Shown: positions 1 to 64,000 of the stretch, one piece after another | How the letters are laid out: each line of letters starts with the position of its first letter | Numbering within the stretch: position 1 is the first letter of the stretch | Origin: Streptomyces formicae | Lineage (GTDB): Bacteria; Actinomycetota; Actinomycetes; Streptomycetales; Streptomycetaceae | Length of the DNA stretch: 64,000 nt | NCBI RefSeq assembly: GCF_022647665.1 | Contig: NZ_CP071872.1 | Coordinates: 1,736,001-1,800,000 of the forward strand | Reading direction: 5' to 3' | Position numbers and translations under genes: made by a program | Notes under the pieces: generated by a model | What the model was told of the DNA's origin: nothing | Database searches by the model: none | Seen by the model: the letters and a program-made list of their open reading frames with translations, nothing else

Positions 1-563
1 AGGTCGCGATCCGGCTCGACGTCGAGGTGTACGGCGAGATCACCCAGCACGATGTGAAGGTGCTCGAACTCTCCGCGCTGAAGGGCGTGTTCGAGGACGT
101 GGTCGACGAGACCGTGTCGTACGTCAACGCGCCGCTGTTCGCGCAGGAGCGGGGCGTCGAGGTCCGCCTCACCACCAGCTCGGAATCCCCGGACCACCGC
201 AATGTGGTGACCGTGCGCGGCACCCTCGCGAACGGCGAGGAGGTCGCCGTCTCCGGCACGCTGGCCGGCCCCAAGCACCTGCAGAAGATCGTCGCCGTCG
301 GTGACTACGACGTGGACCTGGCGCTCGCCGACCACATGGTCGTGCTGCGCTACGAGGACCGTCCGGGTGTCGTCGGCACCGTCGGCCGGATCCTCGGCGA
401 GGCGGGGCTCAACATCGCCGGCATGCAGGTCTCGCGCCAGGAGGAGGGCGGCGAGGCGGTGGTCGTCCTGACCGTCGACGACACCGTTCCGCAGTCCGTG
501 CTGAGTGAGATCGCCGCGGAGATCGGCGCGACGTCGGCCCGCTCGGTGAACCTGACCGACTGA
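1..563 (+). CDS. serA: D-3-phosphoglycerate dehydrogenase, C-terminal part (5' end outside window)
   Basis: Only the last 186 codons are present; the reading frame is open from base 3, so the gene begins upstream of the window. The enzyme oxidises 3-phosphoglycerate in the first step of serine synthesis, in the cytoplasm. The visible part holds the intervening substrate-binding-like domain followed by a C-terminal ACT domain over the last 70 or so residues (VVLRYEDRPGVVGTVGRILG), which in this family binds serine for feedback inhibition. This domain order fits the long (about 530 residue) actinobacterial SerA. A strong hairpin follows the stop codon. Confidence 0.95.
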   Translation, partial: VAIRLDVEVYGEITQHDVKVLELSALKGVFEDVVDETVSYVNAPLFAQERGVEVRLTTSSESPDHRNVVTVRGTLANGEEVAVSGTLAGPKHLQKIVAVGDYDVDLALADHMVVLRYEDRPGVVGTVGRILGEAGLNIAGMQVSRQEEGGEAVVVLTVDDTVPQSVLSEIAAEIGATSARSVNLTD

Positions 564-591
564 TTCCGGGCGGCGTTCGCCCGCTCGGCGC

Positions 592-640
592 GCCCCCGCT
601 CTTGGACACCGTCCCGCACGGGTGTCCGAGGGCGGGGGTG
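592..640 (+). terminator. Terminator hairpin after serA
   Basis: Nineteen-base arms (592-610 and about 622-640) pair almost perfectly around a short loop. No T-run follows, as is usual in Streptomyces. Confidence 0.75.
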
Positions 641-702
641 CCGTGTTTTCCGGGCCAAGGGCACCCGCGGCCGAAACGCGGTCCGGAACCGAAAGACACT
701 CC

Positions 703-1884
703 CTAGAGCCGGGCGGCCTTGAGGGCCATGTGGAGCAGCAGCCGGTCCTCGCCCTCGTCCAGATCGAGTCCGGTCAGCTGTTCGACACGTGAGAGCCGGT
801 AGTAGAGCGTCTGGCGGTGGATGCCGAGGGCCGACGCCGCACGGCCGGCCTGGCCGGCGCAGTCGAGGAACACCTCGGCCGTGCGGGCGAGTTCGGTGTG
901 CGCCGGGGTCAGCAGGGGCCCGGCCGCAGGGTCGGGGGACGGGGCCGGCGGCAGTGCGGTGAGCAGGCGGTACGGGCCGATCGAGGACCAGTCGGCGACC
1001 GGGCCGAGCCGCGGCTGGGCGAGGGCGGCGCGGGCGGCGGAGCTGGCCTCGTGCCAGGAGGCGTTGAGCTCGCCGATGCCGCGGCGGGGGAGCGCGATGC
1101 CCGCGACGGCCCCCCGGCCGGAGGCGGCGCCCAAGCGGGTCGCGGCGGCGACGGCGGGCGTGAGCGCGTCGGCGGCCCGCAGCCGGACCAGTACGGCGAG
1201 CGCCTGCCCCCCGGCTGCGGGGGAGCCGTCCACGTGGGTTCCCCTGCCCGCGGAGCCCGGCCAGGGCATGGTGCACAGCGCCGATGCCCCCAGCACCGTA
1301 CGTACCGAGGGCGCGTCACCCGACGGCCACGGCGCCACGCACATCACCGCGTGGAGGCCATCGCCGGTCGGTCCCAGCGCCGAGAGGAGGGCGGTGACGG
1401 CCATGTCGTACTGCGGGCCCCGCTCGGCCGTGAGCACTGCGCGGAACTCCCGCGAGAGGTCGGACCCCGCCCGCTCCTCGTCCGCGAGCAGCCCGCCGAT
1501 CCGCTCGGTCACCTCCATGGCCGCGGCCAGCTTGGCGTGGGTGGGGCCCGGGTCGGCGTCGAGGAGCCAGACGTATCCGAGGACGATCCCGCGGTGGCGG
1601 ACCGGCAGGCAGATCCGGTCGCGGAAGACCCCGGCCTCCGGGGCCGCCGGGATCCGTACGGGACCGGTCGCGCGGGCGATGCCGAAGCCCTCGAACCAGG
1701 CGCGTACCGCCGGGGTGGACTTCCTGGTCAGGATCGAGCGGGTGCGGACCGGGTCCATCGCCGTGTCGTCGTCGCTGTCGTGTGCACCGAAGGCGATCAG
1801 TCCGAAGTCCCGGTTCTCCAGGGTCGCGGGGGCGTCCAGCAGCCCGGAGATCTCGTCCACCAGTTCCTGGTAATCGCCCTTCAT
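703..1884 (-). CDS. PucR/CdaR-type transcriptional regulator of proline catabolism
   Basis: A 393-residue protein with an N-terminal sensory region and a C-terminal PucR-type helix-turn-helix ([20 protein letters not shown], near the last 50 residues). The C-terminal HTH that reads as '[18 protein letters not shown]' is diagnostic for the PucR family. It is divergent from the proline dehydrogenase/P5C dehydrogenase pair, so it probably controls them. The frame extends to 1974, but I chose ATG 1884 ([11 protein letters not shown]) because the perfect palindrome at 1908-1939 then lies in the untranslated region; the Shine-Dalgarno sequence is weak for either start. The family and the link to proline are established patterns; the exact target is inference. 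Confidence 0.8.
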
Positions 1885-1907
1885 CCGGACATTCTCGCAC
1901 CGTTCAG

Positions 1908-1939
1908 GCGCCTCTTCAGACAAATGTCTGAAGAGGCGC
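1908..1939. promoter_or_regulatory. Perfect inverted repeat, probable operator of the proline genes
   Basis: Arms GCGCCTCTTCAGACA and TGTCTGAAGAGGCGC pair perfectly around AA. The element sits 23 bp upstream of the chosen start of the PucR-like gene and about 146 bp upstream of proline dehydrogenase, between the divergent genes, the expected place for the regulator to act on both promoters. Confidence 0.65.
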
Positions 1940-2085
1940 GCCCGGATGCGTGACAGCTGTCGATGGCCCAGCATCGGAGCGATATTTAGGTTTCACGGTG
2001 GTTCTCCGTGCCGTACCTGATCCGTTGCGCTGTGTTCCGCTTCGACCCGGTCCGGCCCCGTCCGTCCTTCCGTAGGAGGTGCCCC

Positions 2086-3012
2086 GTGCTGGGTCCCGTG
2101 ATCCTCGCCGCGTCGCGCAGCGACAAGATGCGCCGTCTTGTTTCCGCGGCCCCGGTGACCAAGCCGGTCGTCAACCGGTTCATCCCCGGTGAGACGGTCG
2201 ACCAGGTCGTCCCGATCGTCACGGACCTCACCGGCAGCGGGCTGGAAGTCACCCTGGACGTCGTCGGCGAGGACATCACCACGCCGGAGCAGGCGACCGC
2301 GGCGCGCGACGCCTACCTGGAGCTGATCGAGCGGCTGAAGCCGCTCGGCCTCGGCACGAAGGCCGAGATGTCGGTCAAGCTCTCGATGTTCGGCCAGGCG
2401 CTGGAGAACGGCCACGAGCTGGCTCTCGCGAACGTCCGCCCGGTCGTCGAGGCCGCCGCCGCCATCGGCACCACGGTCACGCTCGACGCCGAGGACCACA
2501 CCACCCTCGACTCGATGTTCGCCATCCACGAGGAGCTGCGGAAGGACTTCCCGCAGACCGGCTGCGTCATCCAGGCGTACCTCTTCCGCACCGAGGAGGA
2601 CGCCCGCCGCCTCGCCGCGAACGGCAGCCGCGTGCGCATCGTGAAGGGCGCCTACAAGGAGCCCGCCTCCGTCGCGTACCAGGACAAGACAGAGATCGAC
2701 AAGGCGTACGTCCGCATCCTCAGGATCCTGATGGAGGGCGAGGGCTACCCGATGATCGGGTCCCACGACCCGCGGCTCATCGCCATCACCCAGGAGCTCG
2801 CGCGCCGCGCCGGGCGCAAGATGGATGAGTACGAGTTCCAGATGCTGTACGGCATCCGCAGCGACGAGCACCTCCGGCTGGCCGCCGAGGGCCACCGGAT
2901 GCGCGTCTACACGGCGTACGGCACGGACTGGTACGGCTACTTCATGCGCCGCCTCGCCGAGAAGCCGGCGAACCTGCTCTTCTTCGTACGCTCGATGATC
3001 ACCAAGAACTGA
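2086..3012 (+). CDS. Proline dehydrogenase (monofunctional)
   Basis: A 308-residue FAD enzyme that oxidises L-proline to 1-pyrroline-5-carboxylate and passes electrons to the membrane quinone pool. Family motifs are visible: LDAEDHTTLDSMF, RIVKGAYKEP, GSHDPRLI and the C-terminal YFMRRLAEKP segment that lines the active site. The length fits the one-domain actinobacterial enzyme rather than bifunctional PutA. I chose GTG 2086 because AGGAGGT at 2074-2080 lies five bases upstream; the frame is open to an ATG at 2008 without a ribosome binding site. The P5C dehydrogenase gene follows after 70 bp, probably in one operon. Confidence 0.93.
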   Translation: MLGPVILAASRSDKMRRLVSAAPVTKPVVNRFIPGETVDQVVPIVTDLTGSGLEVTLDVVGEDITTPEQATAARDAYLELIERLKPLGLGTKAEMSVKLSMFGQALENGHELALANVRPVVEAAAAIGTTVTLDAEDHTTLDSMFAIHEELRKDFPQTGCVIQAYLFRTEEDARRLAANGSRVRIVKGAYKEPASVAYQDKTEIDKAYVRILRILMEGEGYPMIGSHDPRLIAITQELARRAGRKMDEYEFQMLYGIRSDEHLRLAAEGHRMRVYTAYGTDWYGYFMRRLAEKPANLLFFVRSMITKN

Positions 3013-3082
3013 CACCAGGGCCCCAGAACCGGACACCCCCCCCGAGCCCTCCCCACCCCCTCGCAAAGGAGCCACGGAACTC

Positions 3083-4714
3083 ATGGACGCTGTGACCCAG
3101 GTCCCCGCCCCGGTCAACGAGCCGGTGCACGGCTACGCCCCCGGTTCGCCCGAGCGCGCCCGGCTGGAGGCCAAGCTCAAGGAGCTGGCCGAGAACCCCA
3201 TCGACCTCCCGATGACCATCGGCGGTCAGAAGCGGATGGGTGGCGGCGAGGAGTTCAAGGTCGTCCAGCCGCACAACCACCAGGCCGTCATCGGCACCTT
3301 CCGCGGTGCCACGCAGCAGGACGCGCAGGACGCGATCGACGCCGCGCTCGCCGCCGCCCCGGCGTGGCGCGCCATGTCCTTCGACGACCGTGCCGCGATC
3401 ATCCTGCGCGCCGCCGAGCTGCTGGCCGGCCCCTGGCGCGAGACGCTGGCCGCCTCCACCATGCTCGGCCAGTCGAAGACCGCGCAGCAGGCCGAGATCG
3501 ACACCCCGTGCGAGCTCGTCGACTTCTGGCGCTTCAACGTCAAGTACGCCCGTGACCTGCTCGCCGAGCAGCCGCCGGCCAACTCCCCGGGTGTCTGGAA
3601 CCGTCTCGACCACCGCCCGCTGGAGGGCTTCGTCTACGCGATCACGCCGTTCAACTTCACGGCCATCGCGGGCAACCTGCCCACCGCCCCCGCCCTCATG
3701 GGCAACGTCGTCGTCTGGAAGCCGTCCCCGACGCAGACCCACGCCGCCGTGCTGCTGATGCAGCTCCTGGAGGAGGCGGGCCTGCCCAAGGGCGTCATCA
3801 ACCTGGTGACGGGCGACGGCATCGCCGTCTCCGAGGTGGCCCTCGAACACCCGATGCTGGCCGGTATCCACTTCACCGGCTCGACCAGGACCTTCCAGCA
3901 CCTGTGGAAGACGGTCGGCAACAACATCGAGAAGTACCGCTCCTACCCGCGCATCGTCGGCGAGACGGGCGGCAAGGACTTCGTCGTCGCCCACCCGAGC
4001 GCCGACCGTGCCGTCCTGAAGACCGCGCTGACGCGTGGTTCCTTCGAGTTCCAGGGCCAGAAGTGCTCCGCGTCCTCGCGTGCGTACATCCCGGCGTCCA
4101 TCTGGAACTCCGGGTTCAAGGAGGAGTTCGCGGCCGAGGTCGACGGCATCACGATGGGTGACGTCACCGATCTGTCGAACTTCATCGGCGCCGTCATCGA
4201 CGAGCGTGCCTTCGCCAAGAACAAGGCCGCGATCGACCGCGCCAAGCAGGACCCGAGCTGCACGGTCGTCGCGGGCGGCACCTACGACGACTCGGTCGGC
4301 TACTTCGTCCGCCCGACGGTGATCGAGTGCACCGACGCGGAGAACGAGGTCTTCACGACCGAGTACTTCGGCCCGATCCTCGCCGTGCACGTCTACGAGG
4401 ACGACAAGTACGAGGAGATGCTGGAGCAGATGGAGTCGGTGTCGGCGTACGCGCTGACCGGCTCGATCATCGCCGGCGACCGTGCCGCCGCGGCCGACGC
4501 GATGGAGAAGCTCCGCTACGCCGCGGGCAACTTCTACATCAACGACAAGTCGACCGGCGCCGTCGTCGGCCAGCAGCCCTTCGGCGGCGGCCGCGCCTCC
4601 GGTACGAACGACAAGGCGGGCGCCCCGCAGAACCTGATGCGCTGGACGCTGACCCGCGCGATCAAGGAGACGCTGGTCGCGCCGACCGAGTACGGCTACC
4701 CGCACATGGGCTGA
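3083..4714 (+). CDS. pruA: 1-pyrroline-5-carboxylate dehydrogenase
   Basis: A 543-residue aldehyde dehydrogenase that oxidises glutamate semialdehyde, formed from pyrroline-5-carboxylate, to glutamate with NAD+, completing proline catabolism. The catalytic cysteine is C328 (GQKCSASSRAY) and the general base is E294 (VGETGGKDF); the NAD-binding loop FTGSTRTF is present. Length fits the P5CDH family (about 540). The ribosome binding site AAAGGAG lies 11 bases before the ATG. It follows proline dehydrogenase, the usual partner that channels the intermediate. Confidence 0.95.
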   Translation: MDAVTQVPAPVNEPVHGYAPGSPERARLEAKLKELAENPIDLPMTIGGQKRMGGGEEFKVVQPHNHQAVIGTFRGATQQDAQDAIDAALAAAPAWRAMSFDDRAAIILRAAELLAGPWRETLAASTMLGQSKTAQQAEIDTPCELVDFWRFNVKYARDLLAEQPPANSPGVWNRLDHRPLEGFVYAITPFNFTAIAGNLPTAPALMGNVVVWKPSPTQTHAAVLLMQLLEEAGLPKGVINLVTGDGIAVSEVALEHPMLAGIHFTGSTRTFQHLWKTVGNNIEKYRSYPRIVGETGGKDFVVAHPSADRAVLKTALTRGSFEFQGQKCSASSRAYIPASIWNSGFKEEFAAEVDGITMGDVTDLSNFIGAVIDERAFAKNKAAIDRAKQDPSCTVVAGGTYDDSVGYFVRPTVIECTDAENEVFTTEYFGPILAVHVYEDDKYEEMLEQMESVSAYALTGSIIAGDRAAAADAMEKLRYAAGNFYINDKSTGAVVGQQPFGGGRASGTNDKAGAPQNLMRWTLTRAIKETLVAPTEYGYPHMG

Positions 4715-4726
4715 CGCTCCCCCCAG

Positions 4727-4744
4727 CGGGCCCCTGTGGGCCCG
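4727..4744 (+). terminator. Hairpin after the proline operon
   Basis: CGGGCCC and GGGCCCG pair perfectly around CTGT, 13 bases after the stop codon of the P5C dehydrogenase gene. Confidence 0.6.
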
Positions 4745-4865
4745 TCCCGTGAACACCGCCCCCCGCCGGTCCCCCACAGTCCGGCCGGGGGCGGCTCACG
4801 TCCGGCGGGCTCCAGTAGCCAGGCTTACGCTGCTGGGGAAGGGGGCCCGCGCCGAGGAGGACGAC

Positions 4866-5105
4866 ATGCCTGGTTCCACGACTCTCGGCCCCGGTCACGG
4901 GGTCGACGCCATCGAGCACCCCGATGCGCAGCGGCTCGCTTCCGTGATGAAGCAGCTGCACCGGCTGCTGGACACGGAGGGGCCCGAGCGGATCACGGAC
5001 CCGCAGGCCGCCGCGTTGTGCGGGGGCGAGGCGCACGACCGGGCGGAGTTCACCGCGTGGGTGGGGCATGTCTCCGAGCGGCTCGTGAAGGCCACCTCGT
5101 CGTAG
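4866..5105 (+). CDS. Small protein of unknown function (79 aa)
   Basis: I do not recognise this protein. It is soluble, acidic to neutral, with no signal peptide or membrane segment (MPGSTTLGPGHGVDAIEHPD at the N-terminus, then a helical middle region containing SVMKQLHRLLDTEG). ATG 4866 is chosen because GAGGAGG at 4854-4860 is ideally spaced; the frame is open to 4749. It has its own hairpin downstream and is separated from the P5C dehydrogenase gene by a hairpin, so it is probably a single transcription unit. Confidence 0.65.
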   Translation: MPGSTTLGPGHGVDAIEHPDAQRLASVMKQLHRLLDTEGPERITDPQAAALCGGEAHDRAEFTAWVGHVSERLVKATSS

Positions 5106-5127
5106 CGGCCCGCCCGCGCGCACGGCG

Positions 5128-5156
5128 GCGCCCCCGGCCACACCGGCCGGGGGCGC
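5128..5156 (+). terminator. Terminator hairpin
   Basis: GCGCCCCCGGCC and GGCCGGGGGCGC pair perfectly around a five-base loop, 22 bases after the preceding stop codon. Confidence 0.75.
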
Positions 5157-5265
5157 AGCCGTATTGCGGCCCGGATTGGTCCAGACCCTTGCGTATGTGA
5201 AATGGCCATGCCAAATTCCTTCGTCGGTACGTCCCCACACGTGACCGTCGAAGGAGACCCCTCCC

Positions 5266-6318
5266 ATGAGACGCACCACCCGTGCGCGCACAGGTCTTTC
5301 CGCCCTGCTCGTGGCCGGTTCGCTCGGGCTGGGTGCCGCCCCCGCCGGCGCCGCGCCCGAGCCGACCCCCTCCCCTCTCCCGCTCAACGCGCTGAACACC
5401 CAGGTCGAACGGCAGCTGGGCACCGACAGCGCCGGCACCTACCTCGACCGGGCGACCGGAAAGCTCGTCGTCACCGTCACCACGGACGCCGCCGCCGAAC
5501 GCGTCCGCGCGGCAGGCGCGACCCCGAAGCGGGTGCAGCGCAGCGCCGCCCGGCTGGAGGCGGTCATGGCTGCGCTGGAGTCCCGCGCGAAGATCACCGG
5601 TACCTCCTGGGGCATCGACCCCCGCACCAACCAGATCGCCGTGGAGGCGGACGAGTCGGTCTCGGCCCGCGACCTGGCCCGGCTGCACCGGGTCGCCGAC
5701 TCGCTCGACGGCGCCGTACGCATCACCCGCATACCCGGCACCTTCCACCGCGAGGTGGCGGGCGGCGACGCCATCTACGGCGGCGGCTACCGCTGTTCGG
5801 CCGCCTTCAACGTCTCCGCGGGCTCGAACCGCTACTTCGTCACCGCCGGCCACTGCACCAATCTGAGCGCCAACTGGGCGGCCGCGTCCGGAGGTCCGGC
5901 GATCGGCGTCCGCGAGGGCACCAGCTTCCCGACCAACGACTACGGCATCGTCCGCTACACCGACGGCTCGGCCCCGTCCGGCCACGTGAACCTCTACAAC
6001 GGCAGCTACCAGGACATCACGTCCGCGGCCGACGCCGTCGTGGGCCAGTCGATCCAGAAGAGCGGCTCGACCACCAAGGTGACCAGCGGCACGGTCACCG
6101 CCGTCAACGTGACGGTCAACTACAGCGACGGCCCCGTCTACAACATGGTCCGTACGACCGCCTGCTCCGCCGGCGGCGACAGCGGCGGCGCCCACTTCGC
6201 CGGCTCGGTCGCCCTCGGCATCCACTCGGGCAGCTCCGGCTGCACGGGGACGAACGGCTCCGCCATCCACCAGCCGGTGCGGGAGGCGCTGGCCGCGTAC
6301 GGCGTGAACGTGTACTGA
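5266..6318 (+). CDS. Secreted S1-family serine protease (streptogrisin/alpha-lytic type) with pro-region
   Basis: A 350-residue secreted protease precursor. Residues 1-30 form a Sec signal peptide (RR start, hydrophobic core, AGA-AP cleavage region). Residues about 45-168 are an alpha-lytic-type pro-region that assists folding and is removed. The mature chymotrypsin-fold domain starts near residue 170. The catalytic triad is visible as H196 (VTAGHC), D225 (TNDYGIV) and S306 (GGDSGGAH); paired cysteines flank the His and Ser loops as in streptogrisins. Ribosome binding site GAAGGAG precedes the ATG. It is flanked by hairpins on both sides, so it is monocistronic. Substrate preference cannot be read from the sequence. 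Confidence 0.93.
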   Translation: MRRTTRARTGLSALLVAGSLGLGAAPAGAAPEPTPSPLPLNALNTQVERQLGTDSAGTYLDRATGKLVVTVTTDAAAERVRAAGATPKRVQRSAARLEAVMAALESRAKITGTSWGIDPRTNQIAVEADESVSARDLARLHRVADSLDGAVRITRIPGTFHREVAGGDAIYGGGYRCSAAFNVSAGSNRYFVTAGHCTNLSANWAAASGGPAIGVREGTSFPTNDYGIVRYTDGSAPSGHVNLYNGSYQDITSAADAVVGQSIQKSGSTTKVTSGTVTAVNVTVNYSDGPVYNMVRTTACSAGGDSGGAHFAGSVALGIHSGSSGCTGTNGSAIHQPVREALAAYGVNVY

Positions 6319-6324
6319 CGCGAT

Positions 6325-6358
6325 CGGGGGTGCGTCCGGAACGAAGGACGCGCCCCCG
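6325..6358 (+). terminator. Terminator hairpin after the protease gene
   Basis: CGGGGGTGCGTCC and GGACGCGCCCCCG pair with one G-U, eight-base loop, six bases after the stop codon. Confidence 0.75.
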
Positions 6359-6412
6359 ACCTGCACTTCTCCAAGATCGCGTCTCAGATAGTAGGAAGTC
6401 CGACTAACTGTG

Positions 6413-6441
6413 GAGACAGAGCGGCCGGACTCCCTTAGCTT
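6413..6441 (+). promoter_or_regulatory. Candidate sigma-70-type promoter of the 48-aa gene
   Basis: GAGACA (6413-6418) and TAGCTT (6436-6441) are separated by 17 bp. The -35 region sits in an inverted repeat (AGTCCG near 6398, CGGACT near 6426). The predicted start leaves an untranslated leader of about 130 bases with a GCAGG...CCTGC hairpin. Confidence 0.45.
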
Positions 6442-6579
6442 TGTAGGAGCCGAACGTCTCGCTCGATCAAGCGAATGGCGGTCGTGAGTCGGTGCCCCGT
6501 GCAGGCAACCCCTGCGGCCCGCGGCTCCCCGCCCCTTCCGGCGCCTTCGATCGTTTGTGATCTCAAGGAGTCGATCACC

Positions 6580-6726
6580 ATGTCCGAGACGACGACCCTC
6601 CGCCGCCGCGTCCGCCACACGCTCCGTACGAGCGAGTCCGACCGCAAGAGCGCCGCCGCCAACGCCGCCGCCGCCCTGCAGCGAGCCCTCGACCGCAGGG
6701 ACAACGGCGGCGAGACCGGTCACTGA
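6580..6726 (+). CDS. Small basic protein of unknown function (48 aa)
   Basis: Encodes MSETTTLRRRVRHTLRTSES and continues as an Ala-rich helix, AAANAAAALQRALDRRDN, ending in GGETGH. No membrane segment. It looks like one amphipathic helix with a strongly basic N-terminal third. AAGGAG at 6565-6570 supports ATG 6580. It has its own candidate promoter and a long leader. Codon use is ordinary for the region, with third-position G/C throughout, so I regard it as a real gene. Function unknown. Confidence 0.65.
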   Translation: MSETTTLRRRVRHTLRTSESDRKSAAANAAAALQRALDRRDNGGETGH

Positions 6727-6735
6727 GCCCCGGGC

Positions 6736-8344
6736 TCACCGACCGCGCTTGACCTCGAAGTAGTCGATGCGCTCGCCGCTCTCGGCGAGCGCGGAGACCT
6801 TCAGCCGCGCGTTCGCGCCCGACTCCGCCTCGACCGCGAGGAAGGAGAAGCCGGTGTAGCGCACGCGCGACCACTCGACCACGTCTGGATCAAGCACAGT
6901 GGGGTCGGGCAGCCGGAGCTTCGTCCAGTGGAACGTCACGATGTGGTCGTGGTCATGGACGTGGCCCTCATAGCTGTCCTGCACGCCGAGCCCGAAGCCG
7001 TAGAGGTCCGCACCGGCGCCGCCCGCGGTGACGTACACGATGCCGTCCCGCGTCGGGTCGGTCGTCGCGCCGATCGGCACGGGCTTGCCGACCTCGCCGC
7101 CCTTGACGGCGTCCGTGCGCTCGTAGACGTGGTTGTGGCCGTTGATCACCAGGTCCACCTGGTGCTTGGTGAAGAGCGGCAGCCAGGCGTCGCGCGGACC
7201 GCCGTCCGAGGCGTGGGTCGACGTCGAGTACATGCAGTGGTGGAAGAAGACGACCACGAAGTCGATCTCGGGCCGCGCGCGCAGTTCGCCGAGTCTCGTG
7301 TCCAGCCACGCCGTCTGTGCGCCGTCCGTGTAGCCCTTGTTGGCGGGGATCTCGTACGAGACGTCGTTCGCGTCCAGCGCCACGACGCCCACGTTGCCGT
7401 ACGTGAACGAGTAGATGCCGGGGGGCGCCCGCCGCGTCCGGACCGTTCTCCGGGAGCGACCAGCGCGCGGACTGGCCGCCGTAGCCGTTCGGCGAGTACC
7501 ACGCCTCCATGTCGTGGTTGCCGGTGGTGACCATCCACGGCACGCGCGAGGCGACGCTCTCCGTCTGCGCCAGGAACTGGTCCCACACGCGCGCGTCGTA
7601 CGTGTCCGACTCCTTGCCCTGCCCGCTGCTGTCGGCGTAGCAGATGTCGCCCGCGTGCAGATGGAAGGAGGGGTTCTGGCCGAGGATCAACTGGTCGTTG
7701 GCGAGGGCGTCATAGCTGACGCCCTGGTCGCCGAAGGCGGTGAAGACGAACGTCTGGGGCGTGGCGGGGGCCGTACGGAACGAGCCGATCGTCGCCATCC
7801 GGGAGGCGTCCGCCGGGTCGAAGCCGTCGTGGCCGACGCCGTAGTAGTACGTCGTCCCCGGCTGGAGTCCGTCCAGGCCGACGTGCAGGTAGTACTGGTC
7901 GACGGCGGGCAGTTTCCGCGACAGCGAGGGGGTGTGCAGCGGGCGCACCTCGGCCTCGATCCGCCGGCTCAGCTCCCACGGCTTCAGCCCGACGCGCAGG
8001 AACGGCCGCTGCACGGCGAACGGCACCTGCCAGGAGACCCGCATCTGCGTCTTCGGGGCGGCGCCGAAGGCCAGGTGGCGCCCGAACGGGGCCACGAGCG
8101 AGCCGTCGACCGCCGCCGTGGCGGACGTCGTCACCAGCGTGGGCGTCGTCGCCGCGCTCGCCCGCCCCGCGAGCAGCCCGCCGCCGGCCGCGGCGAGACC
8201 GCCCGCGAGCCCGCCGGTCAGCGCGCCGCGGCGGGAGACCTTGGGGCGGGCGTGCCGGGCGCGCAGATAGTCGTGCTGCTCGGGCATGCTCATGCCACGC
8301 GCGAGCCGGTCGGGTATCCCGACCCTTGGGGTGTCCTCGGTCAT
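6736..8344 (-). pseudogene. Purple acid phosphatase-like metallophosphoesterase, Tat-exported, frameshifted
   Basis: Two overlapping minus-strand frames together encode one phosphatase. The upstream frame (8344 leftwards) carries a twin-arginine signal (KVSRRGALTGG with a hydrophobic stretch), the N-terminal fibronectin-like domain, GDICYAD and GNHDMEAW. The second frame carries VVFFHHCMYS and NGHNHVYER, the remaining metal-ligand motifs. The frames switch at a run of six C (minus strand) at 7420-7425, where adding one base restores the continuous protein ...AGAPPGIYSFTYGNVGVVALD. Either the strain has lost the enzyme, the run varies in length, or it is a sequencing error. The start may be at 8344 or at ATG 8293. 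Family assignment is firm; activity is doubtful. Confidence 0.85.
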
Positions 8345-8481
8345 GCGGGGTAACTTGCCAGTAACTTAAGACCCCTGGCCAGACTCCGGATGAACGAAAT
8401 CCAACGAGAGTGCGCGCGAGAAGTGCGTCCGCATGGTGGACGTCGAATGTCATTCGCTGGGACGGGGGGTACGGTGCGGAT

Positions 8482-9525
8482 ATGTCTCGCAGCATCAATC
8501 TCGCAGTGATCCCCGGTGACGGCATCGGCCAGGAGGTCGTGGCCCAGGGCCTCAAGGTCCTCTCGGCCGTGCTTCCTGAGGATGTGAAGCTGGAGACCAA
8601 GGAGTACGACCTCGGTGCCACGCGCTGGCACCGCACCGGGGAGACCCTCCCGGACGCGGAGCTCGAAGCACTCAGGCACCACGACGCGATCCTGCTCGGC
8701 GCGATCGGTGACCCGTCAGTGCCGTCCGGCGTCCTGGAGCGCGGCCTGCTCCTGAAGCTGCGGTTCGCCTTCGACCACTACGTGAACCTGCGCCCCTCGA
8801 AGCTCTTCCCCAGCACGGCGACGCCGCTGGCAGGCCGCCCGGACATCGACTTCGTCGTCGTCCGCGAGGGCACCGAGGGCCCCTACACCGGCAACGGCGG
8901 TTCGCTGCGCACCGGTACGCCCGCCGAGGTCGCCACCGAGGTCAGCGTCAACACGGCATACGGCGTCGAGCGCGTCGTCCGTGACGCGTACGGGCGGGCC
9001 AACTCCCGTCCCCGCAAGAAGCTGACGCTGGTTCACAAGAACAACGTCCTCGTCTACGCGGGCCACATGTGGAAGAACATCTTCGACAAGGTCGGCCAGG
9101 AGTACCCCGAGGTCACCACCGACTATCTGCACGTCGACGCCGCGACGATCTTCTTCGTCACCCAGCCGGAGCGCTTCGACGTCATCGTCACCGACAACCT
9201 CTTCGGCGACATCCTCACCGACCTCGCCGCTGCCGTGACCGGCGGCATCGGCCTGGCCGCCTCCGGCAACATCAACCCGACGGGTGAATTCCCGTCCATG
9301 TTCGAGCCCGTCCACGGCTCCGCGCCCGACATCGCGGGCCAGGGAAAGGCCGACCCGACGGCCACGATCCTGTCCGTCGCCCTCCTCCTGCGCCACCTCG
9401 GCTACGAGACCGAGGCCGCCCGCATCGAGGACGCCGTCGCCGCCGACCTGGCGGAACGTGACGGCAGCACCACCCGAACCACCGACGAGACCGGCGACGC
9501 GCTCGCCGTACGAGTAGCGGGCTGA
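8482..9525 (+). CDS. leuB: 3-isopropylmalate dehydrogenase
   Basis: A 347-residue enzyme of leucine synthesis that oxidatively decarboxylates 3-isopropylmalate with NAD+. Visible motifs are [10 protein letters not shown] at the N-terminus, [14 protein letters not shown] for substrate binding, [10 protein letters not shown], the metal-binding [12 protein letters not shown], and [12 protein letters not shown] for the nucleotide. ATG 8482 gives the usual actinobacterial length; the frame is open to 8410. leuC and leuD lie 40 kb away in this window, and ilvE follows, so branched-chain genes are scattered but frequent here. Confidence 0.96.
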
Positions 9526-9534
9526 CCCTCCGGC

Positions 9535-9579
9535 TCGAAACCTCGAATCTCGAATCCTCGAAGCTCGAAACCTCGAAGC
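9535..9579. repeat. Short TCGAA tandem repeat
   Basis: TCGAA occurs six times at 9535, 9543, 9550, 9558, 9565 and 9573, with alternating 8 and 7 base spacing, giving a 15-base period. It lies between the leuB stop codon and its terminator hairpin. Confidence 0.7.
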
Positions 9580-9608
9580 CGCCGGGTCGCACAGCGCCCG
9601 GCGGCTTC
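9575..9608 (+). terminator. Terminator hairpin after leuB
   Basis: GAAGCCGCCGGG and CCCGGCGGCTTC pair perfectly around a ten-base loop and are followed by TCC. Confidence 0.8.
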
Positions 9609-9796
9609 TCCTGTGCGGCCTCCGGGTGCCACCATCAAGCCATGGGCCGCGATTCACGCCGTTCCGCTGTGTTCTGCTCCGGTCCCCACGCACTGCGATA
9701 ATCGGACGTGGGGCCGCATCATGCGGGAAAGCTCGGACGTCCTAGGAGAGGCGTGAAGGCGGTCCGTCACAAACACACGGTGAAGGACACGCAGAC

Positions 9797-10885
9797 ATGA
9801 CGACGACCACGATCGAGCTCAAGCCCTCCTCGAACCCGCTGTCGGACGCGGAGCGCGAGGCGATCCTGGCCAGCCCCGGATTCGGCCGCCACTTCACCGA
9901 CCACATGGTGACGATCAAGTGGACCGAGGGGCGTGGCTGGCACGACGCCCAGCTCACCCCGTACGCGCCGCTGTCCATCGACCCGGCCAACATGACGCTG
10001 CACTACGCGCAGGAGATCTTCGAGGGGCTGAAGGCCTACCGCAGGCCCGACGGCTCGGTCGCCACCTTCCGGCCCGAGGCCAACGCCAAGCGCTTCCAGA
10101 TCTCGGCCCACCGCATGGCCATGCCCGAGCTGCCGGTCGATGTCTTCGTCGCGGCCTGCGACGCGCTGGTCCAGCAGGACAAGGCGTGGGTCCCGGCGCA
10201 CGGCGGCGAGGCGTCGCTCTATCTGCGGCCGTTCATGATCGCCACCGAGGTCGGCCTCGGCGTGAAGCCGGCCAACGAATACCTCTTCCTCGTCATCGCG
10301 TCCCCCGCGGGCCCGTACTTCCCCGGCGGCGTCAAGCCCGTCTCGATCTGGCTCTCCGAGGACCGCGTCCGCGCCGTCCCCGGCGGCATCGGCTTCGCCA
10401 AGACCGGCGGCAACTACGCGGCGTCGCTGCTCGCCCAGGCCGAGGCGGCCGCGCACGGCTGCGCCCAGGTCGCCTACCTCGACGCCGTGGAGCACCGGTG
10501 GGTCGAGGAGCTCGGCGGCATGAACCTGTACTTCGTGTACGGGGACAAGATCGTCACACCCGAGCTCACCGGCTCGCTGCTCGCCGGCATCACCCGCGAC
10601 TCGCTGCTCAAGCTCGCCCGTGACCTCGGCTACGAGGCCGAGGAGGGCCGGGTTTCCATCGACCAGTGGAAGCGCGACACCGAGAACGGCACGCTCACCG
10701 AGGTCTTCGCCTGCGGCACCGCCGCCGTCATCACCCCCGTCGGCACGGTCAAGTCCGCCGGCGGCGAGTGGACGCAGGCGAACGGCGAGCCGGGCAAGGT
10801 CACGCTGGAGCTGCGCAAGCGGCTTCTCGACATCCAGACCGGCGCCGCCGACGACCCGCACGGCTGGGTCCACGTCATCGGCTGA
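9797..10885 (+). CDS. ilvE: Branched-chain amino acid aminotransferase
   Basis: A 362-residue PLP enzyme catalysing the last step of leucine, isoleucine and valine synthesis and the first step of their breakdown. Fold-type IV motifs are present: HYAQEIFEGLKAYR, the PLP lysine region AKTGGNYAASL, EELGGMNLYFV and FACGTAAVITPVG. Length fits the class II BCAT family. GAAGGA precedes the ATG by about ten bases. Terminators on both sides separate it from leuB and from the urease-like operon. Confidence 0.96.
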   Translation: MTTTTIELKPSSNPLSDAEREAILASPGFGRHFTDHMVTIKWTEGRGWHDAQLTPYAPLSIDPANMTLHYAQEIFEGLKAYRRPDGSVATFRPEANAKRFQISAHRMAMPELPVDVFVAACDALVQQDKAWVPAHGGEASLYLRPFMIATEVGLGVKPANEYLFLVIASPAGPYFPGGVKPVSIWLSEDRVRAVPGGIGFAKTGGNYAASLLAQAEAAAHGCAQVAYLDAVEHRWVEELGGMNLYFVYGDKIVTPELTGSLLAGITRDSLLKLARDLGYEAEEGRVSIDQWKRDTENGTLTEVFACGTAAVITPVGTVKSAGGEWTQANGEPGKVTLELRKRLLDIQTGAADDPHGWVHVIG

Positions 10886-10912
10886 GCCTCACGCCGAAGC
10901 CTCACCGGCAGG

Positions 10913-10953
10913 GACGAAGGCCTCCACGCGCGCCGCGCGTGGGGGCCTTCGTC
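10913..10953 (+). terminator. Terminator hairpin after ilvE
   Basis: GACGAAGGCC-T-CCACGCGC pairs with GCGCGTGG-G-GGCCTTCGTC. Confidence 0.8.
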
Positions 10954-10983
10954 ATCGACTGCCGGTCCGCGTGGGCATCGCCC

Positions 10984-11071
10984 ATTTGAGTTCTGCTCTA
11001 AGTAGACGCACCATCGATCGGTTGCAATTGCTACCGGCATGGGAGTGCACGTATTAGAGTGTCGCTCAAAT
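10984..11071. promoter_or_regulatory. Symmetric multi-operator region upstream of the urease-like operon
   Basis: Two 17-bp near-palindromes, TTTGAG-N5-CTCTAA (10985-11001) and TTAGAG-N5-CTCAAA (11054-11070), are mirror images of each other. A third palindrome, CGGTTGCAATTGCTACCG (11019-11036), lies exactly midway, so the whole block is symmetric about 11027.5. It is notably AT-richer than its surroundings. This is the expected form of a repressor site array, possibly for the TetR protein encoded at the end of the cluster. Confidence 0.6.
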
Positions 11072-11151
11072 TGCTGGAATCGGATTCAGAGACTCCGTGG
11101 CGGTGCCCTCTCGGGGGGAGCCGCAGTGGACCTGGACGGAGGCGTGGTGAC

Positions 11152-11856
11152 GTGCGACTGACCCCGACCGAGCGCGACCGGCTGCTGCTGTTCGGCGCCG
11201 CCGAGCTGGCCCGGGCGCGGCGCGCCCGCGGGCTCAGGCTCAATGTCCCCGAGGCGACCGCGCTGATCGCCGACACCGTCTGCGAGGCGGCCCGGGACGG
11301 GCGCCGGCTCGCCGAGGCGATCGAGGCGGCCCGCTCCGTCCTCGGCCCCGACGACGTCCTGCCCGGCGTCGCCGACGTCGTGACCGAGGTCCATGTCGAG
11401 GCCGTCTTCGACGACGGCTCCCGGCTTGCGGTCGTCTCCGACCCCATGGGGGGTGGCGGCCTCGGCGACGCGGCGCCCGGCGCCGTGCTGCCCCGCCCGG
11501 CGGACCCCGAGCCGGTGCCCGAGGTGCGGCTGACCGTCCGCAACACCGCCGCCGTGCCCGTCAGCGTCACCTCCCACTTCCACTTCTTCGAGGCCAACCC
11601 GCGCCTCGACTTCGACCGCGCCGCGGCCTACGGCATGCGGCTGTGCGTCCCCGCCGGCTCCTCCGTCCGCTTCGGCCCGGGCGGCGAGGCCGAGATCGGT
11701 CTCGTACCGATCGGCGGCGACCGGATCGCGATCGGCTTCGCGGGCCTGGTGGACGGCCCGCTCGACGCGCCGGGCGCCAAGGAGGAGGCCCTGCGCAGGG
11801 CCGCGGCCTGCGGTTACCTCGGCGCCGCCCCCGTACCGCACGAGGAGGACCGATGA
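11152..11856 (+). CDS. ureAB: Urease-like fused gamma/beta subunit
   Basis: A 234-residue protein in which the urease gamma domain (residues 1 to about 100, starting VRLTPTERDRLLLFGAAELA and ending EVHVEAVFDDG) is fused to the beta domain (about 125-220, with VTSHFHFFEANPRLDFDR). In classical ureases these build the trimer with UreC around a dinickel site. GTG 11152 is chosen because GGAGG lies nine bases upstream and the family begins here; the frame is open to 11059. Its stop overlaps the ureC start (ATGA). No ureD, ureE, ureF or ureG is nearby, which is unusual for a functional urease operon. Confidence 0.9.
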   Translation: MRLTPTERDRLLLFGAAELARARRARGLRLNVPEATALIADTVCEAARDGRRLAEAIEAARSVLGPDDVLPGVADVVTEVHVEAVFDDGSRLAVVSDPMGGGGLGDAAPGAVLPRPADPEPVPEVRLTVRNTAAVPVSVTSHFHFFEANPRLDFDRAAAYGMRLCVPAGSSVRFGPGGEAEIGLVPIGGDRIAIGFAGLVDGPLDAPGAKEEALRRAAACGYLGAAPVPHEEDR

Positions 11857-13544
11857 CCCGCATCGACCCGCACGAGTACGCGAGCGTGCACGGCCCGCGC
11901 GCCGGGGACCGTGTCGTCCTCGGCGACACCGGCCTCGTCGTCCGCGTCGAGTCCGACTCCCAGAAGCCCGGCGACGAGTTCCTCGCGGGCTTCGGCAAGA
12001 CCGCCCGCGACGGACTGCACCTCAAGGCCGCCGCGGTCCGCGAGACCTGCGACGTCGTCATCAGCAACGTCCTCGTCATCGACGCCGTGCAGGGCATCCG
12101 CAAGGTCTCCGTCGGTATCCGCGAGGGCCGCATCGCCGGGATCGGCCGCGCCGGGAACCCGGACACCCTCGACGGCGTGGACGTCGTCGTCGGCACCGGC
12201 ACGTCGATCGTCTCCGGTGAGGGACTCATCGCCACCGCAGGCGCCGTGGACACCCATGTCCATCTGCTCTCGCCCCGGATCATGGAGGCGTCTCTGGCGT
12301 CAGGCGTCACGACGGTCATCGGGCAGGAGTTCGGCCCGGTCTGGGGCGTCGGCGTCAACTCGCCCTGGGCGCTCAAGCACGCCTTCAACGCCTTCGACGC
12401 CTGGCCCGTCAACATCGGCTTCCTCGCCCGCGGTTCGTCCTCCGGCGACGCCCCGCTCGTCGAGGCGCTCGCCGAGGGCGGCGCGTCCGGCTTCAAGGTC
12501 CACGAGGACATGGGCGCCCACACCCGCGCGCTCGACACCGCACTCAGGGTCGCCGAGGAGTACGACGTCCAGGTCGCCCTGCACAGCGACGGCCTCAACG
12601 AATGCCTGTCGGTGGAGGACACGCTGCGCGTCCTCGACGGCCGGACCATCCATGCCTTCCACATCGAGGGCTGCGGCGGCGGCCATGTGCCGAACGTGCT
12701 GAAGATGGCGGGCGTGCCGAACGTCATCGGCTCCTCCACCAACCCGACCCTGCCCTTCGGCCGCGACGCGGTCGCCGAGCACTACGGGATGATCGTCTCC
12801 GTCCACGACCTCAAGACCGATCTGCCCGGCGACGCCGCCATGGCCCGCGACCGGATCCGCGCCGGGACGATGGGGGCCGAGGACGTCCTGCACGACCTGG
12901 GCGCGATCGGCATCACCTCGTCCGACGCCCAGGGCATGGGCCGCGCGGGCGAGACCGTGCGCCGGACCTTCGCCATGGCCGGGAAGATGAAGGCCGAGCT
13001 GGGCCCGATGGAGGGCGACGGCGCCCACGACGACAACGCCCGCGTGCTGCGCTACCTGGCGAAGCTGACCATCAACCCGGCGATCGCCCACGGACTCGCG
13101 CACGAGATCGGCTCCATCGAGACCGGCAAGCTGGCCGACATCGTCCTGTGGAAGCCGCAGTTCTTCGGCGCGAAGCCGCAGCTCGTACTGAAGGCCGGCT
13201 TCCCGGCGTACGGCGTGACCGGCGATCCGAACGCCGCCACCGACACCTGTGAACCGCTGGTCCTGGGCCCGCAGTTCGGCGCCCATGGCGCCACCCCCGC
13301 GGACATCTCCGTGGCGTTCGTGTCCGGGGCGGCGGCCGCCCTCGGCGACGACCGGATGCCCACGCGCCGCCGCCGGGTCGGCGTGCGGGGCACCCGGGGC
13401 ATCGGTCCCGGGGACCTGCTCCTCAACTCCCGGGTCGGCGACGTGGCCGTGGACGCGTCCAGCGGACTGGTCACGCTGGACGGTGATCCGCTGCGTTCGG
13501 ACCCGGTCGAGTCCATGTCCCTGAACCGCCTCTACTTCCTCTGA
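11853..13544 (+). CDS. ureC: Urease-like alpha subunit (amidohydrolase) with altered flap
   Basis: A 563-residue metal-dependent amidohydrolase. All metal ligands align with classical UreC: H135 and H137 (DTHVHLLSP), carbamylated lysine K215 (FKVHEDMG), H244 (ALHSD), H270 (HAFHIEG) and D358 (TSSDAQ). H217 and the catalytic flap His (H318) are kept. The mobile-flap cysteine (Cys319 in Klebsiella) is valine here (V317), and the KIHEDWG motif reads KVHEDMG. It overlaps ureAB by four bases and is followed 61 bp later by agmatine deiminase. It could be a true urease matured by accessory proteins encoded elsewhere, or an enzyme for another ureido substrate; the second idea is inference. Confidence 0.9.
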   Translation: MTRIDPHEYASVHGPRAGDRVVLGDTGLVVRVESDSQKPGDEFLAGFGKTARDGLHLKAAAVRETCDVVISNVLVIDAVQGIRKVSVGIREGRIAGIGRAGNPDTLDGVDVVVGTGTSIVSGEGLIATAGAVDTHVHLLSPRIMEASLASGVTTVIGQEFGPVWGVGVNSPWALKHAFNAFDAWPVNIGFLARGSSSGDAPLVEALAEGGASGFKVHEDMGAHTRALDTALRVAEEYDVQVALHSDGLNECLSVEDTLRVLDGRTIHAFHIEGCGGGHVPNVLKMAGVPNVIGSSTNPTLPFGRDAVAEHYGMIVSVHDLKTDLPGDAAMARDRIRAGTMGAEDVLHDLGAIGITSSDAQGMGRAGETVRRTFAMAGKMKAELGPMEGDGAHDDNARVLRYLAKLTINPAIAHGLAHEIGSIETGKLADIVLWKPQFFGAKPQLVLKAGFPAYGVTGDPNAATDTCEPLVLGPQFGAHGATPADISVAFVSGAAAALGDDRMPTRRRRVGVRGTRGIGPGDLLLNSRVGDVAVDASSGLVTLDGDPLRSDPVESMSLNRLYFL

Positions 13545-13605
13545 CTCCGCATCTCCGACTCTGCATCTCCCTTACCGAACTCCCCATCCGATCCGAGGAC
13601 CTGTG

Positions 13606-14625
13606 ATGACGTTCCGCATGCCGCCCGAGTGGGCCCCCCACGCGCGCACGTGGATGGCCTGGCCCGGCCCGAACCCCACCTTCACCGACGCCGAGGAGCT
13701 CGCCGAGGCGCGCGCCGCCTGGGCGGCCGTCGCCCGCGCCGTACGCCGCTTCGAGCCGGTCACCATGGTCGTCGGCCCCGGCCTGCGGGAGGGCGCCCGT
13801 GAACTGCTCGGCGCGGACGTCGACATCGTGGAGCACGAACTCGACGACGCGTGGATGCGCGACATCGGCCCCACCTTCGTCACCGACGGGCGGGGCGGCC
13901 TGGCCGCCGTGGACTGGGTCTTCAACGGCTGGGGAGCCCAGGAGTGGGCCCGCTGGGAGAACGACTCCACCATCGCCCGCCATGTCGCGGACCTGCTGGA
14001 CGTCCCCGTCCACTCCTCGGACCTGGTCAACGAGGGCGGCGCGATCCACGTCGACGGCGAGGGCACGGTCCTGCTGACCGACACCGTCCAGCTCGGCGCG
14101 GGCCGCAACCCCGGCTGGACCCGTGAGCAGGTCGAGGCCGAGATCCACGCCCGGCTCGGCACGACGAAGGCGATCTGGCTGCCGCACGGACTGACCGGCG
14201 ACTACGGCACGTACGGCACCCAGGGCCACGTCGACATCGTCGCGGCCTTCGCCCGCCCCGGCGTGGTCGTGGTCCACAGCCAGCAGAACCCGGCCCACCC
14301 CGACCACGAGCGCTCCCGGACGTACGCCGACCTCCTCCGCGGCAGCACGGACGCCCGCGGCCGCGCACTGGAGGTCGTCGAGATCCCCGCGCCGACGGTC
14401 CTGAAGGACGAGGAGGGGGAGTGGGTCGACTACTCGTACATCAACCACTACCTCTGCAACGGCGGTGTGGTGCTGTGCGGGTTCGAAGACCCGAACGACG
14501 AGATCGCTGCGGGGATCTTCCGCCGGCTCTTCCCGGAGCGGACGGTGACGCTGGTGGACGCGCGGGCGATCTTCGCGAGCGGGGGCGGCATCCATTGCAT
14601 CACCCAGCAGCAGCCGAAGGTCTGA
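13606..14625 (+). CDS. aguA: Agmatine deiminase
   Basis: A 339-residue enzyme of the guanidine-modifying superfamily that converts agmatine to N-carbamoylputrescine and ammonia. Family motifs are visible: MPPEWAPHARTWMAWPG at the N-terminus, DAWMRDIGPTFV, the catalytic His region YGTQGHVDIVAAF, and the nucleophile C331 in GGGIHCITQQQP near the C-terminus. A GTG three bases upstream is an alternative start. Its position behind the urease-like genes and before a TetR regulator suggests one polyamine/nitrogen-salvage unit. No N-carbamoylputrescine amidase (nitrilase family) is encoded here. Confidence 0.93.
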   Translation: MTFRMPPEWAPHARTWMAWPGPNPTFTDAEELAEARAAWAAVARAVRRFEPVTMVVGPGLREGARELLGADVDIVEHELDDAWMRDIGPTFVTDGRGGLAAVDWVFNGWGAQEWARWENDSTIARHVADLLDVPVHSSDLVNEGGAIHVDGEGTVLLTDTVQLGAGRNPGWTREQVEAEIHARLGTTKAIWLPHGLTGDYGTYGTQGHVDIVAAFARPGVVVVHSQQNPAHPDHERSRTYADLLRGSTDARGRALEVVEIPAPTVLKDEEGEWVDYSYINHYLCNGGVVLCGFEDPNDEIAAGIFRRLFPERTVTLVDARAIFASGGGIHCITQQQPKV

Positions 14626-14687
14626 CGGCGGACGGCCTGCCCGTTGCCGCAGGGGTTCCGGGAGAGCCCGTCCGGCGACCGGTCGGG

Positions 14688-14693
14688 TACAAC
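14688..14693 (+). promoter_or_regulatory. Candidate -10 box for a leaderless tetR transcript
   Basis: TACAAC lies six bases before the GTG start of the TetR gene, and no Shine-Dalgarno sequence is visible. Confidence 0.4.
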
Positions 14694-14699
14694 GGACGG

Positions 14700-15302
14700 G
14701 TGACCGCATCGACCCCCCGGCGCCGCAACGTCGCCCCGCCCCGCGAGGAACTGCTCGCCGCCGCCATGGCCACCATCGCCGAGCGCGGGCTCGACGGGCT
14801 GACCATGGCCGGGCTGGGGCGGGAGGTCGGGATGAGCAGCGGGCACCTGCTCTACTACTTCCGCACCAAGGACGAACTGCTGCTCCAGACCCTTGAGTGG
14901 AGCGAGGGCCGCCTCGGCGCCGAGCGCGGCGCCCTGCTGTCCAGGCCGGCGCCCGTGCGCGAGCGGCTGGCGGCGTACGTCGATCTGTACGTGCCCGACG
15001 GTCCCCGCGACCCGCACTGGACGCTCTGGCTCGAGGTCTGGAACCGCTCGCAGAACGCCGCCGACGACGCCCGTGCCCGCCAGGCCGCGATCGAGGGCGC
15101 CTGGCACCGGGACCTCGTCGCGCTGCTCGCCGAGGGGATCTCCCGCGGCGAGTTCCGCGCCGTCGACCCCGACCGTTCCGCCGCCCGCCTGCGGGCCCTC
15201 CTCGACGGCTTCAGCGTGCATGTCGCGGTCGGCATACCGGGCACGAGCCGGGACCAGGTCCTCGCCCACGTAAGGGAGTTCGTCGAGGAGGCGCTGCTGT
15301 AA
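14700..15302 (+). CDS. TetR-family transcriptional regulator
   Basis: A 200-residue regulator. The N-terminal HTH is clear (AERGLDGLTMAGLGREVGMS followed by SGHLLYYFRTKDELL), ending in the conserved YYFRTKDEL helix; the C-terminal half is a ligand-binding helical domain resembling the BetI-like subgroup. GTG 14700 starts the protein directly at the arginine-rich N-terminus. It follows agmatine deiminase in the same direction and may control the whole cluster through the symmetric sites at 10984-11071. The ligand is unknown; a polyamine or ureido compound is only a guess. Confidence 0.88.
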   Translation: MTASTPRRRNVAPPREELLAAAMATIAERGLDGLTMAGLGREVGMSSGHLLYYFRTKDELLLQTLEWSEGRLGAERGALLSRPAPVRERLAAYVDLYVPDGPRDPHWTLWLEVWNRSQNAADDARARQAAIEGAWHRDLVALLAEGISRGEFRAVDPDRSAARLRALLDGFSVHVAVGIPGTSRDQVLAHVREFVEEALL

Positions 15303-15417
15303 GCCGGGCCCCGTGCCCCCGTTTCCGTACGCGGCCGCAGTCACGCAGCGTCCGCCGGTGTGCCCGCATGGTGAGACCGTCGTCCATACGGACGGGTCCC
15401 TGTGGCAGACTGCCTGC

Positions 15418-15526
15418 GTGCTCGCATTCGCCATGATTATCGGCAGCAGCGCGCCGGTCCGCAGTGACCACTGACCGCGGCAGCATCCCTCGCGGCAGTG
15501 GCACCGTGCCTCAGACCCGCGCGCAG
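15418..15526 (+). promoter_or_regulatory. Candidate attenuator leader of the citramalate synthase gene
   Basis: Between tetR and cimA is a 352-base non-coding stretch. It holds a short frame GTG 15418 to TGA 15474, encoding VLAFAMIIGSSAPVRSDH, with two adjacent isoleucine codons, ahead of a T-rich terminator at 15527. CimA feeds isoleucine synthesis, so an Ile-rich leader peptide would make sense. The short frame lacks a good ribosome binding site, and GATTAT within it could instead be a -10 box. The attenuation model is therefore plausible, not proven. Confidence 0.4.
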
Positions 15527-15557
15527 ACCTCTCGCACCCGCGAGAGGTTTTTTCGTT
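15527..15557 (+). terminator. Intrinsic terminator within the cimA leader
   Basis: ACCTCTCGC and GCGAGAGGT pair perfectly around ACCC and are followed by a T-rich tract (TTTTTCGTTTT). It ends about 100 bases before the cimA start codon. A T-run of this quality is exceptional in this genome. Confidence 0.8.
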
Positions 15558-15654
15558 TTACGGCCCCACCCCGGCCGGAGACGGGACGCGCGACGATGGG
15601 GGCAAGTGGAGCCAGAAGTTCCGGAGCCACTCTTCCGACAGGAGTCATCACGCC

Positions 15655-17262
15655 ATGACCACGACTGACGCCAGGCCCGACGACAGTTTCCATGTCTTCG
15701 ACACGACGCTGCGCGACGGTGCCCAGCGCGAGGGCATCAACCTGACCGTCGCGGACAAGCTGACCATCGCCCGGCACCTGGACGAGTTCGGCGTGGGCTT
15801 CATCGAGGGCGGCTGGCCCGGCGCCAACCCCCGGGACACCGAGTTCTTCGCCCGGGCCCGCGACGAGATCGAGTTCCGGCACGCCCAGCTCGTCGCCTTC
15901 GGCGCCACCCGTCGCGCGGGCGGCTCGGCAGCCGATGACCCGCAGGTCAGAGCACTGCTGGAGTCCGGTGCCCCGGTCATCACGCTGGTCGCCAAATCCC
16001 ACGACCGGCACGTCGAGCTCGCGCTGCGCACCACGCTCGACGAGAACGTGGCGATGGTCCGCGACACCGTCTCGTACCTGCGCGAGCAGGGCCGCCGCGT
16101 CTTCGTCGACTGCGAGCACTTCTTCGACGGCTACAAGGCCAACCCGGAGTACGCGAAGGCCGTCGTCCGAGCGGCCGCGGAGGCCGGCGCCGACGTCGTC
16201 GTCCTGTGCGACACCAACGGCGGGATGCTCCCCGCGCAGGTCCAGGCCGTCGTCGCCACCGTCCTCGCCGACACCGGCGCCCGCCTCGGCATCCACGCCC
16301 AGGACGACACCGGCTGCGCCGTCGCCAACACCCTCGCCGCCGTCGACGCGGGTGCCACGCACGTGCAGTGCACGGCCAACGGCTACGGCGAGCGCGTCGG
16401 CAACGCCAACCTCTTCCCCGTGGTCGCCGCGCTGGAGCTGAAGTACGGCAAGAAGGTGCTGCCCGAGGGCGCACTTCAGGAGATGACCCGGATCTCGCAC
16501 GCCATCGCCGAGGTCGTCAACCTGACGCCGTCCACCCACCAGCCCTATGTGGGTGTTTCGGCCTTCGCCCACAAGGCCGGACTGCACGCCTCCGCCATCA
16601 AGGTCGACCCGGACCTCTACCAGCACATCGACCCCGAGCAGGTCGGCAACACCATGCGGATGCTCGTCTCCGACATGGCGGGCCGCGCCTCGGTCGAGCT
16701 CAAGGGCAAGGAGCTCGGCATCGACCTCGGCGGCGACCGCGAACTGGTCGGCCGCGTCGTGGATCGTGTCAAGGAGCGCGAGCTCAGGGGCTACACGTAC
16801 GAGGCCGCCGACGCCTCCTTCGAGCTGCTGCTGAGGGAGCAGGCGGAGGGCCGGCCGCGCACGTACTTCCGTACGGAATCCTGGCGGGCGATCGTCGAGG
16901 ACCGCCCCGACGGCACCCACGCCAACGAGGCCACGGTCAAGCTCTGGGCCAAGGGCGAGCGCATCGTCGCCACCGCCGAGGGCAACGGCCCGGTCAACGC
17001 CCTCGACCGGGCCATGCGGGTGGGCCTGGAGCGGATCTACCCGCAGCTCGCCAAGCTGGAGCTGGTCGACTACAAGGTCCGCATCCTCGAAGGCCGCCAC
17101 GGCACCGAGTCCACCACCCGCGTCCTGATCACGACGAGCGACGGCGGCGGCGAGTGGTCGACGGTCGGCGTCGCGGAGAACGTCATCGCGGCGTCCTGGC
17201 AGGCCCTGGAGGACGCGTACACCTACGGGCTGCTGCGCGCGGGCGTCGAGCCGGTGGAGTAG
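15655..17262 (+). CDS. cimA: Citramalate synthase (2-isopropylmalate synthase family)
   Basis: A 535-residue HMGL-like acyltransferase. Citramalate synthases condense acetyl-CoA with pyruvate to start a threonine-independent route to isoleucine. The N-terminal TIM barrel shows FDTTLRDGAQREGINLTVAD and FIEGGWPGANPRDTEFF, typical of the CimA subfamily rather than LeuA; metal-binding HAQDDTGCAVAN and GYGERVGNANL follow. The C-terminal regulatory LeuA-dimer domain occupies roughly residues 390-530. AGGAG precedes the ATG by 11 bases. It is often annotated as a second leuA in Streptomyces; sequence motifs favour CimA, but substrate needs testing. Confidence 0.88.
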   Translation: MTTTDARPDDSFHVFDTTLRDGAQREGINLTVADKLTIARHLDEFGVGFIEGGWPGANPRDTEFFARARDEIEFRHAQLVAFGATRRAGGSAADDPQVRALLESGAPVITLVAKSHDRHVELALRTTLDENVAMVRDTVSYLREQGRRVFVDCEHFFDGYKANPEYAKAVVRAAAEAGADVVVLCDTNGGMLPAQVQAVVATVLADTGARLGIHAQDDTGCAVANTLAAVDAGATHVQCTANGYGERVGNANLFPVVAALELKYGKKVLPEGALQEMTRISHAIAEVVNLTPSTHQPYVGVSAFAHKAGLHASAIKVDPDLYQHIDPEQVGNTMRMLVSDMAGRASVELKGKELGIDLGGDRELVGRVVDRVKERELRGYTYEAADASFELLLREQAEGRPRTYFRTESWRAIVEDRPDGTHANEATVKLWAKGERIVATAEGNGPVNALDRAMRVGLERIYPQLAKLELVDYKVRILEGRHGTESTTRVLITTSDGGGEWSTVGVAENVIAASWQALEDAYTYGLLRAGVEPVE

Positions 17263-17303
17263 GTCTCGGCGCAGGGGTCTCGGGCGCAGAGGTCTCGGCG
17301 CAG
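17262..17303. repeat. Three tandem copies of GGTCTCGGCGCAG
   Basis: Copies start at 17262, 17276 (one extra G) and 17291, directly after the cimA stop codon and before its terminator. Confidence 0.7.
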
Positions 17304-17313
17304 ACAGCCGTGG

Positions 17314-17339
17314 CGGGCCCGTTCGTCCGGACGGGCCCG
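17314..17339 (+). terminator. Terminator hairpin after cimA
   Basis: CGGGCCCGT and ACGGGCCCG pair perfectly around an eight-base loop. Confidence 0.75.
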
Positions 17340-17381
17340 TGCCTCTGATCGGTAGATATGTCTATATTTGCCCCCCTCGGG

Positions 17382-17387
17382 TAGCGT
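17382..17387 (+). promoter_or_regulatory. Candidate -10 box for a leaderless transcript
   Basis: TAGCGT lies exactly six bases before ATG 17394. No Shine-Dalgarno is present. A small inverted repeat TAGA-TATG-TCTA lies about 20 bp upstream. Confidence 0.45.
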
Positions 17388-17393
17388 CAAACC

Positions 17394-18728
17394 ATGAGGA
17401 TCAGGCCGTTCACCTTGCTGTCGGCCCTCGCCGGGCTGGCGCTGTTTCTGCTGCTGGCCCTGGCTCCCGCCGCGGGGGCGAAGGCCACGGGGATGTCCGA
17501 CGCGGCCGCGGCCCTGAAGCAGGGGCCCGTGTACGTCGACCCGGGCGCCCGCTCGCAACTGTCCGAAGCCGATGAGCAGGCGCTGGAGCAGAAGATCGAG
17601 GACGCGGACAAGCCGGTGTTCATCGCCGTGCTGCCGCAGAGCCCGGCCTTCCCCGCCGACAGCGTCCTGCGGGATCTGCGCACCGCGACCGGGATCACCG
17701 GGCTGTACGGGGTCCGCCTGGGCGACGGCTTCAACGCGGGCGCGGACCGCACCGTGATGCCCGCGAACGCGGTACAGAACGTCGTTGCAGGGGTGAAGAC
17801 CCCCGGCGTCGACGCCGCGACCCAGCTGAACAACTTCGTCGACCAGTCGCTGCCGACCGTCCGCGGCGCCGCCCCGGCCTCCTGGAGCTCCGGCTCCGGC
17901 ACCGTCGGCAACCCCGCCGAGCTGATCGCCGTCGCCGCCGTCCTCGCCGCGGGCGGCGCCGGCGCGTACGCCGTCGTCCGCCGCAACCGCCGCCGCCGGG
18001 CCGAGGAGGAGCGGGCCGCGCTCGAGAAGCTGCGGGTCGTCGTGGACGAGGACATCACCGCGTACGGCGAGGAACTCGACCGGCTCGACTTCCACCCCTC
18101 CGAGCCCGGGGCCGACGACGCCATGCGCGCCGACTACGAACGCGCCCTGGACTCCTACGACGAGGCCAAGTCCGCCATGGCCGCCGCCCAGCACCCGCAC
18201 GACGTCCGCCCGGTCACCGAGGCGCTGGAGGCGGGCCGTTACTCCCTCGCGGTCCTGGCCGCCCGCCGTGAGGGCGCACCGCTCCCCGAGCGCCGCGCCC
18301 CGTGCTTCTTCGACCCGCGCCACGGCCCATCCACGACCGACAGGACCTGGACGCCCGCCGGCGGCAGCACCCGAGAGGTCCCCGTCTGCGCCGCCGACGC
18401 CGCCCGTCTCGCCGACGGCAAGGACCCCCTGGCCCGCCAGGTCGACACCGAGTCCGGCCCCCGCCCCTACTGGGAGGCGGGCCCCGCCTACGGCCCCTGG
18501 GCCGGCGGCTACTTCGGCGGCGGCCTCCTGCCGGGCCTGCTGGTGGGCACGCTGCTCGGCAGCGCCCTTTCGACCCCGGCGTACGCGGCCGAGTACGGCG
18601 GCGGCGACTTCGGCGGCTTCAGCGGCGGTGACGTCTCCGGCGCCGACTTCAACGCCTCCGACTTCGGCGGCGGTGGCTTCGACGGAGGCGGAATCGGCGG
18701 CGGTGGTTTCGACGGAGGTGGCTTCTGA
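17394..18728 (+). CDS. Membrane protein with extracytoplasmic N-terminal domain and Gly-rich C-terminal tail
   Basis: A 444-residue protein: signal peptide at 1-29, an extracytoplasmic alpha/beta domain at about 40-155, a membrane segment at about 174-195 followed by a stop-transfer run RRNRRRR, a charged coiled-coil-like cytoplasmic region (200-290), and a C-terminal tail after residue 400 rich in GGGDFGG/GGGFDGGG repeats. The domain layout resembles Streptomyces TPM/YgcG-like proteins, whose tails often end in Gly-rich repeats. I cannot name a function. The downstream DUF1876 gene overlaps by one base (TGATG), so the two are translationally coupled. Confidence 0.8.
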   Translation: MRIRPFTLLSALAGLALFLLLALAPAAGAKATGMSDAAAALKQGPVYVDPGARSQLSEADEQALEQKIEDADKPVFIAVLPQSPAFPADSVLRDLRTATGITGLYGVRLGDGFNAGADRTVMPANAVQNVVAGVKTPGVDAATQLNNFVDQSLPTVRGAAPASWSSGSGTVGNPAELIAVAAVLAAGGAGAYAVVRRNRRRRAEEERAALEKLRVVVDEDITAYGEELDRLDFHPSEPGADDAMRADYERALDSYDEAKSAMAAAQHPHDVRPVTEALEAGRYSLAVLAARREGAPLPERRAPCFFDPRHGPSTTDRTWTPAGGSTREVPVCAADAARLADGKDPLARQVDTESGPRPYWEAGPAYGPWAGGYFGGGLLPGLLVGTLLGSALSTPAYAAEYGGGDFGGFSGGDVSGADFNASDFGGGGFDGGGIGGGGFDGGGF

Positions 18729-19000
18729 TGCGTACGAAGAAGTGGAACATCGAGATCGTCATCACGGAGAGCGATCGCACCACCCAGGCCGAGGCGCGCC
18801 TGCGCGGCCAGAACGCCGAACTCTTCGTCGGCGAGGGCACGGCCCACCGCAACCGCACCGACCGGGACATCCCTCACATCGGCGACGAGCTCGCAGTCGC
18901 CAGGGCGCTGAGCGGAGTCAGCCACGAGCTGCTCCACGAGGTGGCGGCGGAGATCGAGACACGGACCGGGGAGCGGGTCGGACGGCTGCGGGAGGCGTAG
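18728..19000 (+). CDS. DUF1876 domain protein
   Basis: A 90-residue protein (RTKKWNIEIVITESDRTTQA then RLRGQNAELFVGEGTAHRNR, IPHIGDELAVARALSGVSH) matching the DUF1876 (dsRBD-like) family found in many actinobacteria. No membrane segment. Its start overlaps the stop of the membrane protein gene by one base. Function unknown. Confidence 0.85.
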   Translation: MRTKKWNIEIVITESDRTTQAEARLRGQNAELFVGEGTAHRNRTDRDIPHIGDELAVARALSGVSHELLHEVAAEIETRTGERVGRLREA

Positions 19001-19010
19001 CGGGGCGCCG

Positions 19011-19574
19011 TCACCAGGTGTGGGCGACGTCCACGACCAGGCGGTCGTCGAGCTGGAGCACCCGGAACGGCAGCCTGGCCCGGACGCCCAGGCCGACCTG
19101 GGTCTGTCCCTCGTAGCTCGCCCCGAACTTGGCGTCCCTGAACGTCTTGTACCCGGCGAGGTCCACACCCGGCAGGGGCTTGGCGGCCCTCGCCGGGTAG
19201 GTCGGCCGGTAGTCGGCGTCATGGCTCGGCGCGGACACGTAGATCTCCAGAATGGCGCCGCCGCCGACCGCTATCCGCTTGCCGGAGGCGTCCTGGTAGA
19301 ACGCGTCGACGTAGCCGACGTGGTAGCCCACGTTGCCCGTCGCGGCGGGGACATCGAAGACGATGCGGTCGTAGCAGTCGTGACGACCGGTCCTGATGTT
19401 CTTCAGCGGCGCGGTATGCGGATTCGGCGCCGACTTGAGCAGGCTGCCCCAGTTGCTTGCGCAGACGGCGGCCTTGCCCGCCGACGGGGTCGCGGCGCCG
19501 GCGGCTCCGGTCGTAACCGCGAGCATGATGCTTGCTAACGCAACGACGATCGTCGCTTTCCTTGTCCTTCGCAT
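19011..19574 (-). CDS. Secreted protein with AMIN-like domain
   Basis: A 187-residue exported protein: signal peptide with MRRTRKATIVVALASIMLAV and AGAAT cleavage region, then a beta-rich domain (YDRIVFDVPAATGNVGYHVG, LPGVDLAGYKTFRDAKFGAS, QTQVGLGVRARLPFRVLQLD, LVVDVAHTW). The pattern 'YDRIVFD...V-Y...' and 'RPFRV--L--R-VVDV' is that of the AMIN-like (beta-barrel) domain of actinobacterial secreted proteins. Two cysteines may form a disulfide. ATG 19574 is chosen because GGAG lies six bases upstream; the frame is open to a TTG at 19586. It converges with the DUF1876 gene. Confidence 0.8.
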   Translation of the reverse strand: MRRTRKATIVVALASIMLAVTTGAAGAATPSAGKAAVCASNWGSLLKSAPNPHTAPLKNIRTGRHDCYDRIVFDVPAATGNVGYHVGYVDAFYQDASGKRIAVGGGAILEIYVSAPSHDADYRPTYPARAAKPLPGVDLAGYKTFRDAKFGASYEGQTQVGLGVRARLPFRVLQLDDRLVVDVAHTW

Positions 19575-19753
19575 GGCCTTCTCCAAACATGTGAGTGGTG
19601 TTCTCTGTGCATGAGACCGTCGGGCCGGGGGAGAAGTTGCACCCTTGGGTGGAATTGGCCGATTGTATGGCTAATTTGTCGATAGTGTCGATAAGTGAAG
19701 AGTTCGGTTCCGCAACGGCCTTGCGTGGACCGCCCGTTGCCGTCCGCGCACGC

Positions 19754-19802
19754 GAGCGCCCGCCGTTCCGGTTGGGGGTGGGCAGGAACGGCGGGCGCGC
19801 TC
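19754..19802. terminator. Hairpin downstream of yceI, bidirectional
   Basis: GCGCCCGCCGTTCC pairs with GGAACGGCGGGCGC around a 15-base loop. It lies 57 bases beyond the yceI stop on the minus strand. Confidence 0.65.
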
Positions 19803-19858
19803 ATGGAGGTCCCGGGGCCCGGCCGGAGAAACCGTGGCCGGGAGTCACCAGGGCCGGA

Positions 19859-20464
19859 TCAGGCCGCGGACTTGATCGCGGAGATGTCGAAGTTCAGCTT
19901 CACCTTGTCGCTGACCATCACGCCGCCGGTCTCCAGGGCCGCGTTCCACGTCAGGCCCCACTGGGAGCGCAGGATCTCCGCGCTGCCCTCGAAGCCGACG
20001 CGCTCGTTGCCGTAGGGGTCCGTCGCCGTGCCGTTGAACTCCAGGTCGATGGCGAGCTGGCGGGTGACGTCCTTGATCGTGAGGTCGCCCGTGATGCGGT
20101 ACTTCTCGCCGCCCAGCTGCTCGGCCGAGGTGGAGCGGAAGGTCATCAGCGGGAACGTCTCGGCGTCGAAGAAGTCGCCGCTGCGCAGGTGGCCGTCGCG
20201 GTCGGAGATGCCGGTGTCCACGCTGGCGATCTTGACGTCGATGGCGGCCGTCGAGGAGGACGGGTCCGAGCCGTCGAGGCGCAGCGTGCCCTCGTGGTCG
20301 GAGAAGCTGCCGCGGACGTTGGTGACCATGGCGTGACGGACGGTGAAGCCGATGCTGCTGTGGGCGGGGTCGATGGTGTACTCGCCGGTCAGTGCGGCCA
20401 GTGCGGGGTCCACCGCCTGCGGGGCGGCGGTGTCGACGTCGTTCTTGCGGTTGAACAGGCCCAT
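19859..20464 (-). CDS. YceI-family lipid-binding-fold protein
   Basis: A 201-residue YceI protein with a lipocalin-like beta barrel that binds isoprenoid-type lipids in characterised homologues. Motifs: YTIDPAHSSIGFTVRHAMVT, VRGSFSDHEGTLRLDG, DGHLRSGDFFDAETFPLMTF, GDLTIKDVTRQLAIDLEFNG, RSQWGLTWN. No signal peptide is visible, so it is probably cytoplasmic, unlike the periplasmic E. coli protein. The ribosome binding site GAGGAG precedes the ATG. The palindrome at 20517-20536 probably controls it. Confidence 0.92.
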   Translation of the reverse strand: MGLFNRKNDVDTAAPQAVDPALAALTGEYTIDPAHSSIGFTVRHAMVTNVRGSFSDHEGTLRLDGSDPSSSTAAIDVKIASVDTGISDRDGHLRSGDFFDAETFPLMTFRSTSAEQLGGEKYRITGDLTIKDVTRQLAIDLEFNGTATDPYGNERVGFEGSAEILRSQWGLTWNAALETGGVMVSDKVKLNFDISAIKSAA

Positions 20465-20516
20465 GACTACTCCTCGGGGGCGTTGCGGTCGGGCGGTGGA
20501 GTGACCTCCCCGGCCA

Positions 20517-20536
20517 CTCGTTGAATCTTCAACGAG
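20517..20536. promoter_or_regulatory. Inverted repeat upstream of yceI, MarR-type operator candidate
   Basis: CTCGTTGAA and TTCAACGAG pair perfectly around TC. A related half-site, AAAGGTTCAAC, follows at about 20560. TTGAA-N2-TTCAA elements are typical of MarR-family repressors, but no marR gene is in the window. Confidence 0.55.
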
Positions 20537-20668
20537 CTCAACCGTAAACCCATTCCCTTAAAGGTTCAACATTTTTGCTCGACGTCGGGGAGAGATTCGT
20601 CCGTCCGGGTTACTTGGACTAAACGAAGGGCGTTGTTGGACTGGGCGCGCCCCTGCGGTCCGACTTCG

Positions 20669-20698
20669 TTGACGGTGCGGACACGCCCCCGCTACCCA
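20669..20698 (+). promoter_or_regulatory. Promoter of the GH101 gene, leaderless
   Basis: TTGACG (20669-20674), 18-bp spacer, TACCCA (20693-20698), then six bases to ATG 20705. No Shine-Dalgarno is present. Confidence 0.5.
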
Positions 20699-20704
20699 GT
20701 CCCC

Positions 20705-23700
20705 ATGTCGTTCACCAAGAGATCCTGGGCCACCGGCGCCGTCGCCGCCGCGACGGCCGCCGCGCTCATAGCGCCGACCGGGCCCGCCGTCGCCGCCCCG
20801 GACTCCGCGGACGGTTCCGCCGTCCTCACCTCGGGACAGCTGGCCGTCGCCGTCGCCGACGACTTCCCGCGCGTCCTCTCGTACACCGACCGCGCGACCG
20901 GAGCCCGGCTCACCGGCAGCACCCGCGCGGTCACCGAGGTCACGCTCAACGGCACCGCCCACCGCGTGCAGCTCAAGGCCCCGCCCGTCGTCAAGGGCGC
21001 GAGCGCCGCGTACACGCTCACCTCCCCCGGTCTCGCGGGCGTCGAGATCGACGCCGTGCTCTCCCTCTCCGGCCGTGCCACCACCTTCAAGGTCACCGCC
21101 GTCCGGGACACCGAGGAGTTCCGGGTCGGGACCATCGACATCCCGGGGCACGACCTGGTGTCGGTCGGGAGCACGGAGGCGGGGGCCGCGACCGCGTTCA
21201 CCCGGCTCGACCCCGACTCGACGAAGACCGCGGACGTCTTCGGTACGGTCACGGACGCCACGGCCCCCGAAGCCGCTCCCGTCGGCGCCTCGTACGCCAT
21301 CGTCAACACGAGCGCCCTGGCCGCCGCCGTCGAGTCCAACTCCAGCTACGACAAGCCCTCCGGCGCCACCGGCGGCGACGACGCCCGCTTCTGGCACCAG
21401 GCCCGCAAGGACGCCGACGGCAGCACGCGCGTCGGCGTCTGGTCAGGCCAGTGGACCTACCGCGGCGAGGGTGCCCCCCGCCCCGAGAGCGGCAAGGACC
21501 TCCCGTGGGCCAAGGTCGTCGTCACGCCCGACGCCAACGGCGACGGGAAGACCGACTGGCAGGACGGCGCCGTCGCCTTCCGGACCATCGGCGTCACCGC
21601 GCCCGGCGGCGAGGAGACCCCCGACCGGGTCGTCACCCACATCCCCTTCAACTTCGCCAGCCAGGCCACCCACCCCTTCCTGCGCACCCTCGACGACGTC
21701 AAACGGATCTCGCTCTCCACGGACGGTCTCGGGCAGCTCGCCGTGCTCAAGGGGTACGGCTCCGAGGGCCACGACTCGGCCCACCCCGACTACGGCGGCA
21801 ACTACAACAAGCGCGCCGGCGGACTCGCGGACCTCAACAAGCTCCTCAAGAACGGCAAGAAGTGGGGCGCGACCTTCGGCGTGCACGTCAACGCCACCGA
21901 GTCGTACCCCGAGGCGAAGAACTTCAGCGAGACCCTCGTCGACAAGACCAAGCCCGGCTGGAACTGGCTCAACCAGAGCTACTACATCGACCAGCGCCGC
22001 GACATCAACAGCGGCGACCTCGCCAGGCGCTTCCAGCAGCTGCGCGACGAGACCGACCCGAACCTGAGCTTCCTCTACATCGACGTCTACTACACGCACG
22101 GCTGGATCGCCGACAAGACGATGCAGGCCGTCCAGGCGCAGGGCTGGACCGTGGGCACGGAGTGGGCCGACAAGTTCGAGCGCGCCTCGCTCTGGTCCCA
22201 CTGGGCCAACGACCTCGACTACGGCGGCGCCACCAACAAGGGCCTGAACTCGCAGATCATCCGGTTCATCCGGAACGGCGAGAAGGACGTCTGGAACAAC
22301 CACCCCGTCCTCGGCCAGACCGCGCTCGAGGACTTCGAAGGCTGGACCGGAGAGACCGACTGGACCGCCTTCTCCACCAACATCTGGGAGAAGAACCTCC
22401 CCGCCAAGTTCCTCCAGCAGCAGCGCATCACGCGCTGGGACGGCAACGACATCAGCCTCACCGGAGAGCTGCGCGGCACCGTCGAGGACGGCCGGCGCAC
22501 CTTCTACGACCACGGGCGCAAGGTCCTCGACGGGGACCGCTACCTGCTGCCGTGGGACGGCGGGAAGAAGCTGTACCACTACAACAAGCAGGGCGGCAGC
22601 AGCAGTTGGACGGTGCCCGGCAGCGGCTCGTACACCGTCTACAAGCTCACCGACAACGGCCGCGTGAAGACCGGCACCGTACGGGCCGCAGGCGGCAAGG
22701 TCACCCTCGCCGCCGAGGCCGGACAGCCGTACGTCCTCTACCCGGACCGGGCGCCCGCGCCGCAGGACCCGCGGTGGGGCGAGGGCAGCCCCGTCGACGA
22801 CCCCGGCTTCAACGACGCCGGGCTGAGCGACTGGACCAGGACCGGCACCGTCGTCCGCGACGCCGACGCCCACGGCCGCAACGCCGCCCGGATCACCGGC
22901 ACCGCCGCCGCCTCGCTCTCCCAGCGGATCACCGGGCTGGAGCCGGGCAAGCGGTACAGCGCCTCCGCGTGGATCGAGGTCGAGCCGGGCGCCTCGCGCC
23001 GCACCGTCCTGTCCGCCGGCGGACAGTCGGTCACCGTCGAGCGGTCCGCCGTGGAGAACACGGTCGCCGCGTCCGACTGGCACTCCACCGGGCTCCAGCG
23101 CGCCAAGGTGAACTTCACCGCCCCCGCGGGCGGAGCGGTGACCCTGCGGATCGACGCCGCCGCAGGACCGGCCGCCGCGGTACGGGTCGATGACGTACGG
23201 CTCGTCGCGAACGCCCCCGCCGCCAAGCCCGGGGCGCTCGTGTACGAGGACTTCGAAGCCGTCGACCAGGGCTGGGGGCCGTTCCTCAAGGGCGACGCGG
23301 GCGGAGTGACGGACCCGCGCACCCATGTCAGTCAGCTGCACGCCCCGTACACCCAGGCCGGGTGGAACGGAAAGCGCACCGACGACGTGCTCGCCGGCAA
23401 GGAGTCCCTCAAGTCGCACGAGGAGAACAGCGGACTGGTCTACCGGACCGCGCCCTGGACCGTGCCCATGAAGGACGGGCACAGCTACAAGGTCGAGTAC
23501 GACTACCAGTCCAGCCATGCCGGCGCCTACGAGTGGATCACCGGCTACGACCGGGCCGCCGGAGGCTCCGTCGAGACGCGCCGCACGCCGATCGGCGAGC
23601 AGCGCACGACCGGCCGCTTCAGCGAGACCGTCACCGCGGGCTGCGGCGACACCTGGACCGGGCTGCGCAAGCGCGACGACGCGCCGGACGGGGCGGACTT

Positions 23701-24535
23701 CGTCATCGACGGCTTCACGGTGACCGACCTCGGACCGGCCGCCCAGGCGCCCGCCTGCGGGACGCTCGCCGTCACCGCGGCCGCCGAGACGCTGGAGCCG
23801 GGCACCGGCAACGAGGTCAAGGCCGTCTTCACCAACGACGAGGCGACCGCCGCCACCGATGTCGCCCTGGGACTCACCCTCCCCGAGGGCTGGACCGCCG
23901 AGCCCGCGGGCGCGGTGTCCTTCGACTCCGTCGCGCCGGGCGCCGAGGCCACGGCCACCTGGCAGGTCACCCCGCCAGTCGACGCCGCGTACCGGACGTA
24001 CGAGCTCGGCTCGTCGGCCGCGTACAAGGTGGCGGGCTCCCCGCGGAGCCTCGAAGCCGCCACGTCCGTACGGACCCTGCCGCCCCCGCCGACCGCCGAC
24101 GCCTGGGCGAGCGACCTCGACTGGACCGCCGCCGAGAACGGCTGGGGACCCGTCGAGCGCGACCTCTCCAACGGCGAGACCGGCGCGGGCGACGGCAGCC
24201 CGCTGAAGATCGGGGGAGTGGCCTACGAGAAGGGGCTCGGCACCCACGCCCCGGCGAAGGTCCGCTACTACCTGGGCGGCAAGTGCACCTCCTTCACGGC
24301 CGAGGTGGGCGTGGACGACGTGCAGACCGCGCGCGGCAGCGTGCGGTTCAGCGTCACCGCCGACGGCACGGAGAAGGTCGCCTCGCCCGTGCTGAAGGCC
24401 GCAGACACCGCGTGGAGCCTGAGCGCGGACGTCACCGGCGCGAAGTACGTCGAGCTCGTCGTGGACGACGGGGGCGACGGGAACGGCAACGACCACGCCG
24501 ACTGGGGGAGTGCACGCTTCCACTGCGCGTCCTGA
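20705..24535 (+). CDS. Secreted GH101 endo-alpha-N-acetylgalactosaminidase with NPCBM domain
   Basis: A 1,276-residue secreted glycosidase. A Sec/Tat-type signal peptide (MSFTKRSWATGAVAAATAAA then a region ending AVAAPD) is followed by a beta-sandwich domain, the GH101 catalytic barrel (about residues 300-640) and C-terminal modules: a galactose-binding-like domain, a second one near 850-1010, a NEW3-like Ig domain (about 1020-1130) and an NPCBM domain at the C-terminus (EKGLGTHAPAKVRYYLGG). GH101 enzymes release Gal-beta1,3-GalNAc from Ser/Thr-linked glycans. D460 (FLYIDVYY) and E486 (VGTEWADK) are my candidates for nucleophile and acid/base. It is monocistronic. Confidence 0.87.
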   Translation: MSFTKRSWATGAVAAATAAALIAPTGPAVAAPDSADGSAVLTSGQLAVAVADDFPRVLSYTDRATGARLTGSTRAVTEVTLNGTAHRVQLKAPPVVKGASAAYTLTSPGLAGVEIDAVLSLSGRATTFKVTAVRDTEEFRVGTIDIPGHDLVSVGSTEAGAATAFTRLDPDSTKTADVFGTVTDATAPEAAPVGASYAIVNTSALAAAVESNSSYDKPSGATGGDDARFWHQARKDADGSTRVGVWSGQWTYRGEGAPRPESGKDLPWAKVVVTPDANGDGKTDWQDGAVAFRTIGVTAPGGEETPDRVVTHIPFNFASQATHPFLRTLDDVKRISLSTDGLGQLAVLKGYGSEGHDSAHPDYGGNYNKRAGGLADLNKLLKNGKKWGATFGVHVNATESYPEAKNFSETLVDKTKPGWNWLNQSYYIDQRRDINSGDLARRFQQLRDETDPNLSFLYIDVYYTHGWIADKTMQAVQAQGWTVGTEWADKFERASLWSHWANDLDYGGATNKGLNSQIIRFIRNGEKDVWNNHPVLGQTALEDFEGWTGETDWTAFSTNIWEKNLPAKFLQQQRITRWDGNDISLTGELRGTVEDGRRTFYDHGRKVLDGDRYLLPWDGGKKLYHYNKQGGSSSWTVPGSGSYTVYKLTDNGRVKTGTVRAAGGKVTLAAEAGQPYVLYPDRAPAPQDPRWGEGSPVDDPGFNDAGLSDWTRTGTVVRDADAHGRNAARITGTAAASLSQRITGLEPGKRYSASAWIEVEPGASRRTVLSAGGQSVTVERSAVENTVAASDWHSTGLQRAKVNFTAPAGGAVTLRIDAAAGPAAAVRVDDVRLVANAPAAKPGALVYEDFEAVDQGWGPFLKGDAGGVTDPRTHVSQLHAPYTQAGWNGKRTDDVLAGKESLKSHEENSGLVYRTAPWTVPMKDGHSYKVEYDYQSSHAGAYEWITGYDRAAGGSVETRRTPIGEQRTTGRFSETVTAGCGDTWTGLRKRDDAPDGADFVIDGFTVTDLGPAAQAPACGTLAVTAAAETLEPGTGNEVKAVFTNDEATAATDVALGLTLPEGWTAEPAGAVSFDSVAPGAEATATWQVTPPVDAAYRTYELGSSAAYKVAGSPRSLEAATSVRTLPPPPTADAWASDLDWTAAENGWGPVERDLSNGETGAGDGSPLKIGGVAYEKGLGTHAPAKVRYYLGGKCTSFTAEVGVDDVQTARGSVRFSVTADGTEKVASPVLKAADTAWSLSADVTGAKYVELVVDDGGDGNGNDHADWGSARFHCAS

Positions 24536-24579
24536 CCCGCTGCGTGTCCTGACCCGCGCGGACCGCACCGGACCCCCCA

Positions 24580-24613
24580 CCGGCCCCCGTCCTGACATCA
24601 GGGCGGGGGCCGG
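24580..24613 (+). terminator. Terminator hairpin after the GH101 gene
   Basis: CCGGCCCCCGTCCTGA pairs with TCAGGGCGGGGGCCGG (one mismatch) around a two- to four-base loop. Confidence 0.75.
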
Positions 24614-24997
24614 CGGCGTACCCGGCCATGGCGCCGATCCGGTGAATGGTCCGTCGGCGTACATTCCCGTACGGGATGATGCCGAAGTCCTCCCCGGGCC
24701 GCTCCGACGGGCCACACCGCCGGCGGCCCCGGGCTGGAGATCCCCGACAACACCGCGCCCGGCCGCCGGGCGGTGCCACCCTGTGTGAGTGCGCCGCCAC
24801 GCTCCGGGCCGGCCACGCGCCCGCGCGAGATGGCCACCGGCTGACGGGAGGATGACGTCCTTGTCGGACCCCGACAATCCGGGGCAGTGGCGAGCTGGTA
24901 CTTCGCCCGCGAGGCGGGATGGTTCTGTTCGAGGCTGACAGCAGAACGGCCGCGAGACTGTACGGAGTCAACGGCAGGATTTTCTTGTCCGGGTCCG
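24614..24997. other. Intergenic stretch before the acyl-CoA carboxylase genes
   Basis: About 380 bases without a convincing gene. Short frames exist on both strands but lack codon bias and ribosome binding sites. A GC-rich hairpin (CGGACCCCGAC...) lies near 24875. The last bases contain the carboxylase promoter. Confidence 0.5.
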
Positions 24998-25003
24998 TAG
25001 GGT
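24998..25003 (+). promoter_or_regulatory. Candidate -10 box for a leaderless accB transcript
   Basis: TAGGGT lies exactly six bases before ATG 25010. The -35 region is poor, so sigma factor assignment is uncertain. Confidence 0.4.
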
Positions 25004-25009
25004 CGGTAC

Positions 25010-26593
25010 ATGACCGTTTTGGACGAGACCGCCGGCGAGGCGACCGATGCGCGCGGGCGGGTGGCCGAGCTGCACGCCCTCCGTGACGATGCGCGGCGCG
25101 GCCCCAGTGACCGAGCCACCGAGGCCCAGCATGCCAAGGGCAAGCTGACCGCGCGTGAGCGTATCGAGCTGCTGCTGGACGCGGGTTCGTTCCGGGAGGT
25201 CGAGCAGCTGCGGCGGCACCGGGCGACCGGTTTCGGCCTGGAGGCGAAGCGGCCGTACACCGACGGTGTGATCACGGGCTGGGGCACGGTCGAGGGCCGG
25301 ACGGTCTTCGTCTACGCACACGACTTCCGGATCTTCGGCGGTGCGCTGGGCGAGGCCCACGCCACGAAGATCCACAAGATCATGGACATGGCCATCGCGG
25401 CGGGCGCGCCGCTGGTCTCCCTCAACGACGGTGCCGGCGCCCGCATCCAGGAGGGCGTCTCCGCCCTCGCCGGCTACGGCGGCATCTTCCAGCGCAACAC
25501 CAGGGCATCCGGCGTCATCCCGCAGATCAGCGTGATGCTCGGCCCGTGCGCGGGCGGCGCCGCCTACAGCCCGGCGCTGACCGACTTCGTCTTCATGGTC
25601 CGTGAGACCTCGCAGATGTTCATCACCGGCCCGGACGTCGTCAAGGCGGTCACCGGCGAGGAGATCACCCAGAACGGGCTGGGCGGCGCGGACGTGCACG
25701 CCGAGACCTCCGGCGTTGCGCACTTCGCGTACGACGACGAGGAGACCTGCATCGCCGAGGTGCGGTACCTGCTGTCGATGCTCCCCCAGAACAACCGCGA
25801 GAACCCGCCGCACGTCCACACCGAGGACGCGGCCGACCGGCGCTCCGACGTCCTCCTGGACCTCGTCCCGGCCGACGGCAACCGCCCCTACGACATGCAC
25901 AAGGTCATCGAGGAGATCGTCGACGACGGCGACTACCTCGAGATCCACGAGCGGTGGGCGCGCAACATCATCTGCGCCCTGGCCCGCCTGGACGGACAGG
26001 TCGTCGGCATCGTCGCCAACCAGCCGCAGACGCTGGCGGGCGTGCTCGACATCGAGGCGTCCGAGAAGGCCGCACGCTTCGTGCAGATGTGCGACGCGTT
26101 CAACATCCCGATCGTCACCCTGCTGGACGTGCCGGGCTTCCTGCCCGGCGTCGACCAGGAGCACGGCGGCATCATCCGGCACGGCGCGAAGCTGCTGTAC
26201 GCGTACTGCAACGCGACCGTGCCGCGGATCTCGCTGATCCTGCGCAAGGCCTACGGCGGTGCGTACATCGTCATGGACTCCCAGTCCATCGGCGCGGACC
26301 TGACGTACGCCTGGCCCACGAACGAGATCGCGGTGATGGGCGCCGAGGGCGCCGCCAACGTCATCTTCCGCCGGCAGATCGCCGACGCCGAGGACCCCGA
26401 CGCCATGCGGGCGCGCATGGTCAAGGAGTACAAGGCCGAACTGATGCACCCCTACTACGCGGCGGAGCGCGGCCTGGTCGACGACGTCGTCGACCCGGCC
26501 GAGACCCGCGAGGTGCTCATCCGCTCCCTCGCCATGCTCCGCACGAAGCACGCCGACCTGCCGTCCCGCAAGCACGGCAACCCCCCGCAGTAA
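25010..26593 (+). CDS. accB: Acyl-CoA (propionyl/acetyl-CoA) carboxylase beta subunit
   Basis: A 527-residue carboxyltransferase that moves the carboxyl group from carboxybiotin to acetyl- or propionyl-CoA, giving malonyl- or methylmalonyl-CoA for fatty acids and polyketides. Two crotonase-fold halves are visible, with oxyanion/CoA motifs GAGARIQEGV, CAGGAAYSPALTDF in the N-half and LDVPGFLPGVDQEHGGIIRHGAKLL, YGGAYIVMDS in the C-half. Length is typical. The epsilon subunit follows, but the biotinylated alpha subunit is not encoded here and must come from elsewhere. From memory this corresponds to S. coelicolor accB; the symbol pccB is also used for such genes. Confidence 0.94.
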   Translation: MTVLDETAGEATDARGRVAELHALRDDARRGPSDRATEAQHAKGKLTARERIELLLDAGSFREVEQLRRHRATGFGLEAKRPYTDGVITGWGTVEGRTVFVYAHDFRIFGGALGEAHATKIHKIMDMAIAAGAPLVSLNDGAGARIQEGVSALAGYGGIFQRNTRASGVIPQISVMLGPCAGGAAYSPALTDFVFMVRETSQMFITGPDVVKAVTGEEITQNGLGGADVHAETSGVAHFAYDDEETCIAEVRYLLSMLPQNNRENPPHVHTEDAADRRSDVLLDLVPADGNRPYDMHKVIEEIVDDGDYLEIHERWARNIICALARLDGQVVGIVANQPQTLAGVLDIEASEKAARFVQMCDAFNIPIVTLLDVPGFLPGVDQEHGGIIRHGAKLLYAYCNATVPRISLILRKAYGGAYIVMDSQSIGADLTYAWPTNEIAVMGAEGAANVIFRRQIADAEDPDAMRARMVKEYKAELMHPYYAAERGLVDDVVDPAETREVLIRSLAMLRTKHADLPSRKHGNPPQ

Positions 26594-26614
26594 CCCACGA
26601 GGAGAACACTGCAG

Positions 26615-26815
26615 ATGACCATGTCAGCCGAGTCCCTGCTCCGCGTCGAGAAGGGCCACGCCGACGCCGAGGAGCTGGCCGCGATCACCGCCGTCCTGCT
26701 CGCCCGTGCCGCCGCGCACCCCGCCGCCCCGGCCGGCCGCGGCCGCAGCACGGCCGGCTGGCGCCGCCTGGAGCGCCAGTCCGGCTTCCGCGCCCCCCAC
26801 TCCTGGCAGGGCTGA
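26615..26815 (+). CDS. accE: Acyl-CoA carboxylase epsilon subunit
   Basis: A 66-residue accessory subunit that in Streptomyces and mycobacteria binds the carboxylase alpha-beta complex and stimulates it. Features of the family: an N-terminal helix LLRVEKGHADAEELAAITAV, an Ala/Pro-rich linker and a C-terminal aromatic motif W-RLERQSGFR-P-SW. GAGGAG lies 13 bases before the ATG, and accB ends 21 bases upstream, so the two are cotranscribed. Confidence 0.92.
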   Translation: MTMSAESLLRVEKGHADAEELAAITAVLLARAAAHPAAPAGRGRSTAGWRRLERQSGFRAPHSWQG

Positions 26816-26832
26816 CGCCCCACGCCCCCGGA

Positions 26833-26861
26833 GGCCCCCGTTCCCTCCCGGAACGGGGGCC
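26833..26861 (+). terminator. Terminator hairpin after accE
   Basis: GGCCCCCGTTCC and GGAACGGGGGCC pair perfectly around a five-base loop and are followed by TTTC. Confidence 0.8.
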
Positions 26862-26892
26862 TTTCGCGCATGCCCGGCACGGTCGTCCGAAA

Positions 26893-26933
26893 GGGAAGGC
26901 CCCGCACTCCATGACGGAGTGCGGGGCCTTCCC
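26893..26933. terminator. Terminator hairpin between accE and conservon I
   Basis: GGGAAGGCCCCGCACTCC pairs perfectly with its complement at 26916-26933. It serves the convergent conservon on the minus strand and may also stop readthrough from accE. Confidence 0.8.
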
Positions 26934-26961
26934 TGCGTACGGGACCGGTACGGCGGCCGGC

Positions 26962-27543
26962 TTACCGGAGGCGGGCCATGAGGGCGTGCTCGACGAGGGT
27001 GATGAGGGCGCTTTTGGCGTCCGCGCGGTGGCGGGCGTCGGTGGTGATGATCGGGGTGTCGGGCCCGATCTGGAGCGCTTCGCGTACTTCGTCGGGGGTG
27101 TATGGCTGGTGTCCTTCGAAGCCGTTGAGGGCGACGACGAAGGGCAGTCCGCTGTTTTCGAAGTAGTCGACGGCGGGGAAGCAGTCGGCGAGTCGGCGGG
27201 TGTCGACGAGTACGACGGCGCCGATGGCGCCGCGGACGAGGTCGTCCCACATGAACCAGAAGCGGTCCTGTCCGGGGGTGCCGAAGAGGTACAGGATGAG
27301 GTCCTGGTCCAGGGTGATGCGGCCGAAGTCCATGGCGACCGTGGTGGTGGTCTTGTCTCCGGTGTGGGTGAGGTCGTCGATGCCCGCGGATGCGGATGTC
27401 ATGACGGCCTCGGTACGCAGCGGGTTGATCTCCGAGACGGCGCCGACGAACGTGGTCTTGCCCACGCCGAAGCCGCCCGCCACCACGATCTTCGCACTGG
27501 TGGTTGAGCGGGCTGCTCCGCCGCTAGAGCTTCCGAAGTCCAC
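26962..27543 (-). CDS. cvnD: Conservon I GTP-binding protein CvnD
   Basis: A 193-residue small GTPase of the conservon family, the G-protein-like output of the CvnABCD membrane complex. P-loop GGFGVGKT at residues 23-30; switch II region FGTPGQDRFWFMW at 88-99; the guanine-specificity loop reads VALNGFEG rather than NKxD, which is normal for this family. GTG 27543 overlaps the end of cvnC by 20 bases. At the DNA level it is almost identical to cvnD of clusters II and III, differing in about four residues (A11/G11, D/G near 160, final R/K), although the neighbouring cvnC and cvnA genes are divergent. Confidence 0.93.
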   Translation of the reverse strand: MDFGSSSGGAARSTTSAKIVVAGGFGVGKTTFVGAVSEINPLRTEAVMTSASAGIDDLTHTGDKTTTTVAMDFGRITLDQDLILYLFGTPGQDRFWFMWDDLVRGAIGAVVLVDTRRLADCFPAVDYFENSGLPFVVALNGFEGHQPYTPDEVREALQIGPDTPIITTDARHRADAKSALITLVEHALMARLR

Positions 27544-28099
27544 TGAGCACCCTTTCGAGCAGTGTCACGTCTGGCTGGCCGCCGGCGGACTCGTCGCCGC
27601 CGGGCTGGTGGATGGCGACGAGTCCGGCCTCCGCCAGGTCGGCGACGAGGATCCGGGCAACGCCGAGGGGGATGGAGAGAAGGGCCGAGATCTCGGCGAC
27701 CGACTTGATCTCGAAGCACAGCTGGCAGATCCGCTGGTGCTCGGGCAACTGCCCTTGCAGCCGCATCGGATCGGCCGTGGTGCTGACCAGAGCCTCGATG
27801 GCGAGCTGGTAGCGCGGCCGGGTCCGGCCGCCGGTCATCGCGTACGGACGCACCAACGGGTTGTGGTTGGCCGCCGGGGGTGCCGGAGCCTGGCTCCGGC
27901 GAGGCGCCACCGGCTGGATCCGGGGTGCCTGGGGCTGGGGCTGGTCGTACGACGGCTCGTACGGCTGCTGCGGCCGCTGGTACGGCTGCGGACCGCCTTG
28001 TCTGCTCGGTGCAGAGGGGAAGTTGAAGCGGTTCTGACCCTGCTCACCCGGAGATTGGTGAGCACTGTCATATGGGTGTCCGCCTGGGGGTGTTGCCAC
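27524..28099 (-). CDS. cvnC: Conservon I DUF742 protein CvnC
   Basis: A 191-residue protein. The N-terminal 90 residues are a Pro/Gln/Tyr-rich linker; the rest is the DUF742 domain with a winged-helix look (LVRPYAMTGGRTRPRYQLAI, KSVAEISALLSIPLGVARIL, VTLLERVLSGLRKL). CvnC proteins link CvnB and CvnD in the conservon complex. GTG 28099 is chosen for the ideal GGAGGAG just upstream; the frame is open to 28156. The N-terminal linker is about 55 residues longer than that of the cvnC genes in clusters II and III. Confidence 0.9.
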   Translation of the reverse strand: MATPPGGHPYDSAHQSPGEQGQNRFNFPSAPSRQGGPQPYQRPQQPYEPSYDQPQPQAPRIQPVAPRRSQAPAPPAANHNPLVRPYAMTGGRTRPRYQLAIEALVSTTADPMRLQGQLPEHQRICQLCFEIKSVAEISALLSIPLGVARILVADLAEAGLVAIHQPGGDESAGGQPDVTLLERVLSGLRKL

Positions 28100-28198
28100 T
28101 GTTCTCCTCCTCCGAGTGCCGTACGCCCGGTCCATGTCCCTGTGGTACCGCGCCACCGCACCCTATGGCGCGGTGGCGGGAAACGCACTGCCGTTCTG

Positions 28199-28621
28199 TT
28201 AGTTGAGAAGACTTCCCTGGAGTTCGGCACGGAGGTCCGGGGTAAGGACACTGCCCGCGCGGTCGACCAGGAGGGCCATCTCGTAGCCCACGAGGCCGAT
28301 GTCGGCGTCGGGGTGGGCGAGCACGGCCAGCGAGGAGCCGTCCGACACGGACATGATGAAGAGGAAGCCGCGCTCCATCTCCACGACGGTCTGGTTGACG
28401 GCCCCGCCTTCGAAGATGCGTGAGGCACCTGCGGTCAGCGAGGTCAGACCGGACGCGACGGCCGCCAACTGGTCGGCGCGGTCGCGCGGGAACCCCTCGG
28501 ACATCGCCAGCAGGAGTCCGTCGGCGGAGACCACCACGGTGTGGGACACCCCGGGGGTGTTGTCCACGAAGTTGGTGATCAACCAGTTCAGATTCTGCGC
28601 CGCCTGGCTCATCGGGCTCAC
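28199..28621 (-). CDS. cvnB: Conservon I roadblock/LC7 protein CvnB
   Basis: A 140-residue roadblock/LC7-fold protein, probably the regulator of the CvnD GTPase. MSPMSQAAQNLNWLITNFVD starts the protein; HTVVVSADGLLLAMSEGFPR and the LAAVASGLTSL helix are typical. GTG 28621 is chosen from AGGAG seven bases upstream; ATG 28612 is the alternative. It starts one base after the cvnA stop. The 3' third differs from the other two cvnB copies (LAHPDADIG, DRAGSVLTP), while the rest is nearly identical, marking the recombination history of this locus. Confidence 0.92.
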   Translation of the reverse strand: MSPMSQAAQNLNWLITNFVDNTPGVSHTVVVSADGLLLAMSEGFPRDRADQLAAVASGLTSLTAGASRIFEGGAVNQTVVEMERGFLFIMSVSDGSSLAVLAHPDADIGLVGYEMALLVDRAGSVLTPDLRAELQGSLLN

Positions 28622-28622
28622 A

Positions 28623-31600
28623 CTAACGCTCCTGGTTGTAGGTATTACCCGGGCCACTCTGTCGATCGTGAGTGGCCATTCCGTTCGTGTCGTTCCCCGC
28701 GCTGCGTCCCTTCTGAACACCGCGCCGCAGGTTGCTCAACCTGCCACGCACGTCTTCAGGGGCACGGGAGACCTGGGGTCCGCCCTGCGGGGTCTGCTCC
28801 GCCGTGCCCTCGACCAGATTGGCCTTGGGGACGCGCCGGGGGAGACCGGACGGGGTGACTCCGCCGGCCGCAGGCTTGCGGAGCTTCTCGGCCCGCTGCC
28901 AGCGCTCGTCGTTCGCCGAGCGCCAGCCATCGGAGCCCTCCGCCTCGCCCCGCCCGTTCTGCGGTTCCTGCGGAGCCTGGGTCTGTGCGGCCTGGCCGCC
29001 CTGAGCCGGCTGGCCGCCGCCACGGCGCGGCAGACCGGCGTCGGTGAGCTGGTGGCCGTTGCTCGGAGCGACACCCGGACGGTCGAAGCCTACGCGGTCG
29101 GCGCCGTTCGCGGGAGCGCCGGGCGCAGATTCCGCATCCTGGCGGTACTCCGGCTCGTACGCACCCTGGTACCCGCCCTGGTCGGCCCAGTTGCTCTGGT
29201 GGGAGCCGTGCGCGATCGGGGCGTCGTACTGCGCTTGGTGCTCCTGCGGGGCGTCGTACGAGCCCTCCGCATAGCCCTGGTCGGCGTGCTCGGGGTAACC
29301 GCCGGGCACCGGGAACTCACCGGTGCGGCCGTAGCCGTCGCCTCCGTCGTAGCCGTAACCGTTCTGCTCGTACGAGGGCTGCTGCTCCTGCGGAGCGAAG
29401 CCCTGGTCGTACTGCTCGTCGGCGTACTGGCCATCGGCGTACTCGGCGTACTGCTCCTGCTCGCCGTAGGCCGGCTGCTGGGCCTCGTCGCGGAAGAGCG
29501 GGCGGTCGCCCCCGTGCGCCTGCGACCCGAGGGCCGCACGGCGCTCCTCGCGCATCAGCGAGCGGTTGACCGGGTCCAGCTGGCGGGAGTCCGCCGGCTG
29601 CTCCTCGTAGCGCGAGTCGTCGAAGCCCAGCTCCGCGGCGGTGCGCATCGGGGCGGAGTCGAACGCCTGCTGCGTCGGGATCATCTGCGAGACGGTGAAG
29701 TCGTCCTGGGCGGCGGCGGGCTCGCCACCGCCACCGTGGGTGATCGCGTCCGGGAGCATCACCAGCGAGGTCGTCCCGGCCTGCTCGCCCGAGGGGCGCA
29801 GCTGGACGCGGATGCCGTGCCGGTCGGCGAGGCGGCCGACCACGAAGAGGCCCATGCGCTGCGAGACGGCGGCGTCCACCGTCGGCGGGTTGGCCAGCTT
29901 GTGGTTGATGTCGGCGAAGTCCTCGGCGGTCAGGCCGATCCCCTTGTCGTGGATCTCGACCATGACGCGGCCGTCGGGCAGCCGGGTCGCGGTGACGCGG
30001 ACCTTCGTCTGCGGCGAGGAGAACGTCGTCGCGTTCTCCAGCAGCTCGGCGAGGAGGTGCACGAGGTCGGTCACGGCCTGGCCGTGGATCTCGCTCTCCG
30101 GGACGCCGGTCAGCTCGATGCGCTCGTACGCCTCCACCTCGGAGGAGGCGGCGCGGAGCACGTCCACGAGCGGCACCGGCTGGTTCCAGCGGCGGCCGGG
30201 CTCCTCGCCGGCGAGGACGAGGAGGTTCTCGCCGTTGCGGCGCATACGGGTCGCGAGGTGGTCCAGCTTGAAGAGGTTCTCCAGCTGGTCCGGGTCGGCC
30301 TCGTTGTTCTCCAGGTCGGTGATCAGGGTCAGCTGGCCCTCGATCAGCGACTGGTTGCGGCGCGACAGGTTGGTGAAGATCGCGTTGACGTTGCCACGGA
30401 GCAGGGCCTGCTCGGCGGCGAGCCGCACGGCCTCGCGGTGGACCTGGTCGAAGGCGCGGGCGACCTCGCCGATCTCGTCCTGCGTGTCGATCGGGATCGG
30501 CTGCACCCGGGTGTCGACCCGGCCGGGCTCGGTACGGGACAGCTGGTCGACCAGCATCGGCAGCCGCTGCTCGGCGATGCCGAAGGCGGCGGTGCGCAGC
30601 CGGCGCATCGAGCGGCTCATCTGGCGGGCCACCATGCCGGCCACGATGAACGCGGTGAGCAGGGCGAGGACGGTGATCAGACCGTTGACGATGGCGTCGG
30701 TCCTGGCCTCGTCGGCGATCCGGGCGGCCTCGGACACGGACTTGTCGACGAGCTCCTTCTCGATCTCCGTGTAGCCGTCGAACTTGGCGGTGGCGGCGGC
30801 CATCCAGACCGTCGGCGTCACACCGCGCGCGGCGAGCTCCTCGGGCTCGTCGCCGGTGCTGATGGCGGCCACCATGCCGTCGTAGACGGAGCCGTTCTTG
30901 ACCGGCGGGGCCTTGAAGTCGATACCAGCGGCCTTGGCCTGCTGGGCGGCGGCGGCGAGCTTGGCGGCGCCCTCCTCCGACTTGGTGCCCATGACCGTCT
31001 TGAGCTTCTCGGTGTCCTCGTCCGTACCGCCGGAGACGTACTCACCGAGGGCGATGCCCTCCAGGTAGGCGTACGAGGAGAAGGCGACGACCTGACCGGC
31101 CTTGATGGACTGCTTGTCGCTCGGGCGCACCAGCAGCTCCATGCCGATGGAGCGCTGGAGCGACTCGGCGGCCTTGGCGAGCTGGATCGCGTAGACCATG
31201 CGGCCGAAGCTGGTGACGTTCCCGGTGCCGAGGCCGAGTTCGTTCGAGAACTCCATCAGGTAGTGCTGGACACCGATGTAGCCCTCCTGCGTGGCCACTG
31301 GACCGCCCGAGTTGTCCGGCTTCTTCTCCGCGGTCTCGATCGCGACGGTGTAGGCGCCCTTGCGCAGGTCCTCGAGAGCGGGCTCCGCGTTACGGAAGAG
31401 CTTGAGGCGGCGCTCCAGGCCCTGCTTCTCGGGCATGTCCTGGACGGCCTCGTCGAACTTCTTCTTGGCGGCGTCGGTGGCCGCCCGGGTCTGCTCGACG
31501 ATCTCGGCGTCGCGCTTGCCCTGGAGCAGCGGCTCGGCGGTGAGGTCACGCTCGTTCAGCAGCGCCTGGCCGTAGTCCGAGGCGGCGCGCACGATGAGCG

Positions 31601-31871
31601 CCGTCTTCTCGGCGTCCTGCGCCTCGTTCCAGGTGTCGATCGAGCCCTTCACCTGGAAGCCGCCCATGACGAGGGCGACCAGCGCGGGGATCAGGAGGAT
31701 GGCGTTCAGCCGAGTGGGCACACGCCAGTTGCGCGGGGACAGTCTGCTGGAACTGCCACTGGTGGGGGTTGCCACGGGCTGCACATCCGCAGGCGACGCC
31801 GCTGCCCGCGGGGGCGGGGTGAAGTTGCCCCGCGCCAGCTGCTCTGCGGAGCTCGATTTGCTTCGCCTCAC
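28623..31871 (-). CDS. cvnA: Conservon I sensor kinase-like protein CvnA
   Basis: A 1,082-residue membrane sensor. Membrane segments at 56-74 and 395-414 bracket a 320-residue extracellular helical region of the nitrate/nitrite-sensing (NIT-like) type. HAMP-like linker 415-480; a kinase-like core with LDHLATRMRRNGENLL (H538), N-box HLLAELLENATTF (605-617), G1 DKGIG (642-646) and G2 GLFVVGRLADRHG (674-686). The 370-residue C-terminal tail is disordered and rich in Tyr, Gln and Gly. Whether CvnA phosphorylates anything is unknown. GTG 31871 has a weak ribosome binding site. The protein is identical to CvnA of cluster II. Confidence 0.92.
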   Translation of the reverse strand: MRRSKSSSAEQLARGNFTPPPRAAASPADVQPVATPTSGSSSRLSPRNWRVPTRLNAILLIPALVALVMGGFQVKGSIDTWNEAQDAEKTALIVRAASDYGQALLNERDLTAEPLLQGKRDAEIVEQTRAATDAAKKKFDEAVQDMPEKQGLERRLKLFRNAEPALEDLRKGAYTVAIETAEKKPDNSGGPVATQEGYIGVQHYLMEFSNELGLGTGNVTSFGRMVYAIQLAKAAESLQRSIGMELLVRPSDKQSIKAGQVVAFSSYAYLEGIALGEYVSGGTDEDTEKLKTVMGTKSEEGAAKLAAAAQQAKAAGIDFKAPPVKNGSVYDGMVAAISTGDEPEELAARGVTPTVWMAAATAKFDGYTEIEKELVDKSVSEAARIADEARTDAIVNGLITVLALLTAFIVAGMVARQMSRSMRRLRTAAFGIAEQRLPMLVDQLSRTEPGRVDTRVQPIPIDTQDEIGEVARAFDQVHREAVRLAAEQALLRGNVNAIFTNLSRRNQSLIEGQLTLITDLENNEADPDQLENLFKLDHLATRMRRNGENLLVLAGEEPGRRWNQPVPLVDVLRAASSEVEAYERIELTGVPESEIHGQAVTDLVHLLAELLENATTFSSPQTKVRVTATRLPDGRVMVEIHDKGIGLTAEDFADINHKLANPPTVDAAVSQRMGLFVVGRLADRHGIRVQLRPSGEQAGTTSLVMLPDAITHGGGGEPAAAQDDFTVSQMIPTQQAFDSAPMRTAAELGFDDSRYEEQPADSRQLDPVNRSLMREERRAALGSQAHGGDRPLFRDEAQQPAYGEQEQYAEYADGQYADEQYDQGFAPQEQQPSYEQNGYGYDGGDGYGRTGEFPVPGGYPEHADQGYAEGSYDAPQEHQAQYDAPIAHGSHQSNWADQGGYQGAYEPEYRQDAESAPGAPANGADRVGFDRPGVAPSNGHQLTDAGLPRRGGGQPAQGGQAAQTQAPQEPQNGRGEAEGSDGWRSANDERWQRAEKLRKPAAGGVTPSGLPRRVPKANLVEGTAEQTPQGGPQVSRAPEDVRGRLSNLRRGVQKGRSAGNDTNGMATHDRQSGPGNTYNQER

Positions 31872-32209
31872 TCGACCAACAACCTCTCGGCGTCGGCACC
31901 TACGTTGTGCCGTTTATTGTTTCAGGGCCGTACTACTCACGAGTTCGTTGATTTCAGCACGCCGGGCGCGTCCGTTCCAAACAGCGGGAACGGGCCGTTC
32001 CGAGCTCTCCAGGCCACCGATAAAACGGGCATAAAGAGCGAGCCCCGGCAAATAGCGGGGCCAATGTGAGCACAGCGGTACCAGCCGGATGCGTCGAGTG
32101 TCCGAGCCCGGCCAATTCTCTGTCGAAACGTTATGAACACGGAGGCGGACCGTGTCAAAAGACACAGCCCGCCCACGATTTCTCTACGACAACTGCCGTA
32201 TACACGCGC
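31872..32209 (-). other. Promoter region of conservon I
   Basis: 338 bases between cvnD of cluster II and cvnA of cluster I, identical to 36969-37306. AT-richer than the genes. It holds a perfect GTGTC-AAAA-GACAC hairpin at about 32150-32163. No convincing gene: an 83-codon minus-strand frame lacks codon bias. Likely carries the cvnA promoter. Confidence 0.5.
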
Positions 32210-32791
32210 CTACTTGAGACGGGCCATGAGGGCGTGCTCGACGAGGGTGATGAGGGCGCTTTTGGCGTCCGCGCGGTGGCGGGCGTCGGTGGTGATGATC
32301 GGGGTGCCGGGGCCGATCTGGAGCGCTTCGCGTACTTCGTCGGGGGTGTATGGCTGGTGTCCTTCGAAGCCGTTGAGGGCGACGACGAAGGGCAGTCCGC
32401 TGTTTTCGAAGTAGTCGACGGCGGGGAAGCAGTCGGCGAGTCGGCGGGTGTCGACGAGTACGACGGCGCCGATGGCGCCGCGGACGAGGTCGTCCCACAT
32501 GAACCAGAAGCGGTCCTGTCCGGGGGTGCCGAAGAGGTACAGGATGAGGTCCTGGTCCAGGGTGATGCGGCCGAAGTCCATGGCGACCGTGGTGGTGGTC
32601 TTGTCTCCGGTGTGGGTGAGGTCGTCGATGCCCGCGGATGCGGATGTCATGACGGCCTCGGTACGCAGCGGGTTGATCTCCGAGACGGCGCCGACGAACG
32701 TGGTCTTGCCCACGCCGAAGCCGCCCGCCACCACGATCTTCGCACTGGTGGTAGAGCGTCCCGCTCCGCCGCTAGAGCTTCCGAAGTCCAC
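32210..32791 (-). CDS. cvnD: Conservon II GTP-binding protein CvnD
   Basis: A 193-residue conservon GTPase with P-loop GGFGVGKT and switch II GTPGQDRFWF. It is identical to CvnD of cluster III (37307-37888), from which it was duplicated. It differs from cluster I CvnD only at a few positions (SSGGAGR, QIGPGTP, MARLK end). It overlaps cvnC by 20 bases, as in the other clusters. Its product could interact with any of the three CvnC/CvnB sets. Confidence 0.93.
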   Translation of the reverse strand: MDFGSSSGGAGRSTTSAKIVVAGGFGVGKTTFVGAVSEINPLRTEAVMTSASAGIDDLTHTGDKTTTTVAMDFGRITLDQDLILYLFGTPGQDRFWFMWDDLVRGAIGAVVLVDTRRLADCFPAVDYFENSGLPFVVALNGFEGHQPYTPDEVREALQIGPGTPIITTDARHRADAKSALITLVEHALMARLK

Positions 32792-33179
32792 TGAGCACCC
32801 TTTCGAGCAGTGTCACGTCCGGCGTGCCGCCGGCCTCTCCGTTGCCCGGCTGGTGGATCGCCACCATGCCTGCCTCCGCCAGGTCCGCCACGAGGATCCG
32901 CGCCACACCGAGCGGCATGGACAGCAGCGCCGACACCTCGGCGACCGACTTGACCTCCCGGCACAGGTGGCAGATCCGCTGGTGCTCGGGCAGAAGTGTC
33001 GCAAGGTGCGCCGGGTCGGCCGTGGTGCTCACCAGAGCCTCGATGGCGAGCTGGTAGCGCGGCCGGGTCCGGCCGCCGGTCATCGCATAAGGACGCACCA
33101 GCGGCTGGTCGCCTTCATGACCGTAATCGGTGTCCACCGGGACACCGTACGGATCGTGAGAGGCGGGGGGCGGGGTCAT
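32772..33179 (-). CDS. cvnC: Conservon II DUF742 protein CvnC
   Basis: A 135-residue DUF742 protein with a short N-terminal linker (MTPPPASHDPYGVPVDTDYG) and the domain core LVRPYAMTGGRTRPRYQLAI, CREVKSVAEVSALLSMPLGV, VTLLERVLSGLRKL. Two cysteines (HLCREVK, CHLC) occur in the helix before the HTH. GGAGGATTC precedes ATG 33179. Identical to CvnC of cluster III. It is distinct from CvnC of cluster I in its linker and several core residues. Confidence 0.92.
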   Translation of the reverse strand: MTPPPASHDPYGVPVDTDYGHEGDQPLVRPYAMTGGRTRPRYQLAIEALVSTTADPAHLATLLPEHQRICHLCREVKSVAEVSALLSMPLGVARILVADLAEAGMVAIHQPGNGEAGGTPDVTLLERVLSGLRKL

Positions 33180-33295
33180 GAATCCTCCGGGAGTGACAGC
33201 AAGTGGTCGGCTGTGCCGTCTGACTGGGCCGGTGGGGGGCCGGATGGGGCGGCCTGACGGTGTAGGGCGGATGTGAGGAGCATTTCGTACGACTA

Positions 33296-33718
33296 CTAGT
33301 GCAGCAGACTCCCCTGGAGTTCTGCACGCAGGTCCGGTGTGAGTACCGTGCCCGCGCGGTCGACCAGGAGGGCCATCTCGTACCCCACCAGACCGATGTC
33401 GCAGTCGGGGTGCGAGAGCACGGCCAGCGAGGAGCCGTCCGACACGGACATGATGAAGAGGAAGCCGCGCTCCATCTCCACGACGGTCTGGTTGACGGCC
33501 CCGCCTTCGAAGATGCGTGAGGCACCTGCGGTCAGCGAGGTCAGACCGGACGCGACGGCCGCCAACTGGTCGGCGCGGTCGCGCGGGAACCCCTCGGACA
33601 TCGCCAGCAGGAGTCCGTCGGCGGAGACCACCACGGTGTGGGACACCCCGGGGGTGTTGTCCACGAAGTTGGTGATCAACCAGTTCAGATTCTGCGCCGC
33701 CTGGCTCATCGGGCTCAC
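33296..33718 (-). CDS. cvnB: Conservon II CvnB, chimera of the cluster I and III genes
   Basis: A 140-residue roadblock/LC7 protein. Its 5' part (right of 33490) matches cluster I cvnB, for example GTCTGGTTGACGGCCCC; its 3' part (left of 33416) matches cluster III cvnB, for example LSHPDCDIG and SLLH at the C-terminus. The switch lies in a 75-bp stretch identical in all three genes (33416-33490). The gene is intact, with GTG 33718 preceded by AGGAG. This junction is the scar of the unequal crossover that made the middle conservon. Confidence 0.93.
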   Translation of the reverse strand: MSPMSQAAQNLNWLITNFVDNTPGVSHTVVVSADGLLLAMSEGFPRDRADQLAAVASGLTSLTAGASRIFEGGAVNQTVVEMERGFLFIMSVSDGSSLAVLSHPDCDIGLVGYEMALLVDRAGTVLTPDLRAELQGSLLH

Positions 33719-33719
33719 A

Positions 33720-36700
33720 CTAACGCTCCTGGTTGTAGGTATTACCCGGGCCACTCTGTCGATCGTGAGTGGCCATTCCGTTCGTGTCGTTCCCCGCGCT
33801 GCGTCCCTTCTGAACACCGCGCCGCAGGTTGCTCAACCTGCCACGCACGTCTTCAGGGGCACGGGAGACCTGGGGTCCGCCCTGCGGGGTCTGCTCCGCC
33901 GTGCCCTCGACCAGATTGGCCTTGGGGACGCGCCGGGGGAGACCGGACGGGGTGACTCCGCCGGCCGCAGGCTTGCGGAGCTTCTCGGCCCGCTGCCAGC
34001 GCTCGTCGTTCGCCGAGCGCCAGCCATCGGAGCCCTCCGCCTCGCCCCGCCCGTTCTGCGGTTCCTGCGGAGCCTGGGTCTGTGCGGCCTGGCCGCCCTG
34101 AGCCGGCTGGCCGCCGCCACGGCGCGGCAGACCGGCGTCGGTGAGCTGGTGGCCGTTGCTCGGAGCGACACCCGGACGGTCGAAGCCTACGCGGTCGGCG
34201 CCGTTCGCGGGAGCGCCGGGCGCAGATTCCGCATCCTGGCGGTACTCCGGCTCGTACGCACCCTGGTACCCGCCCTGGTCGGCCCAGTTGCTCTGGTGGG
34301 AGCCGTGCGCGATCGGGGCGTCGTACTGCGCTTGGTGCTCCTGCGGGGCGTCGTACGAGCCCTCCGCATAGCCCTGGTCGGCGTGCTCGGGGTAACCGCC
34401 GGGCACCGGGAACTCACCGGTGCGGCCGTAGCCGTCGCCTCCGTCGTAGCCGTAACCGTTCTGCTCGTACGAGGGCTGCTGCTCCTGCGGAGCGAAGCCC
34501 TGGTCGTACTGCTCGTCGGCGTACTGGCCATCGGCGTACTCGGCGTACTGCTCCTGCTCGCCGTAGGCCGGCTGCTGGGCCTCGTCGCGGAAGAGCGGGC
34601 GGTCGCCCCCGTGCGCCTGCGACCCGAGGGCCGCACGGCGCTCCTCGCGCATCAGCGAGCGGTTGACCGGGTCCAGCTGGCGGGAGTCCGCCGGCTGCTC
34701 CTCGTAGCGCGAGTCGTCGAAGCCCAGCTCCGCGGCGGTGCGCATCGGGGCGGAGTCGAACGCCTGCTGCGTCGGGATCATCTGCGAGACGGTGAAGTCG
34801 TCCTGGGCGGCGGCGGGCTCGCCACCGCCACCGTGGGTGATCGCGTCCGGGAGCATCACCAGCGAGGTCGTCCCGGCCTGCTCGCCCGAGGGGCGCAGCT
34901 GGACGCGGATGCCGTGCCGGTCGGCGAGGCGGCCGACCACGAAGAGGCCCATGCGCTGCGAGACGGCGGCGTCCACCGTCGGCGGGTTGGCCAGCTTGTG
35001 GTTGATGTCGGCGAAGTCCTCGGCGGTCAGGCCGATCCCCTTGTCGTGGATCTCGACCATGACGCGGCCGTCGGGCAGCCGGGTCGCGGTGACGCGGACC
35101 TTCGTCTGCGGCGAGGAGAACGTCGTCGCGTTCTCCAGCAGCTCGGCGAGGAGGTGCACGAGGTCGGTCACGGCCTGGCCGTGGATCTCGCTCTCCGGGA
35201 CGCCGGTCAGCTCGATGCGCTCGTACGCCTCCACCTCGGAGGAGGCGGCGCGGAGCACGTCCACGAGCGGCACCGGCTGGTTCCAGCGGCGGCCGGGCTC
35301 CTCGCCGGCGAGGACGAGGAGGTTCTCGCCGTTGCGGCGCATACGGGTCGCGAGGTGGTCCAGCTTGAAGAGGTTCTCCAGCTGGTCCGGGTCGGCCTCG
35401 TTGTTCTCCAGGTCGGTGATCAGGGTCAGCTGGCCCTCGATCAGCGACTGGTTGCGGCGCGACAGGTTGGTGAAGATCGCGTTGACGTTGCCACGGAGCA
35501 GGGCCTGCTCGGCGGCGAGCCGCACGGCCTCGCGGTGGACCTGGTCGAAGGCGCGGGCGACCTCGCCGATCTCGTCCTGCGTGTCGATCGGGATCGGCTG
35601 CACCCGGGTGTCGACCCGGCCGGGCTCGGTACGGGACAGCTGGTCGACCAGCATCGGCAGCCGCTGCTCGGCGATGCCGAAGGCGGCGGTGCGCAGCCGG
35701 CGCATCGAGCGGCTCATCTGGCGGGCCACCATGCCGGCCACGATGAACGCGGTGAGCAGGGCGAGGACGGTGATCAGACCGTTGACGATGGCGTCGGTCC
35801 TGGCCTCGTCGGCGATCCGGGCGGCCTCGGACACGGACTTGTCGACGAGCTCCTTCTCGATCTCCGTGTAGCCGTCGAACTTGGCGGTGGCGGCGGCCAT
35901 CCAGACCGTCGGCGTCACACCGCGCGCGGCGAGCTCCTCGGGCTCGTCGCCGGTGCTGATGGCGGCCACCATGCCGTCGTAGACGGAGCCGTTCTTGACC
36001 GGCGGGGCCTTGAAGTCGATACCAGCGGCCTTGGCCTGCTGGGCGGCGGCGGCGAGCTTGGCGGCGCCCTCCTCCGACTTGGTGCCCATGACCGTCTTGA
36101 GCTTCTCGGTGTCCTCGTCCGTACCGCCGGAGACGTACTCACCGAGGGCGATGCCCTCCAGGTAGGCGTACGAGGAGAAGGCGACGACCTGACCGGCCTT
36201 GATGGACTGCTTGTCGCTCGGGCGCACCAGCAGCTCCATGCCGATGGAGCGCTGGAGCGACTCGGCGGCCTTGGCGAGCTGGATCGCGTAGACCATGCGG
36301 CCGAAGCTGGTGACGTTCCCGGTGCCGAGGCCGAGTTCGTTCGAGAACTCCATCAGGTAGTGCTGGACACCGATGTAGCCCTCCTGCGTGGCCACTGGAC
36401 CGCCCGAGTTGTCCGGCTTCTTCTCCGCGGTCTCGATCGCGACGGTGTAGGCGCCCTTGCGCAGGTCCTCGAGAGCGGGCTCCGCGTTACGGAAGAGCTT
36501 GAGGCGGCGCTCCAGGCCCTGCTTCTCGGGCATGTCCTGGACGGCCTCGTCGAACTTCTTCTTGGCGGCGTCGGTGGCCGCCCGGGTCTGCTCGACGATC
36601 TCGGCGTCGCGCTTGCCCTGGAGCAGCGGCTCGGCGGTGAGGTCACGCTCGTTCAGCAGCGCCTGGCCGTAGTCCGAGGCGGCGCGCACGATGAGCGCCG

Positions 36701-36968
36701 TCTTCTCGGCGTCCTGCGCCTCGTTCCAGGTGTCGATCGAGCCCTTCACCTGGAAGCCGCCCATGACGAGGGCGACCAGCGCGGGGATCAGGAGGATGGC
36801 GTTCAGCCGAGTGGGCACACGCCAGTTGCGCGGGGACAGTCTGCTGGAACTGCCACTGGTGGGGGTTGCCACGGGCTGCACATCCGCAGGCGACGCCGCT
36901 GCCCGCGGGGGCGGGGTGAAGTTGCCCCGCGCCAGCTGCTCTGCGGAGCTCGATTTGCTTCGCCTCAC
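33720..36968 (-). CDS. cvnA: Conservon II sensor kinase-like protein CvnA
   Basis: A 1,082-residue protein identical along its whole length to CvnA of cluster I: same membrane segments, NIT-like extracellular region, HAMP linker, degenerate kinase core and Tyr/Gln-rich tail. The upstream 338 bases are also identical, so both copies should be expressed from the same promoter. The absence of any substitution implies that the duplication is recent, is being homogenised, or is an assembly product. Confidence 0.92.
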   Translation of the reverse strand: MRRSKSSSAEQLARGNFTPPPRAAASPADVQPVATPTSGSSSRLSPRNWRVPTRLNAILLIPALVALVMGGFQVKGSIDTWNEAQDAEKTALIVRAASDYGQALLNERDLTAEPLLQGKRDAEIVEQTRAATDAAKKKFDEAVQDMPEKQGLERRLKLFRNAEPALEDLRKGAYTVAIETAEKKPDNSGGPVATQEGYIGVQHYLMEFSNELGLGTGNVTSFGRMVYAIQLAKAAESLQRSIGMELLVRPSDKQSIKAGQVVAFSSYAYLEGIALGEYVSGGTDEDTEKLKTVMGTKSEEGAAKLAAAAQQAKAAGIDFKAPPVKNGSVYDGMVAAISTGDEPEELAARGVTPTVWMAAATAKFDGYTEIEKELVDKSVSEAARIADEARTDAIVNGLITVLALLTAFIVAGMVARQMSRSMRRLRTAAFGIAEQRLPMLVDQLSRTEPGRVDTRVQPIPIDTQDEIGEVARAFDQVHREAVRLAAEQALLRGNVNAIFTNLSRRNQSLIEGQLTLITDLENNEADPDQLENLFKLDHLATRMRRNGENLLVLAGEEPGRRWNQPVPLVDVLRAASSEVEAYERIELTGVPESEIHGQAVTDLVHLLAELLENATTFSSPQTKVRVTATRLPDGRVMVEIHDKGIGLTAEDFADINHKLANPPTVDAAVSQRMGLFVVGRLADRHGIRVQLRPSGEQAGTTSLVMLPDAITHGGGGEPAAAQDDFTVSQMIPTQQAFDSAPMRTAAELGFDDSRYEEQPADSRQLDPVNRSLMREERRAALGSQAHGGDRPLFRDEAQQPAYGEQEQYAEYADGQYADEQYDQGFAPQEQQPSYEQNGYGYDGGDGYGRTGEFPVPGGYPEHADQGYAEGSYDAPQEHQAQYDAPIAHGSHQSNWADQGGYQGAYEPEYRQDAESAPGAPANGADRVGFDRPGVAPSNGHQLTDAGLPRRGGGQPAQGGQAAQTQAPQEPQNGRGEAEGSDGWRSANDERWQRAEKLRKPAAGGVTPSGLPRRVPKANLVEGTAEQTPQGGPQVSRAPEDVRGRLSNLRRGVQKGRSAGNDTNGMATHDRQSGPGNTYNQER

Positions 36969-37306
36969 TCGACCAACAACCTCTCGGCGTCGGCACCTAC
37001 GTTGTGCCGTTTATTGTTTCAGGGCCGTACTACTCACGAGTTCGTTGATTTCAGCACGCCGGGCGCGTCCGTTCCAAACAGCGGGAACGGGCCGTTCCGA
37101 GCTCTCCAGGCCACCGATAAAACGGGCATAAAGAGCGAGCCCCGGCAAATAGCGGGGCCAATGTGAGCACAGCGGTACCAGCCGGATGCGTCGAGTGTCC
37201 GAGCCCGGCCAATTCTCTGTCGAAACGTTATGAACACGGAGGCGGACCGTGTCAAAAGACACAGCCCGCCCACGATTTCTCTACGACAACTGCCGTATAC
37301 ACGCGC
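36969..37306 (-). other. Promoter region of conservon II
   Basis: 338 bases identical to 31872-32209, between cvnD of cluster III and cvnA of cluster II. No gene seen; the same GTGTC-AAAA-GACAC hairpin occurs. Confidence 0.5.
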
Positions 37307-37888
37307 CTACTTGAGACGGGCCATGAGGGCGTGCTCGACGAGGGTGATGAGGGCGCTTTTGGCGTCCGCGCGGTGGCGGGCGTCGGTGGTGATGATCGGG
37401 GTGCCGGGGCCGATCTGGAGCGCTTCGCGTACTTCGTCGGGGGTGTATGGCTGGTGTCCTTCGAAGCCGTTGAGGGCGACGACGAAGGGCAGTCCGCTGT
37501 TTTCGAAGTAGTCGACGGCGGGGAAGCAGTCGGCGAGTCGGCGGGTGTCGACGAGTACGACGGCGCCGATGGCGCCGCGGACGAGGTCGTCCCACATGAA
37601 CCAGAAGCGGTCCTGTCCGGGGGTGCCGAAGAGGTACAGGATGAGGTCCTGGTCCAGGGTGATGCGGCCGAAGTCCATGGCGACCGTGGTGGTGGTCTTG
37701 TCTCCGGTGTGGGTGAGGTCGTCGATGCCCGCGGATGCGGATGTCATGACGGCCTCGGTACGCAGCGGGTTGATCTCCGAGACGGCGCCGACGAACGTGG
37801 TCTTGCCCACGCCGAAGCCGCCCGCCACCACGATCTTCGCACTGGTGGTAGAGCGTCCCGCTCCGCCGCTAGAGCTTCCGAAGTCCAC
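37307..37888 (-). CDS. cvnD: Conservon III GTP-binding protein CvnD
   Basis: A 193-residue conservon GTPase, identical to CvnD of cluster II. It carries the P-loop GGFGVGKT and GTPGQDRFWF. Its near identity to cluster I CvnD, in contrast to the divergent cvnA genes of the two ancestral clusters, points to gene conversion between them before the duplication. Confidence 0.93.
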   Translation of the reverse strand: MDFGSSSGGAGRSTTSAKIVVAGGFGVGKTTFVGAVSEINPLRTEAVMTSASAGIDDLTHTGDKTTTTVAMDFGRITLDQDLILYLFGTPGQDRFWFMWDDLVRGAIGAVVLVDTRRLADCFPAVDYFENSGLPFVVALNGFEGHQPYTPDEVREALQIGPGTPIITTDARHRADAKSALITLVEHALMARLK

Positions 37889-38276
37889 TGAGCACCCTTT
37901 CGAGCAGTGTCACGTCCGGCGTGCCGCCGGCCTCTCCGTTGCCCGGCTGGTGGATCGCCACCATGCCTGCCTCCGCCAGGTCCGCCACGAGGATCCGCGC
38001 CACACCGAGCGGCATGGACAGCAGCGCCGACACCTCGGCGACCGACTTGACCTCCCGGCACAGGTGGCAGATCCGCTGGTGCTCGGGCAGAAGTGTCGCA
38101 AGGTGCGCCGGGTCGGCCGTGGTGCTCACCAGAGCCTCGATGGCGAGCTGGTAGCGCGGCCGGGTCCGGCCGCCGGTCATCGCATAAGGACGCACCAGCG
38201 GCTGGTCGCCTTCATGACCGTAATCGGTGTCCACCGGGACACCGTACGGATCGTGAGAGGCGGGGGGCGGGGTCAT
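37869..38276 (-). CDS. cvnC: Conservon III DUF742 protein CvnC
   Basis: A 135-residue DUF742 protein identical to CvnC of cluster II, with the same GGAGGATTC ribosome binding site and a 20-base overlap with cvnD. It is one of the parental genes of the duplication. Confidence 0.92.
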   Translation of the reverse strand: MTPPPASHDPYGVPVDTDYGHEGDQPLVRPYAMTGGRTRPRYQLAIEALVSTTADPAHLATLLPEHQRICHLCREVKSVAEVSALLSMPLGVARILVADLAEAGMVAIHQPGNGEAGGTPDVTLLERVLSGLRKL

Positions 38277-38392
38277 GAATCCTCCGGGAGTGACAGCAAG
38301 TGGTCGGCTGTGCCGTCTGACTGGGCCGGTGGGGGGCCGGATGGGGCGGCCTGACGGTGTAGGGCGGATGTGAGGAGCATTTCGTACGACTA

Positions 38393-38815
38393 CTAGTGCA
38401 GCAGACTCCCCTGGAGTTCTGCACGCAGGTCCGGTGTGAGTACCGTGCCCGCGCGGTCGACCAGGAGGGCCATCTCGTACCCCACCAGACCGATGTCGCA
38501 GTCGGGGTGCGAGAGCACGGCCAGCGAGGAGCCGTCCGACACGGACATGATGAAGAGGAAGCCGCGCTCCATCTCCACGACGGTCTGATTGACCGTGCCG
38601 CCTTCGAAGATGCGTGAGGCACCTGCGGTCAGCGAGGTCAGACCGGACGCGACGGCCGCCAACTGGTCGGCGCGGTCGCGCGGGAACCCCTCGGACATCG
38701 CCAGCAGGAGTCCGTCGGCGGAGACCACCACGGTGTGGGACACCCCGGGGGTGTTGTCCACGAAGTTGGTGATCAACCAGTTCAGATTCTGCGCCGCCTG
38801 GCTCATCGGGCTCAA
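38393..38815 (-). CDS. cvnB: Conservon III roadblock/LC7 protein CvnB
   Basis: A 140-residue roadblock/LC7 protein, the parental source of the 3' part of the chimeric cvnB. It has a TTG start (TTGAGCCCGATGAGC) directly after the cvnA stop, where the other copies have GTG. Distinctive bases near 38588-38596 encode GGTVNQT instead of GGAVNQT. Apart from these, its first 70 codons are almost identical to cluster I cvnB, again suggesting gene conversion. Confidence 0.92.
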   Translation of the reverse strand: MSPMSQAAQNLNWLITNFVDNTPGVSHTVVVSADGLLLAMSEGFPRDRADQLAAVASGLTSLTAGASRIFEGGTVNQTVVEMERGFLFIMSVSDGSSLAVLSHPDCDIGLVGYEMALLVDRAGTVLTPDLRAELQGSLLH

Positions 38816-41800
38816 CTAACGCTCCTGACGGTGAGTGGGGCCGGCGTTGAAGCTGCCCGTGTTACCGGTGCTGCCCGCCTGGCGGCCTTGCTGGATACCC
38901 CGGCGGAGGTTGGTCAGCCGGCCCCGGACGTCGTCGGGAGCGCGGGAGACCTGCGGACCCGACTGGTGGCTCTGCTCCTGCGCGGTACCGGGCACCAGGT
39001 TGGCGCGCGGCACCCGCTTGGGCAGACCCGACGTGGTGATCCCGCCGGCCGAGGGCTTGCGGGCCCGCTCGGCCTGGCGCACCAGCTCATCGTTGGGCGA
39101 GGTGCGCCAGGCGGGCGCGCTCGCGTTGTACTGGCCGGTCTGGCCGGTCTGGCCGGTCTGAGCGGGCTGGCCCGCGGGGCGGCGCGGCGGCATGGCCGCG
39201 GCCGGACGCCCGCCGGGCTGCTGCGGAGCCGCCGAGGGCTGCTGGCCCCCCGCGCCGTAGCCGGGCTGACCGCCCTGGCCGCCCTGGCCTCCGTGCGCAC
39301 CGTGGAACCAGTTGGTCTCCAGCGTGTCGTACAGCGGCGTACGGCCGTCACCGGGGTTGCTCGCCGGCGGCAGCGCCTCGGACTGCTGCTGCGGGGGCGG
39401 ACTCCCGGCCGGGGGACGCGGTGCTCCGTAGTCGGCCGTGTCGCGGCGCTGACGCTGGGCGCCCTGGCCGTAGGCCTGCTGCGCGGGGGCCGGACGCGGG
39501 GCGTTGTAGTCGGGACGCACGAACTGCTCCGTCGAGGCCGGGTCCTGGGCGCCGGGCCGGGGGCCCTGGAAGTCCGGGCGGGCGAACTCGGCGGTGGAGC
39601 CGGGGCCCTGCCGGTCGTGCGCCGCACCCATCGGGCGGGCGTACTGGCCGGTGGACTCGGGGTCCTCGTGGCCGCGCGGGGCGTCCATCGGGGAGCGCTG
39701 CGGCACGGACGGCTGCTCGCTGCCCCAGCTGGTGGTCTCGGGGCGCTGCGAACGCGGCCCCTGCTGGCCGCTGCCCGGCAGCTCGGCGCGCGGGCCGCCG
39801 GAGGCCGGCAGCTGATGTCCGCGGTCGTCACCGGCGGGCGCACCCTGCCGGCCCTTGCGGCCGCGGCCGCCGGTGCCGAACGCACCGGCCGGAGCCCCGG
39901 CCTGACGCGACGCGTCCTGCTGGGGGCCGCCCTGGTACGGCGCGCCGTCCCGCCCGGGGAGCGCCGCCCGCGGCGCCGAACCCGCGCCGACCTGGCCGCG
40001 CTGCGCACCGGCGCCGAGCCGTCCCGCGGACGCGCCACCGGGACCACCCGACGGACTTCCGCCCAGACCGGGCCGGCCGCCACCGGGGCCACCGGACCCG
40101 CCCGGGCCACCGGACCCGCCGGCCGGACCGCGTCCGCCACCGGGACCCGCGGGCCCCTGCGGGGCGCCGTTCTGCGCGCCCGCACCGGGATTGCCCGGAG
40201 CCTTCCTGCCGCCGTGGGCGACATCGACGGGGAGCATGACCAGTGCGGTCGTACCACCGGAGTCGGACGGACGGAGCTGGATCCGGATGCCGTGCCTCAG
40301 GGACAGACGGCCGACCACGAACAGACCCATGCGGCGGGAGACCGAGACGTCCACGGTGGGCGGCGACGCCAGCCGCTCGTTGATCGCGGCGAGGTCCTCG
40401 GGGGAGAGGCCGATGCCGGTGTCGTGGATCTCGACGAGGACGCGGCCGTCCGGCAGCGCGTGACCGGTCACCCGGACCTTGGTCTGCGGCGAGGAGAACG
40501 ACGTCGCGTTCTCCAGCAGCTCGGCGAGGAGGTGCACGAGGTCGTTGACGACGCGGCCGGCGACCTCGGTGGCCGGCACGGCGGCCAGCTCGATGCGCTC
40601 GTACTGCTCCACCTCGGAGGCGGCGGCACGGAGCACGTCGACGAGCGGAACGGGCCGGGTCCAGCGGCGGCCCGGCTCCTCGCCCGCGAGGACGAGGAGG
40701 TTCTCGCCGTTCCGGCGCATACGGGTCGCGAGGTGGTCCAGCTTGAAGAGCGAGGACAGCTGGTCCGGGTCGGCCTCGCGGGACTCCAGCTCGGAGATGA
40801 GCGACAGCTGACGCTGGATGAGACCCTGCGAACGGCGCGACAGGTTGGTGAACATCGCGTTGACGTTGCCACGGAGCAGGGCCTGCTCGGCGGCGAGGCG
40901 GACCGCCTCGCGGTGCACGTCGTCGAAGGCCGCGGCCACCTGGCCGATCTCGTCCCGGGAGTGCACACCGACGGACTCGACGTGGGTGTCGACGTCCTGC
41001 GGGTCGGACTCGGAGAGCTGCTTGACGAGCTCGGGCAGCCGGTCCTGGGCGACCTTGGTCGCGGTGTCCTGGAGCCGGCGCAGCGAGCGGATCATGGACC
41101 GGGCGACGACGAAGGCGCCGACGAGCGAGACGCCGAGCACGACCAGGATCAGCGCACCGTTGATGATGGCGTCCTGCTGCGACTCCTGCTTCAGCTCGCG
41201 GGCGCGGCTCTCCATCTCACCGAGGAGGGTCTCCTCGATGGTGTTCATCGCCTGGATCTTGGTGTCCGCCTGGTCCGTCCAGTCCAGGTAGCTGCGGCGC
41301 TCGAAGCCGGTCAGGTCGCCGTTGTTGCGCAGCAGCCGGTCCGCGTACTTGTCGGCCTTCTCGATCTCGGAGTTGCCGGTCTCCAGCGGAGCCACGAGCT
41401 CCTCGGCGTTGCCGCCGAGCGAGGCGTAGATGGCGTTGAACGACTCCATCTCCTGACCCTCGTTGACCGCCGCGTCCTGGCCGGTCTGGCGGTCGTTCTC
41501 GGTCAGTGTGATCGAGCCCGTGGCGTTCTTCGGCAGCGCGGCCGCGATGATGGCGCGCTGGATCGACGCGTACTCCTTGGCGGACGAGAACGCGGCCAGC
41601 GCGCGGGTCCGCTTGATCATGTCCGGGTTGCTGGTCGCCTGGGCCATGTCCTGGGACAGGCTCAGCAGGGAGTCGATCAGACGGCCGTACTGCGTGATCG
41701 TCTGGGTGGGCGACCCGCCCTTGCTGTACGCCTTCTCCCGAATCTCGGTGATGGCGTGGATCTGCTGGGCGATCTGGGCGACATTGGAGCGGATGCTCTC

Positions 41801-42391
41801 CAGCGCGTCGTCCCCCGTGGTGTCACCGATGTCGCTGGTGGCATCGAGGAACGCAGCCTTGCGCTGGTCGGTCACCTTGCGGGGCTGCGCGACCTTGAAG
41901 TCCGTCTTGGCGCTGCCGTGCGCCAGCGGGCCTGCCGCGTGGTCGCGCTCGTTCTGGAGCGCCTCGGCGAGGGCGGTCGCCTCTCTGGTCATCTTCGTGA
42001 GCAGCTGCATGTGCTCCAGCTGCTCCATGTCGCTCATCGACTCGTTGATACGGAGCCCGCCCAGCGTGGTCGCGGCGACCACGGGGAGCGTGAGCAGGGA
42101 GACCAGACGGGTGCTGATGCGCCAGTTGCGCAGGGCTATTCGCGAGCCCGTGTCGGTGGGGCCCTTGGGCTTCCGCGGGGCCGCCGTGCCGGCGGCACCG
42201 CCCGGCGCCGCGCCGGAGCGCGCACCGCGGTCGCCGCCATTACTGCCCGGGGGCTGGGCCTGGTTCTGGGTGTGCTGGGGCGAGGAGCCGCGGTCGGTAC
42301 CGCCGTGCGGCTCGTGCTCCGCCGCAGCATCCCCTCGGCCATGGCGGGCCGGGGGAGACCCCGTGCCATCCCTCTTGAAACGTCCCTGCAC
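38816..42391 (-). CDS. cvnA: Conservon III sensor kinase-like protein CvnA (long tail)
   Basis: A 1,191-residue membrane sensor, paralogous to the other CvnA proteins but clearly divergent outside the kinase core. Membrane segments at about 97-114 and 411-430, NIT-like extracellular region between, HAMP, then LDHLATRMRRNGENLL, HLLAELLENATSFSSP, DTGIG and GLFVVGRLSLRHG. The C-terminal 430 residues are disordered, Pro/Gly/Gln-rich, with QTGQTGQTGQ and PGGGRGPAGGSGGPGG repeats. I chose GTG 42391 (VQGRFKRDG) with AGAGG upstream; the frame runs to 42697 but the added residues lack the pattern of a real N-terminus. It is the first gene of cluster III. Confidence 0.88.
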   Translation of the reverse strand: MQGRFKRDGTGSPPARHGRGDAAAEHEPHGGTDRGSSPQHTQNQAQPPGSNGGDRGARSGAAPGGAAGTAAPRKPKGPTDTGSRIALRNWRISTRLVSLLTLPVVAATTLGGLRINESMSDMEQLEHMQLLTKMTREATALAEALQNERDHAAGPLAHGSAKTDFKVAQPRKVTDQRKAAFLDATSDIGDTTGDDALESIRSNVAQIAQQIHAITEIREKAYSKGGSPTQTITQYGRLIDSLLSLSQDMAQATSNPDMIKRTRALAAFSSAKEYASIQRAIIAAALPKNATGSITLTENDRQTGQDAAVNEGQEMESFNAIYASLGGNAEELVAPLETGNSEIEKADKYADRLLRNNGDLTGFERRSYLDWTDQADTKIQAMNTIEETLLGEMESRARELKQESQQDAIINGALILVVLGVSLVGAFVVARSMIRSLRRLQDTATKVAQDRLPELVKQLSESDPQDVDTHVESVGVHSRDEIGQVAAAFDDVHREAVRLAAEQALLRGNVNAMFTNLSRRSQGLIQRQLSLISELESREADPDQLSSLFKLDHLATRMRRNGENLLVLAGEEPGRRWTRPVPLVDVLRAAASEVEQYERIELAAVPATEVAGRVVNDLVHLLAELLENATSFSSPQTKVRVTGHALPDGRVLVEIHDTGIGLSPEDLAAINERLASPPTVDVSVSRRMGLFVVGRLSLRHGIRIQLRPSDSGGTTALVMLPVDVAHGGRKAPGNPGAGAQNGAPQGPAGPGGGRGPAGGSGGPGGSGGPGGGRPGLGGSPSGGPGGASAGRLGAGAQRGQVGAGSAPRAALPGRDGAPYQGGPQQDASRQAGAPAGAFGTGGRGRKGRQGAPAGDDRGHQLPASGGPRAELPGSGQQGPRSQRPETTSWGSEQPSVPQRSPMDAPRGHEDPESTGQYARPMGAAHDRQGPGSTAEFARPDFQGPRPGAQDPASTEQFVRPDYNAPRPAPAQQAYGQGAQRQRRDTADYGAPRPPAGSPPPQQQSEALPPASNPGDGRTPLYDTLETNWFHGAHGGQGGQGGQPGYGAGGQQPSAAPQQPGGRPAAAMPPRRPAGQPAQTGQTGQTGQYNASAPAWRTSPNDELVRQAERARKPSAGGITTSGLPKRVPRANLVPGTAQEQSHQSGPQVSRAPDDVRGRLTNLRRGIQQGRQAGSTGNTGSFNAGPTHRQER

Positions 42392-42936
42392 TAGCGTCGC
42401 AACCTCTGGACCAGGCGTCCCTCCGCGTGAACGGCGAGACGGTGTCGGCGTCGTTCGGGGCGATGAACGTGCCCCATTGGTGGTGAGTGACTGGCGCTGA
42501 TCCCCCTTCCCGCCGCCACTCGGCGCTGCGTTGCGCCCCTGCGCGCCGGCCTGAAACCCGCGGCGGTGCGTGGAATTCCAGCACAGTGCCGGATCTCCAA
42601 CAAGGGCCGTGTACCGCCCCGTGACCTGAGTGACACGTTGTAATTGATGTGTCACAAACCGTAGAAAGTGATCTCGGAGGAATGGGACTTTTGACAACGA
42701 GTCGCATACGGGTGGGGGGTGCCCCAGTCGCCATGATCGGGAGCGGAATGGATGATTCAGCTATGCAATGTCCGTTTCCCCGATGGTGATTACCCGTCCG
42801 GAATGAGGGAATTGTGAGTCGCTTCGTGAGCAAACTCACACGTAGATCGATGCCTTATCCACGCTTTCGCAGGGAAACGGCTGTCTAGCCTGACGCTTTA
42901 CAAAGGCCATCGCTTCGACAAGGACCGAATCACCCG
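42392..42936. promoter_or_regulatory. Divergent promoter region of conservon III and the 57-aa gene
   Basis: 545 bases with no gene and lower GC. Two perfect inverted repeats stand out: GTGACAC-N12-GTGTCAC (42630-42655) nearer cvnA, and TGTGAGT-N14-ACTCACA (42813-42840) nearer the small gene. Either could be an operator. Promoter boxes are not clear enough to place. Confidence 0.5.
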
Positions 42937-43110
42937 ATGAAGACCATGATGTTCCGCAACATAGCCAACCCCCGGCGCACGACGCTGGCGCACCTCGATG
43001 ACGCCGGCGAACTGCTGCCGGAGACCCCGCCGGAGCACTCGGTCGACCTCCCCACCCAGACGGCCAACCCCCGCCGCACCACGCTGATGATCGCCCCGGT
43101 CGCGCCGTAG
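42937..43110 (+). CDS. Small peptide gene with duplicated ANPRRTTL motif (57 aa)
   Basis: Encodes a 57-residue peptide: MKTMMFRNIANPRRTTLAHL at the N-terminus, an acidic middle (DDAGELLPETPPEHSVDLP) and TQTANPRRTTLMIAPVAP at the C-terminus. The octapeptide ANPRRTTL occurs twice, 34 residues apart, with different codons, so it is conserved at protein level and not a DNA repeat. AAGGA lies 12 bases before the ATG, and a hairpin follows. Third positions are almost all G/C. No membrane segment. I do not recognise the family; it could be a RiPP precursor, a signalling peptide or a small adaptor. It is divergent from conservon III. Confidence 0.7.
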   Translation: MKTMMFRNIANPRRTTLAHLDDAGELLPETPPEHSVDLPTQTANPRRTTLMIAPVAP

Positions 43111-43121
43111 CCGCGTACCGC

Positions 43122-43140
43122 CCGCGCCGCAGCGGCGCGG
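43122..43140 (+). terminator. GC hairpin after the 57-aa gene
   Basis: CCGCGCCGC and GCGGCGCGG are perfectly complementary with a very short loop, 12 bases after the stop codon. Confidence 0.5.
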
Positions 43141-43225
43141 TGACGGGGCAGGCCGGGCCCCTCTCCCGCGTTAGCCTGGAGCGTCAGACTCCAGCCAGCG
43201 GAAGCAGAGGGGCGTAAGGCATCCC

Positions 43226-44011
43226 GTGCGCATCGCCAGATTCTCCATCGACGGCAATGTCGCCTTCGGCGCTGTCGAGGGCGACGGGACCGGCGACCCC
43301 GCCGGCCTCGTCCTCGACATCATCAAGGGCATTCCCTACGCCGACTTCGAGCTCTCCGGTACCAAGGTCCCGCTGAGCAAGGTCCGGCTCCTGCCGCCCG
43401 TACTCCCCAACAAGGTCGTGGCCATCGGCCGCAACTACGCGGAGCACGCGGCAGAGCTCGGCAACGAGGTCCCGGACGTGCCCGTCGCCTTCTTCAAGCC
43501 CACCACCTCGGTGATCGGCTCCGGCGACGCCATCGAGTACCCGTCCTTCTCCGACGAGCTGCACCACGAGGCCGAGCTCGCCGTCGTCATCGGCCGGCTG
43601 TGCCGCGAAGTCCCGCGCGAGCGCGTCAAGGACGTCATCTTCGGCTACACCTGTGCCAACGACGTCACCGCGCGCGACGCCCAGAAGCGCGAGAAACAAT
43701 GGGCCCGCGCCAAGGGCTTCGACACCTCGTGCCCGCTCGGCCCCTGGGTGGAGACCGACCTCGACCCCGGTGACCTCACCATCCAGTGCACGGTCAACGG
43801 CGAGCAGCGCCAGCTGGGTCGTACGAGCGACATGATCCGCTCCATCGAGGACCTGGTCGTCCACATCACCGAGGCCATGACACTGCTCCCCGGAGACGTC
43901 ATCCTCACCGGCACCCCCGCCGGGGTCGGCCCCCTCAACGTCGGCGACGAGGTCGCCGTCACCATCGAAGGCATCGGCACTCTCACCAACAAGGTGATCA
44001 AGCGTGGCTAA
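43226..44011 (+). CDS. Fumarylacetoacetate hydrolase-family protein
   Basis: A 261-residue FAH-fold enzyme. Members hydrolyse or decarboxylate acylpyruvates or fumarylacetoacetate-like compounds with a divalent metal. Motifs: AIGRNYAEHAAELGNEVPD, the metal-binding HHEAELAVVIG, TCANDVTARDAQ, KGFDTSCPLGPWV and ILTGTPAGVGPL. Size fits the short YcgM/HpcE-like acylpyruvase class; oxaloacetate decarboxylation is also known for this class, so the substrate is uncertain. GTG 43226 follows AAGG. A TAGCCT box lies at 43172-43177, next to a CTGGAG...CTCCAG hairpin. The 3' end overlaps gltX by eight bases, so they are cotranscribed. Confidence 0.9.
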   Translation: MRIARFSIDGNVAFGAVEGDGTGDPAGLVLDIIKGIPYADFELSGTKVPLSKVRLLPPVLPNKVVAIGRNYAEHAAELGNEVPDVPVAFFKPTTSVIGSGDAIEYPSFSDELHHEAELAVVIGRLCREVPRERVKDVIFGYTCANDVTARDAQKREKQWARAKGFDTSCPLGPWVETDLDPGDLTIQCTVNGEQRQLGRTSDMIRSIEDLVVHITEAMTLLPGDVILTGTPAGVGPLNVGDEVAVTIEGIGTLTNKVIKRG

Positions 44012-45488
44012 CGCGACGAACGTCCGCGTACGTTTCTGTCCCTCGCCGACCGGCAACCCCCATGTGGGCCTGGTCCGCACCGCCCTGTTCAACTGGGCGT
44101 TCGCCCGGCACAACCAGGGCACCATGGTCTTCCGTATCGAGGACACCGACGCGGCCCGCGACTCCGAGGAGTCGTACGAGCAGCTGCTCGACTCGCTGCG
44201 CTGGCTCGGCCTCGACTGGGACGAGGGCCCCGAGACCGGCGGCCCGCACGCGCCGTACCGCCAGTCGCAGCGGATGGACATCTACCAGGACGTCGCCGAG
44301 AAGCTCCTCGCCGGCGGGTACGCGTACCACTGCTACTGCACCGTCACCGAGCTCGACGAGCGCCGCGAAGCCGCCCGCGCGGCCGGCCGGCCCTCCGGCT
44401 ACGACGGCCACTGCCGCGACCTCACCGACGAGCAGAAGGCCGTCTACCAGCGCGAGGGCCGCGAGGCCATCGTCCGCTTCCGGATGCCCGACGAGCCGAT
44501 CACCTTCACCGACCTGGTCCGCGGCGAGCTCACCTTCACCCCGGACAACGTGCCGGACTACGGCATCGTCCGCGCCAGCGGCGCCCCGCTCTACACGCTC
44601 GTCAACCCCGTCGACGACGCGCTGATGGAGATCACCCACGTGCTGCGCGGAGAGGATCTGCTCTCCTCCACCCCGCGCCAGATCGCGCTCTACAAAGCGC
44701 TGATCGAGCTCGGCATCGCCAGGGAGATCCCGGCCTTCGGGCACCTCCCGTACGTGATGGGTGAGGGCAACAAGAAGCTCTCCAAGCGCGACCCGCAGGC
44801 CTCGCTCAACCTCTACCGCGAGCGCGGCTTCCTGCCCGAGGGCCTGCTCAACTACCTGTCCCTGCTGGGCTGGTCCTTCTCGGCCGACCAGGATGTCTTC
44901 TCGATCGCCGAGATGATCGAGAAGTTCGACATCGCGGACGTCAACGCCAACCCGGCGCGCTTCGACCTCAAGAAGGCCGAGGCGATCAACGCGGACCACA
45001 TCCGCCGGCTCGACGTGAAGACCTTCGCCGAGGCGTGCGAGCCGTGGCTGCGGGCCCCGCACGCCCCCTGGGCGCCCGAGGACTTCGACCAGGCCGCGTG
45101 GGAGGCGATCGCCCCGTACGCCCAGACCCGGCTGACCGTCCTTTCGGACATCACCGCCAACGTCGACTTCCTCTTCCTGCCCGAGCCGGCCGAGGACGAG
45201 GCGTCCTGGCAGAAGGCGATGAAGGAGGGCTCGGACGCGCTGCTGCGCACGGCCCGCGAGAAGCTGGCCGACGCCGACTGGTCGAGTGCCGAGTCGCTGA
45301 AGAACGCGGTGCTGGCCACCGGCGAGGAGCACGGCCTCAAGCTCGGCAAGGCCCAGGCGCCGGTCCGCGTCGCGGTCACGGGCCGCACGGTGGGCCTGCC
45401 GCTCTTCGAGTCCCTGGAGATCCTGGGCCGTGAGCGGACGCTCCAGCGGATCGACGCTGCGCTGACCAAGCTGGCGGCGCAGGCGTAG
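44004..45488 (+). CDS. gltX: Glutamyl-tRNA synthetase
   Basis: A 494-residue class I synthetase that charges tRNA-Glu. In bacteria without a glutaminyl synthetase it also charges tRNA-Gln with Glu for later amidation by GatCAB, and streptomycetes are thought to use that route. The HIGH-equivalent is PSPTGNPHVGL, and the KMSKS-equivalent is KKLSKRD; EDTDAARDSEES and LRGEDLLSSTPRQ are also typical. GTG start, overlapping the FAH gene. The tRNA-Gln and tRNA-Glu genes 1.1 kb downstream are exactly the two expected substrates. Confidence 0.97.
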   Translation: MANATNVRVRFCPSPTGNPHVGLVRTALFNWAFARHNQGTMVFRIEDTDAARDSEESYEQLLDSLRWLGLDWDEGPETGGPHAPYRQSQRMDIYQDVAEKLLAGGYAYHCYCTVTELDERREAARAAGRPSGYDGHCRDLTDEQKAVYQREGREAIVRFRMPDEPITFTDLVRGELTFTPDNVPDYGIVRASGAPLYTLVNPVDDALMEITHVLRGEDLLSSTPRQIALYKALIELGIAREIPAFGHLPYVMGEGNKKLSKRDPQASLNLYRERGFLPEGLLNYLSLLGWSFSADQDVFSIAEMIEKFDIADVNANPARFDLKKAEAINADHIRRLDVKTFAEACEPWLRAPHAPWAPEDFDQAAWEAIAPYAQTRLTVLSDITANVDFLFLPEPAEDEASWQKAMKEGSDALLRTAREKLADADWSSAESLKNAVLATGEEHGLKLGKAQAPVRVAVTGRTVGLPLFESLEILGRERTLQRIDAALTKLAAQA

Positions 45489-45513
45489 TCCCGCTCCGTA
45501 TGTTCCGCACGCC

Positions 45514-45546
45514 CGAGGGCGGCAGCCGGCAAGGCTGCCGCCCTCG
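45514..45546 (+). terminator. Terminator hairpin after gltX
   Basis: CGAGGGCGGCAGCC and GGCTGCCGCCCTCG pair perfectly around a five-base loop. Confidence 0.85.
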
Positions 45547-45574
45547 GCGTCTGCCGGGGCCGGATCGTGGCTAT

Positions 45575-45774
45575 CCGGTGGGCGTGCGGGGCCGGCGTGG
45601 GTCCGTGGTTGTCCGGGTGATCCTCTGGGGCATCGATGCTGTGTTCTTCGGGGGACAACCCCCGAACCCCCGGCCGGTGGGCGTGCGGGGCTGGGGCCTG
45701 GGTCCGTGGTTGTCCGGGCGGTCCTCTGGGGCATCGACGCTGTGTTCTTCGGGGGACAACCCCCGAACCCCCGG
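45575..45774. repeat. Two tandem copies of the HAD gene's 5' end
   Basis: Units begin at 45575 and 45674 (99 and 101 bp) and a third, partial one at 45775 runs into the HAD gene. Each unit has CCGGTGGGCGTGC, then a copy of about the first 12 codons of the HAD gene (reading VVVRVILWGIDAV in the first unit, against MVIRAILWDIDDT), then a TTCGGGGG-ACAA-CCCCCGAA hairpin. The region is non-coding. Confidence 0.8.
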
Positions 45775-45792
45775 CCGGTGGGCGTGCCGGGC

Positions 45793-45798
45793 TAGCCT
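45793..45798 (+). promoter_or_regulatory. Candidate -10 box for a leaderless HAD transcript
   Basis: TAGCCT lies six bases before ATG 45805. The two upstream repeat units have lost this box (CCGGCG or TGGGGC in its place), so only the third unit is a working promoter. Confidence 0.45.
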
Positions 45799-45804
45799 GG
45801 GCCC

Positions 45805-46524
45805 ATGGTGATCCGGGCGATCCTCTGGGACATCGACGACACGATCTTCGACTACACCGGCGCGGACCGCGAAGCGCTGCGGCGGATGCTCGACGACGAA
45901 GGACTGCCGCACGGATACGCCTCCGTGGAGCAGGCGCTGCTGCGCTGGCGGGAGCTCACCGATGTGCACTGGGCGCGTATGGCCGCCGGGGAGACCGACT
46001 TCCAGGGGCAGCGCCGCGACAGGGTGCGGGCCTTCCTGGACCGGAAGCTGAGCGACGCGGAGGCGGACGACTGGTTCGCCCGCCATGTCGTGCACTACGA
46101 GGCCGCCTGGTCGCTCTTCCCCGATGTCCTGCCCGTGCTCGACCTGCTCACCGGGCACTTTCGCCACGCCGTCCTGTCGAACTCCTCGATCCACAACCAG
46201 GACCGCAAGCTGCGCATCCTCGGCGTGCGGGACCGTTTCGAGGCCGTGGTGTGCGCCGTGGAGCTCGGGGTCTCCAAGCCGGAGGCCGCCGCCTTCGTCG
46301 CCGCCTGCGAGACGCTCGGGTTGCCGCCCGCCGACGTCGCGTACGTCGGTGACCACCCGGACATCGACGCGTGCGGCGCGGCCGGGGCCGGGCTGACCGG
46401 CATCTGGCTGGACCGGGGCGGGCGGGGCGGCCGGCCGGAGCTGATCCGGATCACGGGGCTGGCGGAGCTTCCGGGCCTGCTCCGGCCCGATACCCGTTTT
46501 GGAGCGCCGTCCACCTTCAGGTAA
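45805..46524 (+). CDS. HAD-superfamily hydrolase
   Basis: A 239-residue phosphatase-like protein. Motif I DIDDT holds the nucleophile D9 and the acid/base D11; motif II VLSNSS, motif III lysine in GVSKPEAAAF, motif IV VGDHPDIDACGA are all present. A helical cap domain lies between motifs I and II (type C1). Resembles YjjG/GPH-like phosphatases; the substrate cannot be read. Its promoter-proximal sequence is duplicated upstream. Confidence 0.9.
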   Translation: MVIRAILWDIDDTIFDYTGADREALRRMLDDEGLPHGYASVEQALLRWRELTDVHWARMAAGETDFQGQRRDRVRAFLDRKLSDAEADDWFARHVVHYEAAWSLFPDVLPVLDLLTGHFRHAVLSNSSIHNQDRKLRILGVRDRFEAVVCAVELGVSKPEAAAFVAACETLGLPPADVAYVGDHPDIDACGAAGAGLTGIWLDRGGRGGRPELIRITGLAELPGLLRPDTRFGAPSTFR

Positions 46525-46588
46525 TGTTCTTCCTGCGCCGAGGGGAGCGGGTCGAAAGACCGGAACCGGAAGCGCACAATCAAACAAG

Positions 46589-46604
46589 ACCCCCTCAGGG
46601 GGGT
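46589..46604 (+). terminator. Short terminator hairpin before the tRNA array
   Basis: ACCCCC-TCA-GGGGGGT followed by TGAGTTTT, ending ten bases before the first tRNA. Confidence 0.55.
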
Positions 46605-46614
46605 TGAGTTTTGA

Positions 46615-46686
46615 TGGCCTATGGTGTAATTGGCAGCACGACTGATTCTGGTTCAGTTAGTCTTGGTTCGAGTCCAGGTAGGCCAG
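46615..46686 (+). tRNA. tRNA-Gln (anticodon CTG)
   Basis: 72-nt cloverleaf: acceptor TGGCCTA/TAGGCCA, anticodon stem ACTGA/TCAGT with loop TTCTGGT (anticodon 46648-46650), T loop GGTTCGAGTCC. CCA is not encoded. Confidence 0.95.
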
Positions 46687-46707
46687 CTCGCAGAGCTCAT
46701 CTGCAAA

Positions 46708-46780
46708 GCCCCCGTTGTGTAGCGGCCTAGCACGCTGCCCTCTCAAGGCAGTAGCGCCGGTTCGAATCCGGTCGGGGGTA
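46708..46780 (+). tRNA. tRNA-Glu (anticodon CTC)
   Basis: 73-nt cloverleaf: acceptor GCCCCCG/CGGGGGT, anticodon stem CTGCC/GGCAG with loop CTCTCAA, T arm CCGGTTCGAATCCGG. Its anticodon stem differs from the next two Glu genes by one compensated base pair. CCA is not encoded. Confidence 0.95.
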
Positions 46781-46865
46781 CGGATCCATCCTGCTGGTCA
46801 CCTGGGTCGCACCCGGTGCCCTTGCAGTGACAACACCCGGCTTCCGGCCGGGTGGGATCGCTAGG

Positions 46866-46938
46866 GCCCCCGTTGTGTAGCGGCCTAGCACGCCGCCCTC
46901 TCAAGGCGGTAGCGCCGGTTCGAATCCGGTCGGGGGTA
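46866..46938 (+). tRNA. tRNA-Glu (anticodon CTC)
   Basis: Same as the first tRNA-Glu except for anticodon stem CCGCC/GGCGG. 73 nt. Confidence 0.95.
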
Positions 46939-46959
46939 CCAACTGGTCTGTACCACCAG

Positions 46960-47031
46960 TGGCCTATGGTGTAATTGGCAGCACGACTGATTCTGGTTCA
47001 GTTAGTCTTGGTTCGAGTCCAGGTAGGCCAG
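46960..47031 (+). tRNA. tRNA-Gln (anticodon CTG)
   Basis: Identical over 72 nt to the tRNA-Gln at 46615-46686. Confidence 0.95.
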
Positions 47032-47058
47032 CGGATCCGCTCAATGGATCAAGATCTT

Positions 47059-47131
47059 GCCCCCGTTGTGTAGCGGCCTAGCACGCCGCCCTCTCAAGGC
47101 GGTAGCGCCGGTTCGAATCCGGTCGGGGGTA
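47059..47131 (+). tRNA. tRNA-Glu (anticodon CTC)
   Basis: Identical to the tRNA-Glu at 46866-46938. Last tRNA of the array, followed by a strong hairpin. Confidence 0.95.
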
Positions 47132-47137
47132 CGTGAC

Positions 47138-47173
47138 GAGAAGGCCCTCCCCTCTTGGGGAGGGCCTTCTCGC
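47138..47173 (+). terminator. Terminator hairpin after the tRNA array
   Basis: GAGAAGGCCCTCCCC and GGGGAGGGCCTTCTC pair perfectly around TCTT. Confidence 0.85.
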
Positions 47174-47197
47174 GTTCCCGTCTCCCGAATGGCCCAG

Positions 47198-47240
47198 GCC
47201 TGCCGTTCGGATCTTGCCGGGCCGATCCGAACGGCAGGCC
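47198..47240. terminator. Terminator hairpin for the MerR gene
   Basis: GGCCTGCCGTTCGGATC and GATCCGAACGGCAGGCC pair perfectly. It abuts the stop codon of the convergent MerR gene on the minus strand. Confidence 0.75.
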
Positions 47241-47879
47241 TCAGCCGAAGCGGCGGTACGACTCCTCCGCCTGGGCCAGTCTGCGCAGGCTCAGCAGCAC
47301 CGGCTCGTACAGCACGGTGAGCGCCACCGCGGCCTCCACCTGCTCCTCCTCGTCCTCGTACCGCTCCACCAAGTCAAGGTCGGTGGCGCCGAGTTCGGCC
47401 GCGCTGCGGGCGTAGGGGAGCAGCTGCTCCACGTCGCAGGGGTAGCCGAGGCGGCTCATCGTCGCGATCCCGGCGACCAGCATCCGGTACGCCGGTGACT
47501 CGGCGCCCGTCTGCCGGCCGAAGCTCCACTCCAGCCGCTCCAGCAGGGCGTCGGCGGTCCGGCGCGCGCGGTCGGTGGCCGGGTCCTTCTCGTCCGGTTC
47601 CGGCCCATGGGGGATGGACCACACGGCCGCACCCAGCCGCATGTGGTGGTCGAGGCTGTCGTCGCCGACGGCCGCCAGGACGTCACGGGCGACGGCGACC
47701 GGTATCCGGCCGACCTGGATCAGCGCGCGGACCAGCCGGAGCCGGCGCAGATGCTCCTCGTCGTACTCGGCCTGGGTGGCGCTGACGCGCCGCCCAGGCG
47801 GCAGCAGCCGCTCGCGCAGGTAGTACTTGATCGTCGCGGTGGGCACGCCGCTGCGCTCGCTGAGCTCCGCCAGTCTCAT
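47241..47879 (-). CDS. MerR-family transcriptional regulator
   Basis: A 212-residue regulator with a standard N-terminal MerR winged helix (MRLAELSERSGVPTATIKYY, LRERLLPPGR, EYDEEHLRRLRLVRALIQVG). The C-terminal 120 residues form a helical effector domain without a clear metal-binding Cys cluster, so it probably senses an organic ligand. AAGGA precedes the ATG on the minus strand. Divergent from the DUF4188 gene, which it probably controls. Confidence 0.9.
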   Translation of the reverse strand: MRLAELSERSGVPTATIKYYLRERLLPPGRRVSATQAEYDEEHLRRLRLVRALIQVGRIPVAVARDVLAAVGDDSLDHHMRLGAAVWSIPHGPEPDEKDPATDRARRTADALLERLEWSFGRQTGAESPAYRMLVAGIATMSRLGYPCDVEQLLPYARSAAELGATDLDLVERYEDEEEQVEAAVALTVLYEPVLLSLRRLAQAEESYRRFG

Positions 47880-47907
47880 ATGCCTTGCACCTTTCCTTGG
47901 AGAGTGG

Positions 47908-47940
47908 CACTATCCAATAGTAGATAGCTCCACTATCCAA
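47908..47940. promoter_or_regulatory. Operator candidate between merR and the DUF4188 gene
   Basis: CACTATCCAA occurs at 47908-47917 and 47931-47940 in the same orientation, 23 bp apart. CTATC at 47910 and GATAG at 47923 also form an inverted pair. The region is AT-rich and spans the divergent promoters. Confidence 0.5.
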
Positions 47941-47963
47941 CAATCGTCGCAAGGGGACCAGTG

Positions 47964-48452
47964 ATGGGCAAGCAGCAGCCGATCCAAGGGCGCATGACGG
48001 CGGAGGTGCAGGGGGAAGTGGTCGTCTTCCTCATCGGGATGCGCATCAACAGCTTCCGGGCGGTGCGGAGTTGGTGGCCGGTTTTCAGGGCGATGCCGCG
48101 GATGCTGAGGGAACTGTCGCAGGACGAGGACAGCGGACTGCTGGGCTACCAGCTGCTGCTGGGCGCGCCGAGGGTCCTGTACACGGTTCAGTACTGGGAC
48201 TCGAAGGAGAAGCTCCTCGCCTACGCCACGGCGCAGGACAAGGAGCACCGTCCGGCCTGGACGGCGTTCAACCGGCGGATGCGCGAGGGCAGGGACAAGG
48301 TCGGCTTCTGGCACGAGACGTACATCGTGCCGGCCGGGTCGTACGAGAACGTGTACGTGAACATGCCGGCGTTCGGGCTGGGTGCGGCGACGGACGTCGT
48401 CCCGGTCGCCCGCCGCGGCGAGCGCGCGGCGGACCGTCTCAAGGCGGTCTGA
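47964..48452 (+). CDS. DUF4188 domain protein
   Basis: A 162-residue protein matching DUF4188, a ferredoxin-like (alpha/beta-barrel, monooxygenase-like) family: VVFLIGMRINSFRAVRSWWP, SGLLGYQLLLGAPRVLYTVQ, YWDSKEKLLAYA, GFWHETYIVPAGSYENVYVN. These proteins are often under MerR or TetR control in actinobacteria. AAGGGG precedes the start; GTG 47961 is an alternative. Function unknown; a role in detoxifying or binding a hydrophobic ligand is a guess. Confidence 0.85.
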   Translation: MGKQQPIQGRMTAEVQGEVVVFLIGMRINSFRAVRSWWPVFRAMPRMLRELSQDEDSGLLGYQLLLGAPRVLYTVQYWDSKEKLLAYATAQDKEHRPAWTAFNRRMREGRDKVGFWHETYIVPAGSYENVYVNMPAFGLGAATDVVPVARRGERAADRLKAV

Positions 48453-48527
48453 ACCGCCGGACTCGCCACTCGCCGCTCTCCGCTCGTCGGACGGGATCGG
48501 AACGAGCCTGTCCGGCGAGCGCGGGGC

Positions 48528-49244
48528 TCAGCTCGTGCGGCGGAGGGCGTCGGTGAGGCGGGCCGCGGCGTCGATGACGGCCTGGGCGTGCATACGGCCG
48601 GGGTGGCGGGTCAGGCGCTCGATCGGTCCGGATACCGAGACCGCCGCCACCACCCGGTTCGACGGCCCCCGCACCGGCGCGGACACGGAAGCGACACCCG
48701 GCTCGCGCTCGCCGATGGACTGGGCCCAGCCCCGGCGCCTGACGCCCGACAGGGCCGTCGCCGTGTAGCGGGCGCCCTGGAGGCCGCGGTGCAGCCGCTC
48801 CGGCTCCTCCCAGGCCATCAGGATCTGGGCCGACGAGCCCGCCTTCATCGTGAGGGTCGATCCCACGGGCACCGTGTCCCGCAGTCCGGACAGCCGCTCG
48901 GCGGCCGCCACGCAGATCCGCATGTCTCCCTGCCGGCGGTACAGCTGCGCGCTCTCGCCGGTCACATCGCGCAGGTGGGTCAGCACCGGCCCCGCCGTGG
49001 CCAGCAGCCGGTCCTCGCCCGCCGCGGCGGCGAGCTCCGCCAGCCGCGGGCCCAGAATGAACCGGCCCTGCATGTCTCTCGCCACCATCCGGTGGTGTTC
49101 CAGAGCCACGGCGAGGCGATGCGCCGTGGGTCGTGCAAGCCCTGTCGCCGCGACCAGCCCGGCGAGGGTGGCCGGACCGGACTCCAGGGCGCTCAATACC
49201 AGAGCTGCCTTGTCGAGAACGCCGACACCGCTAGAGTTGTCCAT
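48528..49244 (-). CDS. ndgR: IclR-family regulator of leucine biosynthesis (NdgR/AreB)
   Basis: A 238-residue IclR-type regulator. The winged HTH is at about residues 10-60 (VLDKAALVLSALESGPATLA, LARPTAHRLAVALEHH), the ligand-binding domain follows (LRDVTGESAQLYRRQGDMRI, VGSTLTMKAGSSAQILMAW, SVSAPVRGPSNRVVAAVSVS). Length and position divergent from leuCD match NdgR of S. coelicolor and AreB of S. clavuligerus, known from the literature as regulators of leucine genes and nitrogen/secondary metabolism. ATG 49244 is preceded by only a weak Shine-Dalgarno sequence. It probably also binds its own promoter. Confidence 0.93.
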   Translation of the reverse strand: MDNSSGVGVLDKAALVLSALESGPATLAGLVAATGLARPTAHRLAVALEHHRMVARDMQGRFILGPRLAELAAAAGEDRLLATAGPVLTHLRDVTGESAQLYRRQGDMRICVAAAERLSGLRDTVPVGSTLTMKAGSSAQILMAWEEPERLHRGLQGARYTATALSGVRRRGWAQSIGEREPGVASVSAPVRGPSNRVVAAVSVSGPIERLTRHPGRMHAQAVIDAAARLTDALRRTS

Positions 49245-49274
49245 GCAACGATACTCACGTCTCACTCTGTGAAA

Positions 49275-49303
49275 CGCAAGTTCAATTTCTCCGAGAAGTT
49301 GCG
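49275..49303. promoter_or_regulatory. Imperfect palindrome between ndgR and leuC
   Basis: CGCAAGTTC at 49275 and GAGAAGTTGCG ending at 49303 form an imperfect inverted repeat with matched ends CGCAA/TTGCG. It sits in the shared 190-bp promoter region and is a likely NdgR site. Confidence 0.5.
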
Positions 49304-49434
49304 AACCTGGATGTACGGCCGCACAAGGGTCGGCGTCCCCCGCCCCGGGGCACCACAGCGTGTCCGGAGTGCGGACAGAGACGCAATCGATCTCTAGTTG
49401 GGCCCGGCGACGTTGCCGGGCCGGAGGGAAAGCG

Positions 49435-50868
49435 ATGGGTAGGACACTCGCGGAGAAGGTCTGGGACGACCACGTCGTCCGGCGCGCCGAGGGCGAGCCC
49501 GACCTCCTCTTCATCGATCTGCACCTCCTGCACGAGGTGACCAGCCCCCAGGCGTTCGACGGCCTCCGCCGGAACGGCCGCCGGGTGCGGCGGCTCGACC
49601 TCACCATCGCCACCGAGGACCACAACACCCCCACCCTCGACATCGACAAGCCCATCGCCGACCCGGTCTCCCGTACGCAGTTGGAGACCCTGCGCAAGAA
49701 CTGCGCCGAGTTCGGCGTCCGGCTGCACCCGCTGGGCGATGTCGAGCAGGGCGTCGTCCACGTCGTGGGACCGCAGCTGGGTCTGACCCAGCCCGGCACC
49801 ACCGTGGTCTGCGGCGACTCCCACACCTCCACGCACGGCGCCTTCGGCGCGCTGGCGTTCGGCATCGGCACCTCCCAGGTGGAGCACGTACTGGCCACCC
49901 AGACGCTGCCGCTGGCCCGCCCCAAGACCATGGCGATCACCGTCGAGGGCGAGCTGCCCGACGGCGTCACCGCCAAGGACCTGATCCTGGCGATCATCGC
50001 GAAGATCGGTACGGGCGGCGGCCAGGGCTACATCCTGGAGTACCGCGGCTCCGCCATCGAGAAGCTCTCGATGGAGGCCCGCATGACCATCTGCAACATG
50101 TCGATCGAGGCCGGCGCCCGCGCGGGCATGATCGCCCCCGACCGGACCACGTTCGACTACCTCCAGGGCCGCGACCACGCCCCCGAGGGCGAGGACTGGG
50201 ACGCGGCGGTCGCGTACTGGAAGACGCTGCGCACCGACGACGACGCCGTCTTCGACGCCGAGGTCTTCATCGACGCCGCCGAACTCTCCCCGTTCGTCAC
50301 CTGGGGCACCAACCCCGGCCAGGGCGCGCCGCTCACCGCGAACGTCCCCGACCCGGCTTCGTACGAGGACGCTTCGGAGCGGCTCGCGGCCGAAAAGGCC
50401 CTGGAATACATGGGGTTGACCGCCGGGCAGGCGCTGCGCGACATCAAGGTCGACACCGTCTTCGTAGGCTCCTGCACCAACGGCCGTATCGAGGACCTGC
50501 GCTCCGCGGCCTCGATCCTGGACGGCCGCAAAGTCGCCGACGGCGTACGGATGCTGGTCGTCCCCGGCTCGGTGCGGGTCGCGCTGCAGGCCGTCGAGGA
50601 GGGCCTGGACAAGGTCTTCAAGGGCGCCGGCGCCGAATGGCGGCACGCGGGCTGCTCGATGTGTCTGGGCATGAACCCCGACCAGCTGGCCCCCGGAGAG
50701 CGCTCCGCCTCCACCTCCAACCGCAACTTCGAGGGCCGGCAGGGCAAGGGCGGGCGTACCCACCTGGTCTCCCCGCAGGTCGCCGCCGCCACCGCGGTGC
50801 TGGGCCACCTGGCCTCGCCCGCCGATCTGTCCGACCAGTCCGCCGCCCGTACGCCCGCCGGAGTCTGA
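49435..50868 (+). CDS. leuC: 3-isopropylmalate dehydratase large subunit
   Basis: A 477-residue aconitase-family subunit that isomerises 2- to 3-isopropylmalate with LeuD. Motifs: [21 protein letters not shown], and [4Fe-4S] ligands in [12 protein letters not shown] and [17 protein letters not shown] lies just before ATG 49435; the frame is open to 49360. A CCGGCGACGTTGCCGGG hairpin lies in the leader. leuD follows after five bases. Confidence 0.96.
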
Positions 50869-50873
50869 ACACC

Positions 50874-51467
50874 ATGGAAGCCTTCACCACGCACACCGGC
50901 CGCGCCGTCCCGCTGCGCCGCTCCAACGTCGACACGGACCAGATCATCCCGGCCCACTGGCTGAAGAAGGTCACCCGCGACGGGTTCGAGGACGGACTGT
51001 TCGAGGCCTGGCGCAAGAGCGACGACTTCGTCCTCAACCAGCCCGAGCGGCAGGGCGCGACGGTCCTGGTCGCAGGCCCCGACTTCGGCACCGGCTCCTC
51101 CCGTGAGCACGCCGTCTGGGCGCTGCAGAACTACGGCTTCAAGGCCGTGATCTCCGCCCGCTTCGCCGACATCTTCCGTGGCAACTCGCTGAAGAACGGG
51201 CTGCTGACCGTGGTGCTGCCGCAGGAGACGGTCGACCGGCTCTGGGAGCTCACCGAGGCCGACCCGACGGCCGACATCACCGTCGACTTGGAGACGCGCC
51301 AGGTCCGCGCGGCAGGCATCACCGCCGATTTCGAGCTTGACGAGAACGCTCGATGGAGGCTGTTGAACGGACTCGACGACATCAGCCTCACCCTTCAGAA
51401 CGAAGCGGACATCGCCGCGTACGAGGCGTCCAGGCCGACCTTCAAACCCCGCACAATTGAGGTCTGA
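50874..51467 (+). CDS. leuD: 3-isopropylmalate dehydratase small subunit
   Basis: A 197-residue swivel-domain subunit of isopropylmalate isomerase. Motifs: [52 protein letters not shown]. Starts five bases after the leuC stop. A clean terminator ends the operon. Confidence 0.96.
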
Positions 51468-51484
51468 GCAGCGCTTTTCCCGTC

Positions 51485-51516
51485 CTGCGCCCTCCACCGT
51501 CCGGTGGAGGGCGCAG
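51485..51516 (+). terminator. Terminator hairpin after leuD
   Basis: CTGCGCCCTCCACC and GGTGGAGGGCGCAG pair perfectly around GTCC. Confidence 0.85.
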
Positions 51517-51571
51517 TCGCTTGTTGAGACCCCGTCGGGCGACAACTCGCCTCAGATGGCACAATCGGTGC

Positions 51572-51799
51572 ATGGAAGGTGACAGCCAACTCGAGCTCTA
51601 CGAGGCAGTCGCCGCCCGATTGAAGGAAGCGCACGCGACGGTGCGTGCACTGCAAGTCCCGGAGGGCGTAAGGATGGCGCTGTCCCGGAAGCTGCTGGCC
51701 GTGACGGCCGTGGCGAAGCACGATCTCGCAGATGCCGCAAGGCGTCTGGACCGGTTGATGAAGGACCTCGATGAAGGTCGTTTCCCCCAAGGTGACTGA
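51572..51799 (+). CDS. Small helical protein of unknown function (75 aa)
   Basis: Encodes MEGDSQLELYEAVAARLKEA followed by more amphipathic helix and DLADAARRLDRLMKDLDEGR. It looks like an all-helical, possibly dimeric coiled-coil protein without membrane segments. Probably leaderless: CACAAT lies exactly six bases before ATG 51572 and no Shine-Dalgarno is present. The position between leuD and hupS is conserved in streptomycetes as far as I recall. Function unknown. Confidence 0.7.
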   Translation: MEGDSQLELYEAVAARLKEAHATVRALQVPEGVRMALSRKLLAVTAVAKHDLADAARRLDRLMKDLDEGRFPQGD

Positions 51800-51890
51800 C
51801 CACCCGGCGGCTGGGCCGATATGCGGCTCCGCCGCGTGGCCGCGACGGTCGACTTCGTTGCGGCACTAGGGTGATTAGCCCGTTTCGTGT

Positions 51891-51919
51891 TTGATTTGCG
51901 GTATATATCTGCCTAACGT
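51891..51919 (+). promoter_or_regulatory. Promoter of hupS
   Basis: TTGATT (51891-51896), 17-bp spacer, TAACGT (51914-51919). The predicted start gives a leader of about 45 bases. Confidence 0.5.
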
Positions 51920-51970
51920 GCGAAAACGCTTGAACAGTTTCGTTCCGGCAATGTCTCCGAAGGGGAAGAC

Positions 51971-52594
51971 GTGAACAAGGCGCAGCTCGTAGAAGCGATT
52001 GCCGACAAGATGGGCGGCCGTCAGCAGGCCGCCGAGGCTGTCGACGCGGTACTCGACGCGATCGTCCGCGCGGTTGTCACCGGCGACCGGGTTTCGGTCA
52101 CCGGCTTCGGCTCGTTCGAGAAGGTCGACCGCCCGGCCCGCTACGCCCGCAACCCGCAGACGGGTGAGCGCGTGCGGGTCAAGAAGACCTCGGTGCCGCG
52201 CTTCCGCGCGGGCCAGGGCTTCAAGGACCTGGTCAGCGGCTCGAAGAAGCTCCCCAAGGGCGGCGAAGTCGCTGTCAAGAAGGCCCCGAAGGGCAGCCTC
52301 CAGGCCGCGGCCAAGAAGGCCGCCGCCAAGAAGGCGGTGGCAAAGAAGGCCGTGGCGAAGAAGGCGCCTGCGAAGAAGGTCACCGCGAAGAAGGCCACGG
52401 CGAAGAAGGCGCCCGCGAAGAAGGTCACCGCGGCGGCGAAGAAGTCGACCCCCACCAAGAAGGCCGCAGCGACGGCCAAGAAGACCGCGGCGAAGAAGGC
52501 CCCCGCGAAGAAGGCGGTCGCCAAGAAGGCGCCCGCGAAGAAGGCCACGGCGCGCAAGACCAGCGCCAAGAAGGCCACCGCCCGCGCGAAGTAA
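51971..52594 (+). CDS. hupS: HU-family nucleoid protein with lysine-rich tail
   Basis: A 207-residue two-domain histone-like protein. Residues 1-90 are a normal HU fold ([54 protein letters not shown]). Residues 100-207 are a tail of Lys/Ala repeats ([17 protein letters not shown]), resembling eukaryotic histone H1 tails. In S. coelicolor, HupS acts in sporulation nucleoid compaction. GTG start with GAAGGGGAAG upstream; its own terminator follows. Tail length varies between strains because of the repetitive DNA. Confidence 0.95.
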
Positions 52595-52625
52595 GCGGCG
52601 CGGCACCACAGAGCCACTCACGCGA

Positions 52626-52656
52626 CGGGCCGGACTCCGCAGTGGAGTCCGGCCCG
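52626..52656 (+). terminator. Terminator hairpin after hupS
   Basis: CGGGCCGGACTCC and GGAGTCCGGCCCG pair perfectly around a five-base loop. Confidence 0.85.
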
Positions 52657-52725
52657 CGGCGCGTCTGCGTGTCTGCGGAGCCCCTGGGAGCCCTGCGTTC
52701 CCGGGGGCTCGTGGTGTCTGGGTGT

Positions 52726-52759
52726 CTGTCGCTTGGATCAGGCCGGATCCGAACGACAG
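52726..52759 (-). terminator. Hairpin after the small minus-strand gene
   Basis: CTGTCGCTTGGATC pairs with GGATCCGAACGACAG with two mismatches, directly beyond the stop codon at 52764. Confidence 0.55.
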
Positions 52760-52763
52760 GGCG

Positions 52764-52967
52764 CTAGAGCGTCTGCAACGTCACCAGGGTGATCCGGAGG
52801 GCGTCGCCCTTGCCCTCCGCCTCGATACGGACCCGCTGCCCCGGCCGCAGCAGGCGCAGCCCGCCGGCGTCGAAGGCGGCCGAGTCGAAGTCCACGGGGG
52901 TGCCGTCGTCGAGCAGCACACTTCCGCTGCGGGTCGCTGAGTCGTACGTGTACGCGGTCGCCTGCAT
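52764..52967 (-). CDS. Small beta-barrel (cold-shock-like) protein (67 aa)
   Basis: A 67-residue protein (MQATAYTYDSATRSGSVLLD, DGTPVDFDSAAFDAGGLRLL, RPGQRVRIEA). The pattern resembles the OB-fold of cold-shock proteins (variable-loop replacement of the GxGFI motif), but the nucleic-acid-binding aromatic motif is absent, so I do not call it CspA. Leaderless: TAGGCT lies six bases upstream of the ATG on the minus strand. It ends near a hairpin and starts 20 bases from the cofC stop. Confidence 0.75.
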   Translation of the reverse strand: MQATAYTYDSATRSGSVLLDDGTPVDFDSAAFDAGGLRLLRPGQRVRIEAEGKGDALRITLVTLQTL

Positions 52968-52973
52968 GCCCCG

Positions 52974-52979
52974 AGCCTA
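52974..52979 (-). promoter_or_regulatory. Candidate -10 box for a leaderless transcript
   Basis: On the minus strand, TAGGCT lies six bases before ATG 52967. Confidence 0.45.
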
Positions 52980-52986
52980 ACCGTCC

Positions 52987-53640
52987 CTACAGCGTGTCGG
53001 CGCCGCCGCCCGGCAGCGGCAGGCTCGCGCAACGCGCCGCCGTGTACGGCCCCACGCCCAGCGCCAGCGCGTCCCGCAGATCGTCGGCCGTGTCGACGTC
53101 GCGGCGCACCGAGTCGGCCCCCTCCACCGCGATTTCCACGGCTCCGGAGCGCAAATGTCTGCTTCGGGAACGCCCGCCGAATGCCGGACGCAATTCCACG
53201 CCCGGAGCGGCCGACAGAAATGTCGTGCCAATTCCGGCGGAGTCCGCGAGGAAAGCACGCGGGAATTGCGAGGCCGCGGCGAGCACCTGCGCCAATTCCG
53301 CCGTCCGCAGCGCCGGCAGATCCGCGTTGAGGGCCGCCACCGCCGCCCCGGGGCATGTGGCGCGCACCGCGTCCGCCCCGTGCGCCAGTGCCGCGTTGAG
53401 GCCCGCGGCCGGGGCGTCCGGCACGATCCTGGCGCCCAGCACCGTCAGCTCCGCCGCGGCCAGCGGATCGTCCGTGACGACCGCCACACCCCGCACCGCC
53501 GGGCACGACAGCGCCGCGGCCACCGTGTCCTGGGCGAAGGCCAGCGCGAACCGTGGGCGCATCGCCCCGCCCCCTGCCCCCGCCAGTCGGCTCTTGGCCA
53601 GTGCGAGAGGCTTCAGCGGAACCACCAGTGACCAGTGCAC
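52987..53640 (-). CDS. cofC: 2-phospho-L-lactate guanylyltransferase
   Basis: A 217-residue nucleotidyltransferase of coenzyme F420 synthesis; in actinobacteria the substrate is probably phosphoenolpyruvate, giving a GTP-activated precursor. Motifs: WSLVVPLKPLALAKSRLAG at the N-terminus, VVTDDPLAAAE, ALNADLPALRTAEL and DVDTADDLRDALALGVG at the end. GTG 53640 is preceded by GACAAT six bases upstream and no Shine-Dalgarno, so it may be leaderless. It is divergent from plsC. Confidence 0.9.
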   Translation of the reverse strand: MHWSLVVPLKPLALAKSRLAGAGGGAMRPRFALAFAQDTVAAALSCPAVRGVAVVTDDPLAAAELTVLGARIVPDAPAAGLNAALAHGADAVRATCPGAAVAALNADLPALRTAELAQVLAAASQFPRAFLADSAGIGTTFLSAAPGVELRPAFGGRSRSRHLRSGAVEIAVEGADSVRRDVDTADDLRDALALGVGPYTAARCASLPLPGGGADTL

Positions 53641-53798
53641 GGCCCCATTGTCGCCTGACCCGCACGGTGGCCCCGAAGGACGCGCTCCAGGCCGGGGCGT
53701 ACGGTGTTCTCGACAGACCAGGGGCGTGGGGCGACACTTGACCCCCAGCAACCAGGCAGCTGCCCGTAGCAGCCAGGTCATAGAGGAAGGGTGTACGA

Positions 53799-54551
53799 GT
53801 GTCCCGCCGCAGAATCGGCTTCTGGTACCGCCTGGCGGCGGTCATCGCGAAACCGCCGTTGGTGGTTCTGTTCAAGCGGGACTGGCGGGGAATGGAGCAC
53901 ATTCCGGCCGACGGCGGATTCCTCACCGCCGTGAATCACAACTCGTATCTGGACCCGCTCTCCTACGCGCACTTCCAGTACAACACGGGACGCGTTCCCC
54001 GTTTCCTGGCGAAGGCCGGCCTTTTCAAGGGCGCGTTCGTCGGCAGCATCCTGCGCGGCACCGGGCAGATTCCCGTCTACCGCGAGACGACCAACGCCCT
54101 GGACGCCTTCCGTGCCGCCGTCGACGCCATCGAGCGCGGCGAATGCGTCGCCTTCTACCCGGAGGGCACCCTCACCCGCGACCCCGAGATGTGGCCCATG
54201 GCGGGCAAGACGGGCGCCGCGCGCGTCGCGCTGCTCACCAAGGCGCCGGTCATCCCTGTCGCCCAGTGGGGCGCCAACATGGCGATGCCGCCGTACGCCA
54301 AGGAGAAGAAGTTCCGGCTGTTCCCCCGCAAGACGCTGATCGTGCAGGCCGGGACGCCCGTCGACCTCTCCCGCTTCTACGGCCTGGAGCCCACTCCCGA
54401 GGTGCTGCGCGAGGCCACCGAGACCATCATGGCCGCGATCACCGCGCTGCTGGAGGACGTACGCGGCGAGAAGGCGCCGGCCGAGCCGTTCGACCACCGC
54501 AGGGCGCGTGCGGAACAGCGGCGCAAGGCCGCGGAGGAGGAAGCGAAGTGA
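53799..54551 (+). CDS. plsC: 1-acyl-sn-glycerol-3-phosphate acyltransferase
   Basis: A 250-residue membrane-associated acyltransferase of phospholipid synthesis. The HX4D catalytic motif is H47-NSYL-D52, the FYPEG(TL) motif is at about 124-130, and VIPVAQWGAN is also typical. The C-terminal 30 residues are a charged tail (RRARAEQRRKAAEEEAK). GAGGAAGGG precedes the GTG start. It overlaps gpsA by four bases (GTGA), joining two steps of glycerolipid supply. Confidence 0.93.
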   Translation: MSRRRIGFWYRLAAVIAKPPLVVLFKRDWRGMEHIPADGGFLTAVNHNSYLDPLSYAHFQYNTGRVPRFLAKAGLFKGAFVGSILRGTGQIPVYRETTNALDAFRAAVDAIERGECVAFYPEGTLTRDPEMWPMAGKTGAARVALLTKAPVIPVAQWGANMAMPPYAKEKKFRLFPRKTLIVQAGTPVDLSRFYGLEPTPEVLREATETIMAAITALLEDVRGEKAPAEPFDHRRARAEQRRKAAEEEAK

Positions 54552-55558
54552 CGGCTCCCACCAAGGTGGCGGTCTTCGGTACGGGGTCCTGGGGCACCGT
54601 CTTCGGCATGGTGCTCGCCGACGCGGGCTGTGAGGTCACCCTCTGCGGTCGCCGCGCCGAGCTCGCGGAGGCGATCAACACGACCCACACCAACCCCGAC
54701 TATCTGCCGGGCATCGAGCTCCCCGCCGCGCTACGGGCCACCATCGATCCCGCCGAGGCCGCGCGCGACGCCGAATTCACCGTCCTTGCCGTGCCCTCGC
54801 AGACGTTGCGCGGGAACCTCGCCAAGTGGGCGCCGGTGCTGCCGTCGGACACCGTCCTCGTCTCGCTCATGAAGGGCATCGAACTCGGCACCGTGATGCG
54901 GATGAGCGAGGTGATCGAAGAGGTCGCGAAGGTGCCGGCCGAGCGCGTCGCCGTCGTCACGGGGCCCAACCTCGCCAGGGAGATCGCCGGCCGGCAGCCC
55001 GCAGCCGCCGTGGTCGCCTCGCGCGACGAGTCGGTGGCCCAGCGCCTCCAGACCGCCTGCATGACCCCGTACTTCCGCCCCTACACGAGCACCGACGTCG
55101 TCGGCTGCGAGCTCGGGGGCGCGGTCAAGAACGTCATCGGCCTCGCCGTCGGCATCGCGGACGGTATGGGACTCGGCGACAACACCAAGGGCTCCCTGAT
55201 CACCCGCGGTCTCGCCGAGACGACCCGCCTCGGCGCCGTCATGGGCGCGGACCCGATGACGTTCTCGGGGCTCGCTGGCCTCGGTGACCTGGTGGCGACC
55301 GCCTCGTCGCCGCTCTCGCGCAACCACACCTTCGGTATCAACCTCGGCCGCGGCATGACGCTCCAGGAGACCATCGCCGCGACCAAGCAGACCGCCGAGG
55401 GCGTCAAGTCCTGCGAGTCCGTACTGGATCTGGCCAGGCGGCACGGTGTCGACATGCCGATCACGGAGACCGTCGTCTCGATCGTCCACGAGGGCAAGCC
55501 GCCGGTGGTCGCGCTCAAGGAACTGATGTCCCGCCCGGCCAAGCCCGAACGGCACTGA
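54548..55558 (+). CDS. gpsA: Glycerol-3-phosphate dehydrogenase [NAD(P)+]
   Basis: A 336-residue dehydrogenase that makes sn-glycerol-3-phosphate from DHAP for phospholipids. Nucleotide-binding VAVFGTGSWGT; LKGIELGT-like SLMKGIELGT; active-site GAVKNVIGLAVGIADGMGLG with the catalytic lysine; GDLVATASSPLSRN. Length is typical. It is translationally coupled to plsC and followed by a hairpin. Confidence 0.96.
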   Translation: MTAPTKVAVFGTGSWGTVFGMVLADAGCEVTLCGRRAELAEAINTTHTNPDYLPGIELPAALRATIDPAEAARDAEFTVLAVPSQTLRGNLAKWAPVLPSDTVLVSLMKGIELGTVMRMSEVIEEVAKVPAERVAVVTGPNLAREIAGRQPAAAVVASRDESVAQRLQTACMTPYFRPYTSTDVVGCELGGAVKNVIGLAVGIADGMGLGDNTKGSLITRGLAETTRLGAVMGADPMTFSGLAGLGDLVATASSPLSRNHTFGINLGRGMTLQETIAATKQTAEGVKSCESVLDLARRHGVDMPITETVVSIVHEGKPPVVALKELMSRPAKPERH

Positions 55559-55604
55559 CGCTCCCGCCCGCCCGGGGCTACGGCCCACGGGCGGTCCCCG
55601 GGCG

Positions 55605-55632
55605 ATCGAAGGGGCGGGCGCGCCCCTTCGAT
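55605..55632 (+). terminator. Terminator hairpin between gpsA and ddl
   Basis: ATCGAAGGGGCG and CGCCCCTTCGAT pair perfectly around GGCG. The right arm overlaps a possible ddl promoter. Confidence 0.7.
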
Positions 55633-55664
55633 GCCTGCAAGACGCAAGGTAGTCTCGTCGCGAT

Positions 55665-56837
55665 ATGAGCGAGAACCCCTCACACAGCCCCGACCTCGCC
55701 CCCACCACCGGCGAGGCGCGCCGCAAGCCGCGCGTCGCGGTCGTCTTCGGCGGCCGCAGCTCCGAGCACGCGATCTCCGTCGTGACGGCCGGCGCCGTGC
55801 TGCGCTCCATCGACCGCACCAAGTACGACGTGCTGCCCATCGGCATCACCACGGACGGCCGCTGGGCGCTGACCGCCGACGAGCCGGACCGGATGGCGAT
55901 CGCCGACCGGCAGCTGCCGTCCGTCGACAGCCTCGCCGAGTCCGTCGACGGAGCCGTCGTCCTCTCCGTCGACCCGGCCAACCGCGAAGTGGTCTACAGC
56001 GAGCCGGGCTCCGTGCCCAAGGCGCTGGGCGACGTCGACGTCGTCTTCCCGATGCTGCACGGCCCGTACGGCGAGGACGGCACCCTGCAGGGCCTCCTGG
56101 AGCTCTCCGGCGTCCCGTACGTCGGCTCGGGCGTCCTCGCCTCGGCCGTCGGCCAGGACAAGGAGTACATGAAGCGCGTCTTCAGCTCCTTCGGCCTGCC
56201 CGTCGGCCCGTACGTGACCGTCCGGCCCCGCGAGTGGGAGCAGGATCCTTCCGCCGCCCGCAAGAAGATCGTCGACTTCGCCGGCGAGCACGGCTGGCCG
56301 CTCTTTGTGAAGCCCGCCCGCGCCGGCTCCTCCATCGGCATCACCAAGGTCGACGATCTCTCCGGTCTCGACGAGGCGATCGCCGAGGCGCAGCGCCACG
56401 ACCCCAAGATCCTGGTCGAGTCGCTGCTGCGCGGCCGCGAGATCGAGTGCGGGGTGCTGGAGTTCGAGGACGGACCGCGCGCCAGCGTGCCCGCCGAGAT
56501 CCCGCCCGTCAGCGCGCACGACTTCTACGACTTCGAGGCCAAGTACATCGACGCGGCCACCGGTCTCGTGCCCGCGCCGCTCACCGAGGAGCAGACCGCC
56601 GAGGTGCAGCGGCTCGCGGTCGAGGCGTTCGAGGCCGCCTCCTGCGAAGGGCTGGTCCGCGCGGACTTCTTCCTCACCGAGGACGGCGAGTTCGTGATCA
56701 ACGAGATCAACACGATGCCGGGCTTCACCCCGATCTCCATGTACCCGCGGATGTGGCAGGAGAGCGGGATCAGCTACCCGGAGCTCGTCGACCGGCTCAT
56801 CCAGGCGGCGCTGCGGCGCTCCACGGGGCTGCGCTGA
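55665..56837 (+). CDS. ddlA: D-alanine--D-alanine ligase
   Basis: A 390-residue ATP-grasp ligase making D-Ala-D-Ala for peptidoglycan. Motifs: VAVVFGGRSSEHAISVVTAG, MLHGPYGEDGTLQGLLEL, KPARAGSSIGITKV, DFFLTEDGEFVINEINTMPG. The loop before the catalytic core contains DFYDFEAKY, as in D-Ala-specific ligases (a D-Lac ligase would have a different omega loop), so vancomycin-type specificity is not suggested. No clear Shine-Dalgarno; TAGTCT lies nine bases before ATG. Confidence 0.95.
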   Translation: MSENPSHSPDLAPTTGEARRKPRVAVVFGGRSSEHAISVVTAGAVLRSIDRTKYDVLPIGITTDGRWALTADEPDRMAIADRQLPSVDSLAESVDGAVVLSVDPANREVVYSEPGSVPKALGDVDVVFPMLHGPYGEDGTLQGLLELSGVPYVGSGVLASAVGQDKEYMKRVFSSFGLPVGPYVTVRPREWEQDPSAARKKIVDFAGEHGWPLFVKPARAGSSIGITKVDDLSGLDEAIAEAQRHDPKILVESLLRGREIECGVLEFEDGPRASVPAEIPPVSAHDFYDFEAKYIDAATGLVPAPLTEEQTAEVQRLAVEAFEAASCEGLVRADFFLTEDGEFVINEINTMPGFTPISMYPRMWQESGISYPELVDRLIQAALRRSTGLR

Positions 56838-56848
56838 CGCGCGGTCCC

Positions 56849-57334
56849 TCAGGTCGTCTCGGCGAACAGCGGCGGGACCGTCTTCGCGACCGGTCCCGCC
56901 AGCTCCGTCAGCGGGCCGAGGTCGTTGACGTACCGCTGCGCGAGCGTGACCTCCACATACGTCCTGCGATACGTGGTGGTGAGTCGGACGCTGTCGTCGC
57001 CGTGCTGCTCCAGCAGCCAGTTGACGCCGTTCACGTCCACCGCGTCCGACGCCGAATCACTCATCCCCGCGGGCCGGGGGACACCGCAGCGCAGTACGAT
57101 CGCGGCGTCCCCCCACCCGGCGGTCAGCTCCGAACGCGGCTCGGGGTCCCTGCGGTCCTCTCCGGCCACGGACTCCGGCAGCGCCTTGTGCAGAGCACGG
57201 CACAGAGCCTTCTCCTCGGGAGGGGGAGCGGGAACCGTGATCGAAGCCTCTGCGTCCGTGGAGGAGCAGCCCGGGGCGGTGAGCAGCACGGCGGCTGCTA
57301 CGGGCAACGACAGAAGCCGGCGAGGGGACATCAC
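56849..57334 (-). CDS. DUF3515 lipoprotein
   Basis: A 161-residue lipoprotein: signal peptide with lipobox LTAPGC (C near residue 23), then a DUF3515-type domain (CRALHKALPESVAG, DAAIVLRCGVPRP, VNGVNWLLEQHGDDSVRLTT, TYVEVTLAQRY). Cysteines in CRAL and LRCG likely form a disulfide. GTG 57334 lies six bases from a TACGCT box; ATG 57331 is equally possible. Common in actinobacteria next to ddl or thiL; function unknown. Confidence 0.85.
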   Translation of the reverse strand: MMSPRRLLSLPVAAAVLLTAPGCSSTDAEASITVPAPPPEEKALCRALHKALPESVAGEDRRDPEPRSELTAGWGDAAIVLRCGVPRPAGMSDSASDAVDVNGVNWLLEQHGDDSVRLTTTYRRTYVEVTLAQRYVNDLGPLTELAGPVAKTVPPLFAETT

Positions 57335-57340
57335 CGGCCA

Positions 57341-57346
57341 AGCGTA
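57341..57346 (-). promoter_or_regulatory. Candidate -10 box for a leaderless transcript
   Basis: On the minus strand, TACGCT lies six bases before GTG 57334. Confidence 0.4.
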
Positions 57347-57357
57347 ACCATCGGGGG

Positions 57358-57591
57358 CTACAGGTGAACGACGGGGCAGGTGAGCGTCCGCGTGATGCCG
57401 TCCACTTGCTGGACCTTGGCGACCACCATGCGGCCGAGCTCGTCGACCGTGTCGGCCTGGGCACGCACGATCACGTCGTACGGACCCGTCACGTCCTCGG
57501 CCTGGATCACCCCCGGGATCTTGGAGATGGTGTCGGCGACGGTCGACGCCTTGCCCACCTCGGTCTGAATAAGGATGTACGCCTGTACCAC
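57358..57591 (-). CDS. Stand-alone Lrp/AsnC ligand-binding (RAM) domain protein
   Basis: A 77-residue protein consisting only of the Lrp/AsnC effector (RAM) domain: VVQAYILIQTEVGKASTVAD, IPGVIQAEDVTGPYDVIVRA, GRMVVAKVQQVDGITRTLTC. There is no HTH, so it cannot bind DNA alone; such proteins may sense amino acids and oligomerise with full-length Lrp proteins. GTG start with GGAGG nearby. It lies 23 bp upstream of the lipoprotein gene. Confidence 0.9.
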   Translation of the reverse strand: MVQAYILIQTEVGKASTVADTISKIPGVIQAEDVTGPYDVIVRAQADTVDELGRMVVAKVQQVDGITRTLTCPVVHL

Positions 57592-57803
57592 GGAACCTCC
57601 AGGGCGGCCACGAGGATCATGTGGGGAGAAGGGACGCCACGGTATCGCGTCGCCGCGGGCCGCGGGGAGACCCGCGCGCCCCGAGGCGCGCGCAGCGTGG
57701 CGCATGCAGCACAGAAGCTGACGGCCGACTCGGCCTACTCGACGGTACCGACAGCAGTGACGGCTCGCGACCGCAAGCACACTGGGGCAGAAGGAGCACA
57801 GGA

Positions 57804-58766
57804 ATGAAGGGCACCGTGGGCGAACTGGGGGAGTTCGGGCTCATCAGGGAGCTCACCTCCCGGCTCACCTCCACCCCCGCCGTACGGCTCGGACCCGGCG
57901 ACGACGCCGCGGTCGTCGCCGCACCCGACCGCAGGGTCGTCGCCAGCACCGACCTGCTGCTGGAGGGACGGCACTTCCGGCGCGACTGGTCGACCGCGTA
58001 CGACGTGGGCCGCAAGGCCGCGGCACAGAACCTCGCCGACATCGCGGCCATGGGCGCCGTGCCGACCGCCCTGCTGCTCGGCCTCGTCGTCCCCGCCGAT
58101 CTCCCGGTCACCTGGGCCACCGAGCTGATGGACGGCATCCGCGACGAGTGCCAGGTCGCGGGTGCGGCCGTGGTCGGCGGCGATGTCGTACGGGGCGACA
58201 CCATCACCGTCGCGATCACCGCACTCGGCGATCTGCGCAACCACGACCCGGTGACGCGCGCCGGCGCCCAGCCCGGCGATGTCGTCGCCTACACCGGCTG
58301 GTTGGGCTGGTCCGCCGCCGGGCACGCGGTCCTCTCGCGGGGCTTCCGCTCGCCCCGCGCCTTCGTCGAGGCCCACCGGCGCCCCGAACCGCCGTACCAC
58401 GCGGGCCCGGCCGCCGCAGGGCTCGGCGCCACCGCCATGACCGACGTCAGCGACGGACTCGTCGCCGACCTCGGGCACATCGCCGAGGCCAGCAAGGTCC
58501 GTATCGACCTGCGCTCCGGACTCATCGACATCCCCTCGCAGATGAACGACATCGGCCAGGCCGTCGGCGTCGACCCGCTCCAGTGGGTGCTCAGCGGCGG
58601 CGAGGACCACGCGATCGTCGCGACCTTCCCGCCGGACGTGAAGCTGCCCGCCCGCTGGAAGGTCATCGGCGAGGTGCTCAACCCCTCCGCACTGCCGCAG
58701 GTGACGGTGGACGGGGCACCGTGGACCAACAAGGGCGGCTGGGACCACTTCGGAGAGGAATCATGA
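57804..58766 (+). CDS. thiL: Thiamine-monophosphate kinase
   Basis: A 320-residue kinase that makes thiamine diphosphate from the monophosphate with ATP. Motifs: [81 protein letters not shown] precedes the ATG. The 3' end overlaps thiD (ATGA). Confidence 0.95.
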
Positions 58767-59548
58767 CGCCACCACGCGTGCTCACGGTCGCCGGATCCGA
58801 CTCCGGCGGCGGCGCCGGAATCCAGGCCGACCTCAAGACCATGCTGGCCCTCGGCGTCCACGGGATGAGCGTGATCACCGCCGTCACGGCGCAGAACTCG
58901 CTCGGGGTGCAGGGTGCCTGGGAGCTCCCGGTGGACGCGGTGCGGGCGCAGTTCAGGAGCGTCGTCGACGATATCGGCGTACAGGCTGTCAAGACCGGCA
59001 TGCTGGCCTCGGCGGAGCTCGTCGAGACGGTCGCCGAGCTGCTGGCCGGGACGGATGCGCCCGTCGTCGTCGACCCGGTCGGCGTCTCCAAGCACGGGGA
59101 CGCGCTGCTCGCCGCCTCCGCGCTGGATTCCGTACGGACGAAGCTGCTGCCGACGGCGACCGTGGCCACCCCGAACGTCGACGAGGTCGCCCAGCTCACG
59201 GGCGTACGCGTGGAGACCGAGGCCGATCTGCGGCGGGCGGCCGACGCGGTGCTCGCCTACGGGCCGCGCTGGGCGCTCATCAAGGGCGGCCATCTCGCCG
59301 GCGACGCCGTCGATCTGCTGACCGACGGGACCGACGAGCACTGGCTGCGCGCGCCGCGTCACGACAACCGGCACACGCACGGCACCGGCTGCACGCTCGC
59401 GTCGGCGATCGCGGCCGGGCTGGCGAAGGGGCTGAGCGTGCCGGAGGCGGCGCGGACGGCGAAGGAGTACGTCACGGGCGCGATCGCGGCCGGCTTCGCA
59501 CTGGGCGGCGGGATCGGCCCGGTCGACCACGGCTGGCGATTCCGCTAG
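58763..59548 (+). CDS. thiD: Hydroxymethylpyrimidine/phosphomethylpyrimidine kinase
   Basis: A 261-residue ribokinase-fold enzyme that phosphorylates HMP and HMP-P for thiamine synthesis. Motifs: [77 protein letters not shown]. Coupled to thiL. The terminator hairpin after it has T/A tracts on both sides. Confidence 0.95.
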
Positions 59549-59619
59549 CCGCTAGAGGGTGCCGCGAGGCCGGCCGTTCCATCGGCGGGCGTCGCGAGCA
59601 CGGTGCTGCGGGCACGGCA

Positions 59620-59651
59620 AAAAGCCGGTCCACTGATGTGGACCGGCTTTT
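59620..59651. terminator. Bidirectional terminator between thiD and rpmB
   Basis: AAAAGCCGGTCCAC and GTGGACCGGCTTTT pair perfectly around TGAT; A and T runs on opposite sides serve both convergent genes. Confidence 0.9.
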
Positions 59652-59722
59652 CAAGGCAACCGCAGGGGCTGCGCTACGACAGACGTCGCGGGGACATCCC
59701 CGCGTACGCGGGGAGCATCACC

Positions 59723-59908
59723 TTAGCGCGAGACCTTGCCGGCCTTGATGCACGAGGTGCAGACGTTGAGCCGCTTCGGCGTCCGACCGACCACGGCACG
59801 CACGCGCTGGATGTTCGGGTTCCAGCGACGGGGCGTACGGCGGTGCGAGTGCGAAATGTTGTTGCCGAAGCCCGGCCCCTTGCCGCAGACATCGCAGTTG
59901 GCAGCCAC
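59723..59908 (-). CDS. rpmB: 50S ribosomal protein L28
   Basis: A 61-residue ribosomal protein ([55 protein letters not shown]). The CxxC pairs (CDVC, CTSC) form a zinc-binding version, so this is the C+ paralogue; streptomycetes often also carry a Cys-free L28 under Zur control. GTG start with GGAG upstream. It is divergent from the DAK2 gene. Confidence 0.96.
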
Positions 59909-60176
59909 GGGTCACTCCAAAGACTTCAGATGCACTTACAGTGAAATCCGGCGTGCCGGAATCAGTGATCTGAAGTGGCTTGCCGGGGGAATGGCCCGAC
60001 TTTCATCGGGCAACCGGAGCAGCATACAACGGCTGCGCCCGTACAACGAAACTACCATGCGTCGCTCCGCCCCCGCCCCGGCTCCCGCCGGGGTGCGGGT
60101 CTACTCTGCGGTGACGCCCTCCCCTACGCCCTCCCCTATGCCCGGGGGCGTGGGGCGACCCCGGAGGAGGACCTCG

Positions 60177-61796
60177 TTGCCGCAGACTCTCGACGCCCTG
60201 GCGGTACGCACGTGGTGCTCACTGGCGCTGGAGGCGCTGGGCAGGGAGCGCGAGCAGATCGACGCGATCAACGTGTATCCGGTCGCGGACGGCGACACCG
60301 GCACCAATCTCTATCTGACGGTCGAGTCCGCGACGCAGGCCGTGGAGGCGGTGTTCGCCGCCTACGAGACGGGCTCGGCAGCGCCCGCGCTGGCCGACGC
60401 GGTGCGGGCCATGGCCCACGGGGCGCTGATCGGAGCGCGGGGCAATTCGGGGACGATCCTGGCGCAGCTGCTGCGGGGCATGGCCGATGTGCTGGGGGAC
60501 GGCGAGCGGGGCGGGGCGGCCGAGGCGCTGCGCAGGGCCGCACAGGCCGCGCGCGAGGCGGTCGCGCACCCGGTCGAGGGCACGATCCTGACGGTGGCGT
60601 CGGCGGCTGCGGACGCGGCGGTCGCCGTGCCGGCGCCGGACGACGACGCGAGCGCCGTGGCGGCGGCGTACGTACGCGCCTGTGAGGCGCTGGACGAAAC
60701 CCCCCGCCAGCTGGACGTGCTGGGCCGGGCCGGCGTCGTGGACGCCGGCGGGCAGGGGCTGCTGGCGGTGCTCGGCGCACTCGTCGAGGCCGTGACGGGG
60801 GAGACGCCGGTGGTAAGGCCCTCCGCACGGCCCTCCCTGCGGGCACACCCGGCCGTGGCGGCGTCGGCCACCGCCGAGCCGTGCGCCGACGGGGGCCCCG
60901 CGTTCGAGGTGATCTACCTCCTGGAGGCGGACGACGCGGCCGTCAGCCGGCTCAAGGCCCGCCTGGACGGACTGGGCGATTCGCTCGTCGTGGTCGGCGG
61001 TGACGGGCTGTGGAACGTCCATGTGCATGTGGACGACGCGGGCGCGGCGGTCGAGGCGGGCGTCGAGGCGGGGCGGCCGTACCGGATCCGCATCACCCAC
61101 TTCGGCGCGGCCGGCCCCGTCGTGCCGCGGGAACGCGTCCAGCGGGCCGTCGTCGCGGTCGTGCCGGGGGAGGGGCTGGCCGGACTCTGCGAGACGGCCG
61201 GGGCGACCACGGTGCTCGCCCGGCCCGGGGAACCCCCGGCGAGCGGCGAACTGGTCGAGGCGATCCGGCGGGCCCACGCGCGCGAGGTGGTCCTCCTGCC
61301 GAACGCCACGGAGCTGCGGCACACCGCGGCCGCCGCCGCGGAGCAGGCACGCGCCGAGGGCGTACGGGTCGCCCTCATCCCGACCCGTTCCGCGGTCCAG
61401 GGCATCTCGGCGCTCGCCGTCCACGAGCCCGACCGCAGCTTCGACGAGGACGTCGTCGCGATGACCTCGGCGGCGGGCGCCACCCGCTACGGCGAACTCG
61501 CCGTCGCCGAGCGGCAGTCCTTCACCTCCGCCGGGGTCTGCCAGGCAGGGGACGTGCTCGGCCTCATCGACGGCGACGTGGCCGTGATCGGCACGGAACT
61601 CGCCACCACGGCGGAGACGGTTCTGGACCGCATGCTCTCCGCGGGCGGCGAACTCGTCACCCTGGTCCTCCCGGACGACGCGCCCCCGTCCCTGGCGGAC
61701 CGCCTGGAATCCCACGTCCGCCGGGGCCACCTGGCGGTGGACACGATCATCCACCACGGCGGCCGGGGCTCTCCTCTGCTGATCGGCGTGGAGTAG
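60177..61796 (+). CDS. DAK2-domain (FakA/YloV-like) kinase
   Basis: A 539-residue protein. N-terminal DAK2 (DhaL-like) domain with the ATP-Mg motif NVYPVADGDTGTNLYLT and MAHGALIGARGNSGTILAQL; a middle domain; a C-terminal DegV-like half (IRITHFGAAGPVVPRERVQR, VVLLPNATELRHT, IPTRSAVQGISALAVH). The architecture is that of FakA, the subunit that phosphorylates FakB-bound fatty acids in Firmicutes. TTG 60177 is chosen because GGAGGAGG lies six bases upstream; the frame is open far upstream through rpmB. In relatives recG usually follows; here a TPR gene in the opposite direction does. Confidence 0.85.
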   Translation: MPQTLDALAVRTWCSLALEALGREREQIDAINVYPVADGDTGTNLYLTVESATQAVEAVFAAYETGSAAPALADAVRAMAHGALIGARGNSGTILAQLLRGMADVLGDGERGGAAEALRRAAQAAREAVAHPVEGTILTVASAAADAAVAVPAPDDDASAVAAAYVRACEALDETPRQLDVLGRAGVVDAGGQGLLAVLGALVEAVTGETPVVRPSARPSLRAHPAVAASATAEPCADGGPAFEVIYLLEADDAAVSRLKARLDGLGDSLVVVGGDGLWNVHVHVDDAGAAVEAGVEAGRPYRIRITHFGAAGPVVPRERVQRAVVAVVPGEGLAGLCETAGATTVLARPGEPPASGELVEAIRRAHAREVVLLPNATELRHTAAAAAEQARAEGVRVALIPTRSAVQGISALAVHEPDRSFDEDVVAMTSAAGATRYGELAVAERQSFTSAGVCQAGDVLGLIDGDVAVIGTELATTAETVLDRMLSAGGELVTLVLPDDAPPSLADRLESHVRRGHLAVDTIIHHGGRGSPLLIGVE

Positions 61797-61802
61797 CCGG
61801 CG

Positions 61803-61822
61803 CCGGGCCGTGTCCGGCCCGG
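61803..61822 (+). terminator. Terminator hairpin after the DAK2 gene
   Basis: CCGGGCCG and CGGCCCGG pair perfectly around TGTC, seven bases after the stop codon. Confidence 0.7.
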
Positions 61823-62144
61823 TGCGACGCCGGGCACGCACTCCCGAAGCCTTCCGGGTCGGAGCGTCCGCACCGCGGTGGCCCCTTGCTCCGCCGTGCA
61901 GCTGTGTACGCCGGACCCCGCTCGCCCCGCGGCGGTAGCCGCTGATGTCACCGTCGGTCTGCTCCGAACGACAGGCCCAAGGCCGCGTCTGACACATCCC
62001 GCCTGGCGCGCGACACTTTGGGCACGGGAGTGCCCCTCCTCGCTGCGGTGTCGGAGTCGTCCGAGTACGTCCAGTACGCGGATGATCCTCCGCCTTGCGA
62101 TGGCACACACCGGACCCCGCGCCGGCGCCGCACCGCACCCTCCG
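61823..62144. other. Intergenic stretch, possible dispersed Streptomyces repeat
   Basis: About 320 bases without a convincing gene between convergent genes. On the minus strand from about 62110 to 61975 it reads GGATCATCCGCGTACTGGAC, CTCGGACGACTCCGACACC, GCGCGCCAGGCGGGATGTGT, a pattern I associate with a sequence found repeatedly between genes of streptomycetes. This is recall, not evidence. Confidence 0.35.
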
Positions 62145-64000
62145 CTACGCCACGTACTCCAGGACCGACCTCGCCTCCGCTCGCCGCGACTCCGCCGTGT
62201 CGTCCGAGGCGTCCGCGTACGTCGCGAGGACCGACTCCGCGCGCCGGGTCGCGGCCGGGGCGTCGCCCAGGTCGGCTTCCAGCCAGGCGGCGAAGAGCTC
62301 TGCCGAGGTGCGCAGGTCCGTGAAGTCCTCGCCCGCCTCGGTGAAGCCGGTGATGGCGCGTTCGATGTGCGGGAGGGCCTCGCGCGGGTCGTCGGCGAGG
62401 AGCTCGCCGGTCTGGCGGCGGGTGTCGGCGAGCTCCGCGCGCAACCGGGCGCGGGCCGGGGGCTCGGTGGCCTTCGCGAGCGCCTGCTCGCACTCCCGCT
62501 CGGCCGCCGCCATGAAGTCCCGCGCAGCATCCGGCCCCGTCTGTCCCTCGCGGACCGCGATCCACGCCCGTACCCGCAGCGCGCGCACGACCGCGTGGAC
62601 GTCGCCCAGGTCGCGCCAGAGGGCGCACGCGCGCTCGTACGCGCGGTCGGCCTCCGTGTTGAGCCCCGCCCGGTACAGCGCCTGGCCGGCGAGGTTGGCG
62701 AGCATCGCGTGGTCGTGCTGCTCGGGCCAGCCGCGGGCGATGTCGGCCGCCCTGAGCCAGTGCTCGGCCGCCGCACGCGGCTCCCCGAGCTCGGTCAGGG
62801 CGTCGCCCAGCCACCACAGGGTCTGGACGACCATGCCGTCGCCGTGGCCGTCCACGGTGAGATCGGGAAGCACCGCCTCCAGCACGGCCGCCGCCTCCGC
62901 CGCCCGGCCCGCCCGCAGCAGCGAACCGCCCAGCTGATGGCGGGCGTACGCGCCGATGCCCGCGCCCTCCCCGGCCTCGTCGGCCCAGTGCGCCGCCTCC
63001 AGGGCGTGCTCCACAGCCTCGTCGAACCGGCCGGAGCCGGCGAGGATTTCGGTGAGCTGGAGGTGCAGCCGCGTGCTGCCGGGAGCCTCCAGATACGTTC
63101 CGCCGTGCTCCAGCGCCGCACGGGCGGCTCGTTCCGCGCTCTCCAGGTCGCCGAGGTGGCGGGCCACGGCGACGAGGCGGGCCTCGGGCTCGGCCGCGTA
63201 CCAGGGCAGCCCGGCCTCGTGGAACAGGGCGGCCGCGGCCCCGTACAGCTCCGCGGCGGCCGCGGCGTCGCCGTCGTGCGCGGCGAGGTCGCCCCGTACG
63301 GACATGGCCTCGGCGACCCGGTCCGCGATGTGCGGGTCCGCGCGGTGGGGACCGGCGAAGTCGAGGAGCTCGGACACGGCCTCCTCCACGGTGCGGGTCT
63401 GCGCGGCCCCGTCCTCGTCGTGCAGCCGGAGCAGATGGATACGGACCCGGCAGAGCAGCGCCCCGGCGGCCTGACGCGTGCTCGCCGCCCCTTCGGCGTG
63501 CAGCGCGAGCGCACGGGCGACGGGCTCCTCGACGGCCGCGACGGCCGCGTCCGGGTCCCCGCCGAGCGCGAGCGCGAACGCCCCGCGGGCCAGCGCGGCC
63601 ACCGCGTTGCCCGGGTCGCCCGCGGCCTCGTACCGCTCGGCGGCCGACCGGAACAGCCGGACGGACTCCGCCGGCTCGTTCGCCGGGGCCATCGCGCGGT
63701 GGTCGTCGATCTCGGCGAGCGCCCGGTCGTCGAGCTCCGCGTCCCCCGCGGCCTCGGCGACCGCATCCCAGGCGCGGATGGCGTCCGGGTGCCGCGCCTC
63801 GGACAGCCGCCGCGCCTCCGCGAGGAGCTCGTCCACGCCCCGGGACGCCGGTGCCTGCGCGGACGCCGGTGCCTTCGGCGGCGCCGCGGGAGCCGGCCGC
63901 ACCGCCCGTATCCCCAGCGGCAGCCGCTCCAGCAGCGGCTGCCGCCCCAGCCGTTCCCGTACGCGCGTGCTGACCGCGTCCGTGCCGTTGCGCCCGTCGA
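62145..64000 (-). CDS. Tetratricopeptide-repeat protein, C-terminal part (5' end outside window)
   Basis: At least 618 codons, open to the window edge with no start required; a GTG at 63902 would give 585 residues, but the frame upstream (RERLGRQPLLERLPLGIRAV) looks coding, so I treat it as truncated. Many TPR-like helix pairs rich in Ala, Glu and Leu (for example AAAELYGAAAALFHEAGLPW, EHWLRAADIARGWPEQHDHA, YRAGLNTEADRAYERACALW, LANLAGQALYRAG). A Pro/Ala linker near 63850 separates an N-terminal region outside the window. Probably a scaffold or regulator; no catalytic motif visible. Confidence 0.8.
   Translation of the reverse strand, partial: DGRNGTDAVSTRVRERLGRQPLLERLPLGIRAVRPAPAAPPKAPASAQAPASRGVDELLAEARRLSEARHPDAIRAWDAVAEAAGDAELDDRALAEIDDHRAMAPANEPAESVRLFRSAAERYEAAGDPGNAVAALARGAFALALGGDPDAAVAAVEEPVARALALHAEGAASTRQAAGALLCRVRIHLLRLHDEDGAAQTRTVEEAVSELLDFAGPHRADPHIADRVAEAMSVRGDLAAHDGDAAAAAELYGAAAALFHEAGLPWYAAEPEARLVAVARHLGDLESAERAARAALEHGGTYLEAPGSTRLHLQLTEILAGSGRFDEAVEHALEAAHWADEAGEGAGIGAYARHQLGGSLLRAGRAAEAAAVLEAVLPDLTVDGHGDGMVVQTLWWLGDALTELGEPRAAAEHWLRAADIARGWPEQHDHAMLANLAGQALYRAGLNTEADRAYERACALWRDLGDVHAVVRALRVRAWIAVREGQTGPDAARDFMAAAERECEQALAKATEPPARARLRAELADTRRQTGELLADDPREALPHIERAITGFTEAGEDFTDLRTSAELFAAWLEADLGDAPAATRRAESVLATYADASDDTAESRRAEARSVLEYVA

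Follow-up and report, generated by a model that had tools for sequence, protein, structure and literature searches.

What does a 57-residue protein that carries the same octapeptide near both ends do beside a Streptomyces conservon? The question arises from one window, a 64,000-nucleotide stretch of Streptomyces formicae (contig NZ_CP071872.1). A preliminary description of this DNA reported a short open reading frame with two copies of ANPRRTTL, and the frame and its translation are exactly as claimed:

42937..43110, plus strand: 57-residue twin-motif protein of the SCO5545 type, proposed accessory of the Cvn1 conservon
42964..42987, plus strand: repeat 1, ANPRRTTL, residues 10-17
42988..43059, plus strand: linker joining the two motifs, variable and with a net acidic charge
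43063..43086, plus strand: repeat 2, ANPRRTTL, residues 43-50, with an invariant T before it

The assigned start fits the family, in which [M/V]KTT is conserved, and the motifs of homologues lie 30-49 residues apart, mostly 33. The longest repeat in 100,000 composition shuffles of the peptide was 6. Two of the 24 bases differ between the copies, both synonymously (CGG/CGC and ACG/ACC). The preliminary description read selection on the peptide from such codon differences; the copies do differ only synonymously, but two changes alone are weak evidence, and it is the family alignment that supplies the case. Across 117 homologues with equal motif spacing, pN/pS was 0.011 for ANPRRT of repeat 1 and 0.079 for TANPRRT of repeat 2, versus 0.78 in mid-linker. 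All these values are pairwise proportions computed without correction from related sequences, and those of the motifs are biased downward, because the set was gathered by requiring two recognisable motifs. Residues A10, N11, P12, R14, T42, A43, N44, R47 and T48 are invariant among 73 diverse members of the motif-selected set, and hence carry the same bias. Judged from these alignments, purifying selection acts strongly on both ANPRRT cores and leaves the linker nearly free. In one locus (L187) a third copy, KTANPRRTP, lies in the same open frame (from 7049) upstream of the assigned start, and L082 was likewise flagged with three motifs.

The gene encodes a real, family-wide, uncharacterised protein of the Streptomycetaceae. 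A profile (A1) built from 22 homologues, in a search that did not demand the motifs, recovered it from 15 of 17 genera and from 293 of the 298 Streptomycetaceae genomes sampled. In the rest of the phylum the same search yielded only weak, chance-like matches, none of them convincing. Conserved homologues, whose absence would have counted against the preliminary description, are thus clearly present. Three of the five genomes with no match belong to one genus (g7) and hold a diverged copy at the equivalent place; another (G177) is 71% complete, and cvnA1 was not found there either. The most diverged genera give marginal profile matches, and there the equivalent position has a frame with two TANPRRT motifs, by which the peptide was recognised after BLAST had missed it.

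By locus context, the peptide is almost certainly the orthologue of S. coelicolor SCO5545, since both lie at the same position divergent from cvnA1, and a published binding site for the regulator ScbR2, a 24-mer, recurs exactly in another locus (L125), 242 bp ahead of the peptide start. SCO5545 appears as a “putative uncharacterized protein” in PMC4595836, so the earlier statement that the frame is too short for usual gene callers was wrong. A literature search by locus tag found no functional study of it, although the gene was already annotated. Searches of Pfam, NCBIfam (both over 73 members), PHROGs and PDB sequences gave no convincing match. AlphaFold, given 73 homologues, returned a mean pLDDT of 66 and a pTM of 0.16 with helix at residues 12-15 and 17-22 only; the model predicts no fold, which is what a linear-motif protein would be expected to give. 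ANPRRT has five six-frame matches in its own genome, of which two are the peptide gene and the rest lack a convincing gene, so the motif is not in wide use there and the partner of the peptide is probably specific.

The neighbourhood points to what that partner may be. On one side lies the Cvn1 conservon and on the other a pair of genes:

38816..42391, minus strand: cvnA1, NIT-HAMP-HATPase sensor kinase (Pfam NIT, HAMP, HATPase_c)
38393..38815, minus strand: cvnB1, roadblock/LC7 protein (Pfam Robl_LC7)
37869..38276, minus strand: cvnC1, DUF742 protein (Pfam DUF742)
37307..37888, minus strand: cvnD1, small GTPase (Pfam ATP_bind_1; open frame, start codon approximate)
43226..44011, plus strand: FAH, fumarylacetoacetate hydrolase-like protein, downstream neighbour (Pfam FAA_hydrolase)
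44004..45488, plus strand: gltX, named by similarity and taken from the list of open reading frames, overlapping the end of FAH

The NIT domain of CvnA1 is clear (E 2e-42). Compared by position, cvnA1 is adjacent and divergent to the peptide in 80 of 80 genomes. FAH adjoins the peptide in 73; in the other seven FAH-gltX has moved off and the peptide has stayed with cvnA1. A CvnA tree, on which six of these seven found a place, groups the six in a single clade with weak support; the separation may thus have been one event. The divergent arrangement recurs in all of 25 loci drawn mostly from other genera, with FAH, usually accompanied by gltX, next after the peptide except in two (L189 and L206). 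Across the family, the conserved neighbours of the peptide are cvnA-C, FAH, gltX and, in part, a HAD gene. Six genomes of other families in the same order have FAH beside gltX with no cvnA or peptide detected alongside. Peptide and conservon thus seem to have reached the locus together, joining a FAH-gltX pair that is older. Partnership with the conservon is therefore the one of three earlier suggestions that we favour, on the cvnA1 linkage and its survival when FAH-gltX moved; actual binding we infer.

Two further observations concern the conservons of the window. CvnA proteins end in a conserved tail sequence, QVSRAP(D/E)DVRGRL(T/S)NLRRG(I/V), common to the conservons in the window (38816-42391 for CvnA1). 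Its RLTNLRRGI segment was considered as kin of ANPRRT and set aside, the common part being only N-x-R-R, which is too weak. A 5.5-kb direct repeat (28200-33731 and 33297-38827, 99.6% identical) spans the neighbouring conservon and arose either by recent tandem duplication or through misassembly.

The other two suggestions, a signal peptide or the precursor of a modified peptide, found no support. A short, strongly conserved product adjoining a sensor kinase with a NIT sensory domain does invite the idea of a secreted or modified signal. However, the peptide has no Cys and, by inspection, no hydrophobic export segment (GRAVY -0.46), and the neighbours screened (cvnA-C, FAH, gltX and HAD) include no modification enzyme or transporter. 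Its conservation at both ends with a free middle is unlike a conserved leader with a variable core, and it is near-universal in the Streptomycetaceae. We regard a signalling precursor as very improbable.

Position just before FAH in most genomes also raises the possibility of a leader peptide, a translational attenuator of FAH-gltX, for which a rare codon would be the pause site:

42961..42963, plus strand: rare Ile codon ATA immediately before repeat 1

Of 156 distinct homologues, 84 carry ATA at this position; the sequences of that set have it nowhere else, and in seven genes of the window it accounts for 1 of 110 Ile codons. Almost all of 108 sequences use ACG for both Thr codons that follow AAG. 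This codon oddity, in sequences related to one another, suggests that the first ten codons are constrained at the nucleotide level. Against attenuation stand the retention of the peptide gene where FAH is elsewhere, the lack of a terminator-like site, ordinary RNA folding at the start (z 0.93, start region only) and strong constraint on amino acids encoded well past the ATA codon. An attenuator is the least probable explanation we considered, and we give it scarcely any weight.

More is suggested by the DNA between the divergent genes. With the CvnA1 start at the GTG at 42391, the region spans 545 bp, the length first reported, and the two perfect palindromes reported with it correspond to perfect 7-bp inverted repeats, GTGACAC/GTGTCAC at 42630/42649 and TGTGAGT/ACTCACA at 42813/42834. 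Three elements in this region stand out from comparison with other loci or with published sites:

42745..42768, no strand assigned: position corresponding to a ScbR2 site published for the interval from sco5544 (cvnA1) to sco5545 (PMC4595836), with 7 of 24 bases different here
42826..42839, no strand assigned: inverted repeat GTGAG-CAAA-CTCAC, a possible operator and the repeat that the family conserves, with GTGAG-N4-CTCAC in 145 of 190 loci and conserved columns
42886..42902, plus strand: conserved block TAGCCTGACGCTTTACA, a possible -10 element of a peptide-FAH-gltX unit, matching TAGCCTG[AG]CGCTTTAC exactly in 104 of 190 loci

Published studies make this region a hub for developmental regulators. 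In them, cvnA1 is a BldC target shared with BldD (PMC6428758) and, as cvnA1/sven5239, a WhiB target (PMC4850268), and its promoter is among those repressed by WblC (PMC7157823). The sco5544-5545 region, with a predicted site, is among the ScbR2 targets confirmed by EMSA, the divergent genes standing on separate lines of a target table that gives expression ratios of 1.024 for cvnA1 and 0.952 for sco5545 (PMC4595836). In the text consulted, none of the four papers studies the peptide itself.

Repeated elements in the adjacent DNA, together with the charge of the peptide, would suit a micro-protein that touches DNA or RNA through its basic NPRRT patches. The intergenic DNA common to both genes would be a possible target, through which the peptide could act on its own expression. 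In the window peptide the two ends are basic, with net charges of +4 and +2, and linker residues 21-41 carry -6. A nucleic-acid-binding role is nevertheless improbable, given no predicted fold, no match to a DNA-binding family, and invariant residues that include A, N, P and T, not Arg alone.

The main rival starts from the same regulatory hub: the peptide would be a developmental small protein with a partner unrelated to Cvn1, placed beside cvnA1 only through a common regulatory region. Linkage to cvnA1 could arise from shared regulation alone, a point that counts against an accessory role, and several intergenic blocks are indeed conserved. The peptide can also be missing where Cvn1 stays, as in two genomes, G054 and, from a separate sample, G010. 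In G010 (loci L263 and L246) the peptide frame is gone while CvnA, CvnB, CvnC and CvnD are all present and FAH-gltX is intact. Towards cvnA the locus keeps a GGAATTCCAGCAC block; it also keeps the GTGAG-N4-CTCAC repeat and a TAGCCTG block, with FAH coming directly after, so that TAGCCTG stands before FAH where the peptide is deleted. The CvnA tree places G010 inside Streptomyces, and the absence is therefore a secondary loss. These two genomes show that Cvn1 can do without the peptide, which makes the latter accessory, and the natural loss in G010 offers a comparison. A comparison of lineage-specific changes in their Cvn1 proteins gave no clear relaxed surface; unusual CvnA residues number 3 in G010 and 15 in G054, the latter perhaps reflecting the distance of G054. 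What speaks against an unrelated partner is a divergent linkage unbroken in 80 genomes and across many genera, together with the apparent arrival of peptide and conservon in the family as one. We consider this rival unlikely, though it deserves more weight than any other.

Most likely the peptide is a small Cvn1 partner that has so far gone unstudied. More specifically, we read it as a small, intrinsically disordered accessory of this actinobacterial G-protein system, a preference we hold at a little below an even chance. Disorder, together with a pair of constrained motifs on a free linker, suggests bivalent binding. Starting from the observed association with Cvn1 and the observed constraint on the motifs, we propose that each ANPRRTxL motif would bind one subunit of a Cvn1 component that forms a dimer, for which the CvnA1 kinase dimer and the CvnB1 roadblock dimer are candidates, and that the peptide would thereby bridge or modulate the Cvn1 complex. 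Its level would be set along with the conservon in development, because the intergenic region is common with cvnA1, a target of BldC, BldD, WhiB, WblC and ScbR2. More tentatively still, such a two-motif peptide, bridging a dimeric component and tuning signalling in Streptomyces development, may represent an accessory class not described before. In S. coelicolor, cvn1 is reported to affect aerial mycelium formation and antibiotic production (PMC6428758, PMC9739842). How a signal passes from sensor kinase to GTPase in conservons is an open question, and a small protein so widespread in the family and so closely linked to Cvn1 would offer a simple experimental handle.

Two kinds of known system invite comparison. 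Bivalent adaptors built on short linear motifs carry two short invariant motif copies on a flexible, fast-evolving linker. The peptide resembles them in its two constrained motifs and free linker, and differs in that its motif matched nothing in our searches and has no known partner domain. The other comparison is with conservon accessories, in the broad sense of genes stably linked to one conservon, a linkage the peptide displays throughout the 80 genomes and in diverse genera. CvnE, a cytochrome P450, and CvnF, a GAF protein, are encoded after the core genes of conservons whose CvnA lacks a sensory domain, and CvnF8 has been shown to modulate its kinase (PMC13343842). The protein studied here is instead tiny and disordered, gives no convincing match to GAF or cytochrome P450 across 73 members, is encoded divergently from cvnA1 in every one of the 80 genomes, and lies beside a CvnA1 that has a NIT sensor domain. 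In common with CvnE and CvnF (PMC13343842), its gene is an addition to the cvnA-D core and is linked to a single conservon.
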